Of a DNA stretch of 46,076 bases, positions 1 to 46,076 are shown in pieces (positions within the stretch are counted from its first letter, which is position 1; the number at the start of each line of letters is the position of its first letter). The notes below the pieces were generated by a model. The model saw nothing but the letters and a program-made list of their open reading frames with translations, was not told the DNA's origin and did not search any database. A program made the position numbers and the translations under genes. The stretch is from a virus: IMG/VR virus record IMGVR_UViG_3300046507_000169, positions 1 through 46,076 of that record; one strand, given 5' to 3'.

Positions 1-61
1 CCCGTTCTTGGAGCCACAGCAGCACACAACAGACCGTGGGGTTGTTCTTGTACTCAACCAT
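1..61 (-). CDS. Nudix hydrolase, N-terminal fragment cut by the contig edge
   Basis: The ATG at 61 starts the same 20 residues that begin the complete Nudix gene at the other end of the contig (start 45719). The contig edge cuts the gene. It overlaps the stop of the upstream dNTP diphosphohydrolase by 8 bases, exactly as in the right-hand copy. This is not a separate gene; the full copy is at 45324-45719. Confidence 0.85.
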   Translation of the reverse strand, partial: MVEYKNNPTVCCVLLWLQER

Positions 62-418
62 TCTTCTTGGCCTTCAGGTGCTCGTGGAGCATGCCGCTTG
101 CGTTGAACAGCAGCGCGCACAGCTCGGTATCCAAGTCCTTCACGATGGTCTCGCCCTTGACCACTTCCGTCACAGGCAGGCCACGCCAGAGCTTCCACAC
201 GGCAAAGAAGTGTCGCCACAGGCTCTTGATGTAGACGCCCATAGGGATACCCAGCTGCCAGTTGTCGCTCTCGCGCATCGAGCCGTCAGGCATGCGCCGT
301 GCCTTGTGCATGTGCTCGGCGTAACGTTCGAGGACGAGAGGGCTCAGGAAGCCTTCGAAGTCGAGCTTGTTGGCGTCGAGGTCACGGGTTGCCCCTGTGC
401 CGAACTCGCGAACAGCAG
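1..418. repeat. Left copy of divergent terminal redundancy
   Basis: Bases 1-418 align without gaps to 45659-46076. By eye there are about 27 mismatches (about 93.5% identity), concentrated between 78 and 330. The outermost 77 bases and the innermost ~80 bases are identical. The copy holds the start of the Nudix gene and the C-terminal part of the dATP/dGTP diphosphohydrolase. Most differences are synonymous. A true terminal repeat of a packaged phage should be identical at both ends, so the best reading is circular closure across two strain variants. Confidence 0.9.
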
Positions 419-635
419 CAGGCGTCTGCGGCTGCAGATCGGAGCCACGGGGACGCGGCAGCACCGGCTCGATTTTGAAGATGCTGTCGATCACGTCGGA
501 GTGGTCCACGGTGTCGAACGGAGGCACATGGGCCTGTAGAGCACGCGAACGGTCGGCGCGGTCGTAAAGGTCCTGCAGGCTGTCGCCCGCACGCGGAGTG
601 TTGGTGATGTGTGTCATGTAGTCGCCATCAGCCAT
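54..635 (-). CDS. dATP/dGTP diphosphohydrolase-like protein (DUF5664 family)
   Basis: 193 aa. The middle and C-terminal part (about residues 75-150) carries the signature of the phage dATP/dGTP diphosphohydrolase N-terminal family (DUF5664/PF18909): GATRD, KLDFEGFLSPLVLERYAEHM, RESDNWQ.GIP and YIKSLWRHF. Family members relate to MazG-like enzymes that cleave dATP/dGTP to dNMP and pyrophosphate; activity here is inferred. The start is the ATG at 635, which forms a TAATG junction with the HAD nucleotidase stop; a longer upstream reading is possible but would overlap that gene. The Nudix gene follows with an 8-base overlap. A second, diverged, truncated copy lies at 45712-46076 because the contig ends overlap. 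The ~75-residue N-terminus is unassigned. Confidence 0.8.
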   Translation of the reverse strand: MADGDYMTHITNTPRAGDSLQDLYDRADRSRALQAHVPPFDTVDHSDVIDSIFKIEPVLPRPRGSDLQPQTPAAVREFGTGATRDLDANKLDFEGFLSPLVLERYAEHMHKARRMPDGSMRESDNWQLGIPMGVYIKSLWRHFFAVWKLWRGLPVTEVVKGETIVKDLDTELCALLFNASGMLHEHLKAKKNG

Positions 636-1120
636 TACTTGATGATCCCCAATGCTTCCAGCGTGCCAATGGTGCGCCACGCGGCGTTGTGAATGATGTA
701 GATGCCACCCTTGGCGGTCCACGCAGCTCGATTGATTGCGCGGTCGTCGATCAGGACGTCACCGGGTTGACAGTAGTTGGGCTTCTCGTGCGTCAGGCAG
801 GTGTGCACCACGGCCTGATAGTCGAGCTTGTCCTTCACCCAGCGGCGCTTCTGCTTATCGACCACGTCTCCGTTGGTCTTCGGCAGGGCCGTGAGTATCT
901 CGGGCTTCTCTCCAGCGTCCCTTAGCCGGTTCCAGAGCGTCTTTGCGTCTGGCATCAGCGGCAGGGTCTCAAAGAAGTTGCCCTTCGCGTGCAGGCGCTT
1001 CCAGTAGTCGTCGGCACCCCAGATGAACTCATACTGATAATGGTTCGGTGTGCCGAGTATCTTGTTGGCCGCTGTGTCGTAGTCGGCCATGACCCCGTCG
1101 AGGTCCACATAGATTGTCAA
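635..1120 (-). CDS. HAD-family 5'(3')-deoxyribonucleotidase-like phosphatase
   Basis: 161 aa. It starts with the HAD motif I DLDGVMAD (residues 6-13), with both Asp nucleophile/acid positions present, and has a late GDVLIDDR (about 120-127) fitting motif IV. The length and the DLDGV.AD form match phage and bacterial 5'-nucleotidases that dephosphorylate dNMPs. The start is TTG at 1120 in a TTGA overlap with the exonuclease stop. It sits between a 5'-3' exonuclease and a dNTP diphosphohydrolase, so the likely role is handling nucleotides released by host DNA breakdown or by dNTP cleavage. Substrate is inferred. Confidence 0.8.
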   Translation of the reverse strand: MTIYVDLDGVMADYDTAANKILGTPNHYQYEFIWGADDYWKRLHAKGNFFETLPLMPDAKTLWNRLRDAGEKPEILTALPKTNGDVVDKQKRRWVKDKLDYQAVVHTCLTHEKPNYCQPGDVLIDDRAINRAAWTAKGGIYIIHNAAWRTIGTLEALGIIK

Positions 1121-1875
1121 TTGCTTGGGCTCCAGAGCTTGGGCTTCTTGTTGTCAGCGTCCCAGTCGCTCCAACGCAGGATGCGCGCAAGGCGTGCCTG
1201 TGTCAGTGCGTCTTCCTCGGTGAGACCTTTGTTGGTGTATTGCTCAACGACAGTGGGCCACATGGTGTGCACGCCCTTCTCGTTGATGCATTCATTCAAC
1301 AGCTTCTCTGCCTTCACCTTGCCGACACCGGGACAACCTTTGTAGCCGTCCGAGGTATCGCCAACGAGGGTCTGGTACATATGCCAGTAGTCGGCTTCGA
1401 TTGGTGTGATGGTCAGAAGGTCCTTGCCGGTCCACACGGTGCCCGGGATGGTCTTCATGTCCTTATCTTGGCTGACGATGATCTTGTGGGCCTTGGTCGG
1501 CTGGGTGGCCAACATACCCATCACGTCATCCGCCTCCAGATCATGGAAGTCTTTCCACGTGTATTCTTCCTGCATCCGCTCGCGCATGGTGGCGTAGCAG
1601 ATAGGCTTTACGCTCTCAGACCGATTGTTCTTGTAGGTCGGATCGACAGCGTAGCGGAAGTTGGTGCGAGGCTCCGTGGAGAAACACACAGTGTGCTCCC
1701 GGGTATCGAAGCGGTCGAAGATACGCTCGACCATCTGCGACAGAATCATCCAAGCCTTATTCGGATTGGCGTAGCGAACGTGGTTCTGGTCGTCCCACTT
1801 CACCACTTCCTCGACGGCGGCACAGCTCTTAAAGATGAACTCGTCGCCGTCGATCAGTACAACCTTCTTAGTCAT
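1117..1875 (-). CDS. 5'-3' exonuclease (T7 gp6-like, FEN/PIN superfamily)
   Basis: 252 aa. Acidic metal-binding motifs include LIDGDEF at the N-terminus, LEADDVMG (about 113-120) and SQDKDM (about 135-140). A helix-three-turn-helix GDTSDGYKGCPGVGK follows (about 170-185), typical of flap/5' exonucleases. In T7 the gp6 exonuclease removes RNA primers, degrades host DNA and acts in recombination. The gene starts at ATG 1875, sharing bases with the stop of the upstream gene. It lies directly in the replication cluster with DNA polymerase, helicase, SSB and endonuclease I, as in T7-like phages. Confidence 0.9.
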   Translation of the reverse strand: MTKKVVLIDGDEFIFKSCAAVEEVVKWDDQNHVRYANPNKAWMILSQMVERIFDRFDTREHTVCFSTEPRTNFRYAVDPTYKNNRSESVKPICYATMRERMQEEYTWKDFHDLEADDVMGMLATQPTKAHKIIVSQDKDMKTIPGTVWTGKDLLTITPIEADYWHMYQTLVGDTSDGYKGCPGVGKVKAEKLLNECINEKGVHTMWPTVVEQYTNKGLTEEDALTQARLARILRWSDWDADNKKPKLWSPSN

Positions 1876-2297
1876 TAGGCCTCGTCGATCACGAACTCGT
1901 CGGTCGCCTCAAGGGCTTCGAAGTAGTCCGCAGCACGAGCATTGAGGATGCGCTGGACCTCGTTCGAGGCGAAGAACGGACGGGACAGTGTGTCCCCGAC
2001 GCCCTCCAGGTATCCGTCGTCGAAGCATTCGGCTGCGGTCTGGTTGGTGTCCTCTTCGTCTTCCAGCGACTGGAACGCGGCGCCTTGTTCGAAGCCTTCG
2101 TCGAATGCGTTGTCGAGACGCTCTTCGTTAGCTTCAGCTTCGGACGCGCGGCCTTCTTGGTAGCCTTCGTTGTACGCAGCCTGCATTGCAGCGGCGATGG
2201 CGTGGTAGGTGCCAGCGATGACCGCAGTGCCCTCGGAGCCCACGATGAAGTCAGTAGCCCGCTTCATGGCGTCGATATTCAATTCAGCGAATTGCAT
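1875..2297 (-). CDS. Acidic protein with repeated G[YF]xxG motifs, unknown function
   Basis: 140 aa, strongly acidic, no recognised family. Three similar segments are visible: AYNEGYQEGR, AFDEGFEQGA and CFDDGYLEGV. Each is an [DE]G[YF]xxG unit predicted to be helical. The ATG at 2297 overlaps the upstream stop (TAATG). A start at 2348 is possible but would run into the upstream gene. Its place between DNA polymerase and exonuclease suggests a replication-associated role, but that is only context. Confidence 0.65.
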   Translation of the reverse strand: MQFAELNIDAMKRATDFIVGSEGTAVIAGTYHAIAAAMQAAYNEGYQEGRASEAEANEERLDNAFDEGFEQGAAFQSLEDEEDTNQTAAECFDDGYLEGVGDTLSRPFFASNEVQRILNARAADYFEALEATDEFVIDEA

Positions 2298-2455
2298 TAG
2301 TCTTCCTTCTCGTTGAGCCACGCTAGGCCCTTGGTGGTGATGTGCCACGTCTTGGCGAAGCGGTTGGTGCCCACCTTGGTGGTGATCAGGTGCAGGGAAG
2401 CAGCCATCGCGATGATGTCTGCCTCCTTCCTTGCGAAGTCGGATTTGATGCGCAC
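2297..2455 (-). CDS. Small protein downstream of DNA polymerase, start uncertain
   Basis: At least 52 aa from a GTG at 2455, ending KGLAWLNEKED. The frame reads as plausible protein further upstream (PLVRLRRTLRECWREH) up to the DNA polymerase stop at 2511, but no ATG, GTG or TTG lies in that stretch. A GGAAAG near 2523-2528 could be a ribosome site for a start near 2510 at a non-standard codon. The C-terminal half (LITTKVGTNRFAKTWHITTKG) resembles a winged-helix wing; function unknown. Confidence 0.5.
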   Translation of the reverse strand: MRIKSDFARKEADIIAMAASLHLITTKVGTNRFAKTWHITTKGLAWLNEKED

Positions 2456-2510
2456 GTGCTCACGCCAGCATTCCCGCAGGGTGCGCCGGAGCCGAACAAG
2501 TGGATCAGTG

Positions 2511-4646
2511 TTAGTGAGTGTCTTTCCAGCTGAGACCTTGGACGGCCTTGCTATCGAGAGGGACGCGGAAGCCGTAGGGCTCACCCGCCGACCTCGCGTT
2601 GCGGACGAGGATTTCACCGATTTCGGCGGCGACTTCCTTGCGGCAGCAGACTTGGATTTCATCATGGACCCACAGGACGAAGACAAAGTCGCCGTCCCAA
2701 CCTAGTTTGAATTTGGAACAGCACTCTTCGAAGGCGTCAGCGAGCCAGCGCTTGCAGATGATGGCGCCAGCGCTCTGGATCAGGAAGTTCAGAGCTGAGT
2801 GCTCTGACCTGACCGGAATGCGGCGACCATCGAGACCCGGGACACGATTGCGTTTCGCTACTTGCTCAGTGAGCTGCTTGCGAAGTTTGTCGAAGCCCTT
2901 GATGCGCGTCAGGAACGCATTGCGTACCTTCTTGCCCACAGCCTTGATGGTGGCGTTGCGAGGAGGGGACTTAGGGTCACCAAAGAACTTGGTGTAGACC
3001 TCGACGCCCTCAGGGCCACCATTGCGCAGCGCGTTGAGCAGCGCTTCGTAGATGATGGAGCCTGCCTTCTCGTCACCGCAGCCGTAGATGTAGGCGTAGA
3101 TGAAGCGCTTGCTGCCGTCCTCACGGATGATGGTGTGCAGCTTGTTGTGCTTGTCACGCTCGCCCTCGGCCAGCCCCATGACAACCGCATGTAGCCAGTG
3201 AGGATCACCTTCCAGCACGGTCTTCGCATACTCACCGCCGTCTTCCTTGGCGAGGTAGTGTGCAAGCCCGCGTAGCTCCAAGCCCTCTTGGTCGGCGCCG
3301 AGAGCAACCCAGCCCTTAGGCATCGCAGAGCCGCACATGAACAGCGCGCGGAACTCAGGACCGTAGGGCTTCTTTGCGGATGGCACCTGTCCCAGATTGG
3401 GGAACATGTGCGCGCCACGTGACGTGATGGTGCCCATTGGGTTGATCACGCCATGGATGCAGCCGTCTTCCTTGACGGAGGCCATCAGCGAGTTGTCAGT
3501 GCCACAGAGTTGCGACAGTCGCTTCTCGATCATCATCAGATCACCGAGGCCGTCCATCTCGGGATACCGAGCAACGATGCTTTCGATGACTTCTTCGTCG
3601 ATCTGTGGCTTGCCGCCTTCCGTGAACTTGGACGGCTCCCAGCCTCGCTCGATCAGCACCTTGGCGATGTGATCACGTGAGCCCGGGTTGAACGAGACTT
3701 TCTTCAGCTTGGTGCAGGGATAGCCTTTGAACGGCAGCACCATTTTGGGCTTGCCATTCTTCTGCATCACCAGCTCGGGCGTGTCGCCCAGCTCACCCCA
3801 GTAGCCGGGGTTTGACCAATGCCAATTGCCGTCGTCACCCAGCTCAGCCGTTGCTGGCTTGTTGGGCTTCTTCGGAATGAAGATGCTCTTCGTAGGGTCG
3901 GGACTGACGGGCGCGTACCAGAAGCCGTAGTGCTCTTTGAGAGACTTCTCCAGCTCGTGCTGACGCTGCGTGAGGTTAGCTTGTAGCTCCCCCGCTGCCC
4001 TCAGGTCGAAAGGGACGCCGTGTTCCTCCATCGAATTAACGACGACGGACACGCGGTGCTCCAGCTCGATGGCATCCTGCGAGTATTCATCAGGGTTGAT
4101 GTGCTTCCACAGGGACAGGTTGCTCTCGCAGTCCTGCATCATGTAGTCGAACATCTCTTCGCTGAACTCGCCCCACACGAAGTTGGCGATGTCCTTCGGA
4201 TGCTCCAGTCCCGCAGCGCGGGCCTTGGCTTCCATCAGGTCAGCGTAGTCACCCTTCGGATTGCCGAGGCGATAGCCCCACGCACCGATGGTGTGCTTGC
4301 CTTTGTACTTCTTACCTGGTGGCATCTTGCCTTGACGAATAAGCTCGTCATCGCTCGACTTGACGCCGGGATACTTCAGGCGTGCCATGACCATGGTGTC
4401 GCGGATGATAACGCCGCGCCGTGGCTTCCATCTCGTCAGCTTGGTCAGCAGCGGGATGTCATGGCGGATGATGTTGTGGCCGATCAGCTCGTCTGCGCTG
4501 TCCAGCTCCTCGACTGCTTCCTTGATCTGGTGAGGGCGGTAGCCTGCCTTCTCGCCAGTCTCGACGTTGATACGTCCAGAGCAGTGTATCTTGGTTGCGT
4601 TTGCTACGAAGCCGTTACTCTCCGTATCAAATAGAAGTCTCAGAAT
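2511..4646 (-). CDS. T7-type family A DNA polymerase with 3'-5' exonuclease
   Basis: About 711 aa, close to T7 gp5 (704). The N-terminal exonuclease has LLFDTESNG with the first metal-binding Asp/Glu and LIGHNIIRHDIPLL. The polymerase domain has motif A GADQEGLELRGLAH, motif B KRFIYAYIYGCGDEKAG and motif C WVHDEIQV, all close to T7 gp5. The Tyr that permits dideoxynucleotide use in T7 (FIY) is kept. There is no AUG, GUG or UUG near the N-terminus: homology and an AAGGAG at 4657-4662 point to AUU at 4646 or CUG at 4643. A longer in-frame ATG at 4736 would add 30 residues that do not look like family sequence and would overlap the helicase by 97 bases. Confidence 0.95.
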   Translation of the reverse strand: MLRLLFDTESNGFVANATKIHCSGRINVETGEKAGYRPHQIKEAVEELDSADELIGHNIIRHDIPLLTKLTRWKPRRGVIIRDTMVMARLKYPGVKSSDDELIRQGKMPPGKKYKGKHTIGAWGYRLGNPKGDYADLMEAKARAAGLEHPKDIANFVWGEFSEEMFDYMMQDCESNLSLWKHINPDEYSQDAIELEHRVSVVVNSMEEHGVPFDLRAAGELQANLTQRQHELEKSLKEHYGFWYAPVSPDPTKSIFIPKKPNKPATAELGDDGNWHWSNPGYWGELGDTPELVMQKNGKPKMVLPFKGYPCTKLKKVSFNPGSRDHIAKVLIERGWEPSKFTEGGKPQIDEEVIESIVARYPEMDGLGDLMMIEKRLSQLCGTDNSLMASVKEDGCIHGVINPMGTITSRGAHMFPNLGQVPSAKKPYGPEFRALFMCGSAMPKGWVALGADQEGLELRGLAHYLAKEDGGEYAKTVLEGDPHWLHAVVMGLAEGERDKHNKLHTIIREDGSKRFIYAYIYGCGDEKAGSIIYEALLNALRNGGPEGVEVYTKFFGDPKSPPRNATIKAVGKKVRNAFLTRIKGFDKLRKQLTEQVAKRNRVPGLDGRRIPVRSEHSALNFLIQSAGAIICKRWLADAFEECCSKFKLGWDGDFVFVLWVHDEIQVCCRKEVAAEIGEILVRNARSAGEPYGFRVPLDSKAVQGLSWKDTH

Positions 4647-6289
4647 GGTATGTCTTCTCCTTCTGCATTGGCGGGGTCGCCACCAGCTGCTTCGAATGGA
4701 CAGGCGAGTTTGTAGGCGCCACGTTCGATGTCCCACTCCAGCGTGTCGGCTTCACCAGTGTCACCAGTGATGCGGCACTTGATGACGCGCAGCTTTTGCA
4801 GATGCTTGGTCTTCGCGTCCTGCTGGTTTCGCTCCAGCGCGATGATGTTGTAGGAGAGCTGCTCGATGGATGCCGAGCCGCGCAAATCGTTCGCGCTGAC
4901 CTGACTACCCTCGTTGAAGTTCTTCCCCTGCGAGCGCTTGAGATGGACAATCGCAATCACACCCACGCCAGTCTCCTTCACGAAGGACGCCAGCTTGGTC
5001 ATGAGGATGTCGATGTCTTTACGTTCGCCCTCGCTGCTGCTCTCCAGACCGGAGGTAACAATCGAGATGTGGTCGAGCACGATGAAGTCGCACCCACTGG
5101 CCGCCATGTAACGCATCATGGTCAGCAGCCGGTTGCTCTCAAGCGAACCGAAGTGGTCGTAGAACATCATGTTGTCCCAGACCACAGCTGCCAGCGCTGC
5201 GTCCCATTGGTCGTCGGTGATGACCTCAGGGTTGTCGAGGATGCGCTTCAGCGGCACACCAGCATGCAGGCCAACGTAGGCGTCAACCGACGTGTCGTTG
5301 TCCTCCTCCAAGAAGATGTTGCCAATCTTCAGGGAGTGCTCCATGCGCAGGTGGTAAGCGATGGCACGCGCCAGTGTGGACTTACCGATGCCAGAGCCCG
5401 CAGTGAGCGTCGTCACCTCGGCCTTGCGGAGCCCCATGAGCTTGTCGTTCAGCTCGGGGTAGGGCAGTGAGTAGCCCCGCTTGCGAACGCGCTTCAGGCG
5501 TTCCTTGGTGAACTCGCGTCCCTCGCGGATGCCATCGGGTCTGTAAGGCTTCGCATCCCAGTACGCTTTGATCAGCGGTCCCGGGCCGTCCTTCGTGAGC
5601 ACCTCGTTGGCGTCCTTGCGGGACAGCGTCATGATCTTGACGCGACCAACCGGCAGTATCTCGCAGGCTTCGCTGAGAGCCTTCTGTCCCGGCTCGTCAT
5701 TGTCGAAGCACAGGATGATGTGATCGAAGCGTAGGAGCTTCTCCCAGTCAGCCAGCAGCGCCTTCTTCACGGAGCTGGAGCCGTTTGGCAGGGAGCCCGT
5801 GGGGTACTTGTTGTCGAAAGCCTGACTGACAGACATCCTGTCAATCTCGCCCTCGGTGATTACTACGGTGCGGCCTTTCTCAGGCCACGACCACGAGCCA
5901 GTGATGCCCGTGAATCCGCTCTTGGCGATCCATGCGAACTGCTTCTTGCTGTCGCGGGTCTTCTGGTCAATTAGCTTGCCAGTGTCGTCTTTGATCAGCT
6001 GGATGTGGACACGCTTGCCACTGCTCAGCTCACCAATCTGGTAGTCGCACTTCCTGCAGGTCTCCTCGGTGATCCCTCGGGCCGTCAGGTCTGCGTAGTG
6101 ACCCGCAATGGGTGACCACGGTTTGGTTTCTTCAGTCTCTTCCTTCACACGCCTCTTCGTTACGTGGGGCCCATCTGGGTATCCCACCTTCTCGCAGCTG
6201 AAGCATTTAGGGGGACCTTCGTCGTAGATGGCGAAGGCGTCAGAGGAGGGACACCAAGGGCATCCCTCCTTACGCAGTAGTGTGCCCAT
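4640..6289 (-). CDS. T7 gp4-like DNA primase-helicase
   Basis: 549 aa. The N-terminal zinc-binding domain has two Cys pairs (CPWC at 10-13 and CFSC near 30). A TOPRIM primase core follows (VVITEGEIDR and CFDNDEPG). The C-terminal RecA-like hexameric helicase has Walker A GSGIGKST and Walker B DFIVLDHISIV, both very close to T7 gp4. Start ATG at 6289 overlaps the stop of the upstream HTH gene. The last residues, GEDIPF, match the C-terminal tail of bacterial SSB rather than the usual T7 gp4 end. The DNA polymerase reading frame begins inside the last codons. Confidence 0.95.
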   Translation of the reverse strand: MGTLLRKEGCPWCPSSDAFAIYDEGPPKCFSCEKVGYPDGPHVTKRRVKEETEETKPWSPIAGHYADLTARGITEETCRKCDYQIGELSSGKRVHIQLIKDDTGKLIDQKTRDSKKQFAWIAKSGFTGITGSWSWPEKGRTVVITEGEIDRMSVSQAFDNKYPTGSLPNGSSSVKKALLADWEKLLRFDHIILCFDNDEPGQKALSEACEILPVGRVKIMTLSRKDANEVLTKDGPGPLIKAYWDAKPYRPDGIREGREFTKERLKRVRKRGYSLPYPELNDKLMGLRKAEVTTLTAGSGIGKSTLARAIAYHLRMEHSLKIGNIFLEEDNDTSVDAYVGLHAGVPLKRILDNPEVITDDQWDAALAAVVWDNMMFYDHFGSLESNRLLTMMRYMAASGCDFIVLDHISIVTSGLESSSEGERKDIDILMTKLASFVKETGVGVIAIVHLKRSQGKNFNEGSQVSANDLRGSASIEQLSYNIIALERNQQDAKTKHLQKLRVIKCRITGDTGEADTLEWDIERGAYKLACPFEAAGGDPANAEGEDIPF

Positions 6290-6540
6290 CAGGCGAGGCG
6301 ATAGCTCGCGTAGGTGCCGCCCACTTCGTCGTGGCAAACATCAGTGACGATGTCGTAGCCCTTGCGGCGCAGCTTCATGATCACATCGGACAGACGTGCA
6401 ACATGGTAGACGCCCATGGCCTTCATCTGGGTGATGTTCTTGCCATCCTTCAGGTGCTGCAGGATGATGCGCTGCTGGTTTCCGAGATTGATATCGGTAG
6501 CGAGGTCCGTGGTGCTGCCGATGGTGAACGTGTCCGACAT
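6289..6540 (-). CDS. Helix-turn-helix protein (HTH_39-like)
   Basis: 83 aa from ATG 6540. The core, QQRIILQHLKDGKNITQMKA followed by LSDVIMKLRRKGYDIVTD, matches small winged-helix proteins that often sit in phage replication clusters. These proteins have a first helix pair, a recognition helix with a LR..GY.I turn and a short wing. It probably binds DNA; whether as regulator or replication factor cannot be read from sequence. It overlaps the helicase start. Confidence 0.75.
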   Translation of the reverse strand: MSDTFTIGSTTDLATDINLGNQQRIILQHLKDGKNITQMKAMGVYHVARLSDVIMKLRRKGYDIVTDVCHDEVGGTYASYRLA

Positions 6541-6542
6541 GA

Positions 6543-7055
6543 TTACTTCCTCTTTTTTCTGACTGGGGTGAGAACCGTCTTGGAGCGGTTGAGCTTCCAA
6601 GCCGTGATTTCGTCGATCCACTCCTGCGGCACGTGGCCTTTGTCAGACCATTTGAACCCATGGTCCGTGGCCCACTTGCCTTGAGTGGTCGGTGATTTCG
6701 GATAGATCGGGGAGGACGCGCGCTCGAATACGAGGCGGATGTCCAGCTCAGGATGCTGCTCCTTCAAGAGGATCAGCTTCTGGCGTTCCTTGGCGCTGTC
6801 ACCACTGTTCGACATCTTGAACTTGGGATTGCCACCACCAAAGCGGCCCTTGGCCTCAATGATGATCGGACAAATCTCTTCGCCGTCGTCGAACGAAAAG
6901 TCTGGAAGGTACTTGGCCTCTCGCTCAGGAACGACGTAGCGCACCCACTTTGCTTCGTGGTGATACGCTACGCCTTCCTTATCAAGCTGCTCCGCTACCT
7001 TCTTCTCAAGCCCAGAACGAAAGTTGGGCTCAAGAGTGAGGGCGGGCTTGGCCAT
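6543..7055 (-). CDS. T7 endonuclease I-like Holliday-junction resolvase
   Basis: 170 aa. The catalytic PD-(D/E)xK set of T7 gp3 is conserved in order and spacing: E17 in FRSGLE, D52 in YLPDF, E67 and K69 in IIEAKG (T7: E20, D55, E65, K67). The T7 enzyme resolves branched DNA before packaging and degrades host DNA. The C-terminal ~50 residues, longer than in T7, are basic (ends PVRKKRK). ATG 7055 sits on the stop of the SSB gene. Confidence 0.92.
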   Translation of the reverse strand: MAKPALTLEPNFRSGLEKKVAEQLDKEGVAYHHEAKWVRYVVPEREAKYLPDFSFDDGEEICPIIIEAKGRFGGGNPKFKMSNSGDSAKERQKLILLKEQHPELDIRLVFERASSPIYPKSPTTQGKWATDHGFKWSDKGHVPQEWIDEITAWKLNRSKTVLTPVRKKRK

Positions 7056-7621
7056 TAGAACGGAATGTCGTCTTCGTCGTCCTCGGTGCCCTCAGGGCCA
7101 CCTTGGTCTTCGCCGTCGTCACTCTTCGCCTTGCCTGCGAAACCCTCTTCCTCGTCGAAGGGGTTCTCATCGCGCTGCTGCAGCTCCAGCAACTGGATGC
7201 TGTTCATGTACAGGTTGATGCCGCCGCCGAAGCCTGTGTAAGGATTGACGGTCACGTAGACCTTGCCCTTGGAGCCGCCACCAATTTTGACGGTCACAGG
7301 GACTTCCTGCTTCTTCGCGTCGTACACGGTCGGGCGATACTGCTCGCCGCTGGTGACGGTAAGGGTCAGCTCACCCGTCTTCTTGTCCTTCCGCCAAGGC
7401 TTCTTGCCGTCCTCGACCTCAAACAGCGTCATCATCTCGTCCAGCCACGCATCGACCTCACGGTGATCTGCGTCGTTGAACTTCAGGTTATTGATGAACC
7501 GTCGCTTCTCGGCACCGCTCGGGCGGCCCTTCTTGTCTACCGGCTGGTAAACATCGACTTCGTTGAGCTTCGGCCACACGAATGTTGCAGCCGGGAGGAC
7601 CTTCTTAACTTTCTTCGTCAT
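7055..7621 (-). CDS. Single-stranded DNA-binding protein (T7 gp2.5-like role)
   Basis: 188 aa. The order SSB-endonuclease I-helicase-polymerase is that of T7 gp2.5-gp3-gp4-gp5. The N-terminal 140 residues look like an OB-fold (alternating beta segments VTVKIGGG, GKVYVTVNPYTG) with conserved aromatics. The C-terminal ~40 residues are Asp/Glu/Gly-rich and end EDDEDDIPF. T7 gp2.5 also has an acidic tail that contacts polymerase and helicase, but the DDIPF end is that of bacterial SSB. ATG 7621 has only a weak ribosome site. Confidence 0.85.
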   Translation of the reverse strand: MTKKVKKVLPAATFVWPKLNEVDVYQPVDKKGRPSGAEKRRFINNLKFNDADHREVDAWLDEMMTLFEVEDGKKPWRKDKKTGELTLTVTSGEQYRPTVYDAKKQEVPVTVKIGGGSKGKVYVTVNPYTGFGGGINLYMNSIQLLELQQRDENPFDEEEGFAGKAKSDDGEDQGGPEGTEDDEDDIPF

Positions 7622-7632
7622 GAAATGGGTAG

Positions 7633-7710
7633 TCAGTCTTTCAGTAGCAGTAGGATGTAGAGCGCGGCCATGCAGAACATGGACACGCCCAAGAGTGTGT
7701 CAGCGTGCAC
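7633..7710 (-). CDS. 25-residue membrane peptide
   Basis: A GTG at 7710 directly follows the TAA of the upstream gene and opens 25 codons with one hydrophobic helix (LLGVSMFCMAALYILLLL) and a charged KD end. No strong ribosome site is visible; translation could be coupled. It resembles in size and layout the 25-aa peptide at 15011-15088. Unknown function. Confidence 0.4.
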   Translation of the reverse strand: MHADTLLGVSMFCMAALYILLLLKD

Positions 7711-7956
7711 TTAGCTGATCAAGCTTTTGATGTTTGCTGCAACGGCAGCAGCTTTCTGCGAAGCATCATTTGCTGCATCAGAAGCAATTTGCAGATTGGC
7801 AGCTTTATCACTTAGGTCACGGGCTTCCGCGAACTTAGCAGCTGCCGCGTCTTCCAGCTTCGCAACGGTGTTGGTGAAGTCGGAGATGATTGCCTCTACG
7901 TCGTGCTCGACGGTCGTGAAGAGGTTCTTGAAGTAGGTAATGATCTTGGAGAACAT
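7711..7956 (-). CDS. Small helical, Ala-rich protein
   Basis: 81 aa from ATG 7956, which overlaps the stop of the secreted protein upstream. It is an amphipathic N-terminal helix (IITYFKNLFTTVEHDVEAII) followed by an Ala/Asp/Lys-rich heptad-like stretch, probably coiled coil. No family recognised. Its neighbours are a secreted and a membrane peptide, so an envelope role is possible. Confidence 0.65.
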   Translation of the reverse strand: MFSKIITYFKNLFTTVEHDVEAIISDFTNTVAKLEDAAAAKFAEARDLSDKAANLQIASDAANDASQKAAAVAANIKSLIS

Positions 7957-8177
7957 CAGTCGTTCGGCTCCAGTTGGATATTGTAGCGGGACACACACGG
8001 TCCCCATGTTGACGTGAAGACGCCACTGACACACATGTGCAGCGGGTTCTTCTTCGTAGCCTTGGGGACTTGGTAGCCCCGTGGATACGCAAAGGTGCAG
8101 GCGGGGCCTGCGAGGGCAGCAGTCGCCCCAAATGAGAAGAGGGCCACTAGGGCCCCCTTAAGCAGCAGTCGCTTCAT
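7956..8177 (-). CDS. Small secreted protein with Cys residues
   Basis: 73 aa with a clear Sec signal peptide: positive start MKRLLLK, hydrophobic core ALVALFSFGATA, and a likely cut after ALA at residue 23. The ~50-residue mature part has three Cys and several aromatics, fitting a small periplasmic protein. No family recognised. The gene overlaps its neighbours on both sides. Confidence 0.75.
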   Translation of the reverse strand: MKRLLLKGALVALFSFGATAALAGPACTFAYPRGYQVPKATKKNPLHMCVSGVFTSTWGPCVSRYNIQLEPND

Positions 8178-8254
8178 TTCTTATTCACAAGAGACCCAAA
8201 GGCGCCGATCATCAGGATGGCGAACATGTAGGCGTAGAAGAGCTTCTCAAGCAT
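8174..8254 (-). CDS. 26-residue membrane peptide
   Basis: ATG 8254 is preceded by an excellent ribosome site, GGAGG with 6 bases spacing. The peptide is one hydrophobic helix (YAYMFAILMIGAFGSLV) ending KK. Its stop overlaps the start of the secreted protein. The tight overlaps and strong ribosome site argue that it is translated. Function unknown. Confidence 0.65.
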   Translation of the reverse strand: MLEKLFYAYMFAILMIGAFGSLVNKK

Positions 8255-8420
8255 CCTTGACCTCCGAGTAGTAGCTCCATGCTCCGCTGTTGAAGCCTGC
8301 CACGTCTGCGCGGACGCTGACGTTGTAGAAGGACAGGCGTCCATCAGTGTTCACGAACACCCGCTCGGCCTCGACAGTGGCTCTGATGGTGTCGCCATAG
8401 TAGACGTTGAACTTCTTCAC
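8247..8420 (-). CDS. Small hypothetical protein
   Basis: 57 aa from GTG 8420, in GTGA overlap with the upstream gene and with a GAGGGAG ribosome site 6 bases upstream. The sequence (KKFNVYYGDTIRATVEAERV...) looks like a single beta-rich domain. It overlaps the next peptide by 8 bases. No family recognised. Confidence 0.7.
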   Translation of the reverse strand: MKKFNVYYGDTIRATVEAERVFVNTDGRLSFYNVSVRADVAGFNSGAWSYYSEVKDA

Positions 8421-8581
8421 GCCGCGCTCCCTCGGTAGGCCTTCATGAACTCGCGGTGAAACTGACGACGCTGATCCCGCGTCATGCGGTACAGGTCGAA
8501 GGTCACGGGCTTTCCATCGGCGCCCTTGACGATGACGTCGAAGCGCGAGGCTCCCATCTTGATGATCACGTTATGCTTCAT
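8417..8581 (-). CDS. Small basic hypothetical protein
   Basis: 54 aa from ATG 8581. The N-terminal half is beta-like (MKHNVIIKMGASRFDVIVKG) and the C-terminal half is basic and helical (RDQRRQFHREFMKAYR). It might bind nucleic acid; no family recognised. It overlaps genes on both sides by 4 bases. Confidence 0.7.
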   Translation of the reverse strand: MKHNVIIKMGASRFDVIVKGADGKPVTFDLYRMTRDQRRQFHREFMKAYRGSAA

Positions 8582-8931
8582 GCTGCTTCTCGCTCCTTGA
8601 GGGCGTCAGGCTGACTGCGCAGCGCCACGAGTTTCTCGATGTCGTAGTGAGGATCGAACACAGTGACGTTGCGATACTTGAAGTTCTCGCGGGTCTCGTG
8701 CTCGATAGCGGTCATGGTTGCCATGAAGGCGGTCTGGACGACTTCGCCGTCTGTCATGTGCGTGGACAGGCGCCACTTGCGGCTGCTCCAGCTCAGGTCT
8801 TCACCAGTGACGTTGCACTTACCCTTGCAGTCGATCTGCAAATAGAAGTGACCGTCGTGGCGCAGGACATACTCAAAGCCGGGGTAGCTGATGCGACGTA
8901 GGATGTTCTGAAAATCCACTTCGGACTTCAT
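8578..8931 (-). CDS. Hypothetical protein
   Basis: 117 aa from ATG 8931, preceded by AAGGA. The sequence begins MKSEVDFQNILRRISYPGFE and contains FYLQIDCKGKCNVTGEDLSW and a helical part rich in Met/Thr (TAFMATMTAIEHETRENF). It appears to be an alpha/beta domain. No family recognised. Same operon as its neighbours through 4-base overlaps. Confidence 0.7.
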   Translation of the reverse strand: MKSEVDFQNILRRISYPGFEYVLRHDGHFYLQIDCKGKCNVTGEDLSWSSRKWRLSTHMTDGEVVQTAFMATMTAIEHETRENFKYRNVTVFDPHYDIEKLVALRSQPDALKEREAA

Positions 8932-9116
8932 TCGCGGGTTTCCTTCAGGATTTGCTGGGCGAGCTTGCGGAGCTTCTTGTGTCCGATCGACACAGCGATG
9001 CCGTTGACGCTGATGAGGTTGGAGCCGTCGTCGAAGAGGGTCACCCGAAGGCGATCCCCTTGGCGGTCTTTGTGGTCGAGGGAGAGGTCCCCGAAGTTGT
9101 CGAGTTTGAACTTCAC
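8928..9116 (-). CDS. Small hypothetical protein
   Basis: 62 aa from GTG 9116 (GTGA overlap, GGGAGAGG upstream). A predicted beta sheet (KFKLDNFGDLSL, RLRVTLFDDGSNLISVNG) is followed by a basic helix (HKKLRKLAQQILKE). No family recognised. Confidence 0.7.
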   Translation of the reverse strand: MKFKLDNFGDLSLDHKDRQGDRLRVTLFDDGSNLISVNGIAVSIGHKKLRKLAQQILKETRE

Positions 9117-9472
9117 TTGCCTCTCCCGTAGTAGTATTCGGCCAGCTTTGCATCGCGCGTCTCGATAGGTTCGAGCGCGAGCTGCATGAGGAACCATCGG
9201 AAGTTCTCTTCCCCCCAAATCTTCTTGGCCACGACGTGGTCGAAGATCAGCGTGTCGGCGCTGGGCACTTCCTCGACGAACGTGTAGGTGAAGCCGTCAG
9301 GCCGCTTATCTTCCACCTGGTAAACGAGGTGGTGGCCACAGATCACATCAGTGACACCGTAGGCTTCGCGGATGATGGCCTTGTACAGGTCAGCATTCTC
9401 GCCGTTGCGGTCGTTCTCGTACGGGCCTTCAAGCTTGATGCCGGTCGGCGTGAAATCGGTCTTGGTGGTCAT
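9113..9472 (-). CDS. Hypothetical protein
   Basis: 119 aa from ATG 9472 with GAAAGG 8 bases upstream. Mixed alpha/beta sequence with many aromatics in the C-terminal half (ENFRWFLMQLALEPIETRD). No recognised family or catalytic motif. Lies at the start of a run of overlapping small genes between RNA polymerase and SSB, a typical site of phage host-takeover genes. Confidence 0.7.
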   Translation of the reverse strand: MTTKTDFTPTGIKLEGPYENDRNGENADLYKAIIREAYGVTDVICGHHLVYQVEDKRPDGFTYTFVEEVPSADTLIFDHVVAKKIWGEENFRWFLMQLALEPIETRDAKLAEYYYGRGK

Positions 9473-9515
9473 GGCTGTGCCTTTCTCGTTCTGGTGGGTT
9501 CAGCGGATTTGAGGG

Positions 9516-9773
9516 TTACTTTGGGTACGGCTTTCCAGACGCGAGGATCGCGTAGTGGTCAGCGCGCATGCGGTACTCAAGGCTACGAAGGTGGTCGATC
9601 AGGTCATCGCATTCGCCGTCGAGCTTCACCAATGCCTCTCGGCACTGATCAGGGCTCCAGTTGTGGTTGGCGTTTGCGAGGTAGCGCCGCACAGGGCGGG
9701 GAAGGCGGTCGTAGGTGATCAGGGAGCCCGAGGCAGTTGAGCCGGGCCCGCTGTTACTTCTGACGTCCTTCAA
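9516..9773 (-). CDS. Small hypothetical protein
   Basis: 85 aa if started at TTG 9773, which would overlap the upstream gene by 20 bases; AGGTG is upstream at reasonable spacing. The C-terminal two thirds (SPDQCREALVKLDGECDDLI...) look helical. No family recognised. A later start is possible, since the first 15 residues are low complexity. Confidence 0.55.
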   Translation of the reverse strand: MKDVRSNSGPGSTASGSLITYDRLPRPVRRYLANANHNWSPDQCREALVKLDGECDDLIDHLRSLEYRMRADHYAILASGKPYPK

Positions 9774-9915
9774 GGAGACGCACCTGCGCGTTCAATGCGA
9801 AGGCAAGTGCTTCGGCTTCGGTCTGCTTCAGATCAGCAGTGATCGTGATGGGCGTGCTTCGGACAACGTCCCACCCGAAGCCGTTGGGGTTGGGCCGGAT
9901 GGAGTAGGGGCCCAT
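9754..9915 (-). CDS. Small hypothetical protein
   Basis: 53 aa from ATG 9915, with a very good ribosome site GGAGGAAG 7 bases upstream and a TGATG junction with the previous gene. Sequence starts MGPYSIRPNPNGFGWDVV and ends in a helix (TEAEALAFALNAQVRLLEGR). This pattern recurs in small phage proteins of unknown function. Confidence 0.7.
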   Translation of the reverse strand: MGPYSIRPNPNGFGWDVVRSTPITITADLKQTEAEALAFALNAQVRLLEGRQK

Positions 9916-10067
9916 CAGGCGGCTTCCTCCATCAGCACTGTCGCCTCACGGAGCCCGTCAGCAATCGACAGGTGGCGCCGGAAGACATCGTAGTCGCGCT
10001 TGCGGTAGGCCTTCATGGCTTGGTGGGCATGCCAGTCCGCAGCGTTGTTCATGGTAACGAGGTTCAT
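9915..10067 (-). CDS. Small hypothetical protein
   Basis: 50 aa from ATG 10067 with AAGGA 8 bases upstream. Helical and charged (WHAHQAMKAYRKRDYDVFRR, then LREATVLMEEAA). Its end overlaps the next start. No family recognised. Confidence 0.7.
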   Translation of the reverse strand: MNLVTMNNAADWHAHQAMKAYRKRDYDVFRRHLSIADGLREATVLMEEAA

Positions 10068-10077
10068 TGTGTAGTCC

Positions 10078-10503
10078 TTATGCGAACAGGGATTCCATCA
10101 GGCGCTCCAGAGCGGCTTGGCCTGCAGTCTGTGGTGGTACGGGCAATACATCGGCCACGTAGGAGGCATCGACGCTTGGGCAGCGCCACGCGTGCGCTTT
10201 GCGCTTGTCCTGATGGTAGAGTTCATCGACCTTGTAGGTCTGGAACACGGCCTCAGGCACGGCCACTGTGACGATGATGGGTTCACCGCCCATCTCCTCC
10301 ACGGCGTAGCGGGCGAAGTCTTCTGCCTTCTCGGGTTCGTCAGCGAGGAACACGCTGGGTTCGCGGGTGGACGCAAGGCGTGCGAGCTGCATGCGGTGAT
10401 GCTTGGCCCAGCTATCGCCGCCATTGGCGCGACCGGGCACGAGCCCTATGGTCTTGATGCTGTCGAGGTTGATGGACGATGTTCCGTGGTAGAGCGTCTT
10501 CAT
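10078..10503 (-). CDS. ADP-ribosyltransferase-like protein
   Basis: 141 aa. The N-terminus LYHGTSSINLDSIKTIGLVP has the form of the first motif of the H-type ADP-ribosyltransferase fold (PARP/KptA-like), in which His of HGTS contacts NAD+. The later SVFLADEPEKAEDFARYAVE fits the second motif (aromatic/loop then helix), and IVTVAVPEAVF...VDE could supply the acidic third position. Phages such as T4 use ADP-ribosyltransferases to modify host RNA polymerase and translation. Function here is inferred from the fold pattern. An RNA 2'-phosphotransferase or a catalytically dead relative is an alternative. It lies just after the phage RNA polymerase in the transcription order. Confidence 0.6.
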   Translation of the reverse strand: MKTLYHGTSSINLDSIKTIGLVPGRANGGDSWAKHHRMQLARLASTREPSVFLADEPEKAEDFARYAVEEMGGEPIIVTVAVPEAVFQTYKVDELYHQDKRKAHAWRCPSVDASYVADVLPVPPQTAGQAALERLMESLFA

Positions 10504-10664
10504 GACCGTGCAATCTTTCTGTAGTTGAGCCAGTCAGCGGTGTGCTGGGCTTCTTCAGTTGTCAGCTCGTCGGACACGAGGCGGTCCCCCAAAACGACAA
10601 CAGACCCGCGAGGGGTCTGCTTGGTCGAGTAAAGGTATGCGCCGCGCTTCTGTTGTTGGTTCAT
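10500..10664 (-). CDS. Small hypothetical protein
   Basis: 54 aa from ATG 10664 (TGATG junction, GAGGG upstream). It contains a beta-hairpin-like start (RGAYLYSTKQTPRGSVVVLG) and a helix with an acidic face (TTEEAQHTADWLNYRK). No family recognised. It is directly upstream of the ADP-ribosyltransferase-like gene and overlaps its start, so the two are co-translated and may act together. Confidence 0.7.
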   Translation of the reverse strand: MNQQQKRGAYLYSTKQTPRGSVVVLGDRLVSDELTTEEAQHTADWLNYRKIARS

Positions 10665-10867
10665 CAGCCCTCTTCGTCACCAGTGACCACGGTGATCAGC
10701 GAGAACACGACCATGGCGCCACCAATGATGGCGTACAGTCCGTGACCCTCGGTCATCACTGCGATGAAATAGAAGACGTGGGCGACACCGTGCGTGGTGT
10801 GGAAGCCATGCGAGTGGCTGATACGTGCCAGCCGCTCTTTGTCGATCAGCTTCTTGACCCGATGCAT
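10664..10867 (-). CDS. Small His-rich membrane protein
   Basis: 67 aa. The first part is basic with a His cluster (HSHGFHTTHGVAH), followed by two short hydrophobic stretches (VFYFIAVMT and YAIIGGAMVVFSLITVV) and an acidic end. Probably one or two membrane segments. No family recognised. Confidence 0.65.
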   Translation of the reverse strand: MHRVKKLIDKERLARISHSHGFHTTHGVAHVFYFIAVMTEGHGLYAIIGGAMVVFSLITVVTGDEEG

Positions 10868-10869
10868 GA

Positions 10870-11034
10870 CTAGGCCGCTCGCGCGGTCAGCTGGTGCAGC
10901 ATGCGGTGCTCCAGCTCATAGGTGTTGACGCCGTTGGCCTCCAGCACAGCCCGCACCGTTTCCGGTACAGGCACGCCGTTGAGGATGGCTGCAGTAAAGA
11001 CACGCAGCGGATTGGTGGGCTTAGGCGAATGCAT
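10870..11034 (-). CDS. Small hypothetical protein overlapping the RNA polymerase end
   Basis: 54 aa from ATG 11034, 14 bases inside the end of the RNA polymerase gene. Sequence PLRVFTAAILNGVPVPETVR followed by a leucine-rich helix looks like a compact helical domain. The ribosome site is weak, so translation is probably coupled to the polymerase. Confidence 0.65.
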   Translation of the reverse strand: MHSPKPTNPLRVFTAAILNGVPVPETVRAVLEANGVNTYELEHRMLHQLTARAA

Positions 11035-13615
11035 ATTTTGCATTGAGCAACTCCTTCAGTTCTAGCGTGCCCTTCTCAGGCAGCTGGGGTAACTTTTCTT
11101 GGCTTGCAGGGGTGAGGTCCGCCCGGGCGCTTTCAAGAAGCTCCGAGAGGATGTCGTGGTCGGCATACATCCGCATGAGTGTTTCGCGGATGATGGTCAG
11201 GAACCGAGGGGCGTCACAGGCCAGACAACCGAAGCTGTCGTGCACCGTGGCGATATCGGTGATGCCTTCGTCGGCAGCGGCACCCACTGAAAGCAGGAGG
11301 TGCGATGCGTCCATCGAATGCGTGAAGTTAGCGGCGATACCAGCCGCAGCCTTCTCCTTCGCGATAGGCTTTTCCAAACCAGTCGCGATGGTTAGTTCAG
11401 TCCGACGCTTCACGCCTTTGTCGTAGCAAAACAGCTCGACGCGTTGCGTGGTGCTCTCGTGGTAACGGTTGATGCACGTGACGCCCGCAGGGGTGACCCA
11501 GCGGACAGGCTTGCCTTCGTGTGCCAGTATCTGCGCGAGCTTCTGCATGAACTCCATCGCAGCTGCAGGCAGCTTGACGACTTCCTTGATGGCAGTGAGC
11601 ACGCGCTTGGCGAGATACCGAGAGGCAAGACGCCACTCGTCTTCGTCGTCACCGAACGGGTGGTTCGTGATTTCCTTCTTGAGCAGCTTCAGCTCCAGCG
11701 GAGCCATAGTGTCTTCGAAGTGTTGTTGAGACATGCCAAACTCTTTGCTGGCATAGCTGAACGTCATCACGTTGCGCTTCACGAGCTTGCGGTCCACACC
11801 GAACGCCACGGACATGCGAGCAAGCTTGTCGAAGGTGGCGACTGTCTTACGCTCGGGCTTCTTCTCGTCCGCCTTGCCGAACAGCTCCATGTTGCCGTAG
11901 TCGGCCTCGATCAGCTTCTTCGCCAGCTCTGCGATGACGTTGTAGATGTCGAGAGGAGAGGCGTTGTCTGTCAGGTTGACCAAGCGTCCCTGAGGGTCAC
12001 GGGTCATCAGGCAGAGATGCTGCAGGCCGTTGCACGCACCGTCCCACGAGGTGGGCATGTGGGTGACGTAGGAGGCCCCAGTGTCGATGGCTTGGACAAG
12101 CTCACGGCAACCGGCGAGGAAAAGGAACGGGCTGTCAGCCTGTGTCCATTCCGTGCGGTACAGTGGGCGCTTCACGTAGTCGCGGAGGTCGTCGAGGTTA
12201 TCGTCGATCCATTTGACACGCTCTTCGAACGGCTTCTTGTCGATGCCGATCTTGTCTTCGCCTTTGAAGGCGCCGCAGTTGGCCACGTGGACCTTGAGCC
12301 ACCAGATGCCTTCGTCGCCAATGGGCTTGCCATTAGCAAAGAGGAACAACGAGCGGACGCGGTCTTCGCGCTGGAAGTTGAACCGGGTGAGCGCATAGGT
12401 ACGCGTGCGCCAATCCCAATTCATCGGTGTGTAGAAACGCGGAGCCTCTGCTGTGCGCAGTGCGGTCTCCATGTCCTCGGCGTACTGCACAGTGTCAGCA
12501 TCGTTAGCCCGGTTGGCCTTCTTAAGCCCCCGGATGGTCTTGCTGAGCAACCTGCGCTGGTCGATGTCCAGCTCTACGAAGTCGTCGTCGGACATACGTT
12601 TGGGGACGTCGAGGTCCTTCAGACGCGGCAGGCCTTCGACCTTGATGCCGTGCTCGTAGCACTTCGCAATGACGTCCATGATCCAGGTATTGATCTTGAA
12701 CGGCACAGCCTGCAGGACATTGAGACCCTTGAGGGCAGGGGCCATGGCTCCAGTGCGGATGCCGTGACGCGCAGCGCTCATAACGTCCTTGTGGAACGTG
12801 CGGAGCAGTTGGGCTCTGTCGAGGGTCCGGTCGTCTTGAGCCACACGCATGACGAAGCTGTCCCAAGGCTTGGGTGGCTCGGTGCGCGGCTGGTAGACCG
12901 GCGACTTCAGGACGGTCTCCATCACAGCAGCCTTGGCCATCTCTCGGCCATGGTCGGTGATGCGCCAGACGGTCTCGCCCTTGAACGTCTCAGGGTCCGC
13001 TATCTCGAACACGTCGGGCAGGGTCTCCAGCAGGAGGCTCATGCCCCAGTTGCCAGCGTGGAGGCGCTCGTGCACCGTCCATTCCTGCATCGTGAAGGTG
13101 TTGCCATCGGCGTCGCCTTTGGCCGCCATGCGCTTTGCAGCGGCGACACGAAGGTCTACGGAACCGAAGCGCTCCTTAGCCGCCTTGGTGACCTTGGCGG
13201 CCAGCTTGCTGTTGGTGTGGAGCAGCTTGGCGGCCCACAGCTCGTTGTTGAGAGCCGTGGCGATCCCGAGAACCGCGTCCCGCACTGACATCGTCGTTGT
13301 GCCAGCGGCCCGCAGGGCTGATCCCAGCAAGGCCAGAGCGACCACCTCAGGATCGAGGGAACGCAGCAGGCGCTGCAGGCGGAAGTCATAGGTATTCGAC
13401 CGGGGCCGAGGTCCACTAAGGGCCTTAGTGACACCAAGGGTCACCTGAGAAAGATAATTGGAGGTAATTGCTAAACCACCAATCGTGGAACCGAACCCAG
13501 CATTGCGTTCTGCCCGGGCTTCACGCTTGGCAACCTTGCGGTCGGCCTCAGTAAGCTCGGTGAGATACGAGATGTCGGTCACTGGTAGAACACTGGGGAG
13601 AACACTGGTGTCCAT
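11021..13615 (-). CDS. T7-type single-subunit RNA polymerase
   Basis: 864 aa (T7 gp1 is 883). All key residues are present: D525 in PTSWDGACNGLQH (T7 D537), K613 and Y621 in VKRNVMTFSYASKEFG (T7 K631, Y639), and H792-D793 in TVHDSFG (T7 H811, D812). The FTHSMDASH block and the YAFA C-terminus, equivalent to the T7 foot FAFA, are also kept. It transcribes phage genes from its own promoters. ATG 13615 has GAAGGAG 9 bases upstream. It lies on the far side of attP from the integrase, behind a terminator at 13743-13764; no convincing host promoter is visible in the 128 bases between that terminator and its start. Confidence 0.97.
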   Translation of the reverse strand: MDTSVLPSVLPVTDISYLTELTEADRKVAKREARAERNAGFGSTIGGLAITSNYLSQVTLGVTKALSGPRPRSNTYDFRLQRLLRSLDPEVVALALLGSALRAAGTTTMSVRDAVLGIATALNNELWAAKLLHTNSKLAAKVTKAAKERFGSVDLRVAAAKRMAAKGDADGNTFTMQEWTVHERLHAGNWGMSLLLETLPDVFEIADPETFKGETVWRITDHGREMAKAAVMETVLKSPVYQPRTEPPKPWDSFVMRVAQDDRTLDRAQLLRTFHKDVMSAARHGIRTGAMAPALKGLNVLQAVPFKINTWIMDVIAKCYEHGIKVEGLPRLKDLDVPKRMSDDDFVELDIDQRRLLSKTIRGLKKANRANDADTVQYAEDMETALRTAEAPRFYTPMNWDWRTRTYALTRFNFQREDRVRSLFLFANGKPIGDEGIWWLKVHVANCGAFKGEDKIGIDKKPFEERVKWIDDNLDDLRDYVKRPLYRTEWTQADSPFLFLAGCRELVQAIDTGASYVTHMPTSWDGACNGLQHLCLMTRDPQGRLVNLTDNASPLDIYNVIAELAKKLIEADYGNMELFGKADEKKPERKTVATFDKLARMSVAFGVDRKLVKRNVMTFSYASKEFGMSQQHFEDTMAPLELKLLKKEITNHPFGDDEDEWRLASRYLAKRVLTAIKEVVKLPAAAMEFMQKLAQILAHEGKPVRWVTPAGVTCINRYHESTTQRVELFCYDKGVKRRTELTIATGLEKPIAKEKAAAGIAANFTHSMDASHLLLSVGAAADEGITDIATVHDSFGCLACDAPRFLTIIRETLMRMYADHDILSELLESARADLTPASQEKLPQLPEKGTLELKELLNAKYAFA

Positions 13616-13742
13616 CTGGGGACGCTCCTTCGCTGGGCCGCTTTCGTGGGTAAGTCCGGTAGCTCGACTGCTAAGCTATTGGAAAACCACAAAATGATGC
13701 GTGATGGGGATGTTTTGACAGTTGTGCCGTTTCTGGGCGATG

Positions 13743-13764
13743 AAAAGGCCCGCCGTAGCGAGCC
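13743..13764 (-). terminator. Rho-independent terminator between attP and RNA polymerase
   Basis: Reading leftward: GGCTCGC, loop TACG, GCGGGCC, then TTTT. The 7-bp stem has one U-G wobble. It would stop leftward transcripts that cross attP before they reach the RNA polymerase. The short U-tract suggests partial read-through. Confidence 0.6.
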
Positions 13765-13767
13765 ATG

Positions 13768-13785
13768 CGCTTCTTATAGGAAGCG
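13768..13785. repeat. Inverted repeat beside attP
   Basis: CGCTTC, 6-base loop, GAAGCG: a perfect 6-bp inverted repeat between the attP core and the terminator. It may be an integrase arm/accessory site or part of the terminator structure. Confidence 0.4.
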
Positions 13786-13820
13786 ATTATTCATTTACAA
13801 GTGTCAAGATATTGCCAAAA

Positions 13821-13862
13821 GGTTTTCAAGACCGCTGCCTTAAACCACTCGGCCACCTTTCC
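13821..13862 (-). other. attP core: 5' half of a tRNA-Ser(UGA)
   Basis: On the minus strand, 42 bases match the 5' half of a bacterial serine tRNA. They include the acceptor strand GGAAAGG, a D-arm (GCCGAGTGGTTTAAGGC), anticodon stem GCGGT and loop CTTGAAA with anticodon TGA. The match stops three bases into the 3' strand of the anticodon stem, and no variable arm, T-arm or 3' acceptor follows. This is therefore an attachment site, not a tRNA gene. It is 17 bases downstream of the integrase stop, the usual place for attP. The crossover would fall near the anticodon loop. A flanking palindrome (CCACT-CGCA-AGTGG) lies at 13861-13874. Confidence 0.85.
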
Positions 13863-13879
13863 ACTCGCAAGTGGCTGTA

Positions 13880-15007
13880 TCAGCTGGCTTTTCCGATAGC
13901 AACGACATTCGTCTGCGGTTCCATTTTCTCCTCGCCCCCATGCGTTGGGGTGAGAAAATCCACTGCATCGACGAGGTCTTCGTTCTCCAAATGGATGTAC
14001 TGCTGCGTCGTCGAGTAGCTCTTATGTCCCATGAATTGCTGCACTTTTTCTCCGACCATGTTGTTCTTCGTCAGGTAGGTGCCAGCGGCGTGACGCATGC
14101 CATACATGGTGAGGTTGGGGTTCCACCCATACAGTTTTCGCGCTTTGTCATAACGCTTGCGGCTTCGTTCATAGCTTGCACTGTATCCGTTCTGCAAAAG
14201 TCCTCTTAGGTCACGCGCCAGCTGCGGCGGGATCGGGATGTCGCGTGGCGTGTCCGTCTTGGTCAGGTCGAGCTTGATCCAGCCAATCTCTTGCTGTTTG
14301 GCAGTCTTTGTCAGCTGCACCATGTGGGGCTCGAGACCCTCAAACTCGCTCCAGCGCATGCCCGAGGCGCCGAGCACGCGAACCACGATCACCTCGTCCA
14401 CCCAGCCCTTGGACTGGTAGAACTTGATCAGGAGCCCTTGCTGTTCGTGCGTCATGAAGTGGATGCGCGTCTTGACCACGTTCTGCCAAGGCACGACCGG
14501 GGGCACGAAGGTTCCATAGGTCTTCGGGCGGGCAGCGCTCCAGGTGAGCACGGCTGATGCCATGGTCAGGTAGCCGTTCAGCGTGCGGCCCGTCATCTTG
14601 CCCGTGGCGTTACGCTTGGACTTCACTGGACGCTTCAGCAGGTCGTCAACGATTCCCTGCAGGTCCTCCGTGGTGACGCCTTTGACGGGCCTCTTGCCTA
14701 TCTTGCTGATGACCCAGTCGAGGCGCTTCTGGCCGCTGGGATCGCGCCCACGCTTCCATTTGGGGTGCACCGCGCGCATGTCCGTTGCAGCCTTTTCGAA
14801 GGTGACACCAGCAGCCTCATCGTCTTCAGGATCGGCCCAGCGGCCCGTCTGGCGCGCGTAGGCTTCATTGGCGTCTGCGGTTGCCTTGGTGTCGAACGAC
14901 AGGCGGCGCATGCGCTTATCCGGCTCCCCGGGCGCCTTGAACCAGAAATCCACACCCCACTTGCCTGTCAGCTTTTTGGTGCGTTGGTCTCTCACTGCGA
15001 ACGACAT
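13880..15007 (-). CDS. int: Tyrosine-recombinase integrase
   Basis: 375 aa. Catalytic residues are visible: R218 in GMRWSEFEGL, K250 in LTKTDTPR, R305-H306 in MYGMRHAAGTYL (Tyr replaces the first His of HxxR), H328 in FMGHKS and nucleophile Y337 in TQQYIHL. The N-terminal ~65 residues form an arm-binding-type domain and 70-170 a SAM-like core-binding domain. It integrates and excises the phage at a serine tRNA gene through the adjacent attP. ATG 15007 has AAAGGA 8 bases upstream. Integrases are uncommon in T7-like phages. Confidence 0.95.
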   Translation of the reverse strand: MSFAVRDQRTKKLTGKWGVDFWFKAPGEPDKRMRRLSFDTKATADANEAYARQTGRWADPEDDEAAGVTFEKAATDMRAVHPKWKRGRDPSGQKRLDWVISKIGKRPVKGVTTEDLQGIVDDLLKRPVKSKRNATGKMTGRTLNGYLTMASAVLTWSAARPKTYGTFVPPVVPWQNVVKTRIHFMTHEQQGLLIKFYQSKGWVDEVIVVRVLGASGMRWSEFEGLEPHMVQLTKTAKQQEIGWIKLDLTKTDTPRDIPIPPQLARDLRGLLQNGYSASYERSRKRYDKARKLYGWNPNLTMYGMRHAAGTYLTKNNMVGEKVQQFMGHKSYSTTQQYIHLENEDLVDAVDFLTPTHGGEEKMEPQTNVVAIGKAS

Positions 15008-15010
15008 GCA

Positions 15011-15088
15011 TCAGTCCTTTCTGATGATTGCTGCGATGACGAATGCGAGCGTGAGGCCCGCGATAAGGAAGAGGAAGGGGCGATACAT
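15011..15088 (-). CDS. 25-residue membrane peptide upstream of integrase
   Basis: ATG 15088 with GTGGAG 8 bases upstream. The peptide MYRPFLFLIAGLTLAFVIAA continues to a charged RKD end: a single transmembrane helix. Its stop is 4 bases before the integrase ATG, and the integrase ribosome site lies inside it, so it may couple integrase translation. Confidence 0.6.
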   Translation of the reverse strand: MYRPFLFLIAGLTLAFVIAAIIRKD

Positions 15089-15156
15089 CGACGCTACTCC
15101 ACTGTTACTCTGTGACACCTGACAACCTGTTGCGTTATGTGCTGTTTTTGGACACA

Positions 15157-15178
15157 GTGATCCCGTCGAGGGGATCAC
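15157..15178. promoter_or_regulatory. Perfect 8-bp hairpin after the MarR-like gene
   Basis: GTGATCCC, 6-base loop, GGGATCAC, placed 5 bases beyond the MarR-like stop codon on the leftward strand. No U-tract follows, so it is either a weak/factor-dependent terminator or an operator for the regulator, upstream of the peptide-integrase pair. Confidence 0.45.
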
Positions 15179-15183
15179 CTTAG

Positions 15184-15615
15184 TTACTTGGGTGCGGTCT
15201 TCAGTGCTTCTTTGATGCGTCTGGTCATCGCTGCGCCCTTGGGCGTAACGCGAGCGTGGTGACGTCGTAGGTCTGTGGGATCACGCTCTTGAGTGACTAG
15301 GCCAAAGCCTTCCTCGCGCGCACGATTGCGGTCACCAATGTCGAGTAGGTGGCGCGTCATGACGGTCGGACTAACTTCGGCTGTCTTGGCGTACTCAGTC
15401 ACCCCAGCGCCTTCCTCCATGCCTACAAGGCAGAAGGTCATGACGTACTGAAGTGGCATTGTTGGTCGCAATGCGGTGAAGTTCTTGAGCGCCAAGTATA
15501 GCGCCCGCAATGCGGCCCGATCCTCTTCAGTGAGGGTGGGCTTAAACTCGGACATTCGTCCCCCTAGTTGTGCAACTGATAAATCTTCATTGCCGCTCAC
15601 GTTTAAGTCCAACAT
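15184..15615 (-). CDS. MarR-like winged-helix regulator
   Basis: 143 aa from ATG 15615 (GAAAGG 8 bases upstream). Residues about 55-135 show the MarR order: a helix LQYVMTFCLVGM, a helix-turn-helix GVTEYAKTAEVSPTVMTRHL, and a wing with the characteristic RDPTDLRRHHARVTPKG (MarR family: D.RD.R...LT..G). It is immediately upstream of the integrase group and is the best lysogeny-regulator candidate in the window; no CI/Cro-type repressor is seen. The target is unknown. Confidence 0.75.
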   Translation of the reverse strand: MLDLNVSGNEDLSVAQLGGRMSEFKPTLTEEDRAALRALYLALKNFTALRPTMPLQYVMTFCLVGMEEGAGVTEYAKTAEVSPTVMTRHLLDIGDRNRAREEGFGLVTQERDPTDLRRHHARVTPKGAAMTRRIKEALKTAPK

Positions 15616-15631
15616 TCGCGTTGCCTTTCAC

Positions 15632-15754
15632 TTAATTGAAAACGTGACCAGCGATGAGGACCCCAAGCAGCCCAAGAAGGACTGCCGGGATCGTCAATTC
15701 GAACGATACTGCTAAAAAGGTCAAAAGTGCTGCGATAGATAGACATGTCAACAT
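15632..15754 (-). CDS. 40-residue membrane protein
   Basis: ATG 15754 with a strong AAAGGAGG 9 bases upstream. The sequence is almost wholly hydrophobic (LSIAALLTFLAVSFELTIPA, then LLGLLGVLIAGHVF) and would span the membrane once or twice. Stop lies 16 bases before the MarR-like gene. Unknown function. Confidence 0.65.
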   Translation of the reverse strand: MLTCLSIAALLTFLAVSFELTIPAVLLGLLGVLIAGHVFN

Positions 15755-15808
15755 ATGTTTCAGCCTCCTTTGCACGCTAGTTCCTGTATAGGAACCGATA
15801 GACAGTTG

Positions 15809-16318
15809 TCAACCGATGTCGTCTTGTGTGGCTCCGTCAGACATCTGAATACCGGGGCTATGGTTGAAGATTTGGTGAGGCGTGTGGACACGCTGACCAA
15901 CTGAGAAGCCCGCCCACAGGAGGCACGCGACCAGTGCGAGCTTGCTGAGTTGGCGAACGTTAGTTTTGGGTTCTTGTTCTGGCACCAGGTTAGTGACAGC
16001 AGGGCAACGAATGGCAGCACGCAGATACGGCAGGAAGTCCTCAGTGTCGTAAGGTGACGCCACAAGCATGTTATCAGCATGCCACAAGGCTGGAACGTCA
16101 CCTTCAGCCAGCAACCACATGGTACCGTCTTCGTCGTCAACGTGGCTGACGAAGAACTTTGTTCCCATTGGAACTAACCCAAACTCGTAAGGGTAGTCCG
16201 CTGAGAGTGACAGGACGTCGCCAACCGTGAAGGCGTGCGGCGTGGTCTTTGGTGCATTCACGGAGACGGGTTGCAGGTCGAGGTTCAAGGCGAAGGTTGG
16301 GCGCATTACGTTTCTCAT
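15809..16318 (-). CDS. Hypothetical protein with C-terminal membrane segment
   Basis: 169 aa from ATG 16318, or 165 from ATG 16306; ribosome sites are weak for both. The N-terminal ~115 residues are soluble (a beta-rich stretch FTVGDVLSLSADYPYEFGLV resembling a small beta barrel). A single hydrophobic segment LALVACLLWAGFSVG lies near 127-141. No family recognised. Confidence 0.6.
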   Translation of the reverse strand: MRNVMRPTFALNLDLQPVSVNAPKTTPHAFTVGDVLSLSADYPYEFGLVPMGTKFFVSHVDDEDGTMWLLAEGDVPALWHADNMLVASPYDTEDFLPYLRAAIRCPAVTNLVPEQEPKTNVRQLSKLALVACLLWAGFSVGQRVHTPHQIFNHSPGIQMSDGATQDDIG

Positions 16319-16478
16319 CTTATGCAGTGGAGCGTGGATGAATGCCTGCCACGCGATCAGTTATTACCGATACGCAAACCTTTACACTTAGAACAGATAG
16401 TTGCCAATATGTCCCGCAATCGAGATTGTGTCTGAACTGGGGAAAATTCAACATTGGCAACCAAACGTTCCACTCACG
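16319..16478. promoter_or_regulatory. 160-base gap with 9-bp inverted repeat
   Basis: No gene is visible. GTTGCCAAT (16400-16408) and ATTGGCAAC (16453-16461) form a perfect inverted repeat 44 bases apart in the leader of the 15809-16318 gene. They could be paired operator half-sites or an RNA structure. A closely related GTTGGCAAC occurs at 19241 in the divergent gap. Confidence 0.4.
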
Positions 16479-16691
16479 TCATAGTGCTTTGATCCGTGCG
16501 AGGTCTTCGGGGCAGACGGACACCCTGAAGCTTTCCAAGGGCTTCCCTCGCGAATCATTGCGAACAAACTCGATGATGGCGCCGCCTTCGTTGTCGTTGT
16601 GTGCGATCAGGTCATCCACGGTTGCGAGGTGAGTTGACGTCTCGCGGCCTTGGAGCTTCACGCGTTCGATTTTGGATTGAGGGTTTTGCAT
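16479..16691 (-). CDS. Small hypothetical protein
   Basis: 70 aa from ATG 16691 (TAATG overlap). The sequence (KIERVKLQGRETSTHLATVD, then GGAIIEFVRNDSRGKPLESF) suggests a small beta-alpha fold. No family recognised. Confidence 0.65.
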   Translation of the reverse strand: MQNPQSKIERVKLQGRETSTHLATVDDLIAHNDNEGGAIIEFVRNDSRGKPLESFRVSVCPEDLARIKAL

Positions 16692-16780
16692 TAGATGAAA
16701 CTCGCGATGAGACCAAAAGCGTAAGCCATGGCGCCAAGCCACAGCGCGATTGCGATTGAGAAGGGCCAGCTATCGGGCAT
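16691..16780 (-). CDS. 29-residue membrane peptide
   Basis: ATG 16780 has GAGGAGG 7 bases upstream. One transmembrane helix (FSIAIALWLGAMAYAFGLIA). It overlaps genes at both ends. Too short for homology; the strong ribosome site supports translation. Confidence 0.6.
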   Translation of the reverse strand: MPDSWPFSIAIALWLGAMAYAFGLIASFI

Positions 16781-17022
16781 CAGATTGCCTCCTCGATATC
16801 CGCCATATCGAACAACAGGCCATCAAAGGCCTCAGTTGCTTCGCTGGCATAGCTGAAGTGAAGGCGCTCCAAGATCAGAGCACACAAGGGCAGGCGGTAC
16901 GCTGCAGGATACGCAGCGATAAGGCGGCGCACGCCCTCGCGATCCTGTGGCTCACGTGATGCCCAATGGTGAGCAAGAGTTGACGCGGCGTTGCGAATGT
17001 CTTCGCGTGATACGTTACACAT
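16780..17022 (-). CDS. Small helical hypothetical protein
   Basis: 80 aa from ATG 17022. Helical (REDIRNAASTLAHHWASREP, LPLCALILERLHFSY) with an acidic end. The leader GATTGATAGCA before the ATG is the same as that before 17347. No family recognised. Confidence 0.65.
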   Translation of the reverse strand: MCNVSREDIRNAASTLAHHWASREPQDREGVRRLIAAYPAAYRLPLCALILERLHFSYASEATEAFDGLLFDMADIEEAI

Positions 17023-17347
17023 TGCTATCAATCCCCTTGATGCTGATGCGGCCTTTCGACCATGTCGCTTCAATGTGGCCAGTGGGGAACGCGGTGCGCA
17101 CGGCTTCCCCTACAATGTCGATGACAGGACGCGTTGCGCTTCCTGATACTGTTGTGCGATCCGTGCGCGGCAATTGCTCAAACGTTGCAGCATCGACAAG
17201 GCGGACGATTAGCTTGCCATCGGACCACTTGCGCTCACACGTGGCGCGATAGGTGAAGCCATGGTCAAGCAAACGCTTGCCCTCTAGCCATATGCGTGTC
17301 CCATCGCCAGCGCGTGTTTTGCCTAGCCTGTGAGTGTATTTCGCCAT
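17015..17347 (-). CDS. Hypothetical protein
   Basis: 110 aa from ATG 17347. Basic, beta-rich sequence (TRIWLEGKRLLDHGFTYRAT, GKLIVRLVDAATFEQL, GRISIKGIDSNV). No known family. The end overlaps the following start by 8 bases, and the identical GATTGATAGCAATG string marks both gene starts. Confidence 0.65.
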   Translation of the reverse strand: MAKYTHRLGKTRAGDGTRIWLEGKRLLDHGFTYRATCERKWSDGKLIVRLVDAATFEQLPRTDRTTVSGSATRPVIDIVGEAVRTAFPTGHIEATWSKGRISIKGIDSNV

Positions 17348-17352
17348 TGCTA

Positions 17353-17538
17353 TCAATCCTCGTTACGGGGCTTGCTGATATGCTTCAGCCATGCTGCAGG
17401 GATATCGACGCGACGCGCGATAACGTCAGTCACATCGACGCCATGGCGTGCGGCGTAGTCTTTGCGCGCGTCCCATGAACTAGCGGCTTCAATGCGTTCA
17501 ATCGGGCGCATGCGGGCGTTGACGTTGTAAACGTTCAT
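17353..17538 (-). CDS. Small hypothetical protein
   Basis: 61 aa from ATG 17538 with GAAGGG 9 bases upstream. Contains ASSWDARKDYAARHGVDVTD, a pattern seen in small phage/plasmid proteins whose function is unknown to me. Confidence 0.6.
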   Translation of the reverse strand: MNVYNVNARMRPIERIEAASSWDARKDYAARHGVDVTDVIARRVDIPAAWLKHISKPRNED

Positions 17539-17541
17539 GAC

Positions 17542-17727
17542 CTATCGACCCTTCAGCAAGCGATGGATTGCATTTGCTTCTTTGCGGCCAATGGGACGGC
17601 CAAAGCGGTTTGACGCTGCAATGGCATTCGCTACGGCTTGCGCGTTGTATCCATGGCGACCCTCAAGAGCCGCGATTTCCTTTCGCTTCTGATCAATATG
17701 GCCATGATCAATTTTGATATCAGACAC
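17542..17727 (-). CDS. Small basic hypothetical protein
   Basis: 61 aa from GTG 17727 with TAGGTG 5 bases upstream. It is helical and basic (DQKRKEIAALEGRHGYNAQA, then RKEANAIHRLLKGR) and may bind nucleic acid. No family recognised. Confidence 0.6.
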   Translation of the reverse strand: MSDIKIDHGHIDQKRKEIAALEGRHGYNAQAVANAIAASNRFGRPIGRKEANAIHRLLKGR

Positions 17728-17830
17728 GTTTGCACCTATTGAAATAAGGGTTTCCGGGGATTGCCCATCCTCAGGCCGCGCACAACGCGACGACTACACC
17801 AAACAAAACGCGGCGTAGTTTCGGGCTGAC

Positions 17831-18571
17831 CTATGCAGCCCTATGATTGAATGCGTTGACTTTGGACGCGGCACCGTGCGCGACAATGGCGATATCAACC
17901 TTTGCCTTTGCCGACAGTCCGCCGCAGGCCTTACACGCGCTGCAAGACGTCTTGGCGCCCGCTTCCTTAGATGCAGGACACGCGATTTCCCGTGGGTTCA
18001 GCCTGTCGCCAGCGCGCATAACGCGAAAGGTCCGCCAGCCTTGCGCCTTGGCTAACTCTTGCTCAAACGCGCTATCGCAAGACGCCATGCAATAGTCGCG
18101 CAAGTCGTCATTGGTCCGCCATTGATGCGTATAGCCGGTGTGGCCAGCAACTGAGGTTGTCAGGATACGCCAGACATTCGCGGGGACTGCAGCGGGATCG
18201 CCATATGATCCAAGGCGCAGCATCTTCCCCTTGAGGATCGCAGCGGCTTCATAGAGCGAGGGGAAGGGATACAGGCCGCGCTGCGCTGATTTCCAGACGA
18301 CTAGCGGCGCCTGAAACACTGTCACGTAGCAAGAGCGGTTTTTGCCCGAACCGTCCCCACGGTGCACACAGGTGCCGCAGATGCTGCTATCGGCGCCGAC
18401 CTTGACGGCTTCAACCGGGGACATGTCATCCCGCAGTATCCACGTTTGCACCTCAGCCCCTGTTTTGCCGTTGCGGCTTCCCCGGGCCGTGCCAGTGGCG
18501 ATGGCGATGATAGGAGAACCGTCAAGCATGGACGGACCACGATAGAAGATGAAACCATTAACGTTTGACAT
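17831..18571 (-). CDS. Conserved Cys-rich protein of unknown function (phage/plasmid family)
   Basis: 246 aa. I recognise the general family from phages and plasmids (TGxxxxSxNxKTGxxVQTWIL, then ADSSICGTCVHRG, RSCYVTVFQAPLVVW and a C-terminal double CxxC, SCSACKACGG) but know of no assigned function. Cys pairs at ICGTC, CMASC and SCSACKAC suggest metal (Zn or Fe-S) binding. Start ATG 18571. It is the second gene of the leftward unit, so it is probably expressed very early, where host-takeover or anti-defence genes usually sit. Confidence 0.75.
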   Translation of the reverse strand: MSNVNGFIFYRGPSMLDGSPIIAIATGTARGSRNGKTGAEVQTWILRDDMSPVEAVKVGADSSICGTCVHRGDGSGKNRSCYVTVFQAPLVVWKSAQRGLYPFPSLYEAAAILKGKMLRLGSYGDPAAVPANVWRILTTSVAGHTGYTHQWRTNDDLRDYCMASCDSAFEQELAKAQGWRTFRVMRAGDRLNPREIACPASKEAGAKTSCSACKACGGLSAKAKVDIAIVAHGAASKVNAFNHRAA

Positions 18572-18610
18572 TGCGAAACCTAATGCGACTTGTGTTGCTT
18601 TTGGACGTGC

Positions 18611-18829
18611 TTATGCGGCGCGAATGCAGTCAGGGAATTGCTTAGACATGCGCACCGCGATTGCCTTGGCTTCCTGCGCTGCTAGTTCTGCGGTGTTGAA
18701 AGTGCGAAATTCCCTATAGGCGCCTTGTGGCGCACGCGATCCGACGCACTGACCCTTAGGGTTGCGCAGGGTAATCATGGGGATAAAGCCAGAGCCGAAA
18801 GCCTTGGACGTTGCGTGCACTGTAATCAT
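18611..18829 (-). CDS. First gene of the leftward unit, hypothetical
   Basis: 72 aa from ATG 18829 with TAGGAG 6 bases upstream. Beta-hairpin-like N-terminus (ITVHATSKAFGSGFIPMITL) and an Ala-rich helix (AELAAQEAKAIAVRMSKQF). No family recognised. It is closest to the likely early promoter. Confidence 0.7.
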   Translation of the reverse strand: MITVHATSKAFGSGFIPMITLRNPKGQCVGSRAPQGAYREFRTFNTAELAAQEAKAIAVRMSKQFPDCIRAA

Positions 18830-18881
18830 CGGTCGCTCCTAATTGATTGCCAAGGCGCAACTAGCTGCGTCTTGTGCTGCA

Positions 18882-18911
18882 ATTAATCGGGCCGATAATG
18901 CGCCACGTCAA
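18882..18911 (-). promoter_or_regulatory. Candidate host-type early promoter, leftward
   Basis: Leftward strand: TTGACG at 18911-18906, an 18-base spacer, then ATTAAT at 18887-18882, about 50 bases before the first leftward gene. Close to a sigma-70 consensus. A 7-bp inverted repeat CGATAAT/ATTATCG (18893-18899, 18937-18943) flanks the -35 box and could be an operator. Confidence 0.5.
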
Positions 18912-19249
18912 GCATTAGTTTGACATCTGGCACATAATTATCGTTAGACTTTGGTCTATGCCTCAGGAAGCCATTAGGGAATCACTGGCAGGCCTTGCAC
19001 GCGGGCAGGGGAATGGCATCGGGATACACAGGGGAACGCGTGTAGAGCCCGCGCTGGCCGGTCTGAGTGGGGTTTCGCCTTTAGGCCTTCTCATCCCCTA
19101 TCGGTCATAAACTTTTTGTACTGATCCGCATTTAATGCCATGGCCGCTAAGCCCTTGGTTTCCCTGTGTATCCTGTGTTCGCAACCTGGATCGCACCCAC
19201 GCGCACCCACGTATTCCCTAGGCCAGCGGATCGCTTAACCGTTGGCAAC

Positions 19250-19269
19250 GTAATGATATCAATGGGTTA
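19250..19269 (+). repeat. 20-bp element, copy 1 (candidate phage promoter or operator)
   Basis: GTAATGATATCAATGGGTTA, perfectly repeated at 19513. It begins TAAT and ends GGG-rich, as T7-type promoters do (TAATACGACTCACTATAGGG), and lies upstream of the virion unit. The central TGATATCA is palindromic, so a dimeric operator is the alternative. Confidence 0.6.
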
Positions 19270-19512
19270 AGGGGTGCGATGGGTCACGTTATGGGGAAAA
19301 ATGGGTCCCCTTTGGACACCGGACCCTAGATTACCCGCCTTGGCGCCCCCGACTTCAAACTGTTCGGGCTAAAGGGGCGGCCGCCGCCAGACTTACAGCT
19401 GCAGTGTGACGCTCGGACAACCTATGGGTCCCATCGGAGCCCAAATGGATCGGTGGCCGCACCTTACCTTGGTACCACAAATGGAACCAAATACTGGATT
19501 TGAGCCTCTTAT

Positions 19513-19532
19513 GTAATGATATCAATGGGTTA
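19513..19532 (+). repeat. 20-bp element, copy 2
   Basis: Exact copy of 19250-19269, 263 bases downstream and 86 bases before the first virion gene. Flanking bases differ, so conservation is limited to the 20 bases, as expected of a protein-binding site. Confidence 0.6.
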
Positions 19533-19617
19533 GATGGCGAAGTACCGGACTTATACACCAGAAGGCGCCGACTGATGCGCCTGACCTCGCTAATTCGCAA
19601 TCCAATGGAACCCTTAG

Positions 19618-20484
19618 GTGCCCTTAGAGACAGCTACCTTCGTCTCCGACCTGATCCCGGCCAACCCGGCGCACAGTGACGGCCTCAATCAGGCCGATGC
19701 ACACATGCGGTTGATCAAGGCGGCGCTGAAGGCCTCCTTTCCCCACACGGGGACGATTACCAATTCCGACAGCCAGATAGTCCTGCTCGACGGGACCTCG
19801 ACCAAACCTTCCTACTCGTTCGCCTCTGAGCCCACGCTGGGCTTCTACCGATTGTCCTCGGGACTGATCGTGATTGGTGGTGGACGATTGATCGGCAATG
19901 GCGCTGTGCCTGTTGGATCACTTCACGAGTTTCTGTTTGAGCCTGAGGGCTTCAAGAACGACGGCAGCGCAGGTGGTCAATACCTGGAGCTGAACGGCGT
20001 GACCTACAACACTGCAGACTATCCCCGTCTCGCTACGCATCTCGGTGTGACTGCATCGACGTTTGCGTTGTTGAATGTGACTGACACCGGACGCTTTGCG
20101 CGTTCTCGCCGCACTGGCGTTACCGCTGGCACCAAGGAAGCAAACCTCGTCGGTGCGCATGGCCATACGGCTACTGCAGACGCTGCGGGCTCCCATGCTC
20201 ACAACGTGTCAGGCTCGACCGGCTCCATGGACCGTGCGAACCCGCATAGCCACAGCACCGATGCGCAGCAGAACAATCCTAACTTCGGCGCAGGTACGCA
20301 GACGCCGCGTGCTCCTCAGACCGGACAAGCTACGATCAACGCGACCGACATCAACCACTTGCACTCTGTGTCAGGTGCTACGGACGCTCAGGGTAACCAC
20401 ACGCACGTCATCACTGTCGCGGCTAACGTAGGCGCTGAGACGCGTCCAGAAGCGTACAGCGTCATCAAGTGTATCAAGACGTAA
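19618..20484 (+). CDS. Tail fibre/collar-type protein with HxH metal motifs
   Basis: 288 aa from GTG 19618. The central part has the phage tail-collar layout (VPVGSLHEFLFEPEG, then QYLELNGVTYNTADYPRLAT). The distal part has repeated His pairs, AHGHT, SHAHNVSG, PHSHS, HLHSVSG and NHTHV, like the HxH motifs that bind iron in the T4 gp37 receptor-binding tip. It likely forms a trimeric fibre or needle that contacts the host. Unusually it is the first gene of the rightward unit, away from the second fibre gene at 36189. The ribosome site is weak. Confidence 0.75.
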   Translation: MPLETATFVSDLIPANPAHSDGLNQADAHMRLIKAALKASFPHTGTITNSDSQIVLLDGTSTKPSYSFASEPTLGFYRLSSGLIVIGGGRLIGNGAVPVGSLHEFLFEPEGFKNDGSAGGQYLELNGVTYNTADYPRLATHLGVTASTFALLNVTDTGRFARSRRTGVTAGTKEANLVGAHGHTATADAAGSHAHNVSGSTGSMDRANPHSHSTDAQQNNPNFGAGTQTPRAPQTGQATINATDINHLHSVSGATDAQGNHTHVITVAANVGAETRPEAYSVIKCIKT

Positions 20485-20491
20485 GAGACCA

Positions 20492-20662
20492 ATGACCTCC
20501 ACCGAATACACGAACTTCCAAGAGGCCACTAAAGGTCTCGCAGCTGCTGTGGCTGAAGGCAAAAACCACGTTCAGATCATGACGCATTTCGACAACGAAA
20601 AGAACTGTCAGGTGTGGACTGTGGTGTCAGTGCCCAGCGCTCAAATCCCAGCGACTTCCTGA
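20492..20662 (+). CDS. Small hypothetical protein after the fibre gene
   Basis: 56 aa from ATG 20492 with AAGAGA upstream. Sequence includes FQEATKGLAAAVAEGKNHVQ and a beta end CQVWTVVSVPSAQIP. Small proteins in this position may be fibre chaperones, but that is only context. Confidence 0.6.
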   Translation: MTSTEYTNFQEATKGLAAAVAEGKNHVQIMTHFDNEKNCQVWTVVSVPSAQIPATS

Positions 20663-20700
20663 TCTTTTTCATGATCGGTCGCCTCGCTCAACCTTAGAGC

Positions 20701-20718
20701 TAAGGGGGGTAAGGGGGG
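20701..20718. repeat. Tandem TAAGGGGGG x2
   Basis: Two adjacent 9-base units, each with a run of six G, in the 163-base gap before the nozzle gene. A small hairpin CCTTA-GAGC-TAAGG lies just upstream. Possibly part of a transcription terminator or structured leader. Confidence 0.5.
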
Positions 20719-20729
20719 ATTACCTATGT

Positions 20730-20826
20730 ACTTAGGTATCCTCAAGTACCCTCAAGTTCTGCTCAGGTTGATATCATTATAAATCATCATGAGAGACCTC
20801 TTAGGTCCTCCTAAGGATACCTAAGT
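20730..20826 (+). promoter_or_regulatory. 13-bp inverted repeat enclosing the ribosome site of the nozzle gene
   Basis: ACTTAGGTATCCT (20730-20742) and AGGATACCTAAGT (20814-20826) are perfect complements with a 71-base loop. The right arm covers the AAGGA ribosome site and the first base of the TTG start at 20826. Pairing would hide the start. The loop contains TTGATATCATTA (20768-20779), the inverted form of the 20-bp element core. Confidence 0.55.
20768..20779 (-). repeat. TAATGATATCAA, third, inverted copy
   Basis: On the minus strand these 12 bases equal the first part of the 20-bp element at 19250 and 19513. It lies in the only other long gap of the rightward unit. It could be a binding site or a leftward promoter remnant. 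Confidence 0.5.
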
Positions 20827-22475
20827 TGCCTTTAGTACGACTAAGGGACGTTGCCTCTACAGGCATCGTTACCGATCAAGACCCTTACAGCATTCCTATA
20901 GGAGCTTTCAGTGGTGGTGTTAATGTTAGGTTTCGAAATAACAAGATCACACCAGCGCCGGTGTTCCGGGCTGTCAAGCAGCCACTAGCGGAAGCCAATC
21001 CTCGATACTCCTTCACTGCGGGTATCGGTGATAGCAACAACGACCTCTTCTTGGGCTATCTCTCAGGCCGGGTGTACTACTACGCCAACGGTGTGGAGAC
21101 CGACTACTCTCCAGTCGGTTACACTGACAGCGACGCTGAGACCAACTGGACCTCATACACCATCGGAAACGTGGTCTATGTGAACCGTGCGGATCACTCA
21201 CCGTGGTATCTGCTCCCCGACGCTCCGCGCTTTGCTGACCTAAGCGTAGCGCCCTATGCGACCCCGGCTGATGCTTGGGACGCGTCATGGCGTGCTCGGA
21301 TCATCGCCCAGTGCGGCGGTGCCGTCGTAGCCCTCAACATGACCAAGGGCGCCGTCAGCTATCCGACGATGGTCAAGACTTCCAGCATCGTCCAGAACGG
21401 CGCGTATCCGGTCTCATGGGACATCACCAACCCTGCTACCCTCGCTACCGAGAACATCCTGCAGGCCATGGACGGTCCTATCATGGACGCGTGCCAGCTT
21501 GGCAGCGACCTGATCATCTATGGTCAGCGCGAAGCATGGCGCATGCACGCCGACGGCTCCATTGAAGTCTTCTCCTACACGAAGCTCTCGTCCGCAAAGG
21601 GCGTGCTGAACACCAACTGCTCGATTGAACTCGATGGCAAGAACTACTGCTTCGGTATCGACGACATCTGGGTTCACGACGGCATCTCCGAGAAGAGCCT
21701 CTGTGACGGACAGACCCGCGACTTCATCTTCAATTCGCTGAACATCTCGCAGGCTGACAAGTGCTGGGTGCAGTTCAACCCGCGCCTCAACGAAATCTCC
21801 TTCGGCTACGTCTCAGGCGACGATCAAGTTACCTTCAAGAACGTCAACGGCTGCAACCGCGCTGCGGTGTTCAACCTTACGAACGAGACGTGGACCTTCG
21901 ACGACATGCCGGGAATCTTCTCGTATGACGACGGCCCCGTGTCGAACCTGCAGACCTATGCGACCGCAACGTCCACCTATGTGGACATGGGCGGCTCCTA
22001 TCAGGATCAGGAAGACGGCGGCAAACGCGTCACCGTCTGCGTAGGCGAGGGCTCCGAGGAGTACGGACTTCAGCCGTCGCTATATGCGTTCGACGTGTAT
22101 GGCACTGGCTCTGTCGCACCGTACCCTGTGGATCACAAGGCTACCGCTCCGGTTTACCTTGAGCGCACAGGCATCGACCTCGACGAGGCTGGTGTTGAGC
22201 TGCGAGACTTCAAGCTCCTCCGCAGCATCTACCCGCAGGCTCGCGTCGATACCTCAGGCGGAAACTTCCTGCAGATTGCAGTGGGCTCCTCCGATGATCC
22301 CAACAGTGACACGCCGGTATACACGGACTACCAACCGTACGACGGCGTCGATTTCACCAAGGTCGATGTGAACTCTTCGGGCCGATGGCTCGCTTTGAAG
22401 CTCTTGTGGGACGACTACCGCAGCTTCTCGATCACCGGCTTCGACTTAGACATCAAGACCGCAGGCAAACGCTAA
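20826..22475 (+). CDS. Tail nozzle/hub-like virion protein
   Basis: 549 aa from TTG 20826. Beta-rich throughout, with repeated short blades (LFLGYLSGRVYYYANGVETD, NWTSYTIGNVVYVNRADHS, LIIYGQREAWRMHADGSIEV, YCFGIDDIWVHDG) as in beta-propeller tail-hub/nozzle proteins of podoviruses such as P22 gp10. In that role it would extend the tail tube below the adaptor. Assignment is by pattern and by position at the head of the tail/ejection genes; another structural role is possible. Confidence 0.65.
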   Translation: MPLVRLRDVASTGIVTDQDPYSIPIGAFSGGVNVRFRNNKITPAPVFRAVKQPLAEANPRYSFTAGIGDSNNDLFLGYLSGRVYYYANGVETDYSPVGYTDSDAETNWTSYTIGNVVYVNRADHSPWYLLPDAPRFADLSVAPYATPADAWDASWRARIIAQCGGAVVALNMTKGAVSYPTMVKTSSIVQNGAYPVSWDITNPATLATENILQAMDGPIMDACQLGSDLIIYGQREAWRMHADGSIEVFSYTKLSSAKGVLNTNCSIELDGKNYCFGIDDIWVHDGISEKSLCDGQTRDFIFNSLNISQADKCWVQFNPRLNEISFGYVSGDDQVTFKNVNGCNRAAVFNLTNETWTFDDMPGIFSYDDGPVSNLQTYATATSTYVDMGGSYQDQEDGGKRVTVCVGEGSEEYGLQPSLYAFDVYGTGSVAPYPVDHKATAPVYLERTGIDLDEAGVELRDFKLLRSIYPQARVDTSGGNFLQIAVGSSDDPNSDTPVYTDYQPYDGVDFTKVDVNSSGRWLALKLLWDDYRSFSITGFDLDIKTAGKR

Positions 22476-22642
22476 TGCCACAGAGAACCGTCACCTACGT
22501 CCCTCGTCCAATGGGGACGCTCGACGATAACGGCCAGAAGTATCTGCAGGCAGAGCTTGCGAGCATCTCGCAGAGCATCAAGACCATCATCGCTGAGATA
22601 GCGAAGGTGGAAGCACTCCTCGCTGCGCATGGTATTTCTTAA
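22475..22642 (+). CDS. Small helical virion-operon protein
   Basis: 55 aa from ATG 22475 (TAATG junction). Short Pro-rich start followed by a helix (YLQAELASISQSIKTIIAEI) likely to form a coiled coil. A trimeric fibre or plug part is possible; no family recognised. Confidence 0.7.
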   Translation: MPQRTVTYVPRPMGTLDDNGQKYLQAELASISQSIKTIIAEIAKVEALLAAHGIS

Positions 22643-22967
22643 GCGCTACGTCGCTCACGACAACGAAGACTGCACGTTCGAGATTGATGAATACCGGGAT
22701 GACGCGGGTGAGCCAAAGCTCCTCGCGCATCTCCGCGTTCACAAATGGACCCCGAAGGCCCTCAAGCGCATCCAGCGCGACTGGCGCACCTTCCGCAGCA
22801 CCGTTCCATCGCCGCTCTATGCCCTCCCTATGCTTTCGCCCAACGACGCCGGTTACGCCAAGTGGCTGCGCTTCGTGGAGATGTTTGGGTGGCGTCCGAC
22901 CGGGCAACTCGTTCGTTGCCTCGACGAAATCGAGCGCCCTCTATTCATTCACCTCCAAGGACCGTAA
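22629..22967 (+). CDS. Hypothetical protein in the tail/ejection cluster
   Basis: 112 aa from ATG 22629, overlapping the previous gene by 14 bases. Contains DCTFEIDEYRDDAGEPKLLA and a C-terminal FVEMFGWRPTGQLVRCLDEI; the pattern resembles GNAT-fold-like or acyl-transfer-like small proteins of podoviruses, but no catalytic motif is clear. Confidence 0.65.
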   Translation: MVFLKRYVAHDNEDCTFEIDEYRDDAGEPKLLAHLRVHKWTPKALKRIQRDWRTFRSTVPSPLYALPMLSPNDAGYAKWLRFVEMFGWRPTGQLVRCLDEIERPLFIHLQGP

Positions 22968-23902
22968 TGGGCACGTCCACCTCAACTACCAATACCAGCC
23001 AAAATAGTAACACCAACACTTCCGGCAATTCGACCACGACCCCCGGTTGGCAGCCGCAGCTCGACGCTCTCACCAACGCCTTCAATCAGGCAGGCGGTGC
23101 TCTCTCGAATGCACAGGGCGTCAAGGCCCCGACCGGCGCATCCGCTGGATCAATGGCAGGCTCTAACGCCGCCGTAGGCTCCTCGGGTGGCGCTTTGTCC
23201 ACCAATGGCTCCAACGCTACCGCTACGGGTCTCCAGCAGCTCACGAGCTACAATCCGTATGCGACGAACAACCCACAGTCCATCGTGGACGCCGCGAACA
23301 AGTACGTGAGTGGTCAGAACATTCAGGCCCAGACCGACGCCGCTATGCAGCAGGCGAAGGAGACAGCCCGCGATGTGACGCTACCAGGTATAACGCAGAA
23401 CGCTGCGATGACCGGAAACGCCAGCAGCTCCCGCACGGGCATCGCTGAAGGCTTGGTGCAGCGCTCACTCGCTGAGAACGCTCAGAACACCTACAACAGC
23501 CTCTCTTCGCAGGCATTCCAGAATGGCCTCGGCCTCGCTCAGAACCAAGCGCAGGCTAACAACACAGGTGCGCTCACTGCGGCGACCAACGCGGCCAATG
23601 CAGGAACGAATGCGGCGAACTCAGGCACCAATGCGGTGTCGAACGCCATCAATAACGTTGGCAACTCCAACGCTGTGGATCAGACGAACTTCAACAACTC
23701 TGTCGGCAACAATTTCAGTGCGCTGCAGGATTACATGAAGCTGATCGGCAGCACCAATTGGGGCTCCTCGACCAGCACCAACGGAACCAGCACCTCCCAA
23801 GGCACTGGCACATCGCAGACCCAGACTTCACCGAGCGCTCTCTCGATGATCAGCGGTCTCCTCGGTGTCGCAGGGCAGGGTGCATCACTCTTCGGATTTT
23901 AA
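22967..23902 (+). CDS. Probable ejection (DNA-transfer) protein
   Basis: 311 aa from ATG 22967 (TAATG). Asn/Ser/Thr/Ala-rich with GWQPQLDALTNAFNQAGGAL, and a conserved-looking segment ITQNAAMTGNASSSRTGIAE-GLVQRSLAE that I associate with podovirus DNA-transfer/virion proteins. The end is a hydrophobic ALSMISGLLGVAGQGASLFGF-type helix (residues 290-311), fitting a protein that inserts in the membrane during DNA ejection. It is followed by two larger candidate ejection proteins. Confidence 0.6.
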   Translation: MGTSTSTTNTSQNSNTNTSGNSTTTPGWQPQLDALTNAFNQAGGALSNAQGVKAPTGASAGSMAGSNAAVGSSGGALSTNGSNATATGLQQLTSYNPYATNNPQSIVDAANKYVSGQNIQAQTDAAMQQAKETARDVTLPGITQNAAMTGNASSSRTGIAEGLVQRSLAENAQNTYNSLSSQAFQNGLGLAQNQAQANNTGALTAATNAANAGTNAANSGTNAVSNAINNVGNSNAVDQTNFNNSVGNNFSALQDYMKLIGSTNWGSSTSTNGTSTSQGTGTSQTQTSPSALSMISGLLGVAGQGASLFGF

Positions 23903-23905
23903 CGC

Positions 23906-25558
23906 ATGAACGGCAACAGCAGCCTCGTAGGCTCTTGGCTGAACTTCGCTCAGCAACCCGCTGACCAAGGCGGTCTCGGTCTGGCTCCTCATCAGGCTGC
24001 TGGGCTCGTTGGCAACCTCGTCAACGAAAGTGGCCAGAACCTCCCCGCATGGGGACCGACTGGCGACAACGGCACCGCTTGGGGCACTGCGCAATGGCGC
24101 GGGCCTCGGCTGGCGGCGCTGAAGAACATGTTCCCCGACAACTACCAGACCCCGGAAGCTCAGATGCAATTCATGCGTCATGAGATGATGGGCCCAGAGA
24201 ACCGGGCCTACCGGGCCCTGATGGCCGCAACGACCCCTGAGGAAGCTGCGACCGCCGTGAACCGGCATTACGAACGCTCTGCAGACAACACCGGAGGCCG
24301 CGAGAAGGCGGCACGGCAGTTGATGGCGCAGTTCGGCGGCGCAGGCGGTGACACAGGTGGTGGCACGGGCGCTCTCGCGTTCTCTGATGACGACGAAGGC
24401 GGCAGCACTGGCAGCACTGGCGGTGCACTCAGCACCAACAGCACGCTCGGCACTGGCGCACTACAGACGCTCATGCCGGGTGTCGAAGGCGCCGGCGAGA
24501 GCAAGGGTGGCAAGCACAAGTGGTCATCAGCTCTCACGGGCATGGCCGCAGCGCTCGCAAGCATCTCGAGCCCGCAGCAGGCTTACGCGCTCTCCGCGCT
24601 ATCCAAACAGCTGAAGGACGGCGACGCAGACGAAGCGCCAACGTACAAAATCTCCGTAGGCAAGGACGGTCGTATCATCCGTGTGAACCCGAAGACGGGC
24701 GCAGTTGATGCTATCGGCGGTAACCCTGCTAGTTCTGACGCAAGTCTGACACCGCAGATGATACCGACGTGGGGCGACAAGTCACTACTCGGCAAAGACG
24801 CATCGACCGCCACGCCCGAGCAGAAGGAAGCGTACCTACGCTCCATGCCGGGTAGCCAAGGCGATATGGTTCGCGGCATCATCGAGAACACTCTCCCGCC
24901 GCCGACCGCAGCCTCAATGGCCCGGAAGGACAGTCCGTATCCCGCAGCGTTCGCCGCAGCGCGTGCGATTGACCCAACGGTTGATCCCAACGCCTACGCA
25001 GGCCGTGTCGCAGGTTATCGCGACTGGGCAACGAAGGGCGCCGAAAGCGCTCGCGCACTGAACCAGACCATTGCTCACCAAAGCGAAGCTCTGATCGGCG
25101 CGATGAAGGGTCTCAACAACTACGACACCCCGATCCTGAACGGTGCCAAGAACTGGCTGAGCGAGAACGTCGCTGGCAGCGGTGCTGTACCGGCTTTCCG
25201 TACGTCTGCTCACGCGGTCGTCGATGAGCTGGGCAAGGTCTTCAAGCAGAACAACCTCTCCGACACGGAAATCCGTAAGTGGGAAGAGAACCTGCCTACC
25301 AGCATGTCTCCAGCTCAGCAGCGCGCACAGATCAAGGTGTTCGGCCAGCTGATGCACGGCGCCATGGGTGCCCTTGAAGACAAGCGCAAGCAAGCCATCG
25401 GTGACTACGCAGCTGGCAAAGCTAAACCGCTGCTCAGTGCAGAAGGTGCGCGCGGCCTCAAGGCTCTCCAAGACTTCTCGGCTGAGCCCAGCGGCTCCGC
25501 TCCAGCAATCAATCATGACGCCATCGACGCTGAACTGAAGCGTAGAGGAATACACTAA
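23906..25558 (+). CDS. Virion protein with tail-lysozyme domain
   Basis: 550 aa. Residues about 5-140 match the phage tail lysozyme family (Phage_lysozyme2): GLAPHQAAGLVGNLVNESGQ with the catalytic Glu, GTAWGTAQWRGPRLAALKN and MRHEMMG...AYRALMAATTPEEAA. Such domains cut peptidoglycan so that DNA can pass. The remainder is helical, with a Gly/Ser linker around 145-190 and a long helical C-terminus. Position between two other probable ejection proteins supports a role in the transenvelope channel. Confidence 0.8.
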   Translation: MNGNSSLVGSWLNFAQQPADQGGLGLAPHQAAGLVGNLVNESGQNLPAWGPTGDNGTAWGTAQWRGPRLAALKNMFPDNYQTPEAQMQFMRHEMMGPENRAYRALMAATTPEEAATAVNRHYERSADNTGGREKAARQLMAQFGGAGGDTGGGTGALAFSDDDEGGSTGSTGGALSTNSTLGTGALQTLMPGVEGAGESKGGKHKWSSALTGMAAALASISSPQQAYALSALSKQLKDGDADEAPTYKISVGKDGRIIRVNPKTGAVDAIGGNPASSDASLTPQMIPTWGDKSLLGKDASTATPEQKEAYLRSMPGSQGDMVRGIIENTLPPPTAASMARKDSPYPAAFAAARAIDPTVDPNAYAGRVAGYRDWATKGAESARALNQTIAHQSEALIGAMKGLNNYDTPILNGAKNWLSENVAGSGAVPAFRTSAHAVVDELGKVFKQNNLSDTEIRKWEENLPTSMSPAQQRAQIKVFGQLMHGAMGALEDKRKQAIGDYAAGKAKPLLSAEGARGLKALQDFSAEPSGSAPAINHDAIDAELKRRGIH

Positions 25559-25560
25559 AC

Positions 25561-28065
25561 ATGGACCTGACGAAACTTTCCGACGCCGATCTGTTGGCAC
25601 TGAAGGACGGCGACTACGCCAAAATGAGTGACGACGGTTTGAAGCAGCTGAAGGCTTCGTCGGGTTCCGCGAAGGAGCCCTCCGGGGCCGTCGCTGGTTT
25701 CTCCAAGGGGACCGAAGACATCGCAAACGGTGTCAAGGAAACCGCCAAGCAATACCTGGGTGTCGGGCAGGGCGCAGAAAAGCCCTCCGACCCCAACTAC
25801 GTTCCGGCTGAAGTCATCAATGGCTTCAATCCGCTCAAATGGAATTACGATCAGCTTCCGCAGAAGGTAGCTGAGGTTGCACCGGGCCTCGCAGAAACCG
25901 CAGCCGCCGCAATGGCGGGCTCTAAAGTCGGTTCACTAGCTGGCATCCGTGGTCGCTTCCTCGGCGGCCTCGCGGGCGCCGCAGGCTCGATCTGGGCGAA
26001 CAACGCAGGCAACTCGGCTAAGGCTGACGCTGTCCGACGCACAGGCGATCCCAACGCAGAACCCGACGCTGGCGACAAGACCCGCGCAGGTTTGACCGAA
26101 GGTGTCTCCGCGCTCGCGCAGGCAGCTGGCCCAATGCGCTTCATCCCGGGCGCAGGTAACGCAGCGAAGGCTGTAGGTACCGCAGGCCTCAAGCAGGCTG
26201 CAGAGCGCTGGCTGGGAACGACCGCAGTCGCGGGTGCTTCTGGTGGCGCAGCTGATGCTATCTCGCAGATCGGCAACACCATCGGCACCGACAAGGGTGT
26301 CCAGTTCGACCCGAGCCGCACCGCTGACGCTGTCATTGGCAACGCTGGCGCCGCTGCGCTCATGGGTGCTCCTCGCGGAGCCGCCGACGCTTACACAGCT
26401 GCTCGACAGCGAGTGTTTGGTGGTGCCAACGCAGACGCGACATCCGCATACTTCAACCGGCTGCAGCAGAACGCAGGCGCTGATGGTCTCGGCAAAGCGA
26501 AGAACGATTTCAACGCTCACGAGAACACCAAGACGAACCTGCGCAATGAACTGCAGGCCGTAGACGCCACTGGCTTCCCGCAGGACATTCAGAACACGAT
26601 GGCTCTCGCCCGTTCAGGCAAGCCGTTAACTGAGGATCACGTCAAGAGCGTTGAAGCAGTAGACCCGCAGGCAGGCTACCTCGCACGACAGCTCCACGTC
26701 GCGCAGCAGGCCGAGCAGTTCGGCTCACTGGACCGCGCAAGCGGCAGCTGGGCAGGCGGTCTCTCCGGTCTGGCCGACAAGTACGCCGTACGTCCCTTCA
26801 AGTCTCACGCGCTGATCAGTGGTGCTGCCGGTCTAACTGGCGTCCACATGCTCGGCTCCTATGCTGCCCCGACGCTCGCCAGCGCTGCTGGTGTGTATCT
26901 CGGTGCACGCGCTGTCGATAATCTCACTGGCATGCGCTCGCCCGCCAAGGGCATGGCTGAACGCTTCGTCGATCAGAACGTGCCAACGCGCCTCGGTCCT
27001 CCTCCAGCTCCGACGCCGCCGCCGCAGCCCTCAGCTCCCACACCGGGACCGTGGGGCCCGCGTCCACAGGCGAACACTTCGGTGCCGCAGGTGGCTCCAC
27101 AGCAGGCGCCGCCTCAGGCTCCTCAGCTGAACCCCGTCGCAATGAACATGTTGAAGCAGCGCCTGAAGCAGGGCCTTCCTCAGCAGCCAGCTCCAGCGGC
27201 CCCACAGGCTCCAGAGCTGTCGCCAGTCGCGATGAGCATGCTGAAGCAGCGGCTGAAGACTGGTCTCCCTCCAGAGCCCACGCCGACGCCCGAGCCCGTA
27301 CCTGAGGCTCCGCAGTTGTCACCTGTTGCCATGAGCATGCTGAAGCAACGCCTGAAGCAAGGCCTTCCTCCAGAGCCCGCTCCTGAACAAGCCCCGGCCC
27401 CTCAGGCTCCGGCTCCGAAGGCTCCGCAGGTTAATCCGTTGCGTCTTCCTACTGACGTCACGGTGCCCGCGAAGAACCTCATGAAGGGCCACGCCCTCGT
27501 GCAGGCCATGCAGGCACGGCAGAATGCTCCTACGTCGTCCATCAAGATCACGAAGACGAGCAACGGCTCCGTCCAGGTGAAGGCTCCCGAGCCAACAGAA
27601 GCTCCCGCAGCTGCTGCACCGACGCAGTTCTATCGGCCCCTCGGTCCCGAGGAGATGACCTTCGGAGGCAAGGCGCTGGAGATGTCGCCCGCGCAGATCG
27701 GCAAGTATCTCGCTGACAAGCGGATGGCTGATAAGCCGGAAGACGTCAGGCAACGTTACGCCAACTCTGTCACGGACACGCACGCAGAGCGTCGTGCCAT
27801 CGTGCAGGACACCATCGCCAAACATCCGCAGGACGTCCTTACGCTCACTGAGTTGCTACACCAGCTCCACGAGCGCGGCACTGCCGAGCAAGCGAAGTCC
27901 GCCGTCCAGCACTACGCCAAGCAGGTGTCTCCCGACACTGCAGCGTCTCTGTTGTCAGGCTTCAACGATGAAGCGGTCAAGCGCATCTGGGCTACTCGCT
28001 CGGAGAAGAAGGCTGCCAAGCGCAAAGCAAAGAAGAATGAAAAGCAAGCCGAAGGGAACGCGTAA
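25561..28065 (+). CDS. Large probable ejection/internal virion protein with tandem repeats
   Basis: 834 aa. The start LTKLSDADLLALKDGDYAKM is a common opening of large podovirus internal or ejection proteins. Residues 100-330 are Ala/Gly-rich with hydrophobic, membrane-active-looking stretches. From about 521 to 610 three copies of PVAMxMLKQRLKxGLP are joined by Pro/Ala/Glu linkers. The end is helical and ends with a very Lys-rich tail (KKAAKRKAKKNEKQ). Probably packaged in the capsid and released with the DNA. Confidence 0.7.
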   Translation: MDLTKLSDADLLALKDGDYAKMSDDGLKQLKASSGSAKEPSGAVAGFSKGTEDIANGVKETAKQYLGVGQGAEKPSDPNYVPAEVINGFNPLKWNYDQLPQKVAEVAPGLAETAAAAMAGSKVGSLAGIRGRFLGGLAGAAGSIWANNAGNSAKADAVRRTGDPNAEPDAGDKTRAGLTEGVSALAQAAGPMRFIPGAGNAAKAVGTAGLKQAAERWLGTTAVAGASGGAADAISQIGNTIGTDKGVQFDPSRTADAVIGNAGAAALMGAPRGAADAYTAARQRVFGGANADATSAYFNRLQQNAGADGLGKAKNDFNAHENTKTNLRNELQAVDATGFPQDIQNTMALARSGKPLTEDHVKSVEAVDPQAGYLARQLHVAQQAEQFGSLDRASGSWAGGLSGLADKYAVRPFKSHALISGAAGLTGVHMLGSYAAPTLASAAGVYLGARAVDNLTGMRSPAKGMAERFVDQNVPTRLGPPPAPTPPPQPSAPTPGPWGPRPQANTSVPQVAPQQAPPQAPQLNPVAMNMLKQRLKQGLPQQPAPAAPQAPELSPVAMSMLKQRLKTGLPPEPTPTPEPVPEAPQLSPVAMSMLKQRLKQGLPPEPAPEQAPAPQAPAPKAPQVNPLRLPTDVTVPAKNLMKGHALVQAMQARQNAPTSSIKITKTSNGSVQVKAPEPTEAPAAAAPTQFYRPLGPEEMTFGGKALEMSPAQIGKYLADKRMADKPEDVRQRYANSVTDTHAERRAIVQDTIAKHPQDVLTLTELLHQLHERGTAEQAKSAVQHYAKQVSPDTAASLLSGFNDEAVKRIWATRSEKKAAKRKAKKNEKQAEGNA

Positions 28066-28588
28066 GCGCTCCCCACGCGGCAAAGGCAAGCGGAAAATCT
28101 CAGCGGCGTCTATCCGGCTCAAAGAGCTGTGGCAGACCCCTGAGTTCCGCGAGCGCATGAAGCTTCGCGATGAAGCACGCATAGCTGCCGCGAAAGCAAA
28201 CCCTGAGAATTTCTGGCGCCGAGGTGTCCCTGACGGGATGCGGAAGCCCAAGGCCGATGCCCTGTGGGCGAAGGCTAACGAACTAGCAGACAGGTTTATC
28301 CAGATCATGAAAGACCAAGGCGAACTACCCGATGAAATGATCGAGGTGGTGAGCGTCGATGAGAACGGCCAGACGGAAACTATGACCGTCGCTGTCCCGA
28401 CGACCGACACCGGCAAAGCCGAGCGGGCCCTGCGTGAAGCCTTCGTGCTCGCGGTAGGCCCATCGTCGCAGCAGGTAAAAATCGCTGCAATCAAGACGGT
28501 GCTCGACTTCACCAAATCCAAGCCCGAGAGCAAGTCCAAGCTCACGGTCAATCCACTCTCGTTCCTAGACGAACTATCGGATGACTGA
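28037..28588 (+). CDS. terS: Probable small terminase subunit
   Basis: 183 aa from ATG 28037, overlapping the previous gene by 29 bases. Highly basic N-terminus (KSKPKGTRKRSPRGKGKRK), then helical parts (LKELWQTPEFRERMKLRDEA) and an acidic C-terminus. Directly upstream of the large terminase with an 8-base overlap, the standard place for the DNA-recognition subunit. Assignment rests on position and charge pattern more than on motif. Confidence 0.65.
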   Translation: MKSKPKGTRKRSPRGKGKRKISAASIRLKELWQTPEFRERMKLRDEARIAAAKANPENFWRRGVPDGMRKPKADALWAKANELADRFIQIMKDQGELPDEMIEVVSVDENGQTETMTVAVPTTDTGKAERALREAFVLAVGPSSQQVKIAAIKTVLDFTKSKPESKSKLTVNPLSFLDELSDD

Positions 28589-30248
28589 GGTTACTGCAGA
28601 GCAGCGCGCGAGAGCGAAGCGGCTCCGTGAAGACTTCGAATACTACGCCAAGAACTGCGTGAAAATCCGAACGAAGAAGGGCAAGATTGCCAAGCTCGTT
28701 CTGAACCGCGTCCAGAAGCGCTTCCTCAAGACGGTCCTCGACCAATGGGAGCGCACTGGCCGTGTTCGCATGGTGGTGCTCAAGGCCCGCCAGCAGGGCC
28801 TCTCCACTGTCATCTCGGCCCTCCAGTATTGGTGGCTGTCCCAGCGTACGGCCCAGAAGGGTCTCGTCATGGCTCACGAAGGTGATTCCACGACGACGCT
28901 GCTGGATATGTACCGGCGTATTCACGACAACATCCCTGAGGTCCTTCGGCCTCACACCAAGTACCTCTCGCGCAACGAGTTCAACTTCGACCAGATCGAC
29001 AGCGGCCTGCGGGTTGCTACGGCAGGCGGTCGCGGTATTGCGCGCGGTGAAACCCTTACGTTCACGCATCTGTCCGAGGTGGCCTTCTGGCCCGTCGCGT
29101 TTGCGCATACCAACTTCAACGGCCTCGTTCAGGCTGTGCCCGACGAAGACGACACGTTCATCTTCTTGGAAAGCACCGCGCAGGGCGTGACCGGCAAGTT
29201 CTACGAGATGTACACGGGCGCATGCGACCCAACCAACATCCTTTGGAACGGCTACGAAGTGTTCTTCTCGGCATGGGTAGAGAGTGATGAGTATCGCTCA
29301 CCCGCGCCTGCTAACTTCCAGCGAACACCCCAAGAGGATGTAATCTGCGCCACTGCGCTTACGCTGTACGGCATCGTCGTGGATAACGACCAGCTGTATT
29401 GGCGTCGTAAGAAAGTGGGCGCCAGCGGTGAGGACCTGTTCAAACAGGAATACCCACTGACTGCAGAAGAAGCATTCCTGAGCACTGGCCGACCGATCTT
29501 CAACAATGAGTACGTGACTGAGCGTCTGAATGCTCCTGTAACTCCCATCACCTTGATGGCCGTTGAGGAGACCTATGACCCCAAGAACGGAAGTCCGCTT
29601 CCTCTGCGCGTGCTCAATGAGCATTCACGAGGTGAGCTGAAGGTCTACCACGAGCGCTCAGATACCGAGAGCTACGTGATCGGCGCCGACGTTGGCATGG
29701 GCCTGCGTCAAGGCATCAAAGGCCGCAAGGACGGTGACCCCTCGGTCGCTCAAATCCTCGACAGCCAGATGCGACAGGTAGCCGTGTGGCGTGGCTTGTG
29801 TCACCCCGACGTCTTCGCGAAGATATTGCTCACCCTTGGCTATCACTACAACTGTGCCACCATCGCTCCCGAGCGCAACAACCATGGTCTCGTGACCTGC
29901 GTTGCCCTTCGTGATGCGAACTATCCGTACCTTTACACGGAGACTTCAGAGGGCACGCTGGAGACGGACAAGGACACGATCAAGCTCGGCTTTTACACGA
30001 GTGAGGCTTCCAAGCCCCTGATCATCGACAAACTTCGCGCCCTCGACCGCGAACGCGAGATCGAAATCAACGACGAGACCACGCTGAAGGAAATGAAAAC
30101 CTTCGTCGTGACCGAAGCAGGACGAATGGAAGCCGAAGCAGGCTCCCACGATGACTGCGTGATGGCCCTCGCAATCGCTGCGTACGCGCACGATGGCAAA
30201 TGGACCCCGGTCGAAGTCTCAGACGACCATTATACAGAAGCAATCTAA
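28581..30248 (+). CDS. terL: Large terminase subunit
   Basis: 555 aa. The packaging ATPase has the variant Walker A KARQQGLST (68-76) and a Walker B-like TFTHLSEVAFW. The RNase H-like nuclease has IGADVGMGL (first Asp) and HDDCVMALAIA (last Asp). It pumps DNA into the prohead through the portal and cuts concatemers. Cutting type cannot be read from the sequence. Confidence 0.92.
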   Translation: MTEVTAEQRARAKRLREDFEYYAKNCVKIRTKKGKIAKLVLNRVQKRFLKTVLDQWERTGRVRMVVLKARQQGLSTVISALQYWWLSQRTAQKGLVMAHEGDSTTTLLDMYRRIHDNIPEVLRPHTKYLSRNEFNFDQIDSGLRVATAGGRGIARGETLTFTHLSEVAFWPVAFAHTNFNGLVQAVPDEDDTFIFLESTAQGVTGKFYEMYTGACDPTNILWNGYEVFFSAWVESDEYRSPAPANFQRTPQEDVICATALTLYGIVVDNDQLYWRRKKVGASGEDLFKQEYPLTAEEAFLSTGRPIFNNEYVTERLNAPVTPITLMAVEETYDPKNGSPLPLRVLNEHSRGELKVYHERSDTESYVIGADVGMGLRQGIKGRKDGDPSVAQILDSQMRQVAVWRGLCHPDVFAKILLTLGYHYNCATIAPERNNHGLVTCVALRDANYPYLYTETSEGTLETDKDTIKLGFYTSEASKPLIIDKLRALDREREIEINDETTLKEMKTFVVTEAGRMEAEAGSHDDCVMALAIAAYAHDGKWTPVEVSDDHYTEAI

Positions 30249-30254
30249 GGACCC

Positions 30255-32309
30255 ATGGCGAAACAGCCAGCTATTCTTACAGAAGCGGAGATTTTCGCCA
30301 AGGTCTCCGCTAAGTCCCAGAACAGCGTCAGCTGGTTTGACAGCCGCCTTGCCCGAGAGCGAGAACGCGTAACCCGCTATCTAAACGGCGAACTACCAAA
30401 GCGCTCCTCAGAGGGCTCCAGCTCCTACGTCTCGTCCGATGTCTATGACAGCGTCGAGATGCAGCGCTCGCAGCTCCTTGAGGTGTTCGCTAACGGCGAG
30501 CAGATCGCACAGTTCGATCCTGATCAGGATATGAACATCGAAAGCTGCCGTGTGGCGACCGAGTACGCGTCGTACACCATCTTCCGACTTAACGAAGGCT
30601 ACAACATCTTCAACAGCGTCATCCACGACGGCCTCACGGCCCGCGCTGGCGTTGCCAAGGTTTACTGGGAAGAGAAGCACGTCGAGACCGAAGAGACCTT
30701 TGAAGGCCTTCAGTTCGAAGACGCACACGCACTCGCTGCGCAGGAGGACGTCTCAGACTTTGACGCCGACCTGGATGAAGCGACAGGGACCTTCCATGGC
30801 ACCCTGACGCGAAAGAAGGACGTCAGCCGGGTCACCATCGACCCTGTGGCGCCTGAGGAGTTCCTGATCGAACCGCTCGCAACCGACGTCTGTGGCGCGA
30901 CCTACTGTGGTCACCGCACGCCGAAGACCAAGGCCGAGCTGATCGAGATGGGGTATCCCAAGCACCTCGTCATGCTTATCCCGAGCGACGACGCCGTGGA
31001 GCTGCAGTTCAGCCCCGAGGTTCTCGCGCGCACCCATGGCACCACGAGCCACAACGTGGACGCGCCTATCCAGAACGAACTGGAATACGTCGTCTACTAC
31101 GAGAGCTACGTGCGCATGATGATCGACCCTGCGAAGGGCGTTCGTCTGTACAAAATCTGCCATGCCGGTGAGACCATTCTCGCCAAGGAGGAAGTCGATA
31201 AGGCTCCCTTCATCGCCTACATTCCTCTGCCGATCCCGCACGTATTCTACGGCAACAACTTCGCGGCTCGCGTGATCCACACGCAGAATGCCCGCACGGT
31301 CCTGTTCCGTGGTGTGCTCGATCACACCGCCATCACGAGCAACCCTCGTTACATGGTGGTCAATGGTGGCCTCATGAATCCTCGTGAGCTGCTCGACAAC
31401 CGCATGGGCGGTATCGTCAACGTGCGTCGTCCTGACAGCGTTGCACCATTCCAGCAGAACAATCTGAACCCGTACGTCTTCAACGTGCTGGGCATGCTCA
31501 CTGAGAACAACGACAAGTCCACGGGTATCTCAGCGCTCTCCCAAGGCCTCAACAAGGATGCCATCTCGACCCAGAACTCTCAGGGTCTGGTGGATAACAT
31601 GATGAAGGCATCAGGGCAGCGCGGGAAGATCATGGCGCGCAACTTCGCCGTCAACTTCCTTGTCCCGCTCATGCTTGAAGTCGTTCGTCTCGCCATCGTC
31701 CACAAGGACAAGCGCGTGATCGAAGTGGCGGGCGCTCCTCTCAACATCGACGCTGAAGCTTGGACAGAACGCACCACGTGCACTGTGTCTCAGCACCTCG
31801 GCTACGGTGACAAGGACATGGCCTCCAACAAGCTTGCGCAGGCGTACCAGATGCTCGCCAAGGATCAGGGTCTCGGTAACATGTTCGGACCTCAGCAGCG
31901 CTTCGAAATGCTGCACGACATGGCCAAGCTCAGCGGCTTCAACCGCTTCTCGGCTTACCTCGATCCCAAGGCGCCACCTCCGCAGCCTGATCCGATCAAG
32001 ACTGCTGAAGCTCAGGCCAAGACCACGAGCGCTCAGGCGTCGATGCTCACGGCTCAGACCAAGCAGCAGGATGCGAACCGGCTCTACTCGCTCGACCAGA
32101 CGAAGGTCGCGCAGAACGCAGCCAACATCCATCTGCAGGCTCTCGACCACGACCGTACCAATGACCGACAGGACACTGAGACGGCTGCTCGCATCCAACA
32201 GGGTGAGGACCAGATCGAAGTCGAGCGTGAGAAGATTGCAGCTCAGTTGCGGATAGCAGCTCACAACGCCGCAGCCAAGGCGGCACAACCGCAAAGGCCT
32301 CAAGCGTAA
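30255..32309 (+). CDS. Portal protein (P22-type)
   Basis: 684 aa. Layout of P22-like podovirus portals: N-terminal RERERVTRYLNGELP, VYDSVEMQRSQLLEVF, VEWK-type beta segments around VAKVYWEEKHVETEE, the wing/stem, and a C-terminal helical barrel rich in Ala/Gln (AQAKTTSAQASMLTAQTKQQ). It is much longer than T7 gp8 (536 aa), another sign that the head module is not T7-like. It sits in the capsid vertex and docks the terminase and adaptor. Confidence 0.88.
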   Translation: MAKQPAILTEAEIFAKVSAKSQNSVSWFDSRLARERERVTRYLNGELPKRSSEGSSSYVSSDVYDSVEMQRSQLLEVFANGEQIAQFDPDQDMNIESCRVATEYASYTIFRLNEGYNIFNSVIHDGLTARAGVAKVYWEEKHVETEETFEGLQFEDAHALAAQEDVSDFDADLDEATGTFHGTLTRKKDVSRVTIDPVAPEEFLIEPLATDVCGATYCGHRTPKTKAELIEMGYPKHLVMLIPSDDAVELQFSPEVLARTHGTTSHNVDAPIQNELEYVVYYESYVRMMIDPAKGVRLYKICHAGETILAKEEVDKAPFIAYIPLPIPHVFYGNNFAARVIHTQNARTVLFRGVLDHTAITSNPRYMVVNGGLMNPRELLDNRMGGIVNVRRPDSVAPFQQNNLNPYVFNVLGMLTENNDKSTGISALSQGLNKDAISTQNSQGLVDNMMKASGQRGKIMARNFAVNFLVPLMLEVVRLAIVHKDKRVIEVAGAPLNIDAEAWTERTTCTVSQHLGYGDKDMASNKLAQAYQMLAKDQGLGNMFGPQQRFEMLHDMAKLSGFNRFSAYLDPKAPPPQPDPIKTAEAQAKTTSAQASMLTAQTKQQDANRLYSLDQTKVAQNAANIHLQALDHDRTNDRQDTETAARIQQGEDQIEVEREKIAAQLRIAAHNAAAKAAQPQRPQA

Positions 32310-32824
32310 TGTGGCAAATCCTTCGCGCCTTGTTGGGCCCAGAAGCAGCAATGCTGACCATGGGCGACGGGCGCGGTGACAACTCAGGCAACGAGATGGA
32401 AGCCTTGCAGAAGGCTTACTCCGAAGCTCATGCCAAGAAGATGGCCGCACAGTCGGGGGGCTTAACCAGCCCTCCGGTCGCCGCACCACCTTCACCAAGC
32501 GCCCCAGCGCCCAATACGGATAACTGGGGTGTCATGGGCATGCCTTCGGCTGTCCCTGCATCGCAGGGCTTCCCAAACCAACCTCAGCCAGCACCAGCGC
32601 AGGCACAGGCTCCAATGCAGGTGCCAATGCCTCAGGCGCGTCCCATGGGCGCACCTCAGCAGGCAAGCGCTCAGCCTGACACCAGCTTCTTCATGCGCAA
32701 CGCGCTGATGCAGCAGGACCCAAATGGTGGCGGCTACATCGACCCTCAGGGCGCCGGGTCCGTACGCGGACCTGACCTGATCGCGAAGATGATGAGCTAC
32801 CTCCACAACAAGGACATGGCTTGA
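32309..32824 (+). CDS. Pro/Gln/Ala-rich protein after the portal
   Basis: 171 aa from ATG 32309 (TAATG). A short helical start (MEALQKAYSEAHAKKMAAQS), a long low-complexity Pro/Ala/Gln centre, and an ordered end (GSVRGPDLIAKMMSYLHNKD). Unknown; perhaps a head accessory or assembly factor. Confidence 0.65.
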   Translation: MWQILRALLGPEAAMLTMGDGRGDNSGNEMEALQKAYSEAHAKKMAAQSGGLTSPPVAAPPSPSAPAPNTDNWGVMGMPSAVPASQGFPNQPQPAPAQAQAPMQVPMPQARPMGAPQQASAQPDTSFFMRNALMQQDPNGGGYIDPQGAGSVRGPDLIAKMMSYLHNKDMA

Positions 32825-33141
32825 ACGATAGTACGATCCTCGCTCTCGGCGGCTTCTGTAAAGAGCTGCTGGGGGCCGAGGCCTTCAAAGCGTTGGTGGC
32901 GATGTTCGAACAGCAGTGCGCTGTCGATATCCTCAACACGCAGCCCCATGAAACCAAAGCCCGCGACTACATCCACGCGAGCCATCAGGGTTTCCAAAGC
33001 TTCCTCGGGCTCACGCGCAAGTTCGCTGACGCCTTCGACCAGCTCCCACAACATCAAGACAACCAGTCAGCCGCTCCAGGTCACGACGAGGAAGACCTCG
33101 ACGACCCGAGCGTGCACGACATTTACAACGGTAAGAACTGA
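32821..33141 (+). CDS. Small acidic helical protein before scaffold
   Basis: 106 aa from TTG 32821 (TTGA overlap). Helical (FCKELLGAEAFKALVAMFEQ, FQSFLGLTRKFADAFDQLPQ) with an acidic tail. Unknown function; its place between portal and scaffold suggests head assembly. Confidence 0.65.
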   Translation: MNDSTILALGGFCKELLGAEAFKALVAMFEQQCAVDILNTQPHETKARDYIHASHQGFQSFLGLTRKFADAFDQLPQHQDNQSAAPGHDEEDLDDPSVHDIYNGKN

Positions 33142-33143
33142 CC

Positions 33144-34211
33144 ATGCCAGCCATCCAATCGGACGCTGCTCTCCTGAACGAATACGACGAAGCCATTGAG
33201 AGCGATGACGCTTTCATGGACGCACTGTTTGGCAAATCCGACGAGGATACGGACGCTCGCAATGAGCCATCCGAAGATGCCGAGAATGAGGGTGTAGAGC
33301 CCTCGGAAGACGACGAGCACAACGACGACGAAACTGACGACGAGGACGCCTCCGAGGAAACTCCAGAGGACGAAGACGACGAAGGTGACGAAGGCGAAGA
33401 CAACGAAGACGAGAAGAACGACCAAGCCAAGGCCAAGAAGTTTGTCGAGGTTGATGACGATACGTACGTCAAGATCAAGTTCGACGGCGAGGACCGTGAA
33501 GTAAAGGTCGCCGACCTAAATCGTCTCTGGGGTCAAGAAGCTGCTCTTACCCGCAAGTCGCAGGAAGTCTCAACCGCGAAGACGCAGTACGACGAAGGGC
33601 AGGCGAAGAACATCGCCGCTTACAACGTTCTGCTCCAGCGTGCGACTGAACGCGCAAATGAGTACCGAAAGCTGCCGTGGACGCAGCTGATGAAGGACCC
33701 GAACGTAGACGCAGGGCAGCTCGCAGCGCTGCAGGCTGAAGCCCAGCGTGAGTTCGAGAACGAGCAGTTCCTGAAGAATGAAGTCGATGGCTTCATGCGT
33801 AAGGTCACTGACGATCAGCAGAAGATGCGACAGGAAGCGGCCCGTGATGCCCTCAGGGCTATCAATGACACCGCAAGCCCTCACCACATCAAGGGCTGGA
33901 CTGAAGCTCTCTACAACGACATCCGCTCCTTCGCGAGCAATCAGGGTGTCCCTGCGGAGATGGTGAACAACATCACCGATCCGGCAGCTATCAAAATCCT
34001 CCACATGGCCATGCAGTTCTCGCGTGGTGCGTCGAAGGTCGTGACCAAGAAGGTCAACAAGACCCCGACGAAGATTGTGAAGAACAGCGCGTCCGCTCCC
34101 GCCACTCGCGGAAGTGCCAAATCCGTCTCCGCCAAACAGGCTGCTGCCAAGGCGATGAAGACCGGCACTGTGAACGACGCAATCGACGCATTCGAAGCTC
34201 TCTTCGACTGA
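33144..34211 (+). CDS. Capsid scaffolding protein
   Basis: 355 aa from ATG 33144. Residues about 30-90 are an extreme run of Asp/Glu; the middle is helical and charged with Gln/Glu (QAEAQREFENEQFLKNEVDG); the last ~60 residues are basic (KVVTKKVNKTPTKIVKN). An acidic N-terminus, coiled middle and basic capsid-binding end, placed just before the major capsid gene, fit a scaffold. Confidence 0.8.
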   Translation: MPAIQSDAALLNEYDEAIESDDAFMDALFGKSDEDTDARNEPSEDAENEGVEPSEDDEHNDDETDDEDASEETPEDEDDEGDEGEDNEDEKNDQAKAKKFVEVDDDTYVKIKFDGEDREVKVADLNRLWGQEAALTRKSQEVSTAKTQYDEGQAKNIAAYNVLLQRATERANEYRKLPWTQLMKDPNVDAGQLAALQAEAQREFENEQFLKNEVDGFMRKVTDDQQKMRQEAARDALRAINDTASPHHIKGWTEALYNDIRSFASNQGVPAEMVNNITDPAAIKILHMAMQFSRGASKVVTKKVNKTPTKIVKNSASAPATRGSAKSVSAKQAAAKAMKTGTVNDAIDAFEALFD

Positions 34212-34242
34212 TACCAACACTTTTCAAGAAGACATTTTTTAT

Positions 34243-35151
34243 ATGCCCCAGTTTACTTCTTTCGACCTCGTCGGCGTTAAGGAAAACGTTTCCAACGTCA
34301 TCACCAACCTGACCCCGCGCAAGACCCCGATGCAGTCGGGTATCGGCAACGAGAAGGTCACCCAGCCGCTGTTCCAGTGGCAGGAAGATAGCCTGCGCGA
34401 CGTCGCAGACAACGCCGCTGTTGAAGGCGCGGACGCTGCGTTCGCTACCCTCAGCCCGACCGTGATGCGCAACAACTACACGCAAATCTTTCAGGAAGCC
34501 ATTCAGGTTTCTGATCGTGCGGACGTTGTGTCTTCGTATGGCCGCAAGCGTGAGTTCGCCTACCAGATGGCCAAGACGGCTGCTCAGGTCAAGCGTGACC
34601 GCGAGTACGCTCTGGTTGGTAAGGCTGGTGACAAGGCCGCTGGCTCCAAGACCGTGGCTTCGACCATGGCTGGCGTGCAGCGTCAGATCGACAGCTCCTG
34701 CGTGATCTACACGGGCGCCAACGACGGCTCCAAGCCGCTCGATGAGGCGAACCTCGTGAAGGCGCTGAAGACCGCCTACAACAACGGTGCTGATCCGTCG
34801 CGCATTCAGGTGACCCCGGATAACTCGGTCGTGCTCGCTGGCTTCGCTGCGGCTGCTGGCCGTTACCGCACCATTCAGGGCAAGGACGCGAAGACCATCG
34901 TCAACGTGGTCAACCTCTACGTCTCGCCGTTCGGTGAGCAGAAGGTGGAGATCAACCGCTTCCTGAAGACCGGCAACACCCTGATCTACGAACCCGATCA
35001 GTGGACGAACGTCACTCTGCGCCCGTGGGCGAAGAAGGACCTCGCGAAGACCGGCGATAGCACGAAGGCTCAGCTGCTGGGCGAGTTCTCGCTCAAGCAC
35101 AAGAACTTCAAGGCTTCGACGCTCATCGTTGAAGCGGCTACCGGCTTCTAA
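34243..35151 (+). CDS. Major capsid protein (SU10/DUF5309 family)
   Basis: 302 aa. Segments typical of the SU10-type capsid family are visible: ENVSNVITNLTPRKTPMQSG, TVMRNNYTQIFQEAIQVSDR, REFAYQMAKTAAQVKRDREY and the C-terminal SLKHKNFKASTLIVE. It should adopt the HK97 fold and has no likeness to T7 gp10. The leader is unusually AT-rich (ATTTTTTAT just before the ATG) with AAGAAG 11 bases upstream. A strong terminator follows the gene, consistent with a high-level transcript ending here. Confidence 0.9.
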   Translation: MPQFTSFDLVGVKENVSNVITNLTPRKTPMQSGIGNEKVTQPLFQWQEDSLRDVADNAAVEGADAAFATLSPTVMRNNYTQIFQEAIQVSDRADVVSSYGRKREFAYQMAKTAAQVKRDREYALVGKAGDKAAGSKTVASTMAGVQRQIDSSCVIYTGANDGSKPLDEANLVKALKTAYNNGADPSRIQVTPDNSVVLAGFAAAAGRYRTIQGKDAKTIVNVVNLYVSPFGEQKVEINRFLKTGNTLIYEPDQWTNVTLRPWAKKDLAKTGDSTKAQLLGEFSLKHKNFKASTLIVEAATGF

Positions 35152-35160
35152 GCCAAACTG

Positions 35161-35197
35161 GGGGCCCCGGGAATTACCCGGGGTCTCCTTTTTTTCC
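35161..35197 (+). terminator. Terminator after the capsid gene
   Basis: CCCCGGG, loop AATTA, CCCGGGG, then TCTCC and T7. A 7-bp GC stem with U-tract, 10 bases after the capsid stop. Partial termination would favour capsid message over the downstream tail and lysis genes. Confidence 0.85.
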
Positions 35198-35208
35198 TTT
35201 GAGAATTT

Positions 35209-35529
35209 ATGTCAGCTGAAACTTTCTACGAGACCAACGTTCTCGACACGCTCATCTCCTTCGACGAAGACATGAGCAATGGCGACCTGATCATCAAGCG
35301 CGAGCAAGAAATCCCAGACTGGTGGCTGGCCGAGATGGCCAATCTGCAGACGGGCAAGCTCGATGCTACCGGAGACTTCCTTCACGTTGCTGCAGTGCCA
35401 GTGGCCGTCGTTGACGACCTACTGTTCAACTACAACTTCGACGTCATGAATGCACCTATCTCAGAGACGGTGCAGATGTTGCGCAAGTATGCACTCGACA
35501 AATTCATTCTGACTTCTAAACGCATTTGA
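35209..35529 (+). CDS. Hypothetical virion-module protein
   Basis: 106 aa from ATG 35209. Acidic/aromatic start (FYETNVLDTLISFDEDMSNG) and IPDWWLAEMANLQTG. Occurs between capsid and adaptor; possibly a head decoration or connector part. No family recognised. Confidence 0.65.
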   Translation: MSAETFYETNVLDTLISFDEDMSNGDLIIKREQEIPDWWLAEMANLQTGKLDATGDFLHVAAVPVAVVDDLLFNYNFDVMNAPISETVQMLRKYALDKFILTSKRI

Positions 35530-35535
35530 GACGAG

Positions 35536-36189
35536 ATGACCCTTGGAGAACTGAAGGCCCAATTCAAGGGTCTTCTCAACAACAACGTAATCAATAAGAA
35601 CGACGCGCTGCTCACCACCTTCATCAACCAGAGCATAATGCGCATCCAGAGGGAGCTTCGCGTTCCCTTCATGGAAAAGCAAATCCTTTACACCATCCCT
35701 GACACCTACACGAAGCTCGCGATCCCTTCGGACCTGCTGGAGCTTATCGCGATCATGGTGGATACCGACAACGATGGTGTCCTCGAATACGAGCTGATGC
35801 GTTCAGACCTCACAAGGGTCATGCGTGAAAGCCAAGTGCCCGGCATGACGCCGCGCATGTTCACCCGACAGGGCGGCAGCTGGATACTAGGTCCACGACC
35901 AGGTATCGGCTCACAGGTCCTCATTCACTATTACGCCGAGTTCTCCGCTCTCAATGCCGACACCGACACCAACACGTGTCTGAAGGTCGCATGGGACGCT
36001 GTGCTCTACGGTGCGCTCTCGGCAGCTGCGGACTACCTGCAGGACGACGAGCGTGGCCCCAAGTTCGAAGCTCGATACGGCCAGATCACCAAGCTCCTTC
36101 AGGATCAGGCTGACGCCGACGAGCTGACTGCGGATGCCGTAATGGCGCCCGCGCTGCCCATTGGCAATGACGACGGATACGATTGGTAA
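35536..36189 (+). CDS. Head-tail adaptor (SU10-type)
   Basis: 217 aa. Layout of podovirus adaptor proteins: a helical start LGELKAQFKGLLNNNVINKN, then INQSIMRIQRELRVPFMEKQ, a beta domain (LYTIPDTYTKLAIPSDLLEL, IHYYAEFSALNADTDTN) and a helical end. It should form the dodecameric ring under the portal. Start ATG 35536. Confidence 0.75.
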   Translation: MTLGELKAQFKGLLNNNVINKNDALLTTFINQSIMRIQRELRVPFMEKQILYTIPDTYTKLAIPSDLLELIAIMVDTDNDGVLEYELMRSDLTRVMRESQVPGMTPRMFTRQGGSWILGPRPGIGSQVLIHYYAEFSALNADTDTNTCLKVAWDAVLYGALSAAADYLQDDERGPKFEARYGQITKLLQDQADADELTADAVMAPALPIGNDDGYDW

Positions 36190-37439
36190 TGACAACCTCC
36201 TCATTCTACACGGATGGGGAGACCTATGACACGGCTGTGGTGACATCGAACGATAGACCGTCGAGCACCACGCCTTCACAGGCTCCCAGCTCCTTCTTCA
36301 CGAATGGTGGTGTCGTGGGCGAGGGGACCGTGGTCAACAATGAGACCGGCCCCGGCCCGCAGTCCAACACGCCGTCCTCGTTCTTTACCGATGGCCCCGT
36401 GGTCACCACAGGTACCGTCGAGAGTAACGATAGCCCCGGCAACAACGCCACCTCCCAAGCTCCCAGCTCGTTCTTCCAAGACGGCGGCCTCTACGACTAC
36501 CTGTCGCAAGAGAGCGCCATTCTGGAGAGCCTTGACGCCCTTGCGGCGCAGGTGCAGACCAACGCTGCCCAGACCCAGACCAATACGAACATCGCGACCA
36601 ACAAGGCCGCCACTGCGACCACGCAGGCTAACAATGCCGCTGCGTCCGCTACCGATGCTGCCACGTCGGCAACCAACGCGCACACGAGCGAGACCAACGC
36701 GGCCTCCAGTGCTACTGCGGCGGCCTCCAGCGCTACCGATGCTGCCACCTCGGCCACCACGGCCACCACTGAGGCTGGCGTTGCGACCACGCAGGCGAAC
36801 CTCGCGACCAACAGGGCCGCTAATGCTCTGACAGACGCGAACAACGCTGCTGCCTCGGCAACCGCTGCAGCCACCAGCGAGACCAATGCTCACACGAGCG
36901 AAGTCAATGCTGCGGCCAGCGCTACCGCTGCTCTCACCTCAGGCTTCCCCGCTGGCACCCGTATGCTCTTCCAGCAGACGGCGGCTCCCACGGGTTGGAC
37001 GAAGGACGCCACGCACAACGACAAGGCGCTCAGGATCGTCTCAGGCTCCGTTGGGGCAGGCGGTACCAACGCATTCTCGACCGTCATGGCTCAGACCACG
37101 GTAGGTGCGCACACGCTGACCGCAGCTGAAGTGCCGAACCTTGGCGTCTCGGTGTCAGGCACCATCACCGTCTATCCGAACAACAACGGCGGCTACTACT
37201 ACCCGATGGGTGCTAGTGCTGGCTGGGGTGGCGTGGTGATCAATAGCTATCCGCTCGCAACGACCAACACCCAGATGGCTTACTTTGGTGGTCCCGCAGG
37301 CAACGTCACCTACTCGAACTACATGCAGGGTGGCAACAGCATGGCTGGTGGTACGACCAACGGCGGCGGCGGTGCACATTCCCATCCCATAACGATGAAC
37401 ATCCAGTATGTGGATTTCATCATCGCGCAGAAAGACTAA
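36189..37439 (+). CDS. Tail fibre with N-terminal repeats, coiled coil and collar-like tip
   Basis: 416 aa from ATG 36189 (TAATG; a TTG two codons earlier is less likely). Four parts are visible. Residues 1-105 hold repeated SSFFTDG/GxV..GTV.SND units. A short linker follows. Residues about 115-260 are an Ala/Thr/Asn heptad-like coiled coil with repeats such as NAAASATAAATSETNAHTSE. The tip begins PAGTRMLFQQTAAPTGW, a tail-collar style sequence, and ends in HSHPITMNIQYVDFIIAQKD. Likely the host-binding trimeric fibre. Confidence 0.8.
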   Translation: MTTSSFYTDGETYDTAVVTSNDRPSSTTPSQAPSSFFTNGGVVGEGTVVNNETGPGPQSNTPSSFFTDGPVVTTGTVESNDSPGNNATSQAPSSFFQDGGLYDYLSQESAILESLDALAAQVQTNAAQTQTNTNIATNKAATATTQANNAAASATDAATSATNAHTSETNAASSATAAASSATDAATSATTATTEAGVATTQANLATNRAANALTDANNAAASATAAATSETNAHTSEVNAAASATAALTSGFPAGTRMLFQQTAAPTGWTKDATHNDKALRIVSGSVGAGGTNAFSTVMAQTTVGAHTLTAAEVPNLGVSVSGTITVYPNNNGGYYYPMGASAGWGGVVINSYPLATTNTQMAYFGGPAGNVTYSNYMQGGNSMAGGTTNGGGGAHSHPITMNIQYVDFIIAQKD

Positions 37440-37741
37440 TGAACAACCTTCCTCCGAAGGATGTCGGATGTCATCGCACCGGCTTTGCAAAGAGCTGCCG
37501 TGAGTGTGTCATCGAACATAACTGCTCCCTGTGGATGCAGGTTATGGGCACTCACCCGAACACGGGCGAGCAGATGAATCACTTCGGCTGCGCTGACGCT
37601 TTCATCCCCGCACTTCTTATCGAGAACTCTCAGATGCAGCGCCAGACTGGTGCAGCCGTGGAGAGCTTCCGTAACGAAATGGTTTCGATCAACGAGCGTG
37701 CATTGGCCGCGCCAAGCGACATGAAGCTGATCAATGGCTGA
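37439..37741 (+). CDS. Cys-rich conserved protein next to tail fibre
   Basis: 100 aa from ATG 37439 (TAATG). The N-terminal half has Cys at 11, 20, 23, 29 and 51 with CHRTGFAKSCRECVIEHNCS and FGCADAF, plausible metal binding. The C-terminal half is one helix (IENSQMQRQTGAAVESFRNE). I have the impression this occurs beside fibre genes in other phages; function unknown. Confidence 0.7.
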   Translation: MNNLPPKDVGCHRTGFAKSCRECVIEHNCSLWMQVMGTHPNTGEQMNHFGCADAFIPALLIENSQMQRQTGAAVESFRNEMVSINERALAAPSDMKLING

Positions 37742-37982
37742 CTACAAGCTGTTCGATAATGGCATCATGCGCACATCTGACGGCCTGATGTTTCCTCCAG
37801 AGCCAGACAACACCTACTACCAGACCTATTTGGACTGGGTAGCAGCTGGTGGTGTGGCTGACCCGTACGTTCCGCCTCCAATGCCAACACCGCCTACGCC
37901 AGTAAACACGCCTCCGACTAACGCTGAACTCATGGCGCAGCTGCAGGCAATCGCCGCAGCACTCGGCGTCACCGTTTCCTAA
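37734..37982 (+). CDS. Small Pro-rich hypothetical protein
   Basis: 82 aa from ATG 37734, overlapping the previous gene. Residues 1-45 read MADYKLFDNGIMRTSDGLMF then QTYLDWVAAG, a pattern common in short tail-associated proteins. A Pro/Thr linker and a short helix follow. Unknown function. Confidence 0.65.
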   Translation: MADYKLFDNGIMRTSDGLMFPPEPDNTYYQTYLDWVAAGGVADPYVPPPMPTPPTPVNTPPTNAELMAQLQAIAAALGVTVS

Positions 37983-37986
37983 GGAG
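37981..37986 (+). promoter_or_regulatory. Ribosome-binding site deciding the endolysin start
   Basis: A perfect AAGGAG directly after the previous stop. Eight bases later comes ATC (37995), in frame with the endolysin. The nearest standard start, GTG 38013, is 26 bases away, too far for this site. Confidence 0.7.
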
Positions 37987-37994
37987 ACACGACA

Positions 37995-38705
37995 ATCAAC
38001 ATCTCGGCGCTGGTGGCACAAAATGCCGCCCGCTGGGGCCGTGCTAAGCTCACGCAAGGCCCTGCGTTTACGTCCGTCGCAAAGAAGCTTGTGGCGAACA
38101 AGAGCATCTATCGCGAACTCTCGGCGCTCACTGGCGTCCCTTGGTTCGTCATTGCCGTCATTCACCAACGTGAAGCCTCGGGCTCCTTCGGTGCCAACAT
38201 CGCCAACGGGCAGGTGTGGTCGAAGAAGACAACCATCGTTCCCATCGGTCGTGGCCCGTTCACGTCGTTCAAGGAAGCTGCACTCGACGCGCTGAAGAAC
38301 TGCGCGCCCTATGCTTCCAAGTGGAAGGACTGGACACCTGGTGGAACGTTGGCTCTCTTGGAGCAGTACAACGGCCTCGGCTATTACACACGTGGCGTCC
38401 CTTCGCCTTACATCTGGTCCGGTACGGATCAGTATAAGTCCGGCAAGTACATCCGCGATCACGTCTATGATCCCAAGACCGTTGACAGTCAGCTCGGCTG
38501 CGCTGGCCTGATCCTCGCGATGATGGCCTTGGACAGCTCCATTGAGATGGGCCTGCCGTCAACTCCCGAAGCCCACGTGGCCAATGAACACCCTGCGGCT
38601 CCCGCTGGTGTCACCAAGCCCGTAGCAGCTCCTGCGGCTCCCGTAGGAATCATCGACGCGGTCGCTGGGTTCTTCCGCCGTATCACCCAACCTCGAAAGA
38701 CATAA
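37995..38705 (+). CDS. Endolysin (lysozyme/transglycosylase-like)
   Basis: 236 aa if started at ATC 37995, 230 aa from GTG 38013. The core resembles phage glycan-cleaving lysins: LTGVPWFVIAVIHQREASGS (probable catalytic Glu in HQRE), GRGPFTSFKEAALDAL, YNGLGYYTRGVPSPYIWSGT and the end QLGCAGLILAMM. No signal peptide. A C-terminal Pro/Ala linker leads to a short basic tail. It lies directly before three holin-like genes, so it is the lysis enzyme. Confidence 0.85.
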   Translation: MNISALVAQNAARWGRAKLTQGPAFTSVAKKLVANKSIYRELSALTGVPWFVIAVIHQREASGSFGANIANGQVWSKKTTIVPIGRGPFTSFKEAALDALKNCAPYASKWKDWTPGGTLALLEQYNGLGYYTRGVPSPYIWSGTDQYKSGKYIRDHVYDPKTVDSQLGCAGLILAMMALDSSIEMGLPSTPEAHVANEHPAAPAGVTKPVAAPAAPVGIIDAVAGFFRRITQPRKT

Positions 38706-38707
38706 GC

Positions 38708-38956
38708 ATGTTCCGTCATGCATTCAGCCGCCTCCGTGCCTCACGGCTCGCGCAGGCTGGCGCTATCCTCGTGGTGCTCGGAGGTCTCTCCGAAGCGCTC
38801 GATCAGATCGGCGCGGTAGACCTTAGCAACCTCCCTGTAGTCGGCTCGCACGCCTCTGAAATCCTTGCGACCGCTGGCGTTGCCAAGATCATAATCCGTC
38901 TCGCCATGTTCCTGATCACGGGCCTCTCAGTGAAGACCGAGGAGACCCCGAAGTGA
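38708..38956 (+). CDS. Holin-like membrane protein
   Basis: 82 aa. Basic start (FRHAFSRLRASRL), a hydrophobic helix (AQAGAILVVLGGLSEAL) and a second one (VAKIIIRLAMFLITGL), charged tail. Size, topology and position after the endolysin fit a holin or antiholin. Confidence 0.7.
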   Translation: MFRHAFSRLRASRLAQAGAILVVLGGLSEALDQIGAVDLSNLPVVGSHASEILATAGVAKIIIRLAMFLITGLSVKTEETPK

Positions 38957-39378
38957 GCTTCCTGTTCAGTTTGCTCACTGGGCTCCCGGGCTTCCTCAAC
39001 GGCCTCCTGACCTACCTCAACAAGAAGCAGGACAACGCGCTGGAGCAATTCCGCATTGGCAATACCAATGGCAAGGAAGTCTCCATCGCTGTCGTTCAGG
39101 CCGAGCTTGCGCGTGTGCAGTCCATGCAGGCTGTCACCATCAACGCTATGTCCCATCCGATCTGGTGGGTGGCGTGGAGCCTCGGCGTCTTCCCTGTGCT
39201 GGCCTATCACGCCTGCGTCTACATCGTCTCCATCTTCCCCGGTCTCGAGTGGACCGTGCTGAAGGTGCCCGCCGAGCAGGCCGAGTTCGGACGCATCATT
39301 GTCAATTGGATGTTCGGTATTGGCGGCGCGTCTGCGCTCGTCAGCGGAGTATCACAGCTGTGGTCAAAGAGAACCTAA
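38953..39378 (+). CDS. Holin-like/lysis-associated membrane protein
   Basis: 141 aa from GTG 38953 (GTGA overlap). Short N-terminal hydrophobic part, a charged coiled-coil-like stretch (KKQDNALEQFRIGNTNGKEV, VQAELARVQSMQ) and two strong membrane segments (WWVAWSLGVFPVLAYHACVY and IIVNWMFGIGGASALVSGV). The form matches 3TM phage holins; a spanin function is less likely. Confidence 0.65.
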   Translation: MSFLFSLLTGLPGFLNGLLTYLNKKQDNALEQFRIGNTNGKEVSIAVVQAELARVQSMQAVTINAMSHPIWWVAWSLGVFPVLAYHACVYIVSIFPGLEWTVLKVPAEQAEFGRIIVNWMFGIGGASALVSGVSQLWSKRT

Positions 39379-39554
39379 TGGAAACCGCGACTACTGCAGG
39401 CGCTGGCGTAGCAATCACGTCACCGCTCTGGCTTCAGACCATCAACCCATACGTCCAATTCGTTGTGGCGTGCATGGGCGGCATCTGGATCGCCGTGCAG
39501 CTCTACTACAAAATCAAGAACGAACGAAAGGCTCGACGTGAAGACGCTGAGTGA
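39378..39554 (+). CDS. Small single-pass membrane protein (holin-like)
   Basis: 58 aa from ATG 39378 (TAATG). One membrane helix (FVVACMGGIWIAVQLYY) followed by a basic tail (KIKNERKARR). Type II/III holin layout, third membrane gene in a row after the endolysin. Confidence 0.65.
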   Translation: METATTAGAGVAITSPLWLQTINPYVQFVVACMGGIWIAVQLYYKIKNERKARREDAE

Positions 39555-39810
39555 GAACTTCTCGACCTCCCAGGTATCGGTCGGCACCACTGCCACCAAG
39601 ATACTCCCGGGCAAGGCGGGGGTTGACGAGATTACTATCGAGAACCTAGGCACCACGCAGGTGTTCATTGGTGGCCCCGGTGTCACCGCAGCGACAGGCT
39701 TTCCGCTCCCGGGCGTAGCTGGCGCAAGCATCACCCTCACTACCACCCAAGACATCTACGGCATCGTTGCCTCCGGTACGCAGACAGTCGCAGTCCTTGT
39801 GACCTCGTAA
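39538..39810 (+). CDS. Small beta-rich virion-like protein
   Basis: 90 aa from GTG 39538 with AAAGG 7 bases upstream, overlapping the holin-like gene. Sequence (VGTTATKILPGKAGVDEITI, VFIGGPGVTAATGFPLPG) looks like a small beta sandwich seen in head-fibre or decoration proteins. Function unknown. Confidence 0.65.
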   Translation: MKTLSENFSTSQVSVGTTATKILPGKAGVDEITIENLGTTQVFIGGPGVTAATGFPLPGVAGASITLTTTQDIYGIVASGTQTVAVLVTS

Positions 39811-41033
39811 TGCGTCACGGGCTCAATGTACCCGGCGTCCCGTCCATTGGTGGTCACAAAGGTCTCTGGCTCCCGTCGTCGTCTGGTGGCGGGAGTGGCC
39901 CGGGTCCTACGCTGCTTCCTCTCCATTCCCGTATCGTCTACTTCGGTGACAGCATTACGGCGAACCGAGGCTTCCCCGGTTACGCAGACTGGACGCAATA
40001 CCTGACACGTGGCCGGTTCTTCGGTCGCGCCATCGGCTCCAACGGTCTCGGCCCCACTGGCTGGAACCAAGGCGTCGTCGGCAACATCACCGACCAGCTG
40101 CTCGCGCGCATCTCCAACGTTATCGCTGAGGCGCCCAAGGTCGTCGTCGTCAAGGTTGGCACGAACGACATCGGCGCCAATGGCCGCACGGTAGGGCAGA
40201 TCACGCCCAACCTGCGCTCGATCTATGACCAGCTCATTGCGGCTGGTGCGAAGGTCGTGGCCTGCACGGTGATCCCGTGTGTTCCCTTCACGACGCAGCA
40301 GGAAGCCACACGGGTCGCGCTGAACGCGTGGATCATGTCGCAGACCGACGTGACCGTAGTGGACACCGCGTCTGCCATTACCAACCCGGCTACCCAGCTG
40401 CAGGCTGACGGCAAGCATCCCAATGGTCCCGGTGCGCAGCTCATGGCCGCCCTCGTGGCTCCCAAGGTCGCTTCGCTGATTGTCGCTACGGACATCCTGT
40501 ACGCGCCACCCACGGCTCCTGCAGAGAACCTGTATCTCAATCCGTTTTTCGCTGGTGGCACGACCACTGCGCCGAGCTGGACGTTCTTCCAAAGCGCCAA
40601 CGGGCTCACCCGCACATCCAGCAAGACAACGCTGGACGGCAACGACGCGCAGAAGATTGTCATGCAGGGCACCGCTACGGCGAACACCGCAGACAACCTC
40701 AGCCAGAACATCACTCCCGCTGGTGGCCTCGCTGGCGACATGTTCGAGGCTTGGATGGAAGTGCTCGTCAACAAGTGCACAGGCATCTCAGGCATGGCCC
40801 TCGCGGCTGGAACGAACACCTCAGGCTTCACCGCCATGTCCATCTCGGCTCAGGACGCTACCACGCTGACCGTGCCGTTCCGAGGTGTCCTCAGGGCTCC
40901 TCCGTCTGCACTGGCGGCCAATGGCGGCACCCTCAATCCTCGGCTGTCCTTCATCCCCGCCAATGGCGCTGTGGTGGATGCTGAGTTCGTCATCACACGC
41001 GCTGGCTACCGCAAGGTCCCTGCGTCTCAATAA
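39810..41033 (+). CDS. SGNH/GDSL hydrolase virion protein with C-terminal beta domain
   Basis: 407 aa. A flexible Gly/Ser/Pro start is followed by an SGNH hydrolase: block I GDSIT with nucleophile S48, block III GTND (117-120) and block V DGKHPNG with D200 and H203, so the triad is complete. Residues 240-405 are beta-rich (NLYLNPFFAGGTTTAPSWTF...), similar to carbohydrate-binding modules. Such enzymes on phages remove acetyl groups from surface polysaccharides. It follows the lysis genes and probably acts as a tail-associated deacetylase. Confidence 0.85.
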   Translation: MRHGLNVPGVPSIGGHKGLWLPSSSGGGSGPGPTLLPLHSRIVYFGDSITANRGFPGYADWTQYLTRGRFFGRAIGSNGLGPTGWNQGVVGNITDQLLARISNVIAEAPKVVVVKVGTNDIGANGRTVGQITPNLRSIYDQLIAAGAKVVACTVIPCVPFTTQQEATRVALNAWIMSQTDVTVVDTASAITNPATQLQADGKHPNGPGAQLMAALVAPKVASLIVATDILYAPPTAPAENLYLNPFFAGGTTTAPSWTFFQSANGLTRTSSKTTLDGNDAQKIVMQGTATANTADNLSQNITPAGGLAGDMFEAWMEVLVNKCTGISGMALAAGTNTSGFTAMSISAQDATTLTVPFRGVLRAPPSALAANGGTLNPRLSFIPANGAVVDAEFVITRAGYRKVPASQ

Positions 41034-41043
41034 GGAGTGCCTA

Positions 41044-41343
41044 ATGGCCCTCGATTTCTCCAAGCTCAACACGGCGGTCGGCAAGGTTGCTGATCTGGCC
41101 AAGGATCACGCTGCTGTCCACGCAGCCCGTGTGTCCGCTGAGGCCGAACTGGCCAACGCTCAGGCCTACATCGACAGCCTCGCTCACCAGCTCATTGCTG
41201 CCGCGCAGACGCCTGCAGAGGCCGTAGGTCTCACTGCAGTAGCCGAAGCGCTCGCTGTGGCGCCTATGCCGGTCACTGTGGCCGATACGTCCAACGCGAA
41301 GACGACCTTCCTCCCGGGCGATCCCCGGGCCCCGAAGGCCTAA
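41044..41343 (+). CDS. Last rightward gene, helical hypothetical protein
   Basis: 99 aa from ATG 41044 with AAGGAG 8 bases upstream. Ala-rich helices (FSKLNTAVGKVADLAKDHAA, SAEAELANAQAYIDSLAHQL) probably form a coiled coil; the end is unstructured. It may accompany the preceding hydrolase. No family recognised. Confidence 0.7.
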   Translation: MALDFSKLNTAVGKVADLAKDHAAVHAARVSAEAELANAQAYIDSLAHQLIAAAQTPAEAVGLTAVAEALAVAPMPVTVADTSNAKTTFLPGDPRAPKA

Positions 41344-41345
41344 CC

Positions 41346-41397
41346 AAAAGCCCCCCAAGGCGCCCTTAATTAGGGTTCCCTTGGGGGGCTTTTTTTT
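41346..41397 (+). terminator. Strong terminator between convergent units
   Basis: AAAAGCCCCCCAAGG pairs with CCTTGGGGGGCTTTT over about 15 bp around an 18-base loop and is followed by a run of T. The left arm begins with four A, so it can also act on leftward transcripts. The stop of the first leftward gene lies in the T-run. Confidence 0.92.
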
Positions 41398-41756
41398 CAC
41401 TTGGGCTGGCTAAGCTTCGACATCACCAGCTGGACGCTGGGACGCTTCACGTCGACTTCCATCATCGGCGTATTGGGCGCCTGTATCATGTCTTCGTATC
41501 CGGGGTAGCCCTTGTGCACCACGGAGTTCAGCGGGTACACGCCCATGCCCGGGGTGTCCTTCCACTTCTTCGCATACTTGGGGCGCAGCTTGCGGATCAG
41601 CTCCAGGTAACGGATCTCCATGGCGTCATAGATATCATCGCTAAGCGTAAGCTCTTTAACACGGCTCTCATGAACGACCTCCGGTTTATAGTAGGCGACC
41701 TTCAGCTCGATGAGCTTCCAGCCGAGAGCACACAGCTCCTTCTCGTCCTTAGTCAC
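41397..41756 (-). CDS. Stand-alone LigA Ia-like (NAD+ ligase-related) protein
   Basis: 119 aa from GTG 41756. The first half (LIELKVAYYKPE..., then LSDDIYDAMEIRYLELIRKL) resembles domain Ia of bacterial NAD+-dependent DNA ligase, whose YY and SDxxYD residues bind the NMN part of NAD+. No adenylation lysine (KxDG), OB, zinc or BRCT parts are present, so it cannot be a ligase alone. The second half ends RPSVQLVMSKLSQPK. Possible roles: NAD+/NMN binding, or a factor acting with host ligase. It is the last leftward gene. Confidence 0.5.
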   Translation of the reverse strand: MTKDEKELCALGWKLIELKVAYYKPEVVHESRVKELTLSDDIYDAMEIRYLELIRKLRPKYAKKWKDTPGMGVYPLNSVVHKGYPGYEDMIQAPNTPMMEVDVKRPSVQLVMSKLSQPK

Positions 41757-41964
41757 GCGTGCAGTAATAGTCGTGCATCGAGACCGGCGAGTGCCCGCAG
41801 TTCATTGGGTTCTCGTGGTTCTCCATGTCGCCACCACAGCAGCAGGTGATCTTGCAGCCGTGGTGCTCATTGGGACACTCAGCCCCAGTTGTCAGCGAAG
41901 GCGCTTGCGATGCCGGGATATGTGAGACTTCGTTTCTTCCAGCGGTCTGGACCGGGAGCGGCAT
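41749..41964 (-). CDS. Small Cys/His-rich protein, start uncertain
   Basis: Up to 71 aa if started at ATG 41964, but that overlaps the methyltransferase end by 86 bases. The meaningful part follows the methyltransferase stop: ECPNEHHGCKITCCCGGDME then NCGHSPVSMHDYYC, with paired Cys and His fitting a small zinc-binding fold. No ATG/GTG/TTG lies between 41878 and the ATG at 41826, so either the long overlap is used or a non-standard start. Confidence 0.45.
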   Translation of the reverse strand: MPLPVQTAGRNEVSHIPASQAPSLTTGAECPNEHHGCKITCCCGGDMENHENPMNCGHSPVSMHDYYCTRD

Positions 41965-42505
41965 AGTGAACTTCAGCTTTCGGTTTGGCGTCCACAGGGA
42001 GCCCGAGGGCCTGCCTGCAGTCGTCCCACTTGGGGTACGTTGGGATCAGCGGATCGACACCACGTATCCAGAGGCACGTGCGCTTGGTGTAGGGGTCACC
42101 AAACATCCACGGCTGGATGATCTGTGCGGGCTCGTCACCAATGATGTCCTTGGCGTAGCCGAGCATGATGGGGTTCTCGCAGACCACCTTGTCGATGGCC
42201 TCGGTCTCCCAAAGCGTCCTAAAGAACTTCGCGCCCTGATGCAGCTGGTGCCATCGAGAGGGATCGCGGCCATTCTCCTTGTTGCCGTCGATGTACAAAT
42301 GCTTCGACGAGGAGTTGGCGAGGAATGTGCATGGTGGATGAAATATGCCTAGGTCCCATCCTCTATCGAGGACGGTGAGAACGTCTTGCTGCAAATGATA
42401 CTTGCTGTTCCCGGGCTCAAGGTCACACGACCACGCATCGTGTCCCTTGGCCCTGAACGCGTCTCTCACTCGCCCGCTGAACTCGCAGCCGACGAGGACC
42501 CGCAG
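41879..42505 (-). CDS. C5-methyltransferase-like protein
   Basis: About 208 aa with the start placed at CTG 42505. C5-type motifs are seen: VGCEFSGRVRDAF (motif I-like), FHPPCTFLAN with the PPC catalytic Cys (motif IV), CENPIM (motif VI, ENV-like) and YTKRTCLWIRG (motif VIII-like). The end DRWKKRSLTYPGIASAFADN is typical of a small phage family. It is shorter than normal DNA cytosine methyltransferases and lacks an obvious target-recognition domain. ATA 42520, CTG 42505 and GTG 42469 are the only options; GTG would remove motif I. It may protect phage DNA. Confidence 0.7.
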   Translation of the reverse strand: MRVLVGCEFSGRVRDAFRAKGHDAWSCDLEPGNSKYHLQQDVLTVLDRGWDLGIFHPPCTFLANSSSKHLYIDGNKENGRDPSRWHQLHQGAKFFRTLWETEAIDKVVCENPIMLGYAKDIIGDEPAQIIQPWMFGDPYTKRTCLWIRGVDPLIPTYPKWDDCRQALGLPVDAKPKAEVHYAAPGPDRWKKRSLTYPGIASAFADNWG

Positions 42506-42529
42506 CTTCCTGCGGGCTATATCGTACTC

Positions 42530-43198
42530 TTAGGCGTCGCTGTCTGGGCGGAAGCGTTTGATCAGACCGAGGCCGATCACCACCACCACGCCGATAGCCG
42601 AAGCCACGTAGTGGTTAGCACCGAATGACCACGGGTCTGCCGCGATGATGCCACCAGCCACCCAGCCGAGCAGCGCAGCGCCAGCCCATGTCATGACAGG
42701 GAAGCGAGCGATGACCTTGCTGATGATTGCGGCGCCCGCGATGACCAGCGGGATCGAGAGGAGCACGCCGAACACCATGAGGAACAGGGAGCCGTGTGCC
42801 AGCGCAGCGACCGCCAGAACGTTGTCGAGGCTCATGGATGCGTCAGCTACCGCGATGGTGCCGATGGCAGCGGTGAGGGTGATAGAGCCAACCTTGGGCT
42901 CCTTGCCTTCATCGTCGCCCGAGACAAGCCCATAGGCCACGTGAAGGAGGAACAGGCCGCCGATCAGGGAGAGCCCGGGGACACCGAGGAGCAGGGCAGC
43001 GAAGAACGACATCACCACGCGGAGCACGATGGCCGCCACGGTGCCGCCAATGATGCCCCACTTCTGCTGGTTGGCAGGGAGGCGGTTCGAGACGAGCGCA
43101 ATGACGACGGCGTTGTCACCAGAGAGCAGAAGGTCGATCCAGATGATACTCGCCAGCGCGAGCCAGAACGTTTCATTCAACAAGGAAGCAGTCTCCAT
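42530..43198 (-). CDS. terC: TerC-family integral membrane protein
   Basis: 222 aa with about seven membrane helices. Two acidic family motifs are present: LLSGDNAVVIAL (about 25-36) and DASMSLDNVLAVAALAHG (about 118-135), as in TerC/Alx/YjbE proteins linked to manganese export and tellurite resistance. Start ATG 43198 follows a terminator directly and has no ribosome site; TTG 43183, with GGAG 9 bases upstream, is an alternative. A TerB-family gene lies just upstream. Phage-borne TerC is unusual. Transported ion here is inferred. Confidence 0.9.
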   Translation of the reverse strand: METASLLNETFWLALASIIWIDLLLSGDNAVVIALVSNRLPANQQKWGIIGGTVAAIVLRVVMSFFAALLLGVPGLSLIGGLFLLHVAYGLVSGDDEGKEPKVGSITLTAAIGTIAVADASMSLDNVLAVAALAHGSLFLMVFGVLLSIPLVIAGAAIISKVIARFPVMTWAGAALLGWVAGGIIAADPWSFGANHYVASAIGVVVVIGLGLIKRFRPDSDA

Positions 43199-43203
43199 AA
43201 ATG

Positions 43204-43233
43204 CAAAAAGGCGGCCCCGAAGGACCGCCCTGT
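43204..43233 (-). terminator. UUCG-loop terminator/attenuator in front of terC
   Basis: Leftward strand: GGCGGTCC, loop TTCG-type, GGGCCGCC, then TTTTT, ending 7 bases before the terC ATG. A strong stem with the ultra-stable loop. It should stop most transcripts after terB, or act as an attenuator controlling terC. Confidence 0.8.
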
Positions 43234-43244
43234 GATGCGTTGGC

Positions 43245-43289
43245 TATACGCGTGTGCGTATAAAACCCAGATATACGCGAGTGCGTATA
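43245..43289. promoter_or_regulatory. Two 18-bp near-identical palindromes between terB and terC
   Basis: TATACGCGTGTGCGTATA (43245-43262) and TATACGCGAGTGCGTATA (43272-43289) are each TATACGC/GCGTATA palindromes with 4-base centres, 27 bases apart centre to centre. I saw no other copy in the window. They look like a tandem operator for a dimeric regulator, or two RNA hairpins in the terC leader. Confidence 0.7.
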
Positions 43290-43293
43290 AGGC

Positions 43294-43728
43294 TCAGGCG
43301 AGCAGCTTGTTCGCGTCGAGGTTCAGCAGCTTGCCGATGTCCTGCAGCACGACCATTTCCTGATCACCGATGCCGCCCTGATCCGCCACGTCCGCCGCAA
43401 TCAGGAACACGTCCTGACGCACGGTCGCATCACGGCTCACGAGGGCTTCGATGTATCGCTTGTTCTCCATGCGGCCAGCACGGGTCTTTGCGCGGATCAA
43501 CGCCATGCCATATGCATCGCTGATCTGGGTGGAGTTGAACGAGGCCGAGACAAGGGCATTGCCCTGCATGCCAGCGATGGCAGCGTCCTGTTCGTCTTCT
43601 TCGATCTTGCCATCTGCAGCAGTCACGTTGGCAGCAGCCGAAGCGACACCCTTCAGGAAGGCATCGTCACCGACATAGGAGTTCACGACCTTGCGGGCGT
43701 CCGAGAAGATTTTCGAGATAAAGCTCAT
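43294..43728 (-). CDS. terB: TerB-family tellurite-resistance protein
   Basis: 144 aa from ATG 43728 with AAGGGA 7 bases upstream (an earlier ATG at 43752 would add 8 residues and overlap the upstream gene). TerB fold pattern: FISKIFSDARKVVNSYVGDD, FLKGVASAAANVTAADGKIE with the first acidic metal site, and AADVADQGGIGDQEMVVLQD with the second; length near E. coli TerB (151). TerB and TerC belong to the same stress/tellurite system in bacteria. Here they are neighbours in a phage leftward unit. Confidence 0.88.
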   Translation of the reverse strand: MSFISKIFSDARKVVNSYVGDDAFLKGVASAAANVTAADGKIEEDEQDAAIAGMQGNALVSASFNSTQISDAYGMALIRAKTRAGRMENKRYIEALVSRDATVRQDVFLIAADVADQGGIGDQEMVVLQDIGKLLNLDANKLLA

Positions 43729-43739
43729 GTGTAGTCCCT

Positions 43740-43853
43740 TCAGAAAAACCAACGACGCACAGGGTGACCCCGTGTGATCTTGATGGTGATGGTGATGATT
43801 TGGAAAATGCCGACGATGTCGAGCAGGTGGTTAGAGAGGATGCCGAAGAACAT
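43740..43853 (-). CDS. 37-residue membrane peptide
   Basis: ATG 43853 overlaps the upstream stop (TGATG). One hydrophobic helix (FGILSNHLLDIVGIFQIITI) and a basic tail (RRWFF). Its end includes the terB ribosome site region, so it may be translationally coupled to terB. Possibly a membrane partner of the Ter proteins. Confidence 0.55.
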   Translation of the reverse strand: MFFGILSNHLLDIVGIFQIITITIKITRGHPVRRWFF

Positions 43854-44020
43854 CAGTGCATCTTGTGGGGCAGCGGAGCGTCGTCGCTGTAGCGCTCGAC
43901 ACAGGCGTATGTGTATTCGAGGGCCGTAAGCGCGTCGTAGGCGGTGATGGTGTTGGCCTCGCTGAACTCCTCGATCACTTCACCGAGACGCTCTGCGAGG
44001 GCCTGTGCTTCTTCGTTCAC
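43853..44020 (-). CDS. Small acidic helical protein
   Basis: 55 aa from GTG 44020 (GTGA overlap). Helical (NEEAQALAERLGEVIEEFSE, then YDALTALEYTYACVERYSDD). Acidic. No family recognised; overlaps with genes on both sides show that it belongs to the ter operon. Confidence 0.65.
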   Translation of the reverse strand: MNEEAQALAERLGEVIEEFSEANTITAYDALTALEYTYACVERYSDDAPLPHKMH

Positions 44021-44226
44021 TTGCGGACCTTGGCCTTCGGAGCGGGGGTCTCTTCAGGCGCCGCTGGCTCCGGGGTCTTCAGCTGCTTCGCTAGGTGTCG
44101 CATGCCTTCCAAGATGGAGGTCAGCGTCTCGTCGATGCGGATCAGGGCGTCCAGCGACTGCACTTCAACAGTGCGGATGTGGTTGGGCTCCGTTACGCGA
44201 CGACGGTCTTCCAGGTTAGTGCTCAT
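44017..44226 (-). CDS. Small coiled-coil-like protein
   Basis: 69 aa from ATG 44226 with AAGGA 7 bases upstream. Central helix (VQSLDALIRIDETLTSILEG) with heptad spacing and a Pro/Ala/Lys-rich tail. Unknown function. Confidence 0.65.
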   Translation of the reverse strand: MSTNLEDRRRVTEPNHIRTVEVQSLDALIRIDETLTSILEGMRHLAKQLKTPEPAAPEETPAPKAKVRK

Positions 44227-44666
44227 TGAGTGATGTCCTTGTTCCAGTAGATGGTGTGGTCGAACCCCCACGGCTTTGCGGGCCGGAAGATGCGGTAGCC
44301 ACACGCGATCAGGTTGTTTGCTGACGAGGGGTTGTCCGAGGTGTCCGTGACGAGCCCGCGCATACCGAGCTTTCGCGCTTTAGCTTCACGTACGCGGACA
44401 AAGCGTCTCTGCAGGCCTTGGCCACGATGGGCCCGAAGCACTCCAGCTCGCTTGAGGTAACCGAGCGACGGATCGGCGTAGGTGGGGGTAAGCCCGCAGA
44501 AACCGGCAAGCTCTCGTCCGCGAGAAGCTTCGAAAGCCAGCCACCAAAAGCCACGCTCGGGGTCAACCTGAGGAGCACTGTCTCCGAAGATTTCGGTGTG
44601 CAGCTCTCTGATAGTGTCGGCAACGTCCTCGTCAGAAGTGTCAACCTCCGTTAGCCGGTAGGTCAT
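44223..44666 (-). CDS. GNAT acetyltransferase
   Basis: 147 aa. The acetyl-CoA-binding motif A is visible as RAGVLRAHRGQGLQRRFVRV (R-x-x-x-RGxG), followed by helix and ARKLGMRGLVTDTSDNPSSA and NLIACGYRIF (motif B). Preceding strand EASRGRELAGFCGLTP fits the fold. Substrate unknown; in phages such enzymes may modify host proteins, toxins or small molecules. Start ATG 44666. Confidence 0.88.
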   Translation of the reverse strand: MTYRLTEVDTSDEDVADTIRELHTEIFGDSAPQVDPERGFWWLAFEASRGRELAGFCGLTPTYADPSLGYLKRAGVLRAHRGQGLQRRFVRVREAKARKLGMRGLVTDTSDNPSSANNLIACGYRIFRPAKPWGFDHTIYWNKDITQ

Positions 44667-44778
44667 CGACCTCTTCAGTCTTCTCGTCTTCCTCGACGGA
44701 GGTCAGCAGCTCTTCCATCTCAGCAAGTTCTTGGATGCGCAGTTTCGGAGGCTCATAGTCTCCCCATTCAACCAGCAT
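44641..44778 (-). CDS. Small acidic protein
   Basis: 45 aa from ATG 44778, overlapping the HTH gene upstream by 11 bases and the acetyltransferase by 26. Acidic helix (LAEMEELLTSVEEDEKTEEV). No family recognised. Confidence 0.6.
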   Translation of the reverse strand: MLVEWGDYEPPKLRIQELAEMEELLTSVEEDEKTEEVDDLPANGG

Positions 44779-45064
44779 TATCTTCCAACTCCGCTAGTGC
44801 TTCAGAGATGCGACCACCAATGGTGCCCAGACGCATCGCGATGTCCTTCTGCGACATGCCGGTCTTGCGCATCTCCAGTGCCTTCTGCTTCTGGCGACGC
44901 GTGAGCGCCTTCACGACGCGCGGTGCCACGTAGGTAGGCTTCTTGCGGTCCATCAGAGCTAAGGCTTGCTCAATGGCTGTCGTGAGCGGGATCACGTTGT
45001 CAATCTCGGCAGCGGCTAATGCGGCCTGCAGTAGTCGCTTGGCCTTCGGGATGTTGCTGCTCAT
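44768..45064 (-). CDS. Helix-turn-helix DNA-binding protein
   Basis: 98 aa from ATG 45064. The C-terminal half, ALTRRQKQKALEMRKTGMSQ-KDIAMRLGTIGGRISEAL, is a resolvase/sigma-type helix-turn-helix. The N-terminal half is helical. Probably a regulator of this end of the leftward unit; a target could be the palindromes between terB and terC, but that is speculation. Confidence 0.75.
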   Translation of the reverse strand: MSSNIPKAKRLLQAALAAAEIDNVIPLTTAIEQALALMDRKKPTYVAPRVVKALTRRQKQKALEMRKTGMSQKDIAMRLGTIGGRISEALAELEDNAG

Positions 45065-45324
45065 GCAGCCTCCACGGACTTATTGAGAGCTTGGATCAGG
45101 TCGTAGACTTGACCGAACGTAAGCTCCAGAACGTCAGCAGTGCTCCGGTCTGGATACTCCTGACGAATGACTAGGGTCTCGTCTGCCTTCTTGCCGTTGC
45201 GGCTCCACCACACCTCGATAGCAGGACACCCGGGACGGTATTGTCCTCCCGGGGTGCGCACTGCGTCTTCTTTGTCGATGGTGTAGGTCGTGCCGTGACT
45301 GTCAGTGCTACTTGTGCAGGCCAT
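45061..45324 (-). CDS. Small hypothetical protein
   Basis: 87 aa from ATG 45324 (TAATG with the Nudix gene). Beta-type middle (AIEVWWSRNGKKADETLVIR) and a helical end (LTFGQVYDLIQALNKSVEAA). No family recognised. Confidence 0.65.
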   Translation of the reverse strand: MACTSSTDSHGTTYTIDKEDAVRTPGGQYRPGCPAIEVWWSRNGKKADETLVIRQEYPDRSTADVLELTFGQVYDLIQALNKSVEAA

Positions 45325-45719
45325 TAAGAAAGGAAGTCCCGAACTGCTTGGGTGTGCATAGGATACGCGGTGTCCACTGGTTCCTTGACGGTGACCACTT
45401 CCAACACCTCGTCGTCGTGGGTGAAGTAGGCAGGGCCATGCAATGGCTTGGTGCACGTGAAGAACAGGACGTTGTGACCGTATTGATCGGTGCCACCACT
45501 GGAGAGCATGAGGTCACAAGGATCGACCGAGATGCCGGTCTCTTCCAACAGCTCACGTGCAGCAGCGACGTGCATTTGCTCGCCGTGGTTCTGGAAGCCG
45601 CCCGGGAGGGCCAGCTGTCCGTAGCCGTCAGGCAGACCACGTCTGATCAGAACGAGGCCCCGTTCTTGGAGCCACAGCAGCACACAACAGACCGTGGGGT
45701 TGTTCTTGTACTCAACCAT
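45324..45719 (-). CDS. Nudix hydrolase
   Basis: 131 aa. A perfect Nudix box, GFQNHGEQMHVAAARELLEE followed by TGI, matches Gx5Ex7REUxEExGU around residues 42-64. It lies right after the dATP/dGTP diphosphohydrolase with an 8-base overlap, so nucleotide or nucleotide-sugar/NAD-type substrates are likely; the exact substrate cannot be read. ATG 45719. Confidence 0.92.
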   Translation of the reverse strand: MVEYKNNPTVCCVLLWLQERGLVLIRRGLPDGYGQLALPGGFQNHGEQMHVAAARELLEETGISVDPCDLMLSSGGTDQYGHNVLFFTCTKPLHGPAYFTHDDEVLEVVTVKEPVDTAYPMHTQAVRDFLS

Positions 45720-46076
45720 TCTTCTTGGCCTTCAGATGCTCGTGGAGCAAGCCGCTGGCATTGAACAGCACAGCGCACAGTTCGGTCTCCAAGTCCTTCA
45801 CGATGGTCTCGCCTTTGACGACCTCGGTTACGGTGCCACCACGCCAGAGCTTCCACACGGCAAAGAAGTGCCGCCACAGGCTCTTGATGTAGACGCCCAT
45901 GGGAATACCGAGCTGCCAGTTGTCGCTCTCGCGCATCGAGCCGTCAGGCATGCGACGCGCCTTGTGCATGTGCTCGGCGTACCGTTCGAGGACGAGGGGG
46001 CTCAGGAAGCCTTCGAAGTCGAGCTTGTTGGCGTCGAGGTCACGGGTTGCCCCTGTGCCGAACTCGCGAACAGCAG
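45659..46076. repeat. Right copy of divergent terminal redundancy
   Basis: Same length as 1-418 without any indel and about 93.5% identical. Encoded protein differs at only about five of 121 residues (for example LP to GT, D to E, L to V, M to L), so most changes are silent. This supports real biological variants over read errors. Confidence 0.9.
45712..46076 (-). CDS. dATP/dGTP diphosphohydrolase-like, C-terminal part (contig edge)
   Basis: 121 codons of the family region, open to the contig edge. Same protein as 54-635 in a slightly diverged version (ends KDLETELCAVLFNASGLL). It continues in sequence terms at about base 419 of the window. Not a second gene if the genome is circular. Confidence 0.85.
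   Translation of the reverse strand, partial: AVREFGTGATRDLDANKLDFEGFLSPLVLERYAEHMHKARRMPDGSMRESDNWQLGIPMGVYIKSLWRHFFAVWKLWRGGTVTEVVKGETIVKDLETELCAVLFNASGLLHEHLKAKKNG

Follow-up and report, generated by a model that had tools for sequence, protein, structure and literature searches.

A probable temperate T7-like lysogeny module with a terminator between attachment core and RNA polymerase in a phage of Alphaproteobacteria

Temperate T7-like phages and the genome plan of the window

Work on LUZ100 has raised the question of how temperate T7-like phages silence a polymerase that amplifies its own expression. The transcriptomics of this phage place a regulator-integrase operon under a host promoter, a terminator after the integrase gene and a phage promoter before the RNA polymerase (RNAP) gene; its authors propose that the regulator represses this phage promoter and that read-through of the terminator behind the integrase starts the lytic loop (PMC10134795). 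In P-SSP7 and S-TIP37, a tRNA 'first half' that immediately follows the integrase gene serves as the attachment site (attP), and T7-like cyanophages of the same layout integrate without forming stable lysogens (PMC8776855). uv-Fonsiphage-EPL and HTVC011P/HTVC025P reside as prophages in tRNA-Leu(TAG) by the trigger factor gene, the phage restoring the tRNA-Leu that is lost (PMC6811365). Two further systems tie lysogeny to the attachment site itself. The mycobacteriophage BPs has its attP within the repressor gene, and the repressor is truncated on integration and becomes stable as a result (PMC4557955). In the tRNA-dependent lysogeny of Fionnbharth, the host tRNA is not restored by the short core, and an entire tRNA gene of the phage makes up for the loss (PMC10865867).

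The DNA analyzed here, called the window, is a virus record of 46,076 bases taken over its full length, and it represents a T7-type podovirus-like phage. Leftward from ~19 kb run the replication genes (exonuclease, DNA polymerase, primase/helicase and ssDNA-binding protein), the RNAP gene, the integrase gene and the early genes, and rightward from position 19618 (~19.6 kb) run those for the tail, internal virion proteins, terminase, portal, scaffold and major head protein. With its structural genes pointing rightward and its early and replication genes leftward, the window departs from the T7 gene order on a single coding strand. The polymerase itself is of the T7-type single-subunit kind that belongs to the temperate T7-like (Autographiviridae-like) lysogeny module. 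It matched 2581 phage records in tblastn searches and shares ~30% identity with its best matches among annotated phages, and likewise with the T7 group; close relatives sit on six viral contigs (64-89% identity in the best segments) and others reach 59, 47 and 42%. A profile search of genome contigs for this RNAP retained no relative, and megablast of annotated phages against a 25-kb half of the window gave no match at the DNA level.

The two ends of the record (window 1-300 and 45659-45958) form a direct repeat of 300 nt with 92% identity, which looks like a circular genome that was opened, with slightly different strains at either end. Within the virion region, three tandem in-frame 99-nt repeats occupy 27116-27403 in a long ORF (25561-28065) that had no PHROG match, and segments are repeated at 36586-36931 inside a tail-fiber-like gene (36183-37439).

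The genes around attP and the candidate signals read from the sequence beside them are, in order of transcription:

15785-15812, minus strand: candidate sigma70-like promoter of the regulator-integrase operon, TTGACA-N16-TATACA
15184-15615, minus strand: MarR-like winged-helix regulator, first full-size gene of the integrase operon (phrog_9665 'transcriptional regulator', 2.3e-18)
13880-15007, minus strand: tyrosine integrase (Pfam PF00589 Phage_integrase, 7.6e-13)
13874-13902, minus strand: weak candidate promoter at the 3' end of the integrase gene, TTGCTA-N17-TACAGC
13821-13862, minus strand: attP core, nt 1-42 of tRNA-Ser(UGA), the 5' half to the anticodon stem-loop (exact genome matches)
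11021-13615, minus strand: T7-type single-subunit RNAP, 864 aa (Pfam RNA_pol, 3.3e-82)

As in LUZ100, P-SSP7, S-TIP37, HTVC019P and Pasto, a MarR-like regulator and a tyrosine integrase are encoded upstream of the T7-type RNAP. The order is that of the lysogeny module throughout: the regulator stands directly upstream of the integrase, the integrase upstream of RNAP on the same strand, and attP between the two. Pfam and PDB matches of the regulator are weak. Its phrog_9665 family also has members in three relatives (L002, L008, L014) and, linked to the integrase, in P-SSP7 (gp0.7, annotated as MarR-similar), HTVC019P and Pasto; the ORF probably encodes a lysogeny regulator. In L002, a counterpart of the candidate promoter of its operon keeps the N16 spacing (TTGACA-N16-TATAGT). 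The integrase of the window shares 87% identity with that of L002 and 80% with that of L007, and a second integrase type, about 28-29% identical to it, is found in L006, L008 and G001. Pasto carries, between integrase and RNAP and several genes apart, a complete opposite-strand tRNA-Leu (L074 8491-8573) and an annotated terminator.

Judged by sequence, the window is set apart from the described temperate T7-like phages by three traits: a divergent organization, in which the structural genes point away from the early and replication genes; a 5'-half attP that is taken in its clade from tRNA-Ser or tRNA-Cys instead of the tRNA-Leu of those phages, including uv-Fonsiphage-EPL and HTVC011P/HTVC025P; and a conserved, apparently host-type promoter between attP and the terminator.

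The attachment core and the prophage junctions

The first-pass annotation had placed a half tRNA-Ser(UGA) between the integrase and RNAP genes, and all of its coordinates are correct; it did not state that the core is the 5' half. Read on the minus strand, the integrase stop (13880) is followed by 17 nt, the core (13862-13821), an interval of 205 nt and the RNAP start (13615). Identity to the host gene begins at tRNA nucleotide 1 and stops within the anticodon stem, and the flanks of the 42-mer show no evident similarity to those of host tRNA loci, either upstream or downstream. Attachment sites in tRNA genes mostly carry the 3' half. With a 5' half as the phage core, the host gene must be parted from its own promoter on integration.

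The expected host counterpart was found, as the exact 42-mer is present in nine genomes (Bradyrhizobium, three Tardiphaga, two Sphingomonas, a Beijerinckiaceae MAG, an Alphaproteobacteria MAG and a 'Geobacter' MAG). ARAGORN identifies a complete tRNA-Ser(UGA) in eight of the nine, and the ninth tRNA runs off the end of the retrieved stretch; all eight tested genomes hold one near-identical copy of the gene. By these matches, the 42-mer is part of an alphaproteobacterial tRNA-Ser(UGA), and since 'Geobacter' and Sphingomonas also match, it does not alone fix the host genus. No close relative of the window phage was found in the nine genomes. One genome, G015, gave two matches to the RNAP profile, and both loci (L027, L028) were excluded because no module lies upstream of the called ORF.

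The succession of integrase, tRNA 5' half, spacer, hairpin with U tract, leader and RNAP recurs in L002, L003, L006, L007, L008, L078 and L079, with tRNA-Cys(GCA) replacing tRNA-Ser as the source of the core in L007, L078 and L079. Since the order returns with another integrase type (~29% identical) and another tRNA (tRNA-Cys), the arrangement is more than chance.

The window clade offers its prophages at the integrase-side junction only. Among isolate proviruses with such a junction, G001 is the nearest to the window. Directly behind its integrase gene come a complete tRNA-Ser(UGA) (L014 7293-7382) and then non-phage genes, and its contig opens with the first base of the RNAP gene; L004 begins at the RNAP start codon. 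Just ahead of the rebuilt tRNA-Ser of L014, by 13 nt, a perfect TATAAT overlaps the integrase stop codon (GTATAATCA, within 7250-7293) and is a plausible phage-borne promoter for the host tRNA. More speculatively, the weak candidate at 13874-13902 of the window could transcribe the tRNA rebuilt beside the integrase in the prophage. Both the window phage and Fionnbharth would disrupt a single-copy host tRNA that the phage must restore. Unlike the short core of Fionnbharth, the 42-nt core of the window would rebuild the gene: the window holds no tRNA gene of its own, and the tRNA-Ser of the L014 prophage is complete.

Both ends could be mapped on whole genomes in nine prophages of more or less distant relatives, and each has RNAP at one end and the integrase with a complete tRNA at the other. 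Five of them (G1483, G028, G087, G406 and G420b) use tRNA-Leu 5' halves; here the complete tRNA lies beside the integrase, host DNA with the leftover 5' half precedes RNAP, and both tRNA copies read toward RNAP. The remaining four (G362, G888, G214 and G158) use tRNA-Cys or tRNA-Tyr 3' halves, with the core in the opposite orientation and the tRNA promoter at the integrase end. For G276, the integrase-side junction was not paired with the RNAP side. The topology of the earlier proposal, with RNAP moved to the far end of the prophage, is thus borne out in mapped relatives, where the integrase lies at the opposite end, and so is a host tRNA promoter facing RNAP, which is seen in the five 5'-half prophages, several of them with a strong terminator in between. 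For the window prophage itself, we infer the same end topology by analogy. As the lysogens of the cyanophages with this layout are unstable, stable lysogeny of the window phage is not to be assumed; the related chromosomal prophages favor it for the group to which the window belongs.

Promoter-like pair, terminator and leader element

The attachment site, the conserved host-type promoter, the terminator and the shared leader element fall within about 250 bp. The elements between the crossover and RNAP, together with the distant copies of the leader, are:

13773-13800, minus strand: sigma70-like promoter recognized by conservation, TTGTAA-N16-TATAAG, between the crossover and the terminator
13743-13764, minus strand: intrinsic terminator between core and RNAP, with a 7-bp stem, UACG loop and U tract (dG -11.5 kcal/mol)
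13646-13682, minus strand: RNAP leader element, CCAATAGCTTAGCAG..TACCGGACTTACCCAC (conserved upstream of RNAP in relatives)
19522-19558, plus strand: leader element repeated ahead of the rightward structural operon (matched at 19523-19558, 36 nt with 75% identity, E 0.006)
19144-19158, minus strand: possible third, weaker copy, before the early genes (PWM 24.1 vs 39-42 for the other two)

The promoter-like pair is conserved in its two boxes and in the distance between them. TTG and TATA stand at exactly N16 in 10 of 10 relatives, and most of the spacer is variable; the pair lies 18-20 nt past the core in most relatives (19-20 in nine) and 31 nt from the anchor in L080. Shuffles of 80 nt put the chance of such a pair at about 0.007 (0.0067) per sequence, and its boxes resemble those of the candidate promoter of the regulator-integrase operon. 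The TTGTAA box could instead belong to the recombination machinery, as an arm-type site of the integrase or a site for an accessory protein in attP, together with a second copy past the terminator (CAC.TGTAAAA). The constant spacing from the core agrees with such a role, as does a similar box ~90 nt further on in several relatives; but its TATA partner is just as constant at precisely N16, the variants TTGAAC and TTGGCA retain TTG while losing the rest of the box, and the box is common to phages with unrelated integrases. We regard arm sites as possible, if on the doubtful side. CCTATA motifs had also been considered as T7-type promoters and were dropped, since only the TTG-N16-TATA pairs are consistent across relatives.

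G002 (E 3e-5) and G362 (two copies, E 7e-4) likewise combine a leader before RNAP with a distant repeat of it. The natural reading of the element is that of a likely candidate promoter for the phage RNAP and/or an operator for the regulator, which would allow for coordinate control. Both the promoter-like pair and the leader lie between the crossover and RNAP, and hence both stay with RNAP after integration.

Taken as a single scan hit, the terminator hairpin (GGCTCGC-TACG-GCGGGCC + TTTT) is not significant, as 13 were found in the scan vs 16.7 expected from shuffles. It is found at the same place, with compensating changes in the stem, in all window-clade relatives that show the interval, and this conservation supports as real the terminator that the first-pass annotation had put on the RNAP side of attP. 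Under a uniform scorer for a hairpin with U tract between core and RNAP, L002, L003, L006, L007 and L008 score -11.4 to -16.0 kcal/mol, L078 -15.3 and L079 -13.1, and strong terminators are present in G276, G028, G420b, G1483, L065 and P-SSP7 as well. They are weak or absent in three further 5'-half cases (G087, G406 and G932) and in L090 and L097, so that insulation is not universal. In the 3'-half cases surveyed with the same scorer (G362, G214, G158, G888, L082 and L085), none was found. The hairpin starts only about 8-18 nt after the putative TTGTAA-N16-TATAAG promoter, an odd position for a terminator of that promoter.

When relatives are collapsed to lineages of our own counting, a terminator is present in 7 of 12 lineages whose tRNA promoter faces RNAP and in 0 of 5 others (one-sided Fisher 0.04, with thresholds set after the data were seen). 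This pattern is suggestive only of terminators that track tRNA promoters aimed at RNAP, and the link is weakened by L080, in which the promoter and terminator are present with no recognizable tRNA half. A survey of 73 further viral RNAP loci for strong terminators yielded few recognizable tRNA halves, and three more RNAP loci from Sphingomonadales had none. As natural variants differ in the direction of the host tRNA promoter, the question of silencing is open to a test.

Silencing of the polymerase in the prophage

The anatomy is real and conserved, and is best read as a variant of the known lysogeny module of regulator, integrase, attP, terminator and RNAP. We consider it probable that the window holds a temperate T7-like lysogeny module of an Alphaproteobacteria phage, in which the terminator insulates RNAP and the regulator holds its loop off. 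Recombination by the integrase would take place between the host gene and the first 42 nt of tRNA-Ser(UGA) that the phage carries. At the integrase end, a complete tRNA gene would then arise from a 5' half of phage origin and a 3' half of host origin, as seen in the related prophage, and at the other end the promoter of the host tRNA, still followed by the original 5' half, would face RNAP. The terminator would shield RNAP from transcription that starts upstream, which would come from the regulator-integrase operon in the circle and from the strong promoter of the tRNA once the phage is integrated. Low expression of RNAP could come from the conserved promoter near the terminator and from leakage through it, after which RNAP may amplify its own expression at the leader element, which it has in common with the structural operon. 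The MarR-like regulator, made at the other prophage end, would keep this loop off in the lysogen. Integration would thus swap the outside promoter that is aimed at RNAP and would not alone be the off switch. Insulation by the terminator combined with control by the regulator is the best current account, of which we infer the regulatory steps.

The integration-dependent switch of the first-pass annotation survives in its topology, which the junctions support, and is unlikely to hold in its central claim of silencing by integration. It proposed that RNAP falls silent once integration has parted it from the early promoter, that the terminator holds back transcription from the tRNA promoter and that a classical repressor is dispensable, in the manner of integration-dependent immunity in mycobacteriophages. 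The arrangement confirmed in relatives and the distribution of terminators by tRNA promoter direction would fit this proposal, although the latter depends on our own lineage counts and post hoc thresholds and has L080 against it. The terminator lies on the RNAP side of the crossover and is the same in both forms; whether RNAP is preceded by the integrase gene, as in the circle, or by the tRNA promoter, as in the prophage, the terminator stands in between and so cannot alone distinguish the two states. By the layout, integration would alter what precedes the terminator, not its presence. Nor is RNAP cut off from promoters, since the conserved sigma70-like promoter and the leader travel with it. 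In place of the absent repressor, a conserved MarR-like regulator is encoded upstream of the integrase, from the same family as the regulators of P-SSP7, HTVC019P and Pasto, a kind of regulator proposed to repress RNAP (PMC10134795). As in BPs, the context of a regulatory gene is changed by integration, but unlike in BPs, no gene would be truncated: attP is intergenic and not within a repressor ORF as in BPs/Brujita, and the ORF of the regulator (15184-15615) lies clear of the crossover at 13821-13862, which would leave its protein unaltered. Promoters of tRNA genes are strong and constitutive, and a leaky terminator would therefore increase, not decrease, RNAP in the lysogen. Repressor-free silencing is unlikely, as is a switch of the proposed kind that is sufficient by itself, and we hold silencing by integration alone to be very unlikely. 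By analogy, the window appears to fit the LUZ100 model better than a repressor-free one.

A plainer alternative is that the terminator merely ends the regulator-integrase operon, its place relative to attP having no regulatory meaning in the prophage. There is a precedent in LUZ100, where terminator T4 directly after the integrase gene stops most of the integrase transcript (PMC10134795). Yet in every examined relative, the terminator lies beyond the attP core and never between integrase and core, the 3'-half prophages also need an end for their integrase transcript and are without a terminator, and in the prophage the integrase operon no longer reaches it. We consider this explanation unlikely. 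Somewhat less so, though still rather doubtful, is a promoter-exchange switch, in which the tRNA promoter replaces the integrase operon before RNAP and the terminator would have been selected as an insulator specifically in phages with 5'-half cores. If true, the stability of the lysogen would rest on the terminator, and its failure would induce the prophage. The layout also carries a caution: a prophage can bring a lytic polymerase to lie immediately behind a promoter that ranks among the strongest in the host.

In G420 (L058, C1 720001-724000, with L057 and L059), two different T7-like prophages lie in tandem in one tRNA-Leu(TAG), next to a gene that reads as that for trigger factor, and in both respects they resemble Fonsiphage and the pelagiphages. 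One of the two has a 5'-half core and the other a 3'-half core.
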